Shown here: positions 1 through 21,377 of the stretch, in pieces
Numbering within the stretch: position 1 is the stretch's first letter
How the letters are laid out: every line of letters starts with the position of its first letter
IMG/VR virus record: IMGVR_UViG_3300031997_000866
Span: 1-21,377 of that record
Origin: a virus
Strand: one strand, 5' to 3'
DNA: 21,377 nucleotides
The notes under the pieces: generated by a model
What the model was told of the DNA's origin: nothing
Seen by the model: the letters and a program-made list of their open reading frames with translations, nothing else
Databases searched by the model: none
Program-made: the position numbers and the translations under genes

Positions 1-453
1 GAGACAACTACTGGGGGTAACGCTTTACCGTTTTATGCTAGCTATCGTATCTCTCTTCGGGGCGGAGTCTCTAAGTCTAGCAGGTTAATAGACGAGGGTA
101 CGGGTGAGGTGTACGGACACCGTACGCTATTTGAAGTAGTAAAGAACAAGCGAGCTGCCCCGTATAGGAAGGCCGAGGTCGATCTTATCTACGGCGTCGG
201 TTACGACACTGCTGGTGAGCTAGTGGACCTAGCGGTAGATACCGGCCTCTTTGATAAGGGTGGTGCTTGGATTACCTACGGTGAGTATAAGTGGCAAGGG
301 CGGGATAAGTCTAAGCTAGCGATTATGGCCGACGAGGGATTACGGCAGGAGGTGGCGAATAAACTTCGAGGTATCGCGTCTCCTGTGCTGGCAGTGGGGG
401 AGAAGTCAGCTAGTAAAAAGCGTTTGGCAGAAAAGAAAGAAGTAAGCGCTTAG
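1..453 (+). CDS. recA: RecA recombinase, C-terminal part (5' end outside window)
   Basis: RecA forms ATP-dependent filaments on ssDNA and drives strand exchange in recombination and replication restart. The frame is open from base 1, so the 5' end is cut off by the window; the GTG at 109 is internal. Translation begins ETTTGGNALPFYAS, the end of DNA-binding loop L2 and the following strand of bacterial RecA (about residue 207 in E. coli). It continues through the VVKNK motif, whose two lysines reach the neighbouring subunit's ATP, and then AAPY, GELVDLAV and GAW of the C-terminal domain. The lysine equivalent to E. coli K216 is proline (codon 28-30), while the F217 and R222 equivalents remain. 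The C-terminus ends in a short basic stretch (KKRLAEKK) instead of the acidic E. coli tail. The next gene starts 2 bases after the stop. Family identity is certain; a phage origin is inferred from context. Confidence 0.96.
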   Translation, partial: ETTTGGNALPFYASYRISLRGGVSKSSRLIDEGTGEVYGHRTLFEVVKNKRAAPYRKAEVDLIYGVGYDTAGELVDLAVDTGLFDKGGAWITYGEYKWQGRDKSKLAIMADEGLRQEVANKLRGIASPVLAVGEKSASKKRLAEKKEVSA

Positions 454-455
454 TT

Positions 456-806
456 ATGGTAAAAAGTACTATCTCTAAAAGTGTGCAAAAAACTTTAGAA
501 GTAGTCTTCCCTAATTCTGTAATTAAAGAGGAAGAGTACATCGTCTATAAAGGGCAACGCCTCTTCTTTGATTTCTATCTACCAAGCCACAACTTATATG
601 TAGAAGTACAGGGTTCTCAGCATAGCCAATTTTCTAGTTTTTTTCATGCAGACAAGAAGGCTTTTTCTGCGGCCAAGCGTCGAGATAAACTTAAGGAAGA
701 GTGGTGTGACCTGAACGACTATACTCTTGTTAAAGTAGAATATAATGAAATACCCATCTCTGTAGAGAAACTTATAGAGCGTATTTCCGAGGCTCAAAAT
801 GGATGA
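456..806 (+). CDS. Small PD-(D/E)XK / VSR-like (EDxHD-type) nuclease, putative
   Basis: This 116-residue protein probably cuts DNA. The core reads FDFYLP (D39), then YVEVQGSQH (E50, Q52, H56), then a basic helix with KRRDKLKEEW (D77) and a closing strand TLVKVEYNE. That order matches small endonuclease-fold enzymes of the DUF559/VSR/EDxHD group: a buried Asp on a strand, E-x-Q/K on the next, His after a Gly, and an R-D helix. From memory, one EDxHD relative is a homing endonuclease encoded within a phage recA intron, which makes the position just after recA notable; here the gene is free-standing and recA shows no visible interruption up to its stop. It starts 2 bases after recA and its stop overlaps the next start. 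GC is about 40% over 481-720, lower than recA. An alternative is a replication-linked nuclease rather than a homing enzyme. Fold call moderate, role unknown. Confidence 0.62.
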   Translation: MVKSTISKSVQKTLEVVFPNSVIKEEEYIVYKGQRLFFDFYLPSHNLYVEVQGSQHSQFSSFFHADKKAFSAAKRRDKLKEEWCDLNDYTLVKVEYNEIPISVEKLIERISEAQNG

Positions 807-1284
807 GAGAATTAGAAGTAAACTACAAGAAGTATCGGATAATTTGTCTATCTATAGCGCGGTTCCTCCGTCAGGTGTAGAGAAAGTATTTAACTTTAAT
901 ACTTCTCAACTGGAGACCCTCCCTACGCAGGACCTATCTAAATTTGCTATTATTCTAGCGCAGTACCTCATTACTCTTCAAGTTAGGTACAATACTTCTA
1001 GGGTTATTGCTAGTCAGAAAAAGAAGGTTTTAGATCGGCGTGTAAAAAATTCGTTAGCTATGGTCCCGCTCGAGAAGGGAAAGACTGTAGCTGAACGCGA
1101 ACGAGTGGTTATAGACTGCGATCCAGTACTTCAAGACTTAGAGTTAGAGTACGACGTTGCCGCCGCTGAGAGAGACTTAATAGAAGGTTTGGATAAGCCC
1201 ATAACAGAACTTATTAATGCCTTTAAATCAGAGTTACGAAGACGGATCGAAGAGAGGCACTATACTGATAGGGAACGCCTATAA
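799..1284 (+). CDS. Hypothetical helical protein upstream of helicase
   Basis: I do not recognise this 161-residue protein. It is predicted mostly alpha-helical and highly charged. A short amphipathic to hydrophobic helix (LSKFAIILAQYLITL, residues 46-60) is followed by a basic stretch around residues 66-84 and long charged helices towards an Arg/Glu-rich C-terminus (residues 124-161). No signal peptide, membrane segment or Cys/His cluster is visible. GAGG at 789-792 supports the ATG at 799, which overlaps the upstream nuclease by 8 bases, and its TAA shares a base with the helicase ATG (TAATG). The tight link to a DnaB-type helicase makes a helicase accessory or loader role conceivable, but nothing in the sequence proves it. 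Confidence 0.8.
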   Translation: MDERIRSKLQEVSDNLSIYSAVPPSGVEKVFNFNTSQLETLPTQDLSKFAIILAQYLITLQVRYNTSRVIASQKKKVLDRRVKNSLAMVPLEKGKTVAERERVVIDCDPVLQDLELEYDVAAAERDLIEGLDKPITELINAFKSELRRRIEERHYTDRERL

Positions 1285-2720
1285 TGGCAATTGAAGACAA
1301 GAAAGCTAAGTTTGCACAGCCTGGAAATGAAGCCGCAGTTTTAGCCTGTGTTCTGAAAGACCCTTCAAATCTATTTGAGGTAGAGAGTAAACTATCTGAC
1401 AATGATTTCTTATCACCCCATAATAAGGCTCTTTGGGTGGTACTTAAGCAGTTAATGCGTCAAGGGGTTATGTCCCCAGACATTACTTCTATTTTATCTC
1501 AAGCGGCCTCATTAGATATAGAAAAGATTATCGGAGGGTATGAATACGTTTCTTCTTTATTCGAGAAGCGGGTGGATCCGGAGAATTTAGGTTTCTATCT
1601 TAAGAGATTAGCGGACGCCAGCGTTAAGTATAAGGCTGTTTGTGTTCTTACTGAACTAGACGAGCTAATAGATAGCAACCGTACTCTGACTGGAGAGACG
1701 TTAGATGCTGAAACGATTGTTTCTTTAGCGCAAGATAAATTCCTTCAGATCTCTATTGAAAGTAATACTGGAGAAGACGCGGTAGATTTATACGAGGGTC
1801 TTCCAGAACTTTTGGCAGAGGCCACCGCGGCACCGTCTAGTGTTCGCGGTGTTGCTACTGGGTTTACCCGTTTAGACGAGTTAATAAATGGGTTAGAACC
1901 CGGGACGCTTACTGTTTTGGGTGCGCGTCCTAAAGTTGGTAAATCTGCTTTCTTATTGAACGTGGCTAAACATATGGCGTATGTACAGAAGGTTCCCGTA
2001 CTTATTCTGGATACCGAGATGAGTAGTAGAGAACAGCGTTTTCGTTTAGCCTCGATTATGTCGGGTGTGCCGGAAAGAATTTTGAAAAGTGGTACTTATA
2101 AGGATGATCCCGTACAGTCTGCGCAAGTTCAAGAGGCGTTAGCCGTTATTTCTACTGGCCGTATTATGCATAAGTATTACCCTGATTTTACTCCCGAGGG
2201 AGTGACCGCTCTTACGAAGAAGTATAGGCATCAGTATGATATAGGGTGTTTAATTTTTGATTATATAAAACTCCCAGATGCCGATCTTCAATTGATAGGC
2301 AATGTGAAAGAACATCAGGCCTTGGGGTATCTATGTGTATCATTAAAGAATCTTGCGGGTCAATTACAGATACCTGTTATTACAGCGGCGCAGATAGGCA
2401 GGATGGGTGCAAACAAAGGTCGGGCCACAGCCTCTGAATTTGCCGATTCGGATAGAATTCTTCGGTACGCCAATACTTTGTTAGGACTTTCAGCCAAAAC
2501 TAAGGACGAGATAGAGAAATTAAAAGAAGAACACGGGCTAAGCACCTACTTAAAGATGGGTACCCACCGTCTACAGGTTTTGGAAACACGGGGCGGGGGT
2601 ACAGATCAGTTTGGTTTAGATATAGTTTTTCGTAAGGATTTAATACGTATGTGGGAAGCAGATGTTCAATTGAAAGATTTAGAAAAATCTAAAAATCCAG
2701 AGGAGGATAACGATGTTTGA
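1284..2720 (+). CDS. dnaB: Replicative DNA helicase, DnaB family
   Basis: This is the 5'-to-3' ring helicase that opens the replication fork. The 478 residues fit DnaB (about 470). An N-terminal helical domain occupies roughly residues 12-125 (GNEAAVLACVLKDP, the usual DnaB_N opening). After a linker comes the RecA-like domain: GVATGFTRLDELINGLEPG, Walker A GARPKVGKS (213-221), LILDTEMSS (catalytic-Glu region), Walker B LIFDY (D326), and the late sensor region AAQIGRM followed by RATASEFADSDRILRYAN. The C-terminus is acidic. The start ATG overlaps the previous stop, and the last 8 bases overlap the next gene. It presumably works with the primase encoded 450 bases downstream. A phage RecA/RadA-type ATPase is an alternative, but the N-terminal domain and overall length favour DnaB. 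Confidence 0.93.
   Translation: MAIEDKKAKFAQPGNEAAVLACVLKDPSNLFEVESKLSDNDFLSPHNKALWVVLKQLMRQGVMSPDITSILSQAASLDIEKIIGGYEYVSSLFEKRVDPENLGFYLKRLADASVKYKAVCVLTELDELIDSNRTLTGETLDAETIVSLAQDKFLQISIESNTGEDAVDLYEGLPELLAEATAAPSSVRGVATGFTRLDELINGLEPGTLTVLGARPKVGKSAFLLNVAKHMAYVQKVPVLILDTEMSSREQRFRLASIMSGVPERILKSGTYKDDPVQSAQVQEALAVISTGRIMHKYYPDFTPEGVTALTKKYRHQYDIGCLIFDYIKLPDADLQLIGNVKEHQALGYLCVSLKNLAGQLQIPVITAAQIGRMGANKGRATASEFADSDRILRYANTLLGLSAKTKDEIEKLKEEHGLSTYLKMGTHRLQVLETRGGGTDQFGLDIVFRKDLIRMWEADVQLKDLEKSKNPEEDNDV
2701..2706 (+). promoter_or_regulatory. Strong Shine-Dalgarno for the membrane protein gene
   Basis: A perfect AGGAGG lies 6 bases before the ATG at 2713, inside the end of the helicase gene. 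It fixes that start despite the 8-base gene overlap and suggests this small gene is translated well and independently of the helicase. Confidence 0.75.
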
Positions 2721-3150
2721 GTTTAAGTCTATTCTAAATGTTCTAATACTAGTAGGGGCACTTGCAGGATTTGGATTCCTGTTTTATTATTACTACACGT
2801 CAGACAAAGTAAAGTCAGCTGTTAATACTGTACTTCCATTTTTACCGGCCATTTTTGGAGTTTTAGCTGGGAGTCGTGAGGATAAGGTTGGGGTATTTGA
2901 TGTGCATGACGCTTGGGTACTATTATCGCGTGTGAGTGTAGACGTAAAGAAAATTGTGGAAACTAATATTAATAGTTCTTTTGAAGACGTAGAGGATTCC
3001 GTGACTGCAGTTATCGCTCGTGAATTAGCACGATATCGCACCGCAGGTATAAAGAATGTTCCAGACCTAACGGATCCGGCCATTAAAGCTAGTGTGAAGG
3101 TCGTTTTCGATGAGATAAAACGTGCAATAGACGCTAATACAGCACACTAG
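2713..3150 (+). CDS. Small membrane protein, unknown function
   Basis: I do not recognise this 145-residue protein. Residues 7-28 form a clear transmembrane helix ending in four tyrosines. A second, weaker hydrophobic stretch (VLPFLPAIFGVLAG, about 40-53) could be another membrane or re-entrant segment. The remaining 90 residues are soluble, charged and mostly helical, with no Cys or obvious catalytic motif. A Lys at position 5 and the Arg/Glu just after residue 54 do not settle the topology. It starts from a perfect Shine-Dalgarno and sits between the replicative helicase and the primase. That context allows an inner-membrane anchor for the phage replisome, but a host-exclusion or lysis-related role is equally open. 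It is too large, and lacks the usual late-gene neighbours, for a standard holin call. Confidence 0.82.
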   Translation: MFEFKSILNVLILVGALAGFGFLFYYYYTSDKVKSAVNTVLPFLPAIFGVLAGSREDKVGVFDVHDAWVLLSRVSVDVKKIVETNINSSFEDVEDSVTAVIARELARYRTAGIKNVPDLTDPAIKASVKVVFDEIKRAIDANTAH

Positions 3151-3169
3151 ATAAAATAGAGCGCAGTAG

Positions 3170-4186
3170 ATGAAAATAGATAAACAAACAATTATTCGTA
3201 TAAAAAGTATCGTGGATGCCGAGGTCGTTTTAGACCGTCTTGGTTTTGATATTACTAAGCGTGGCTCGAAGGAGCTTCGAGGTCCGTGTAAGATTCACGG
3301 TGGGGATAATCCCACGGGGTTTAGGTTTAACCTAGATACTAAAACTTGGACTTGTTATACGAGGCATTGCGAGGGAGAAGACAATCAAGATTTAGTCGGG
3401 TTGGTTCAGAAAGCGTCCGGGCGGTCTTTCGTAGAGAGTGTTAAGTTTTTAGCAGCAATTGCAGGGATTGATTTAGATAACCAAGAGCAGTTTTATGAAG
3501 TATACGCCCAGGCAAAATATGATAGTGCTATAAAAAAGGAAGTTCGGGAACATAGGTCTCGGCTTCCACAAGAACTTAATGCTTCTTTACAAGAGTATCT
3601 TCCAGAAATGATTGCTAACAGAAATTCTTATTTCTCTGATCGTGGTTTTCCGGATGAAGTTTTAAATTTCTATGAGGTAGGCGGTTGGACAGATCCTTAT
3701 GGTGTAGAGAGGGCAACCATACCTATCCGGGATGACGAGGGAAATCTCCTTACGATAAGTGGGCGTCGCATAGACAGTGATGAGGATCCGAAATATTTTC
3801 TTATTAGGAACATAAAGAAAGGGGCAGTTCTTTACAATCTTAATGTTGCTAAGTGGTACGCGGGCAGCCCTGAGGGAACTTTAATTATTGTTGAGGGTTT
3901 TGTTGATGTATGGAATCTGTGTATGAAGGGCATATATAACGCAGTAGCTATTATGGGTACATCCATGACCCCTGTACAGGCTGACTTAGTTTCAAGGTAT
4001 GCACAAACAGCATATATACTATTGGATGCCGATGCTGCGGGGAGAGAAGGAGCACCAAAGGTTGAAAAAGTATTAAATAAGTATAGTGTGACTACAAAAA
4101 TAATAGAACTTCCGTACGGTACGGACCCAAAAGATCTTACCGATGACCAAATTCAAATTTACTTTAAAGGAGTATACCGTGGTTGA
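3170..4186 (+). CDS. dnaG: DNA primase, DnaG type (CHC2 zinc finger + TOPRIM)
   Basis: Primase makes the short RNA primers for lagging-strand synthesis. The 338-residue chain has an N-terminal CHC2-type zinc motif (C40, H43, C62, C67) and then a TOPRIM catalytic core: LIIVEGFVDV with the metal-binding Glu at E242, the GTSMTPVQADL segment, and ILLDADAAGR with D286 and D288. It stops soon after the core, so the C-terminal helicase-interaction domain of bacterial DnaG (about 580 residues) is missing, as in many phage primases. Contact with the upstream DnaB-type helicase must then use another surface or partner. The ATG has no good Shine-Dalgarno (19-base gap, GAGCGCAGTAG), so translation may be modest or coupled. 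The 3' end overlaps the SSB gene by 8 bases with the start chosen below. Confidence 0.93.
   Translation: MKIDKQTIIRIKSIVDAEVVLDRLGFDITKRGSKELRGPCKIHGGDNPTGFRFNLDTKTWTCYTRHCEGEDNQDLVGLVQKASGRSFVESVKFLAAIAGIDLDNQEQFYEVYAQAKYDSAIKKEVREHRSRLPQELNASLQEYLPEMIANRNSYFSDRGFPDEVLNFYEVGGWTDPYGVERATIPIRDDEGNLLTISGRRIDSDEDPKYFLIRNIKKGAVLYNLNVAKWYAGSPEGTLIIVEGFVDVWNLCMKGIYNAVAIMGTSMTPVQADLVSRYAQTAYILLDADAAGREGAPKVEKVLNKYSVTTKIIELPYGTDPKDLTDDQIQIYFKGVYRG
4166..4172 (+). promoter_or_regulatory. Ribosome-binding site that decides the SSB start
   Basis: AAAGGAG ends 6 bases before the GTG at 4179. The alternative upstream ATG at 4143 has no purine-rich site before it (GATCTTACCG) and would overlap the primase by 44 bases. 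This site therefore favours GTG 4179 as the start of the SSB gene. Confidence 0.7.
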
Positions 4187-4826
4187 TGGAATTAATACTG
4201 TAGTTTTGCAAGGGGAACTTTTATACCCTGAATTGAAATACACTGCCTCGGGGAAGGCGCTTTTTAAAGCAAAGCTTCGAATCCCCGTTACAAATAGAGG
4301 CGGAGAGCCGAAGGATAGTTTTCTTCGAATTACGGCTTGGGAAGAGTTTGCTGAAGCTCTTGGTGCCCTACCGCCTAACTCGCGTGTGCGCATTTCGGCT
4401 CGTATAAACGAGCGGTCGTACACGGATAAGGCTGGGCAGAAGAAAGCCACCACAGACATCGTTGTAGACGGTTTAGAATCGACTACAGACCCTACAGGTG
4501 CTAATGATTTCATGTTGCAGGGTGAGATCGTATGGCCTGATTATAAGATGGTTGGCGATCGTCAGACCCCGTTGTTTAAGGCCAAGATTAAGATACCTGA
4601 GCCTAGTAGAACTAATCCTGGAGAGACTCGATACTGCTATGTAAAGATAACGGCTTGGGATACTCTTGCGGAGGGTCTTAATGTTCTGGCTAATTCTAGT
4701 CCTTTCGTTCGTGTAACTGGACATGTCCAGGAGAGGGATTGGCTTGATCCACGTACTAACCAGAAGCGTGTATTTACCGACGCGGTAGTGGCTAACTACG
4801 TGCCTGCCGAGGTGGAGGTGGTCTGA
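4179..4826 (+). CDS. ssb: Single-stranded DNA-binding protein with two tandem OB folds
   Basis: SSB coats ssDNA at forks and recombination intermediates. With the GTG start the protein has 215 residues and two similar halves. The first half reads LQGELLYPELKY, ALFKAKLRIPV, FLRITAWEEFAEAL, VRISARINERSY. The second reads LQGEIVWPDYKM, PLFKAKIKIPE, YVKITAWDTLAEGL, VRVTGHVQERDW. Each half follows the SSB OB-fold strand order, including the typical aromatic ITAW and the RxxxRxY/W strand, so the gene contains an internal duplication. The last residues (PAEVEVV) lack the acidic DDDIPF-type tail that recruits partners in bacterial SSB. It lies between the primase and an unknown gene, with a TGATG junction at its end. 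A longer form from ATG 4143 is possible but less likely. Assignment rests on pattern and context. Confidence 0.78.
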   Translation: MVDGINTVVLQGELLYPELKYTASGKALFKAKLRIPVTNRGGEPKDSFLRITAWEEFAEALGALPPNSRVRISARINERSYTDKAGQKKATTDIVVDGLESTTDPTGANDFMLQGEIVWPDYKMVGDRQTPLFKAKIKIPEPSRTNPGETRYCYVKITAWDTLAEGLNVLANSSPFVRVTGHVQERDWLDPRTNQKRVFTDAVVANYVPAEVEVV

Positions 4827-5176
4827 TGCCTGAAGAAGCAACTATTATAAAAGGTACGCCGAGTTTTTTGTTAATACCCGCCCGCGAGCATGAGTGGACG
4901 GTTGATAATGAAAGAGTTCAGATTTCTGTACCTAAAGAAGGACTTATTAGTGAATTATTAGCTAAGGAGGCTCTGGTCGAAGACATAAAAATACCCGGGG
5001 ACGACGAGTTTTCTATAAGGGACGCCGGAGTTTTTTATATGTACGAACTTCCGAGAGTGTTGTTCGCGCTGGGAAAGTATCCACAGCTAGAGGACAACCA
5101 GGCTTTTAATGTTTATGCTATTGAAGAAGTGGAAGAGAACATAATTATTCACGGGGCCATCATACGGTTTGCATGA
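4826..5176 (+). CDS. Hypothetical protein between SSB and DnaJ
   Basis: This 116-residue acidic protein is not one I recognise. It looks mostly like beta strands (SFLLIPA, VQISVPK, VFYMYELP, NIIIHGAIIRF) with one helix around EGLISELLAKEAL. It has no Cys residues, signal peptide, membrane segment or nucleotide-binding motif. The start shares a base with the SSB stop (TGATG), so it is probably translationally coupled to SSB and expressed with it. An accessory DNA-metabolism role is only an inference from position. Confidence 0.78.
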   Translation: MPEEATIIKGTPSFLLIPAREHEWTVDNERVQISVPKEGLISELLAKEALVEDIKIPGDDEFSIRDAGVFYMYELPRVLFALGKYPQLEDNQAFNVYAIEEVEENIIIHGAIIRFA

Positions 5177-5188
5177 GCGAGGGCGGGA

Positions 5189-5986
5189 ATGCAAGATTTC
5201 TATAATATTTTGGGTGTTGCTAGAGATGCTTCTGAAGCCGACATAAAGAAGGCGTACAGAAGTCTTGCGAAAGAATGGCATCCCGACGTGCATCACGAGA
5301 AGGAAACTCAGGTTGCAGCTGAAGAAAAGTTTAAAGAAATTTCTGAAGCCTACTCGGTACTCTCTGATCCCGAGAAAAAGCAAAATTACGATTTAACGGG
5401 GTCTCCTAACGCGCGATCTCCTTTTGGATTCAGAGCTACGGGTACCCCGTTTGACATAATTTTTAATACGTTTATGCAACACCAGCAGAGACCCCAGAAC
5501 CCTATTATGCGGGGGCAAACAGTTCAGCTTGCTATTGAGCTCACTTTGTCAGATGTTTTATTTGGGGCAGAGAGAGGTCTGGAGTACGAGGTTCTCAGTA
5601 TGTGTACTGGGTGTTCTGGTGCCGGGGGAACAGACAGAGAAGACTGTTCTACGTGTCATGGTTCGGGGATGCGGGTACAGCAGCAACAGAACATGATTAT
5701 GCAGACCACTTGTGAAAGTTGTAAGGGGCAGGGTGGGGTTTATAAAACACGATGTGTACCTTGTTCTGGTCAAGGTGTTGTGACTTCCAATAAGCGTGTA
5801 ACGGTCTCTATTCCACAAGGGATACATAACGGTACTGAGCTGCGTCTTGCTGAGCAGGGTGGGGCAGGTTTTAACGGGGGTCCTCCAGGGGATCTAATAT
5901 TACGAGCAAATGTTCGTTATCCGGACTTGTCTAAATTAACCAAGGAGGAGGCCGAGAGTCTAAGGACTTTACTTTCCAAAGCCTAA
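5189..5986 (+). CDS. dnaJ: DnaJ (Hsp40) co-chaperone, truncated after the zinc domain
   Basis: DnaJ delivers substrates to DnaK and stimulates its ATPase. Residues 1-68 are a complete J domain with the essential HPD at 31-33. A short Gly/Phe-type segment (71-95) follows, then the start of the substrate-binding domain and a complete cysteine-rich domain with four CxxCxGxG repeats: C139/C142, C153/C156, C175/C178 and C189/C192. The chain ends at residue 265, shortly after the end of the first C-terminal domain (GGPPGDLILRANV). The second C-terminal domain and the dimerisation region of the roughly 375-residue bacterial protein are missing. The stop is 3 bases from the next gene, so no frameshifted remainder follows. 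No DnaK is in the window, so it would have to act through host DnaK, perhaps on replication or assembly complexes. The family is clear. Confidence 0.93.
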   Translation: MQDFYNILGVARDASEADIKKAYRSLAKEWHPDVHHEKETQVAAEEKFKEISEAYSVLSDPEKKQNYDLTGSPNARSPFGFRATGTPFDIIFNTFMQHQQRPQNPIMRGQTVQLAIELTLSDVLFGAERGLEYEVLSMCTGCSGAGGTDREDCSTCHGSGMRVQQQQNMIMQTTCESCKGQGGVYKTRCVPCSGQGVVTSNKRVTVSIPQGIHNGTELRLAEQGGAGFNGGPPGDLILRANVRYPDLSKLTKEEAESLRTLLSKA

Positions 5987-5989
5987 TAC

Positions 5990-6460
5990 ATGCTCATACT
6001 CGCTCTTGATGTTTCTACGAAAAGTACAGGGTGGTTTATAGATAAAGAAAACTGTGGTATTATTAAGATAGACGAGAAGTTAGAGTTTCCAGATAAGCTT
6101 GTGGTCTTTCGTAAAGAACTTGCACTCCTGTTAAAGAAGCATAAGCCGAAACTATTAGTTATCGAAGATGTTCATTACCGTAGAGGATTTAGTAATATTC
6201 ACACTGTAAAGTTATTAGCTAAGTTTGGTGGGGTTGCTACGGAGTTGGCATCGTCTAAAAAGATAAAAGTAGTTCTCATGACGCCCACTGCGGCCAGAAA
6301 AACGCTGGGTACTGAAGGAAAAGTTACTAAAGAAGACGTATTTAATTATTTTAATTCTGAGTTCGAGATGGGTTGGAATTTTAAAGAGCATAATGACATT
6401 ACCGATGCCTGGATGTTACATTTTGCTTGCAGTGTGGTGCCCGATGGGACTAAAAAATAA
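5990..6460 (+). CDS. ruvC: RuvC-like Holliday junction resolvase
   Basis: This is a predicted structure-specific nuclease that cuts four-way DNA junctions. The 156 residues match the RuvC RNase H fold, and all four acidic positions are visible: D7 in LALDVSTKSTGW on strand 1, E59 in LLVIED, and D136 and D139 in EHNDITDAW. The length is close to bacterial RuvC (about 170). No RuvA/RuvB partner is seen, as is usual in phages. It follows dnaJ by 3 bases with no clear Shine-Dalgarno, and its 3' end overlaps the next gene. An endonuclease VII-like gene lies 340 bases downstream, giving two candidate resolvases. Other RuvC-fold proteins are possible, but the catalytic set fits a resolvase. Confidence 0.86.
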   Translation: MLILALDVSTKSTGWFIDKENCGIIKIDEKLEFPDKLVVFRKELALLLKKHKPKLLVIEDVHYRRGFSNIHTVKLLAKFGGVATELASSKKIKVVLMTPTAARKTLGTEGKVTKEDVFNYFNSEFEMGWNFKEHNDITDAWMLHFACSVVPDGTKK

Positions 6461-6806
6461 CGGTATTAAAAGAAGGGCGGTTAGAAGGCCTAACGGTGCC
6501 GCGACTCTTGAGGTAATTAAACCTTCGGCTTCTCGTAAGTCTCTTGGTACATCTAAAGATTTCATACATTTTGAAGGACACGTGGTGCCTGAAATTGCTA
6601 AGCAGATGCCGACCACGGCGGTTAGGTGCTGGCACGATGAGCGAGCGTACTCTTTAGATATGTGTACTCTATTTAAATTCTGGAAACTTAGAAAACATTG
6701 TAAAAGGTGCTTGTTATTTCAAGAAGACGAGCATGCACAAGTTCTCCGTACCTTGATTGACGAGTGGGAAACGGATGAAATGCTAGAAGAAAGCGAAGAA
6801 GAGTGA
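6444..6806 (+). CDS. Hypothetical Cys/His-containing protein
   Basis: I do not recognise this protein (120 residues from ATG 6444). The N-terminal 30 residues are strongly basic (IKRRAVRRPNG). The middle holds a possible metal-binding cluster: C62, H64, C74, and C86-x2-C89 within HCKRCLLFQ. The C-terminus is very acidic (LEESEEE). A basic start plus a possible zinc module suggests nucleic-acid contact, but no family is evident. The frame is open further upstream to an ATG at 6393, which would overlap RuvC by 68 bases; 6444 reduces the overlap to 17 bases, though neither start has a good ribosome site. The stop overlaps the GTG of the next gene (GTGA). Confidence 0.68.
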   Translation: MGLKNNGIKRRAVRRPNGAATLEVIKPSASRKSLGTSKDFIHFEGHVVPEIAKQMPTTAVRCWHDERAYSLDMCTLFKFWKLRKHCKRCLLFQEDEHAQVLRTLIDEWETDEMLEESEEE

Positions 6807-7396
6807 AGACACGTATGAGAACACACTGTAAAAACGGACACGCTTTAATCGAGGAAAATAGGTATCTATACAACGGCTATGTTTCTTGTAAAACATGTCG
6901 AAGTGTTAATGCTCATGTTTTTAACGAAAGAAATCCTAAAAGAACAGCAAAGTATTATAAGGAAAATAAAGATAAGGTGAGAAAACGTCAGCGTACCTAT
7001 GTTCAAGAACACAGGGAAATGCTTATAGAGTCTCGTAAAAAGTATTATAAAGATAATAGAGAGATACTATCAGAAAAACATCGCGTATACAATGGTTCTA
7101 ACGCTGCAAAAGAGGCCGGTAGAAATTCCAAGTATCTTAAAAAATATGGAATTACTCTTGGTATGTATAATGCTATGTTGGTTGAACAGTCTAATAAGTG
7201 TGCTATTTGTAAACATGACCAAATAGCAGGGTGGTATTTATCTGTGGATCACGACCATGTTACAGGACAAGTAAGAGGATTACTTTGCTATCGTTGTAAT
7301 TCGGCGCTTGGGTTTTTGCGTGAAGATCCTATTCTTTTATCACGCGCTTTAGAATATTTATCTAAATCAAAAAGTTCATATGGAGGACAAAAGTAA
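6803..7396 (+). CDS. Recombination endonuclease VII-like (His-Me finger) nuclease
   Basis: This relative of T4 gp49 would cleave branched DNA before packaging, or act as a free-standing homing-type nuclease. The C-terminal half has the signature CAIC (C133, C136), LSVDHDHVTGQVRGLL (D149 to H152, the His-Me catalytic motif), CYRC (C162, C165, completing the structural zinc site) and NSALG. The N-terminus holds a second putative zinc motif (C9, H13, C29, C32). A Lys/Tyr-rich linker of repeated YYKENK-, YYKDNR-like helices (about 50-115) joins the two. The start is GTG 6803, overlapping the previous stop; ATG 6815 in the same frame is a credible alternative that would remove 4 residues. Bases 6901-7200 are about 33% GC against about 44% in 7441-7740, which suggests recent acquisition. 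Confidence 0.9.
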   Translation: MKTRMRTHCKNGHALIEENRYLYNGYVSCKTCRSVNAHVFNERNPKRTAKYYKENKDKVRKRQRTYVQEHREMLIESRKKYYKDNREILSEKHRVYNGSNAAKEAGRNSKYLKKYGITLGMYNAMLVEQSNKCAICKHDQIAGWYLSVDHDHVTGQVRGLLCYRCNSALGFLREDPILLSRALEYLSKSKSSYGGQK

Positions 7397-8583
7397 TGGG
7401 TGTTTCATACTTATCGGCATCGGCCATCAAGGATTTTTTGCTGTGCCATCTAAAATTTCTATACCGGTCCGATAGGAGTGCGCGTTCCGTAAAAGGAGAT
7501 CACGCGAAACTTGGCTCGGCAGTGCATGAGGCTATAGAGCAATTTACGAGAAGGATGATCGCTAAACAGAGTTTTCCTGACGCATCGGACTACGACTTTG
7601 CTGTAGCTACGTTTATGAATAATGCTACTGAGGCCGGCTTAGAAGATATGACTTTTTTTAAAGAAGGAAGACAAATAGTAGTTTCTTATATAGATGGGTA
7701 TGACCCAAGTGAGAAGGTTTTAGAAGATGGAATCGAACATTTTTTCCGTCTTACTTCTCCGGCTGGAGTGCCCATAGTGGGTGCTATAGATAAGGTTGTA
7801 GAACTGTCTCCCGATACTATAGGGATTTATGACTATAAAACCGCTAGGAATGCACTTACTAACAACGAACTTTTAACAGACGTTCAGTTGTCTATGTATG
7901 ATCTTGCTGGAAGTATTGTTTGGCCGCAGTACCCAAATCGAGTTTTGTTCCTAGACTACGTGCGCATTGGTAAAAAAGTTTCTACGTATCGTACAGATGA
8001 GGATAGAAAGAGTTTTAATGAGTTCTTATCCGCCACCTGGACTCAGGTCAACAAACTCGAGGAGTCAGAGGCTACGGGCACATTAAATCGTCTGTGCGGC
8101 TGGTGTGACTATAAAGATCGTTGCCCAGCTTACCAGAACTTCTTATCTGCTAGAGAACCTGGTTTTAAAACTATCAGTGAAATGAGTGACGAAGAGGTTT
8201 TAACGCACTGGACAGAAATAGCTGACAAGAAGTCTATTATAGAAAGCCGTCAGCGTGAATTAAAAATGATGGTTAACGAACGTTTTATGATGGGTAGAGA
8301 AATTGCGGCCGGTGGCCAAGAACTGCAAAGTATGCAATCCTCTCGTACCAATTTTGATATCGAGGATGTCATTACGATTATTCCCCATACCGATGTTTTT
8401 AATGTACTTACCGTTAATAAGTCTAGACTAGATAAATACGTTAAAGAGCATCCGGAATATAAGGCAGCTATTGGTAGAGTAGGGAAAGTATCCTACACGG
8501 CTGCGTCGTATGTTGTCCGGAAATCTGCTATAGAGGAGGAAATACCTCTTGACGATGCTGAACAAGACGAAGAAGCAGCTTGA
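7396..8583 (+). CDS. RecB/Cas4-like PD-(D/E)XK nuclease with predicted Fe-S cluster
   Basis: This predicted DNA exonuclease probably resects ends for RecA-driven recombination. Visible active-site elements, in order, are H44 (GSAVHEAIE), D132 (VGAIDKVVEL), and D146 with K148 (IYDYKTA), followed by the Q-containing helix VQLSMYDL. Four cysteines are placed as in AddB/Cas4 iron-sulfur nucleases: C17 near the N-terminus and C234, C237, C243 in LCGWCDYKDRC. A further 140-residue C-terminal part (KSIIESRQRELK, then QSSRTNFDIEDV and VSYTAASYVV) resembles the extension seen on phage RecB-like exonucleases. Length is 395 residues. The start shares a base with the previous stop and has GGAGG at 7382-7386. 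It is not a CRISPR Cas4, since no cas genes or repeats are present. Confidence 0.9.
   Translation: MGVSYLSASAIKDFLLCHLKFLYRSDRSARSVKGDHAKLGSAVHEAIEQFTRRMIAKQSFPDASDYDFAVATFMNNATEAGLEDMTFFKEGRQIVVSYIDGYDPSEKVLEDGIEHFFRLTSPAGVPIVGAIDKVVELSPDTIGIYDYKTARNALTNNELLTDVQLSMYDLAGSIVWPQYPNRVLFLDYVRIGKKVSTYRTDEDRKSFNEFLSATWTQVNKLEESEATGTLNRLCGWCDYKDRCPAYQNFLSAREPGFKTISEMSDEEVLTHWTEIADKKSIIESRQRELKMMVNERFMMGREIAAGGQELQSMQSSRTNFDIEDVITIIPHTDVFNVLTVNKSRLDKYVKEHPEYKAAIGRVGKVSYTAASYVVRKSAIEEEIPLDDAEQDEEAA
8534..8539 (+). promoter_or_regulatory. Shine-Dalgarno for the Sm-like gene
   Basis: AGGAGG lies inside the end of the RecB-like gene. It is 9 bases before TTG 8549 and 15 before ATG 8555, so spacing favours the TTG, although ATG is the stronger codon. 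The two starts differ by only two residues. Confidence 0.6.
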
Positions 8584-8809
8584 AGAGTTACACAATCCAT
8601 TTATAGGTATTCAATTAAAAAGTGGTGGTAAGATCTTTGGAAACGTTGTTAAGTTCACACCTCACACCATTTATGTAACGGATAGACACGGTGAGGTTTT
8701 AGATGTATCGCGGAATCATATATTTAGGGCTTTTTTACTAATAAAGGGAGATATTACAGATGGTCCAACCGAGCTTTCTAAACAGAGTAAATTTGCAAGG
8801 CATTTCTGA
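8549..8809 (+). CDS. Small protein with Sm/Hfq-like pattern, putative
   Basis: This 86-residue protein has a basic helix at the N-terminus (residues 4-15), then NPFIGIQLKSGGKIFGNVVKF, IYVTDRHGEV and LDVSRNHIFRAFLLI. A helix followed by a strand with I-x-L-K-x-G-G-K-x-x-x-G, a hydrophobic strand near residue 41 and a late strand with V-x-R-x-x-I is the order of Sm1 and Sm2 motifs in LSm proteins and Hfq. If correct, it would form a ring that binds RNA. The C-terminal 20 residues are polar. It overlaps the RecB-like gene by 35 bases and the next glycosyltransferase by 50 bases, which suggests coupling. The fold call is mine from pattern alone; another small beta-barrel (SH3-like) is possible. 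Confidence 0.6.
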   Translation: MTMLNKTKKQLEELHNPFIGIQLKSGGKIFGNVVKFTPHTIYVTDRHGEVLDVSRNHIFRAFLLIKGDITDGPTELSKQSKFARHF

Positions 8810-10091
8810 CAAACCAGATAAGAAAAAATATCGTATAATTTTCTATGGGGACTCTCCTACCTGTGCTACAGGGTTCGGACAAGTGTCCAGAAATATATTA
8901 CCAGCGCTACACGCTACCGGAAGATTTGAGATACAAGTGTTAGGTATAAACTATTGGGGAGATCCGCACGGCTATCCCTTTCCTATTTGGCCCATGGCTA
9001 TTAATAATACTAAAGATCCGTATGGGCGGCAAAGATTACAACAGCATCTGTTAGACCCGCAGCTGGAGTATGATATGCTGTTCTTTATGCAAGATACTTT
9101 TATTCTTGATAATCTCCCAGGTCTTTTAGGCAGTTTACGGCAGGCTGGAAAACGCTTTAAGAGTGTTTTCTATTATCCTATTGATGGTATCCCGAAGAAA
9201 GCTTGGGTAGAAAGTGCCGCAGGCGTAGATGTACCGGTTACATATACTCAATTTGGATTCGACCAGTCCGTAGCGCTTGTACCGGAATTAAAAAATAGAC
9301 TTAAGATTATACCTCACGGTGTAGAACCGGCTATCTTTAAACCGATGCCTAAAGAGCAGATATTGGATTTTAGAAGGAAATATCTTGGGCCGCTAGCTGA
9401 TAAGTTTATAATCACTAACGTTAATCGGAACCAACAGCGGAAGGATATTCCGGCTACCCTTCGAGCTTTCGTAGAGTTTAGAAAGCATCGGCCGGACTCA
9501 GTGCTCTATCTGCATATGGCGCCTATTGATCAAGGTTGGAATCTACCGGAGGTTATACGGTCTTTCGGTCTGGATATGAGTAAGGATGTTATTCTTCCGA
9601 ATAACTTTTCCCCCGCTACAGGATTTCCTTTGGACGTATTAAACTTTATCTATAACATGAGTGACTTAGTTATAAGTACTACGCTTGGTGAGGGTTGGGG
9701 GTTATCGTTTATTGAAGCCATGGCTTGTAGAGTGCCTATAGTTTTTCCGATGAACACAGGACTTGGTGAGCGTATTACTGAGGAGACCGGTTTTACTTAC
9801 AAGAGCGGTGGCGATATGGATCATATAACCGTTCTTCCTAACGATAACGAGGTTCTTCGTCCGGTGGCGCACATTCCAGATTTAGTAGAGAAGTTAGTCT
9901 TTGCTTATGATCACCCCGAGGAACGAGTTAAGAGGGCAGACGCGGCTTATAAGATGGTCACTGAAAACTTGCTTTGGGGCAAGCATGTAACACCGCAGTG
10001 GGTTAGCCTTTTTGAGACGCTAGCGACGCAAAAGATTGTTGCGCCGAGTCTAGAGTCCGTCAACCCCGTTTTAAAAGGTGAGGTACTTTAA
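8760..10091 (+). CDS. Glycosyltransferase, GT-B fold (GT4-like)
   Basis: This is predicted to transfer a sugar from a nucleotide-activated donor. The N-terminal half starts with YRIIFYGDSPTCATGFGQVSRN, the acceptor-side Rossmann domain of GT4-type enzymes. The C-terminal half has the donor-domain opening FIITNVNRNQQRKDIPATLRAF and the E-x7-E motif (E311, E319 in EGWGLSFIEAMACRVP), which contacts the donor. The length of 443 residues is normal for the family. The ATG at 8760 has AGGGAG upstream and lies within the Sm-like gene. It is the first of seven consecutive sugar genes. Donor, acceptor and product cannot be told from the sequence. No membrane segment or signal peptide is seen, so it should act in the cytoplasm. 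Confidence 0.88.
   Translation: MVQPSFLNRVNLQGISDKPDKKKYRIIFYGDSPTCATGFGQVSRNILPALHATGRFEIQVLGINYWGDPHGYPFPIWPMAINNTKDPYGRQRLQQHLLDPQLEYDMLFFMQDTFILDNLPGLLGSLRQAGKRFKSVFYYPIDGIPKKAWVESAAGVDVPVTYTQFGFDQSVALVPELKNRLKIIPHGVEPAIFKPMPKEQILDFRRKYLGPLADKFIITNVNRNQQRKDIPATLRAFVEFRKHRPDSVLYLHMAPIDQGWNLPEVIRSFGLDMSKDVILPNNFSPATGFPLDVLNFIYNMSDLVISTTLGEGWGLSFIEAMACRVPIVFPMNTGLGERITEETGFTYKSGGDMDHITVLPNDNEVLRPVAHIPDLVEKLVFAYDHPEERVKRADAAYKMVTENLLWGKHVTPQWVSLFETLATQKIVAPSLESVNPVLKGEVL
10077..10083 (+). promoter_or_regulatory. Ribosome-binding site for the second glycosyltransferase
   Basis: GGTGAGG ends 9 bases before the ATG at 10093 and overlaps the in-frame GTG at 10078. This supports ATG 10093, one base after the preceding stop, rather than the GTG as the real start. 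Confidence 0.55.
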
Positions 10092-10092
10092 T

Positions 10093-11226
10093 ATGAATGG
10101 AGTAAAGTATATAGGGCCTTTTTTTGATGGCTCTGGGTATGCGGAAGCCGCTCGTAATTATGTGTTGGCTATTTATAAGAAGGGTTATCCTATTACGATT
10201 ACTCCGGTTTCATTTGAGAATACCCGTCCGGATTTAGGTAAAGATGGGGAAATTCTCAGATCTTTGGTGAACCTCCCAATCTCTTACGATAAGATAGTCA
10301 CACATATTACGCCAGATCTTTGGGCGCACGTATTGACACAGGAAAACTCTGTCTATAAAATAGGTTATACGGTTTGGGAAACTAGTAAAATACCCTCGGT
10401 TTGGGCGCAGGCCTGTAATCGGGTAAACGAGGTTTGGTTACCTTGCGATTGGAATATGGAAGTGTTTAAAGAGTCGGGTGTCACTAGACCTCTGTATAAG
10501 ATCCCCCATGCTATAGAAGTTCCAGATTTAGAAAGTGTTCAAGATTTCAATTTAGAGGGTGTAGCTCCCGATACTTTTGTATTTTACTCTATTTTTCAAT
10601 GGCAGGAGCGTAAAAATCCATACGGATTACTTTCTTCGTACATGGCAGCTTTTACGGGTAGGGATGACGTTATTTTGGTTCTAAAAACATATCTTAATAA
10701 TCAGGACGGGGATAAAGAAGGCATAAGGAAGTTTATTTTAGATTTCCGTGGTTTTTTCGCTTTAGATCATTACCCGAAACTTTTCCTGGTCGTGGCCAAT
10801 ATGAGTAACGAAGATATGCTTTCTCTTCATAAACGAGGAGATTGTTTTGTTCTTCTGCAACGGTCCGAGGGCTGGGGACTTCCCCATTTTGAAGCAGCGG
10901 CGTGTGGTAAGCCCGTAATTACTACAGGGTACGGAGGGCAGACTGAGTTTTTAAAGGAAGACAACTCCTATCTACTAGATTATCAGTTAACTCCCGTAAG
11001 CGGTATGCCTTGGTCTCCTTATTACAGGGGGGATCAGTTTTGGGCGGACGTTAACGCTAAACAAGCAATAGAGACTATGCGGCATGTCTACGAGAATCGG
11101 AACGAGGCCAAAGAAAAGGGCGCTCGAGCCCGCGCGTATATACAGACTCACTTTACTAGAGATAAGGTTGGGGATATGCTCATTGATAGGCTTACCAAGA
11201 TAGACCAAGGGGACCGACATGTCTAA
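10093..11226 (+). CDS. Glycosyltransferase, GT-B fold (GT4-like)
   Basis: A second retaining-type GT-B glycosyltransferase. From ATG 10093 it has 377 residues and opens with VKYIGPFFDGSGYAEAARNYV, the glycine-rich acceptor-domain start. FVFYSIFQWQERKNPYGLL opens the donor domain, and E-x7-E is intact at E259 and E267 (EGWGLPHFEAAACGKPVI), followed by TGYGGQTEFL. It resembles the preceding gene in layout and in the D-x-x-G...RN start, so the two may be distant paralogues with different acceptors. An in-frame GTG at 10078 would add five residues but coincides with the ribosome site. It overlaps the next gene by 8 bases. Substrate unknown. Confidence 0.88.
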   Translation: MNGVKYIGPFFDGSGYAEAARNYVLAIYKKGYPITITPVSFENTRPDLGKDGEILRSLVNLPISYDKIVTHITPDLWAHVLTQENSVYKIGYTVWETSKIPSVWAQACNRVNEVWLPCDWNMEVFKESGVTRPLYKIPHAIEVPDLESVQDFNLEGVAPDTFVFYSIFQWQERKNPYGLLSSYMAAFTGRDDVILVLKTYLNNQDGDKEGIRKFILDFRGFFALDHYPKLFLVVANMSNEDMLSLHKRGDCFVLLQRSEGWGLPHFEAAACGKPVITTGYGGQTEFLKEDNSYLLDYQLTPVSGMPWSPYYRGDQFWADVNAKQAIETMRHVYENRNEAKEKGARARAYIQTHFTRDKVGDMLIDRLTKIDQGDRHV

Positions 11227-11845
11227 ACAAACACTCGGGCTGGCCATGATTGCCCAGGACGAGGTAACTAATATTCCGATGGCGTTGGCTCAATTCTATT
11301 TTGCAGTGGACGATATAGTAGTGGTTGACGGGGGGTCTTCAGACGCTACGGTTTCGTGGGCGGAAAAATTGGGTGCTCGGGTATTTAAAAGACCTTTCAA
11401 TAACGATTTTTCTGCACAGAAGAATTTCGCCATCGAACAGCTTGCTACAGACTGGATCTATGTACACGACGCGGACGAGCGGTTAGTTCCGCCTCTACTA
11501 GATATAATTCGTCCTCTAATAGAGGATCCGAGATCACTTATAGATAAGGGGATACTTCCTAATTCTCCGGAAGAATTTGATTGTTATGGTATTCCGCGTA
11601 AGAATATGATAGACGGCTTGTGGGTACCCCCATACCCCGATCACCAATACCGGTTGTTTCGTAACTACTGTAGATACAGCGGACGAGTTCACGAAACTAT
11701 AATTAACTTTAAGAATAGAACGGAAGTAGATTTTAAACACAATGTGCGGGATAAGTACGCAAGGTTCTGTATTATGCATTATAAGAGTAGTAAAGTACAA
11801 GCTGCACATAATGAGCGCTACGATAAGATAGTGAAAGGAGTTTAG
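11219..11845 (+). CDS. Family 2 glycosyltransferase (GT-A)
   Basis: Inverting GT2 enzymes use a metal-bound nucleotide sugar. The 208 residues start with LGLAMIAQDEVTNIPMAL and contain VVVDGGSSDATV (D37, the nucleotide-binding site), DFSAQKNFAI and the DxD metal motif HDADER (D84, D86). The rest, including YGIPRKNMIDG and YRLFRNYCRYSGRVHETI, fits the small SunS/LgtF-like group of GT2 proteins, in which an aromatic-rich acceptor region follows the DxD. AAGGGG precedes the ATG, which lies inside the upstream gene. Acceptor unknown; it could be a protein, glycan or DNA base. Confidence 0.87.
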   Translation: MSKQTLGLAMIAQDEVTNIPMALAQFYFAVDDIVVVDGGSSDATVSWAEKLGARVFKRPFNNDFSAQKNFAIEQLATDWIYVHDADERLVPPLLDIIRPLIEDPRSLIDKGILPNSPEEFDCYGIPRKNMIDGLWVPPYPDHQYRLFRNYCRYSGRVHETIINFKNRTEVDFKHNVRDKYARFCIMHYKSSKVQAAHNERYDKIVKGV

Positions 11846-11847
11846 TA

Positions 11848-12840
11848 ATGCCTGTAGATTTTAAGAATAAAACTGTTTTAATTACTGGGGCATCTGGTTT
11901 TCTTGGGGCACACATCGCCGAGGAACTAGTAGCTCGAGAGGCCAGTGTGGTTGCCTTAGCCCACGATGTGAAGAAGCACTCTTATCTTGTTCTTGAGGGT
12001 TTGGATAAGCGTATGGATACTTGTCATGGGGATATAACTTCCTTGGAAAGAATGCAAGAAGTTATGGCTAACTATGAAGTAGAGTACGTTTTTCATTGCG
12101 CCGCCGATGCCATTGTTAGAACATGTTCCAACGACCCTCTTGGTTGTTTTAGAGTTAATATACTGGGTACGGCTATAGTTTTAGAAGCTGCACGATCCGT
12201 AGGCACTGTTAAGGGCGTCATGTGCATGGAAAGTGATAAGTCTTACGGCTCGTTCGATTCTAAAGACCTACCTTATAGGGAAGATCAGGCCCTTAAGCCT
12301 TCGAATGTTTATGAGGTCTCCAAGGCGTGTGCTGGGCTCGTAGCAAAGGCGTATGACCATAACTATAATTTACCGACTTTTACAATCCGAGGTGCTAATC
12401 TTTATGGTCCTGGGGATATGAATTTAAGTAGAATTATACCTGGTTCTATTCTTAGGATTTTAAACGGGGAAGCGCCTGTACTTTACGGAGGTGTAGGCAA
12501 GTACATACGTGAGTTCATCTACGTACAAGACGCCGCTTTAGCAATAGTTAAACTGATGGAACGAATTGAAGATACGCGGGGGCATGCTATTAATCTAGGT
12601 TCAGGTTCAAAACATAAGGTAGCAGACGTAATGGAACTGATTTGTAAGCTCAGCGGTTCAGCACTACGTCCTGTAATAGTTGAAAAAGTTGAGACTTTTA
12701 AGGAGATAGAGGAGCAGTGGCTAGCTTTAGATAAGTTGTTTTCTTTCTTGCCTAATTTCTCCCCTATCGGTTTGGAAGAAGGCTTGCGGAAGACAATTAA
12801 ATGGTATACCAAATTTCAGGCGATGAAAGAGGGGAGGTAA
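11848..12840 (+). CDS. Extended SDR: NDP-sugar 4,6-dehydratase/epimerase-like
   Basis: This NAD(P)-dependent enzyme probably modifies the sugar of a nucleotide-sugar donor used by the adjacent transferases. The 330-residue protein starts with the Rossmann motif TGASGFLG (G14, G17, G20). Its catalytic pair Y155 and K159 sits in YEVSK, and S129-D130-K131 occupies the active-site triad region. The stretch SDKSYG, YREDQALKPSNVYEVSK and LYGPGDMNLSRIIP reads most like CDP-glucose or related 4,6-dehydratases, though epimerases share much of it. REFIYVQDAA is the usual late motif. AAAGGAG at 11834-11840 precedes the ATG. The enzyme class is firm; the exact substrate is not. Confidence 0.87.
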   Translation: MPVDFKNKTVLITGASGFLGAHIAEELVAREASVVALAHDVKKHSYLVLEGLDKRMDTCHGDITSLERMQEVMANYEVEYVFHCAADAIVRTCSNDPLGCFRVNILGTAIVLEAARSVGTVKGVMCMESDKSYGSFDSKDLPYREDQALKPSNVYEVSKACAGLVAKAYDHNYNLPTFTIRGANLYGPGDMNLSRIIPGSILRILNGEAPVLYGGVGKYIREFIYVQDAALAIVKLMERIEDTRGHAINLGSGSKHKVADVMELICKLSGSALRPVIVEKVETFKEIEEQWLALDKLFSFLPNFSPIGLEEGLRKTIKWYTKFQAMKEGR

Positions 12841-13863
12841 ATGAGAATTTATATTGCATCTCCGGGGCAGTTTTACGAGGGGTTTAATTCCCGTATTAGA
12901 GGGGAGGGACGTTGGCTTATTCACTTAGCTGGTGTTCTCCGGACACAAGGTCACGACGTGACTGTGTTTAGTAACGACCCCTTGGGTGTGTATACGGATA
13001 GGGGTGTAACCTTTACATCAGTCTGGAATGACGCATATCCAAAAGAATGTGATTTGATGATTTCAATGGACGCTTTTTCTGATCTGCCTCAGCTTCACAA
13101 GACAAATGTAACTCCACAGGTTGATACGTTCAAACCGACAAAGCGGGTATGGGCCACGGTCTTTCCTGTTGAGGACACGCATCCGGTACACGATGTTCTT
13201 CCTGTTATTTACATGTATAACTTTGGTCGTCAGAAAGGGATTCCTTTACCCCTACTTACGCATGATAAGGTTGTTCCTCCTGATTTTACTAAAACTAAAT
13301 TTCATTGGTATAGTAAAAATGCGAATGAGGAGCCCCAGTATATCCTCGGGGCAATGCGAGGTATAGCTCGCCTGGTGGAGAACCACGGGGCTTCTGGAAC
13401 CTTTATAGATGGTCCTCAACTATTTCAAGGGGATTACCGTAAAAACTACCCTAAAGAAAAGGAACAGGAAACTAAGCAGTTGTTTTCTTCTATTTTGTCT
13501 AAGGGGAGTGAAAGTTTTGCTAACTGGGTTCCTTATGACTATGCGCTTTCTCTTCTCTCTAAATCTAAACTACTTCTTGGTGTCCATCATCCGATAATGG
13601 CTCCGTCTATTCTAGAAGTCGTAGTATTAGGAGGTTTTCCTGTTATATTTGAGAATCAGAAAAACTGCCCGCCTTATGACCACGTCGATATCCCGTATGT
13701 GAAAGAGAATGCTTCTGATGACGAGGTGGCAGATTTTATAGAAATGATGTGGACGGATAAGGATTTATTCGAAGCATCGGTTCTTACCTGTCAGGAAGCG
13801 ATACATGCGCATTCCTATCCAGAAGTTTACAAGGCCGTACAGAAATTTATTTACGATCTATAA
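12841..13863 (+). CDS. Divergent GT-B glycosyltransferase-like protein
   Basis: This 340-residue protein has the outline of a GT-B transferase but lost a key residue. It starts with MRIYIASPGQF and GEGRWLIHLAGVLRTQGHDVTVF, a typical acceptor-domain Rossmann start. The donor-domain end reads YALSLLSKSKLLLGVHHPIMAPSILEVVVLGGFPVIF by segments, where the second Glu of E-x7-E is present (E259) but the first is Pro (P251). The middle (KTKFHWYSKNANEEPQYI) is unusual and has no motif I know. It could be a non-GT4 GT-B enzyme, a sugar-binding subunit or an inactive paralogue. AGGGGAGG precedes the ATG directly after the previous stop. It sits in the sugar cassette, which supports a related role. Confidence 0.72.
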   Translation: MRIYIASPGQFYEGFNSRIRGEGRWLIHLAGVLRTQGHDVTVFSNDPLGVYTDRGVTFTSVWNDAYPKECDLMISMDAFSDLPQLHKTNVTPQVDTFKPTKRVWATVFPVEDTHPVHDVLPVIYMYNFGRQKGIPLPLLTHDKVVPPDFTKTKFHWYSKNANEEPQYILGAMRGIARLVENHGASGTFIDGPQLFQGDYRKNYPKEKEQETKQLFSSILSKGSESFANWVPYDYALSLLSKSKLLLGVHHPIMAPSILEVVVLGGFPVIFENQKNCPPYDHVDIPYVKENASDDEVADFIEMMWTDKDLFEASVLTCQEAIHAHSYPEVYKAVQKFIYDL

Positions 13864-13874
13864 AAGGACTTAAT

Positions 13875-14870
13875 ATGAAAATGAAAACTTATTTTTGTCA
13901 AATGGTTGTCAATCGCTTAGAGATGATGCGTTTTAATTTAGAGCATGCTTTTCCTTATTTTGATCATTTTGTGATTGTAGACGGGGGTTCTACTGACGGG
14001 TCTGTTGAATGGTTAAAGGAACAGCCTAAGGTTTCTCTTGTTGAATTTAAGTGGTGCGATAATTTTCCTAAAAGTAGAAATCAGTACCTGATTCGAGTGG
14101 GAGAGCTCCGTGAACCAGATGAGGTTTCTCTATGCTGTGTGGCAGATGACGACGAATTTTATTCTGAATATTTAATGCAGAATATACATAACGCGGGTGC
14201 TCTGATGCTTAGTCAGGGTGCTAATCAGATGGCTATACGTTGTCGTAGTGTGAGTTTGGGTAGAGACAACTCTAGGGTATGGGAAAATCTTGATAATTTT
14301 TGGAAGCCATTAATATTTTTCTGGGAACCTGGAATTCATTATGCAGACTCCGTTTTACACGAAACTCTTATACCTCCGTCTGGCGTACGTCCAATGCAGG
14401 TTGAGGACGCTGCTAACACTAATCAGGAGGTACTTTACGAGCATATAAAGAGAGAGAACATTATCTGGCCTAGAGGTTTCAGAAATTTCTATACGTTCGG
14501 GGGCGGACCAAATCTTGGTGAAAATCAGGCGCTGTGGCGTCCTTTTAGGGCTCTTTTAGCTGAGATAGGTTCCTTTGAAAATTGGATAGCCGTAGAGGAG
14601 TATCTGGTTAAAGGAAATGTTGATCAACGCCTTAAGGATTGGTTTATAAAATATCGTTTGGACGGCACCTCTGAGTACGGGATTGAACACGAAGGAAGAA
14701 AAGTACCGTACGACGGTGCTTCTGAAGTTAGAGAGGCCTTCTTAACCTATTTTGTGTGGTATCATCCAGAAGAGTTACCAAAAGAGTTATTAGAAACAGA
14801 TAGGGCGTATAAGGATTATGCTACGGAAGCTAAGAAGATTCATGGGGACGATGTAAAGATAGGGGTTTGA
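13875..14870 (+). CDS. Family 2-like glycosyltransferase (GT-A)
   Basis: A second GT-A transferase, 331 residues. FVIVDGGSTDGSVEWL (D36, T40, D41) is the nucleotide-binding start and VADDDEF (D91 to D93) supplies the metal-binding DxD. FPKSRNQYLIRV between them is equivalent to the SxxRN motif of glycosyltransferases that act in sequence with GT4 enzymes. The C-terminal 200 residues (VLHETLIPPSGVRP, NFYTFGGGPNLGENQALW) are long and particular to this protein and probably set the acceptor. AAAGGA lies before the ATG, 11 bases after the preceding gene. Its stop overlaps the next start. Confidence 0.84.
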   Translation: MKMKTYFCQMVVNRLEMMRFNLEHAFPYFDHFVIVDGGSTDGSVEWLKEQPKVSLVEFKWCDNFPKSRNQYLIRVGELREPDEVSLCCVADDDEFYSEYLMQNIHNAGALMLSQGANQMAIRCRSVSLGRDNSRVWENLDNFWKPLIFFWEPGIHYADSVLHETLIPPSGVRPMQVEDAANTNQEVLYEHIKRENIIWPRGFRNFYTFGGGPNLGENQALWRPFRALLAEIGSFENWIAVEEYLVKGNVDQRLKDWFIKYRLDGTSEYGIEHEGRKVPYDGASEVREAFLTYFVWYHPEELPKELLETDRAYKDYATEAKKIHGDDVKIGV

Positions 14871-15775
14871 TGATGAAAGTGTTAGTTACTGGGGGCGGAG
14901 GTTTTCTAGGGAGTGTTCTAGTTAACTTGTTAGCTAAAAGAAAGGATATTGAAATAAGTATCCTCGACACCTTTGTACACGGCTTTCCCAAAGACTTTGT
15001 TAAAAAGAAGAAAATACAAAACCCCGTTGTGGGAAACATTCGAAATTATTATGATATTTATCATCTCGTAGACCGTTTTCGTCCTGACGTAGTCTATCAT
15101 CTTGCTGCGTATATCACTCGTCCTGAGAATATTGGAGATTTTAAGTTATGTGCCGAAGTAAACTATGTGGGTACAGCTAATTTAATAGACGCGTGCGCTC
15201 GTTTAAAAGGGGAAGTCCCTAAGAAGATAATCTATGCGTCGTGCGAATCCGCCAGAGACCCGCTATCGCATATAGGGATCGCTAAGAAAGCTTCGGAATC
15301 CTTATTAGAACTCACCTGTCCAGACTTGGGGATGTCGATAGCCACGTTACGTTTAGCGGAGATTTACGGATACTCCTCCGTTTACACTTCATCTGGGGTG
15401 ATTAATTTTCTGATTGATAATCTCATTTTGAATAAGAACATTCATCTCTTTGGTCCCAAAGCCGTGAAAGATCATCTTCACGTAGACGACGCTGCTCGCG
15501 CTCTTGTTTCCCTGCTAGACTTGGATTTTTCTAAAATATCGGGTATCGATGTAGGTACGGGGGTAGGTGTTAGTATGATGGAGTTAGCACAGGCGCTAAA
15601 AGAACTTTGCGACTCTAAGACAGTTTTTAAGTTTAGTGATAGCCCTCTGATTAGAGTAGTTAGTTCTGTTTCCGATCCAGAACCCGCTAAAGAAATTTTG
15701 GGTTTTGAGACGCAAGTTAATTTTGAGGAAGCTGTAATAAAGCAGATTTCTAAAAGAAAGAAAGATTTAAAGTGA
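14870..15775 (+). CDS. Extended SDR epimerase-like protein lacking the catalytic Tyr
   Basis: An NAD-binding protein of the UDP-glucose epimerase type, 301 residues from ATG 14870. The Rossmann motif TGGGGFLG (G8, G11, G14) is intact, and VVYHLAAY, NYVGTANLIDAC and KIIYASCES follow as in active family members. At the YxxxK position, however, the sequence reads SHIGIAKKASE, so Tyr is Ile (I135) while Lys (K139) is kept. HLFGPKAVKDHLHVDDAA is the usual late region. Classical SDR chemistry needs this tyrosine, so the protein may be an inactive or regulatory partner of the intact SDR upstream, or use another residue (H134 is adjacent). TTG 14867 and ATG 14873 are alternative starts; AGGGG at 14861-14865 suits 14873 slightly better. 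The stop overlaps the polymerase start as GTGA. Confidence 0.85.
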   Translation: MMKVLVTGGGGFLGSVLVNLLAKRKDIEISILDTFVHGFPKDFVKKKKIQNPVVGNIRNYYDIYHLVDRFRPDVVYHLAAYITRPENIGDFKLCAEVNYVGTANLIDACARLKGEVPKKIIYASCESARDPLSHIGIAKKASESLLELTCPDLGMSIATLRLAEIYGYSSVYTSSGVINFLIDNLILNKNIHLFGPKAVKDHLHVDDAARALVSLLDLDFSKISGIDVGTGVGVSMMELAQALKELCDSKTVFKFSDSPLIRVVSSVSDPEPAKEILGFETQVNFEEAVIKQISKRKKDLK

Positions 15776-17697
15776 GTTCTTCTAACTTTTTCTATATAGA
15801 GAGTAATAAAAAAGCCGTTGAGGCCGTAGAGTACCTTTCCCAGTTTTCGCGGTTGGGTTACGATACAGAAACAACGGGTTTAGATATCATAAGTAAGAGA
15901 TCTAAACTACTTCTCATGCAACTTGGAACAGAAGAGGCAGCTTATGTATTTGATGCCAGGCGTATAGATACAAACATCTTACGTCCTATTTTGGAGTCCA
16001 AGACAATCGTAAAGATTCTCCATAACGCTAAGTTTGATTATCAGTCAACGAAAATAAATACGGGTATAACCGTTAATAATATGTTTGACACCATGCTCGC
16101 CTATCGCATACTCACTTGCGGTAAAGACGATATTGTTGGTATGCGGGATAAGAATAAGCGTCGGTTTCCTTACAAGAGTCTTGCTTTCCTTTGTAATAAG
16201 TATTTGGGTATGACTTTAGATAAGGACGTTCGTAAAACCTTCATAAATTTTCAGTATAACAGGGAGTTTACCGAGAGCCAGCTTAAGTACGCCGCGGAAG
16301 ATATTCTTGTTCTTCATCCGCTATGCGACTTATTGTCAGAGGAACTTATAAAAGAGGGACTGCTTGACACCGCTATTTTGGAATTTTCTTTTATAAAACC
16401 ATGTTCTGAAATGGAGATAGAAGGTATTCTGATTAATAAGGAAAAATGGAGAGAGGTTATTTCTTCGGCCGACGTTAAAGCTAACTTTTACTTTGATAAG
16501 CTCACAGCAGAGGTAGCCGTACTCTCTGATCAGAATACACTATTTGGGGCTACTACTATTAATATAGACAGTAATGACCAGATCTTAGATTGTTTTAGAA
16601 AGTTAGGAGTTCAATTAGAAAGTACGGATAAAAAGGTTCTAAAAAATTGTAAGCATCCAGTTGCTGACATGGTTTTGCAGTATCGTGCTTACAAAAAGTT
16701 AATCTCTACTTATGGTGAAAGTCTTTTAAAAAAGATTAATAAAACTACAGGTAGATTACACTGTACTCTCCATCAGCTCGGTGCGGATACCGGTAGATTA
16801 AGCTCTGACTCGCCTAATATTCAGAATATACCCCAAGATCGTGGAGACGAAGAGGTACAGCTCTCTTTCCGGGAGTGCTTCGTGGCTTCTCCGGGTAAGA
16901 TGATTCTTACCGCAGACTATAGCCAGTGCGAATTAAGAATTCTTGCCGAGGTGTCACAAGACAAAGGTTTCCTTTCTATATTTCATAACAATCAGGATCT
17001 GCATCAGATTACAGCTCAACAGGTTTTCGGATTTTCTGACGAAGAGTTGGCTACTTTTAAACGAGTAAAGAAACTAGATGAAGGTGGACATATATCTAAG
17101 GCCACCGCCGAAGATATTCGAGTTTATAAGCTGGTGGGGGATTACCGACAAAAGACGAAGGCGATCAACTTTGGTATTCCGTATGGTATCAGTGCTTTCT
17201 CTTTGGCAGAGACGTTTAGGACGTCCAAGGAAGAAACGCAAGTTATGTTAGACGGGTATTTTGCTAAGTACTCAGGGATTAAGCGGTGGCTGGATAAGAA
17301 TGGCCACCTTTGCTTGGTAAATAGATACAGCAAGACCCTTTTGGGAAGGAAGCGATACTATTACCTCCCAGACATGTCTGATGAGGAAATTTTTAGGCGC
17401 GCCAAAGGGGCGACCATTCGTATGGGCAATAATCAGGTTATTCAAGGCACCAATGCAGATATCACTAAAGCGGCCCTGGTGGAGCTGCAGGAGTACTACG
17501 ATTCTATTGGTGGTGCACGTTTATTGTTTACTGTACATGACGAGGTTGTATCCGAAGTAGATGAGGGTAAAGCTGAAGAAGTATCCGTTAGGAAGGCCGA
17601 GATTATGCGTGATGCTTTCCATAGGTTTATTAAGACTGTACCCGTAGGTGTTAATGATCAAGTAGGCGTAGCTATAAAGAAGTTTTGGAGTAAGTAA
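15772..17697 (+). CDS. polA: DNA polymerase I (family A) with 3'-5' exonuclease domain
   Basis: This is the likely replicative polymerase of the phage. Of 641 residues, about 1-200 form a DEDD proofreading domain: YDTETTGLD (D31, E33), HNAKFDYQ and YAAEDILVL. The polymerase domain carries TGRLSSDSPNIQNIP, motif A LTADYSQCELRILAE (D382), motif B RQKTKAINFGIPYG (Arg, Lys, Phe and Tyr positions all present) and motif C FTVHDEVVSEV (H589, D590). The 5' nuclease domain of bacterial Pol I is absent, as in phage T7-type enzymes. Phe at the O-helix position is the bacterial Pol I state. The GTG start overlaps the preceding stop. The gene follows the sugar cassette without a gap, so both probably share a transcript. 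Confidence 0.96.
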   Translation: MSSSNFFYIESNKKAVEAVEYLSQFSRLGYDTETTGLDIISKRSKLLLMQLGTEEAAYVFDARRIDTNILRPILESKTIVKILHNAKFDYQSTKINTGITVNNMFDTMLAYRILTCGKDDIVGMRDKNKRRFPYKSLAFLCNKYLGMTLDKDVRKTFINFQYNREFTESQLKYAAEDILVLHPLCDLLSEELIKEGLLDTAILEFSFIKPCSEMEIEGILINKEKWREVISSADVKANFYFDKLTAEVAVLSDQNTLFGATTINIDSNDQILDCFRKLGVQLESTDKKVLKNCKHPVADMVLQYRAYKKLISTYGESLLKKINKTTGRLHCTLHQLGADTGRLSSDSPNIQNIPQDRGDEEVQLSFRECFVASPGKMILTADYSQCELRILAEVSQDKGFLSIFHNNQDLHQITAQQVFGFSDEELATFKRVKKLDEGGHISKATAEDIRVYKLVGDYRQKTKAINFGIPYGISAFSLAETFRTSKEETQVMLDGYFAKYSGIKRWLDKNGHLCLVNRYSKTLLGRKRYYYLPDMSDEEIFRRAKGATIRMGNNQVIQGTNADITKAALVELQEYYDSIGGARLLFTVHDEVVSEVDEGKAEEVSVRKAEIMRDAFHRFIKTVPVGVNDQVGVAIKKFWSK

Positions 17698-17711
17698 TCT
17701 GGGGGTCTAAA

Positions 17712-18209
17712 GTGGCGATAACAGGCGAAACCCTGAGTGTTGTTTTCTTAGGTCTTGTCAGAAAAAGTAACAAAGAGCAGAAATCCGTACTTACTCCTTC
17801 TTCCGAGGAATACATTGTGGGTGTGCTCTGTGGTTTTGTTTCCGCACCCGAGGTTCTTCCTGGGTCTATTTATCCAGGGGACCTATTGAGGTTGGCCTCT
17901 GATACCGGTGGTCCAGAAAGAGCAGAGTATTTGAAGCTTTCTGGGGACATAGCGATGTTTGTTGCTGGGATTTTCCCCGAGGCCCTGGCTAATAGGCGGC
18001 GTGCTGTGACTATTAGAGACTATATAGATATAGGTTCTAGTGCTTATGGACAAGTTGGTGGTGTGCCTTTTTCAGAGTTATCCAATAGTTTTTCGGAAGT
18101 AGTTAATGTACTAAATGAAGTCAGTATAGAAATAGATCTCACTAAGAGAGATTTACAGAGATATCTATTCATAAGGAGACAAATCGATGCAAGTCTTGCC
18201 CGAAGGTAA
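17712..18209 (+). CDS. Hypothetical soluble protein
   Basis: This 165-residue protein has no motif I can assign. It appears alpha-helical. The central segment EYLKLSGDIAMFVAGIFPEAL and the following RDYIDIGSSAYGQVG feel familiar from uncharacterised bacterial proteins, but I cannot name a family. There is no signal peptide or membrane helix. The GTG start at 17712 has GGGGG 8 bases upstream, and the 3' end overlaps the DUF192 gene by 23 bases, so the two are probably translated together. Confidence 0.78.
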   Translation: MAITGETLSVVFLGLVRKSNKEQKSVLTPSSEEYIVGVLCGFVSAPEVLPGSIYPGDLLRLASDTGGPERAEYLKLSGDIAMFVAGIFPEALANRRRAVTIRDYIDIGSSAYGQVGGVPFSELSNSFSEVVNVLNEVSIEIDLTKRDLQRYLFIRRQIDASLARR

Positions 18210-18564
18210 AGCTTTTGCGATCAAGGATAAGGAGTTTAAGTTCTCTATAGCTACGCGGGCTATAGATCTTATGCGCGGACTAAAAGGGGTGAGTGTTTTA
18301 GACCCCTATCACGGTATGCTTTTCGATTTTGGTGTAGAAATGGCCGTTATAATGACACCTAAGGGGCTACTTATGCCTGTTGAGGTGGCTTTTCTTTCCG
18401 AGGACATGGAGATACGGGAGACGTCAATCTTAGACCCTGTTTTAGGATTTACACGTGCCTCTTCTATGCCTGTTCGATATGCCTTAGAAGTGCCGATGCG
18501 GTTTTTTGAGGAGCATAACTTGGAGATAGGTGACCGTTTTGAAAATATAGCAGTGCCTGGATAG
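18187..18564 (+). CDS. DUF192-family protein
   Basis: The 125 residues match the DUF192 outline: RAIDLMRGLKG near the start, DPYHGMLFDFG, a central strand VIMTPKGLLMPVEVAFLSED, and the closing ALEVPMRFFEEHNLEIGDRF. The function of the family is not established. Most bacterial members carry an export signal, but this one begins MQVLPEGKAFAIKD with no signal peptide and should stay in the cytoplasm. The strand that usually reads MWMKNT has diverged to VIMTPK. AGGAG at 18174-18178 precedes the ATG, which lies inside the upstream gene. Position before nrdJ may hint at a link to nucleotide metabolism, but that is inference. Confidence 0.8.
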   Translation: MQVLPEGKAFAIKDKEFKFSIATRAIDLMRGLKGVSVLDPYHGMLFDFGVEMAVIMTPKGLLMPVEVAFLSEDMEIRETSILDPVLGFTRASSMPVRYALEVPMRFFEEHNLEIGDRFENIAVPG

Positions 18565-18595
18565 ATTAACGATAAATACCATTACACAAAGATAT

Positions 18596-18612
18596 GAGGA
18601 GAGCTTGCTCTA
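18596..18612 (+). promoter_or_regulatory. nrdJ ribosome-binding site with a tiny inverted repeat
   Basis: GAGGAG at 18596-18601 is followed by AGAG-CTTG-CTCT (18600-18611), a 4-bp stem with a 4-base loop directly before the ATG. Folding would hide the last bases of the site and shorten the spacing. The stem is very short, so any effect on translation is speculative. The 48-base gap contains no promoter I would defend and is too short for a cobalamin riboswitch. Confidence 0.35.
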
Positions 18613-21174
18613 ATGGCCAAGTATACACCGGATACGTATTTTTTAAATCCCGCGCACGCACAGATTGCTCAGTCTCGGTACTTTCTTAAAGACACCACAG
18701 GCGACGCAGTAGAGACTGATATCTTTCAGACTTTTAAGCGGGTTAACGACTATATTTATCAAAAGGACACCGCTGAACATAAGAAGTTAGCGCAGGAGTT
18801 GTGTGAAGATAAGAAGATAATGTACGCCGGGCGCCCGCTTGCACAGGCAGGCACCGGTATAAAGAATATGTTTAACTGTTTTGTTTTAGGGATAGACGAT
18901 AGTCGTGAGGCTATCTCTGAATGCCAAAGAATTCATTTCCATATCCAAGCTCACGGGGGTGGAACGGGTATAAATTTCTCTAAGCTTCGTCCCAGTGGTT
19001 CGTGGTGTAAGGGGGCTAATTCACGCTCTAGCGGCCCCGAAGGTTTTATTACAGCTATGGGCTATCTTTCGTCTAATGTGCAGCAGGGAGGCAATAGAAG
19101 CGGTGCTAATATGGGTATTCTGGAAGATTGGCACCCCGGGTTATTGAAATTTATATCTAAGAAGTCTAAAAGTAACTGGGAGAATATACGGAAGTTTTCT
19201 GTTGTTACTAACGAGGCTATGTTTAAGCAGTGGCAGTGGCTTAATCCGCATGCCTGGCAGACCTTTAATGTGTCTGTGGCCCTGTCTGACGAGTTTATGC
19301 GACAGGTAAAGCGTGACTCGGATAAACCTTGGGTTTTGCATTGGAAAGACACGCCGTGGCACCTGTGGGATTATAAGCACACCGCTAAAGAGTATCTTGC
19401 TAATGGTGAAGTTTTAGAAGAGGTCACGGACATAACTGTATGTGCCCCAGACGAAACGGTGGCCTTACATGAGGCTTTGAATAACGTTCCTTTCCGAAAT
19501 ACGGCGGGTTTGAAACTTGTTAGTGAACCCTATGATATTACAGCGAAGGAGTGGTTTAGTCGTATTTGTACTAACGCGTGGGAAGACGGTTGCCCGGGTA
19601 TTTTCTTTATAGACCGTGCTCGAGTATACCATAACGGGGAATATTTTAATCCGCTAGATGCTACGAACCCATGCGCTGAGCAAATTCTTCCTCAATGGTC
19701 TGTATGCTGTCTATCCAGCGTGATACTTCCGGAGTTTGTAAATGAAGACGGTAGCGTAGACTGGGATGGTCTGAAGATAGCGGTTACCGAGCTGGTCCGG
19801 GCTCTAAATCATATCATAGACTTGAATCATACGGGCGTAGATAAGATTGATAAGAATAATCTTCTTGAGCGCCGTGTGGGTTTGGGGACAATAGGCATGC
19901 ATGAGATGCTGATTAGGGCATCCGTTAGAAGTGGTACGGAGCATATTTATAGTGAGGATAGCGGACGGGTTTTCGCTAAGAAAGTTTTGAAGTTCATTAA
20001 GCACGCTGCCTATGAGGCTTCCATAGACTTAGCTCAAGAGCGCGGAGCTTTCTCAGCTTTTAAGTATGAAGAGTTTGTCAAGAGTAAGTTTATACAACAA
20101 CTAATAAAAGAGCGTCCGGACTTAGACGAGAAATTAAAGAAGCATGGCATCGCGAATGTCACTATTCTGACTCAGGCTCCGACCGGAACTACTGGTACTA
20201 TTACAGGGTACTCTTCTGGCTGCGAACCTTATTTTGCTATGGCGTTTGTTCGTAACTCCAATGTAGGAACCTACACGGACGGCTGTCCCTCTTTTCATCA
20301 GTGGCTTAAGGAGAAGGAGATTGACTATAGTCAGTACGGGTATAGCCTGAAGGAACTTAGAAAGCACAAGCGCGTGCCTAAGTACTTTGAAGAAGCACAA
20401 GATATTCCTTGGGAAGACCATTTAAAGATGCAGGCTGTCTTTGCTGAGCAGGTAGACTCTTCTGTTTCTAAGACGGTAAATATGCCCAACGACGCCTCTG
20501 TAGAGGATATTATGGGCGCTTACATAATGGCTTACGATTTGAATATCAAGTCTACCGCGGTTTATAGAGACGGGTCTAAGACCCAAATTCTTGAGAATAT
20601 AAAGAAGCAGTACGCGGATCGTAAACATCGGTCTAAGACCTTGGTAACTCTGCATGCGCCCGTGCGTCCAGAGCATGTGTCCTGTGATATTCATACAGTC
20701 AGTGTGCGGGGAGAAAAGTGGAAGGTTCTTATAGGGCTACTTCACGGTCGGCCCTATGAAACGTTCTGTTTCCCCGAGGATCAAATTGAAATATCTCCGA
20801 GTAAAGTTAAAGGAGAGCTGATTAAGTTTGGGCAAGGGAAGTACAAGCTTGTGATAGGGACCGCGGAAGAAGATAAGATCATAATAAAGGACGTAGCCTC
20901 TTTACTTATATCAGATGAACATAGGATGATTACTCGACTACTGTCCTCTAGCTTGCGGCATGGGGCTCCCCTGAGCGCCTTGGTGACCCAGCTGTCTAAG
21001 TGCGATGGAGAAGTGACAGCGTTTAGCAAAGCGTTGTCTCGTGTTCTTAAAAAGTACATGTCTGATGAGGAGCGTAAAGAAAGTCTTAAGTGCTCTGCCT
21101 GTGGATCTACGAATGTAATTCTTACTTCCACATGTTCTGAATGCTTGAGTTGCGGCTATTCTGGTTGTGAGTAG
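18613..21174 (+). CDS. nrdJ: Class II (adenosylcobalamin-dependent) ribonucleotide reductase
   Basis: This enzyme reduces ribonucleotides to deoxyribonucleotides using coenzyme B12, supplying dNTPs for replication. Its 853 residues contain the first redox Cys in FNCFVLG (C89), the HGGGTGINFSKLRP loop, the active site NPCAEQ (N352, C354, E356) and the partner Cys 11 residues later (C365), which is the class II spacing. APTGTTGTITGYSSGCEPYFA is the phosphate-binding region. After about residue 690 comes a TSCPD-like domain (WKVLIGLLHGRPYETF, then ITRLLSSSLRHGAPLSALV) and a C-terminal cysteine cluster (CSACG through CLSCGYSGC), the swinging redox/zinc tail of NrdJ. No nrdB is seen nearby and there is no glycyl-radical motif, which fits class II. 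GAGGAG at 18596-18601 precedes the ATG by 11 bases. Confidence 0.94.
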   Translation: MAKYTPDTYFLNPAHAQIAQSRYFLKDTTGDAVETDIFQTFKRVNDYIYQKDTAEHKKLAQELCEDKKIMYAGRPLAQAGTGIKNMFNCFVLGIDDSREAISECQRIHFHIQAHGGGTGINFSKLRPSGSWCKGANSRSSGPEGFITAMGYLSSNVQQGGNRSGANMGILEDWHPGLLKFISKKSKSNWENIRKFSVVTNEAMFKQWQWLNPHAWQTFNVSVALSDEFMRQVKRDSDKPWVLHWKDTPWHLWDYKHTAKEYLANGEVLEEVTDITVCAPDETVALHEALNNVPFRNTAGLKLVSEPYDITAKEWFSRICTNAWEDGCPGIFFIDRARVYHNGEYFNPLDATNPCAEQILPQWSVCCLSSVILPEFVNEDGSVDWDGLKIAVTELVRALNHIIDLNHTGVDKIDKNNLLERRVGLGTIGMHEMLIRASVRSGTEHIYSEDSGRVFAKKVLKFIKHAAYEASIDLAQERGAFSAFKYEEFVKSKFIQQLIKERPDLDEKLKKHGIANVTILTQAPTGTTGTITGYSSGCEPYFAMAFVRNSNVGTYTDGCPSFHQWLKEKEIDYSQYGYSLKELRKHKRVPKYFEEAQDIPWEDHLKMQAVFAEQVDSSVSKTVNMPNDASVEDIMGAYIMAYDLNIKSTAVYRDGSKTQILENIKKQYADRKHRSKTLVTLHAPVRPEHVSCDIHTVSVRGEKWKVLIGLLHGRPYETFCFPEDQIEISPSKVKGELIKFGQGKYKLVIGTAEEDKIIIKDVASLLISDEHRMITRLLSSSLRHGAPLSALVTQLSKCDGEVTAFSKALSRVLKKYMSDEERKESLKCSACGSTNVILTSTCSECLSCGYSGCE

Positions 21175-21255
21175 GGAAGGGTGGAAAGGTTCTGTTTAGC
21201 ATTACGTTAGTTAAAGAAAGGGGAATAAAATACGGGGAATTAAAGGATGGTAAGT

Positions 21256-21377
21256 ATGTCAGCACGCCTGTCTCCGACAGTAAAATGTCAAGTTTGTTTT
21301 ATTCGTTATAAGTCTCTCGCGGGCCATATAAAGACCCATGGGCGAACCGCTAAAGTTTATAAATTAGAATTTGACGC
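21256..21377 (+). CDS. C2H2 zinc-finger protein, MucR/Ros-like (3' end outside window)
   Basis: Only the first 40 codons are present. They encode CQVC (C11, C14), then H24 and H28 in GHIKTHGRT, followed by AKVYKLEFD. A C-x2-C-x9-H-x3-H finger with a following Y-x-x-x-F is the Ros/MucR-type DNA-binding zinc finger often found in phage regulators and beside phage HNH nucleases. AAAGG at 21242-21246 is 9 bases before ATG 21256; an in-frame ATG at 21247 touches that site and is less likely. The 81-base gap before it (21175-21255) shows no convincing promoter or terminator hairpin. Confidence 0.7.
   Translation, partial: MSARLSPTVKCQVCFIRYKSLAGHIKTHGRTAKVYKLEFD

Follow-up and report, generated by a model that had tools for sequence, protein, structure and literature searches.

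The window analyzed here is an entire IMG/VR record of 21,377 bases, a fragment of its genome. Seven tandem plus-strand ORFs occupy positions 8760–15775, between a PD-(D/E)XK RecB-like gene (7396–8583) and the gene for DNA polymerase A (15772–17697), and are spaced by −8 to +11 bases. A sequence-only reading had described this segment as a seven-gene sugar cassette lying between a RecB-like nuclease and DNA polymerase, and that description was borne out. Both of its proposed SDRs match the Epimerase family strongly, one of them (SDR7) without the catalytic Tyr. Of its five glycosyltransferase-type genes, GT1, GT2, GT3, and GT6 score above the Pfam cut-off, while GT5 is unproven, and the "Sm-like" label given to a small upstream ORF found no Pfam support. 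The features are listed below; group A denotes the close relatives of the window and group B its distant relatives.

7396–8583, plus strand: PD-(D/E)XK RecB-like nuclease, upstream anchor (PF12705, E=9.2e-22; serves as anchor at all 52 testable loci)
8549–8809, plus strand: small ORF with a 50-base overlap with GT1 (no Pfam match; homologues in group A)
8760–10091, plus strand: GT1, predicted GT4-family glycosyltransferase, core (PF00534 and PF20706 above cut-off; phrog_2170, E=9e-51)
10093–11226, plus strand: GT2, predicted GT4-family glycosyltransferase, core (PF00534, E=8.9e-12)
11219–11845, plus strand: GT3, predicted GT-A (family 2) glycosyltransferase (PF00535, E=1.6e-12)
11848–12840, plus strand: SDR4, NDP-sugar 4,6-dehydratase/epimerase-like extended SDR (PF01370, E=1e-47)
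12841–13863, plus strand: GT5, putative GT-B glycosyltransferase, unproven (PF13439, E=0.038)
13875–14870, plus strand: GT6, predicted GT-A (family 2) glycosyltransferase (PF13704, E=5.5e-07)
14867–15775, plus strand: SDR7, extended SDR with Ile for the catalytic Tyr (PF01370, E=3e-26)
15772–17697, plus strand: DNA polymerase A, downstream anchor in group A (PF00476, E=2e-89; order kept in group A relatives whose contigs extend that far)

Pfam, an EX7E motif (E309–E317 in the numbering of the motif analysis), and the predicted structure (pLDDT 81.6) agree in assigning a GT-B fold to GT1. The top PDB match of the model is 3oy2, the GT4 enzyme B736L of Chlorella virus NY2A, which differs from GT1 in its low identity (16%) and its origin in a eukaryotic virus. 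Other structural neighbors include the small-molecule-forming enzymes BshA, MshA, and TreT. The N-terminal tail of GT1 is Lys-rich and the most basic among the families measured (mean +5.2 over 25 residues). GT2 is assigned as a GT4 glycosyltransferase by its Pfam match, and its most likely start codon is ATG 10093, in place of GTG 10078. A purine-rich, Shine-Dalgarno-like stretch upstream of this start overlaps the 3' end of GT1. The conserved C-terminus of GT1 was considered as a docking motif and rejected, as it coincides in the window with this stretch. Among bacterial genomes, GT1 was seen only in one 4.5-kb MAG contig.

The identity of GT5 as a glycosyltransferase is unproven because its Pfam match is marginal and its single homologue (50% identical, in L042) has no Pfam match; GT5 as query gave no match in the viral scan. 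SDR4 keeps the complete motif set of 4,6-dehydratase-like SDRs, namely the glycine-rich TGASGFLG, the DK pair (SDK), and YxxxK (YEVSK). Its closest NCBIfam models, dTDP- and CDP-glucose 4,6-dehydratases, are below cut-off. The YxxxK catalytic pair of active extended SDRs is absent from SDR7, which has IGIAK at the expected position (alignment A4); two of six homologues have HGI(C/S)K.

The location of the cassette among replication genes, also noted in the sequence-only reading, proved to be a fixed trait of the lineage. In IMG/VR, 69 of 70 GT1 loci come after RecB at the end of the replication block, and with RecB as an independent marker, GT1 was found in all 52 loci having 3 kb of downstream sequence. 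Dozens of contigs share this gene order, so the arrangement is far beyond chance. The earlier reading had named constant proximity of the cassette to tail genes in relatives as counting against a nucleic-acid target; this pattern was not observed, and GT1 homologues near terminase, portal, or head genes were seen only in two distant isolates. These are Tetrasphaera phage TJE1 and Synechococcus phage S-CBS4, whose glycosyltransferases are the nearest to GT1 found in isolates (40% and 36%) and are placed beside terminase/portal genes or between portal and head protease genes rather than among replication genes. GT1 and GT2 are more conserved than RecB, DnaB, and primase, and their conservation is correlated with that of these proteins (r about 0.9); the pair is co-inherited with the replication genes. 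The two are also the intein hotspots of the locus, with inteins in 9 of 76 GT1 and 13 of 60 GT2 sequences and none in DnaB, RecB, or primase. The intein load, together with conservation above that of DnaB, suggests that GT1 and GT2 are essential.

The genes after GT1 and GT2 are mosaic and of surface-glycan type. An SDR4-DegT-PglD trio is present in L003 and L006, and outer genes at other loci include sulfotransferase, UDP-GlcNAc 2-epimerase, GT9, PIG-L, DegT, and NeuB. None of 385 proteins in the cassette regions has two hydrophobic segments, and no flippase, polymerase, lipid-carrier transferase, or multi-pass protein occurs among them, as judged by hydropathy only. Soluble glycosyltransferases without membrane assembly machinery are what glycosylation of virion proteins would call for. 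We know of no precedent on DNA for sulfated, amino-deoxy, or nonulosonate chemistry, and, judged by its sugar chemistry and its mosaic outer genes, the product resembles a surface or protein glycan more than any DNA glycan known to us.

The hydroxymethylase signature in the ThyA family is Asp at E. coli position 143 (PMC6400193), three residues before the catalytic Cys. Consistent with the earlier statement that the window holds no base-hydroxymethylating enzyme, no ThyA-family gene was found in its 21,377 bases. The proposed check for one in the rest of the genome, made on relatives, came out differently in the two groups. Among distinct loci, the gap between GT1 and GT2 holds a ThyA-like gene in 10 of 66, is empty in 39 of 66, and holds a canonical ThyX in three. 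In part of group B, the ThyA-like protein in this gap has Asp143, a non-His residue at 147, and no C-terminal tail, along with Asn177 and loss of the phosphate-binding Arg126/127; we predict that it is a pyrimidine hydroxymethylase. The canonical ThyX in the same slot had led us to consider plain thymidylate supply as the role of the ThyA-like gene, but this reading is unsafe because the gene carries the hydroxymethylase signature. In group A, by contrast, no hydroxymethylase was found in records that may be incomplete: G008 and G009 have canonical ThyA, and the ThyA of G005 has Asp177 (the dCMP residue) with otherwise TS features (Leu143, His147, and the tail). No C5-methylase occurs in 33 records. 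Searches for TET and HMUDK gave no match, and are uninformative because the controls were equally silent.

Palindrome avoidance was evaluated as a read-out of DNA modification. It split cleanly by TS type in the first 12 genomes, and G009, which has the full cassette, avoids palindromes (O/E 0.899), as do most relatives. The relationship was contradicted by G036, an out-of-sample genome with a ThyA-like gene and strong avoidance (0.880), by G023, which lacks the gene and shows little avoidance, and by the hydroxymethyluracil control SPO1 (0.829). The correlation was therefore dropped, and avoidance is weak evidence only, since SPO1 shows it too.

Several known systems resemble the cassette in part. 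The isolated Flavobacterium phage vB_FspM_immuto_2-6A (NC_055915) has a PD-(D/E)XK nuclease, a GT1-like protein (57 bits), and a GT2-like protein (95 bits) in one run, followed by a GT-A, a WecE aminotransferase, an SDR, and further glycosyltransferases. It differs in being distant and in having, within the stretch examined, no replication genes immediately upstream. In T4, b-gt adjoins a ThyA-family hydroxymethylase (gene 42) among replication genes. However, b-gt and a-gt have no Pfam or tblastn link to GT1 or GT2, T4 has no multi-sugar module, and gene 42 has Asp177 where the group B ThyA-like proteins have Asn177. The cassette glycosyltransferases match GT4-type enzymes only, and phages known for DNA glucosyltransferases are not among the tblastn matches. 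Capsular/LPS clusters of the cyanophage P-SSM2 type contain epimerases and several glycosyltransferases that vary between relatives (PMC7824862), whereas the GT1-GT2 core here is invariant and fixed to RecB. Phage glycosyltransferases act on capsid and tail-tube proteins of mycobacteriophages (as cited in PMC12619734), whereas here no structural genes adjoin the cassette. The moraphages, a jumbo lineage, have four glycosyltransferase orthogroups in their core genome and DnaJ (PMC12619734); compared by description, their reported marker is a family B polymerase (PMC12619734), whereas the window has PolA.

From the observed gene families, synteny, co-inheritance, mosaicism, absence of multi-pass membrane proteins, and GT1/GT2 inteins, we infer a model that covers whether the pair is essential, in which order the enzymes act, which sugar is made, and, most importantly, what the acceptor is. 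GT1 and GT2 would be the core, probably essential enzymes responsible for an invariant inner linkage, formed in the cytoplasm, with GT1 attaching the first sugar to a constant acceptor and GT2 extending it. The pair would travel in the replication operon and be inherited along with it. GT3, SDR4, GT5, GT6, and SDR7 would constitute an exchangeable outer-sugar module, in which SDR4 may convert a precursor supplied by the host into a nucleotide sugar of the 4-keto-6-deoxy type, and outer residues may be added by the GT-A enzymes. We favor, at a probability of about 0.4, a cytoplasmic phage protein as the acceptor (most likely a component of the virion, synthesized as infection proceeds) over DNA or the host envelope. 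We count for this reading the head/terminase setting of the TJE1 and S-CBS4 homologues, the presence of GT1 in 52 of 52 RecB loci, its conservation and inteins, the mosaic outer genes, the 0 of 385 multi-pass proteins, the predicted fold match to B736L, the failure to find a hydroxymethylase in close relatives, and palindrome avoidance in G009. Against it we count the binding of the cassette to replication rather than structural genes across the lineage, the predicted hydroxymethylase in part of group B, and the basic GT1 tail.

These last features suit DNA glycosylation, in which GT1 and GT2 would add sugars to a 5-hydroxymethylated pyrimidine supplied by the gap ThyA-family gene and the outer genes would extend the DNA-linked glycan, as T4 pairs b-gt with gene 42; Asp177 in G005 points the same way. 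The TS-type enzymes of group A, the lack of a C5-methylase, the many empty or ThyX-bearing gaps, the missing Arg126/127, the sugars foreign to known modified DNA, and, weakly, palindrome avoidance argue against it. The nucleic-acid target put forward earlier thus keeps its replication setting and a predicted group B hydroxymethylase but is not the leading reading, and we regard it as less probable than a protein acceptor. Its specific form, in which GT1-(hydroxymethylase)-GT2 would decorate a hydroxymethylated pyrimidine of jumbo-phage DNA with oligosaccharides that vary and contain amino-deoxy and possibly sulfated sugars, with the hydroxyl source in the window's subgroup as yet unseen, is less likely still. 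Also somewhat less likely than a DNA target is remodelling of the host envelope, in which the LPS core or a different surface glycolipid of the infected cell would be modified at the cytoplasmic face so as to exclude competing phages or alter the envelope. Surface-polysaccharide-type enzymes, including GT9 of the heptosyltransferase family, and an early-type operon position accord with this, as do the interpretation of similar cyanophage clusters (PMC7824862) and a basic tail that could bind an anionic membrane. Yet the cassettes lack membrane assembly proteins, and superinfection exclusion need not be essential, whereas conservation above DnaB and the inteins suggest an essential step. Least likely is that GT1 and GT2 produce a small glycosylated metabolite or have RNA or some host protein as their target: BshA, MshA, and TreT are structural neighbors, but the BshA model gives 31 bits, below its cut-off of 274, and an oligosaccharide accords better with the size and variability of the sugar modules.

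Glycosyltransferases of phages are commonly regarded as accessory genes of patchy distribution. The broad lineage of uncultured giant phages examined here has a constant glycosyltransferase pair tied to replication genes and followed by variable sugar-making genes. Because the pair occurs in every testable locus, changes less over evolution than the replicative helicase, and preferentially harbors inteins, some glycan is seemingly needed in each infection. The isolated immuto phage, with its similar arrangement, makes the question of the acceptor testable. The answer would uncover, in giant phages, either DNA glycosylation of a new type or a glycoprotein or envelope step that infection requires.

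The window, a complete IMG/VR record of 21,377 bases, is a phage fragment whose genes form one tight plus-strand array.

Upstream part, plus strand: RecA C-terminus, DUF559-like endonuclease, DnaB, primase, SSB, DnaJ, RuvC, and endonuclease VII
Middle, plus strand: PD-(D/E)XK RecB-like nuclease (RecB), small ORF, and seven cassette genes (GT1, GT2, GT3, SDR4, GT5, GT6, and SDR7)
Downstream part, plus strand: DNA polymerase A (PolA), DUF192, and ribonucleotide reductase
14867–15775, plus strand: SDR7, catalytic Tyr of YxxxK lost, as in homologues at L004:2982–3878 and L042:17138–18043
L037:9044–11076 (in G004, a group A relative), minus strand: tandem pair of weak GT5 homologues, at another place in the record and on the other strand

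The sequence-only reading of the cassette, five glycosyltransferase-type genes and two nucleotide-sugar SDRs, holds overall: GT1 and GT2 are GT4-type, GT3 and GT6 GT-A-type, and SDR4 and SDR7 extended SDRs. The exception is GT5, which is not provable as a glycosyltransferase (Pfam E=0.038; no domain found in a homologue); its tandem homologues in L037 perhaps belong to a second sugar cluster. The catalytic Tyr of SDR7 is absent in the window and two homologues and kept in four. Against Pfam PF20706 (GT4 in conflict systems, cut-off 26), GT1 (8760–10091) scores above the cut-off at 29.5 bits and GT2 (10093–11226) slightly under it at 24.7 bits.

A PolA scan identified five close relatives (group A), in which the order RecB–small ORF–GT1–GT2–...–SDR7–PolA is identical wherever the contig extends far enough. 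Among 70 loci identified with a GT1 profile, 69 have GT1 behind RecB, closing the block RecA-endonuclease-DnaB-primase-SSB-DnaJ-RuvC-RecB as far as the contigs extend; L101 is the exception, and L091 has no clean RecB call. GT1 is at least 62% identical to that of the window in group A and mostly 45–58% in the distant group B. With RecB as an independent marker, so that loci were not picked by GT1, GT1 was present in every one of the 52 loci that have 3 kb or more of downstream sequence, usually adjacent to RecB and at a maximum distance of 3.4 kb (best 80 of 118 matches, on contigs overlapping those of the GT1 scan). Two relatives are records of 296–298 kb, and the lineage is therefore one of jumbo phages.

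Across 39 loci, GT1 is better conserved than RecB, DnaB, and primase (mean identity 69.6% versus 60–64% in group A; 57.5% versus ~45% in group B). Its distances correlate with those of these three proteins (r 0.90–0.92), indicating co-inheritance. Large insertions occur at several sites in 9 of 76 GT1 and 13 of 60 GT2 proteins, those in GT1 mostly within the GT4 EX7E catalytic motif (GEGWGL, then C...HN, then SWTEAMA). Those searched against Pfam contain LAGLIDADG domains, joined in four of five by intein-splicing domains.

GT1 inteins: L055, L094, L095, L097, L103, L172, L173, L184, and L186
GT2 inteins: L002, L065, L073, L076, L089, L092, and others

A single glycosyltransferase carries as many as two inteins. 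No such insertions were found in DnaB, RecB, or primase; recA has three. Inteins survive chiefly in genes that the organism carrying them cannot lose, so it is a fair inference that GT1 and GT2 are essential. Our literature search turned up no paper devoted mainly to inteins in phage glycosyltransferases.

Gene content 3' of GT2 varies. In group A, L003 and L006 carry SDR4 together with a DegT aminotransferase and a PglD-type acetyltransferase at the place taken by GT5 and GT6 in the window and L042; enzymes of these three types produce 4-acetamido-4,6-dideoxyhexoses. Group B has methyltransferase, GT9, sulfotransferases, UDP-GlcNAc 2-epimerase, PIG-L deacetylase, hexapeptide transferase, and DegT, and L101 has NeuB. 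SDR4 is ~40% identical where GT1 is ~65%. None of 385 proteins in cassette regions has two hydrophobic segments, which means that flippases, polymerases, and multi-pass lipid-carrier transferases are not encoded there. A search of 12 large records for nucleotide-sugar pyrophosphorylases found none (controls 14/14 positive), and activated precursors are therefore probably supplied by the host.

Attachment of the sugars to DNA is a less likely reading than attachment to a phage protein; it draws support from group B, in which the GT1–GT2 gap is often occupied by a gene of thymidylate-synthase type. Among 66 distinct loci, 39 have the genes adjacent, 10 a distant ThyA homologue between them, 3 canonical ThyX, and 14 another gene, mostly phrog_6721 (~190–230 residues, no known function). 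The phrog_6721 proteins have residual ThyX-like sequence without the RHR motif; one exceeds the Pfam Thy1 cut-off.

L089:11275–12072: distant ThyA homologue between GT1 and GT2; also in L057, L071, L073, L085, L091, and L067
L063:11324–11902, L108:11327–11983, and L092:13126–13689: phrog_6721 in the same slot
G005:294542–295354 (L112): ThyA with Asp177, adjoining DHFR and a putative dNMP kinase

Aligned with E. coli ThyA, T4 gp42, and SPO1 gp29, nine ThyA-like proteins share Asp in place of Leu143, a hydroxymethylase signature (PMC6400193), along with Leu at 147, Asn177 (shared with the uracil-type SPO1 gp29), and no C-terminal tail. Loss of the Arg126/127 pair leaves their substrate uncertain; they are possibly a new type of pyrimidine hydroxymethylase. 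T4 likewise keeps b-gt beside gene 42 in a similar cluster, and the GT1 N-terminus is the most basic of the families measured. The hydroxymethylase search proposed from sequence alone was the right test, but its result is split, as the signature of group B was not found in group A. G008 and G009 have ordinary thymidylate synthases (Leu143, His147, Asn177). Asp177 has been linked to dCMP and to modified contigs (PMC8670742), but the G005 enzyme retains the tail as well as Leu143 and His147, a combination that points to a candidate jumbo-phage dCMP methylase rather than a hydroxymethylase. (Positions ~36–111 kb of G005, L012–L016, differ from the remainder of the record in having short ORFs on both strands and may be a chimera or unusual region.) No C5-methyltransferase occurs in 33 records; TET and HMUDK searches gave no matches, with controls equally silent. 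Six-base palindromes are avoided in G009, which has a full cassette (O/E 0.899, 12 sd under null), and in most relatives, weak evidence because SPO1 avoids them too.

Attachment to the host envelope is less probable still; cyanophage clusters with similar enzymes have been assigned to surface polysaccharides (PMC7824862). Mycobacteriophage capsid and tail tube bear glycans, as cited in PMC12619734. Isolates place GT1 homologues variously: in TJE1 close to terminase and portal, in S-CBS4 flanked by portal and head protease, and in S-EIV1 next to a primase. Flavobacterium phage immuto has a nuclease, GT1-like, GT2-like, and WecE/SDR/GT run in the same order, and in Streptomyces phage Annadreamy a GT2-like pair adjoins ribonucleotide reductase. 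The GT1 model (pLDDT 81.6) best matches chlorella virus B736L, then BshA, PimB, and MshA. The best supported reading is a conserved GT1–GT2 step on an invariant acceptor combined with a mosaic outer-sugar module. GT1 and GT2 would make a constant inner linkage, and the outer sugars would change, with no membrane enzymes involved. Because of these features a phage protein fits best, and we tentatively propose (probability roughly 0.4) that the acceptor is such a protein, glycosylated through a constant inner linkage bearing changing outer sugars.
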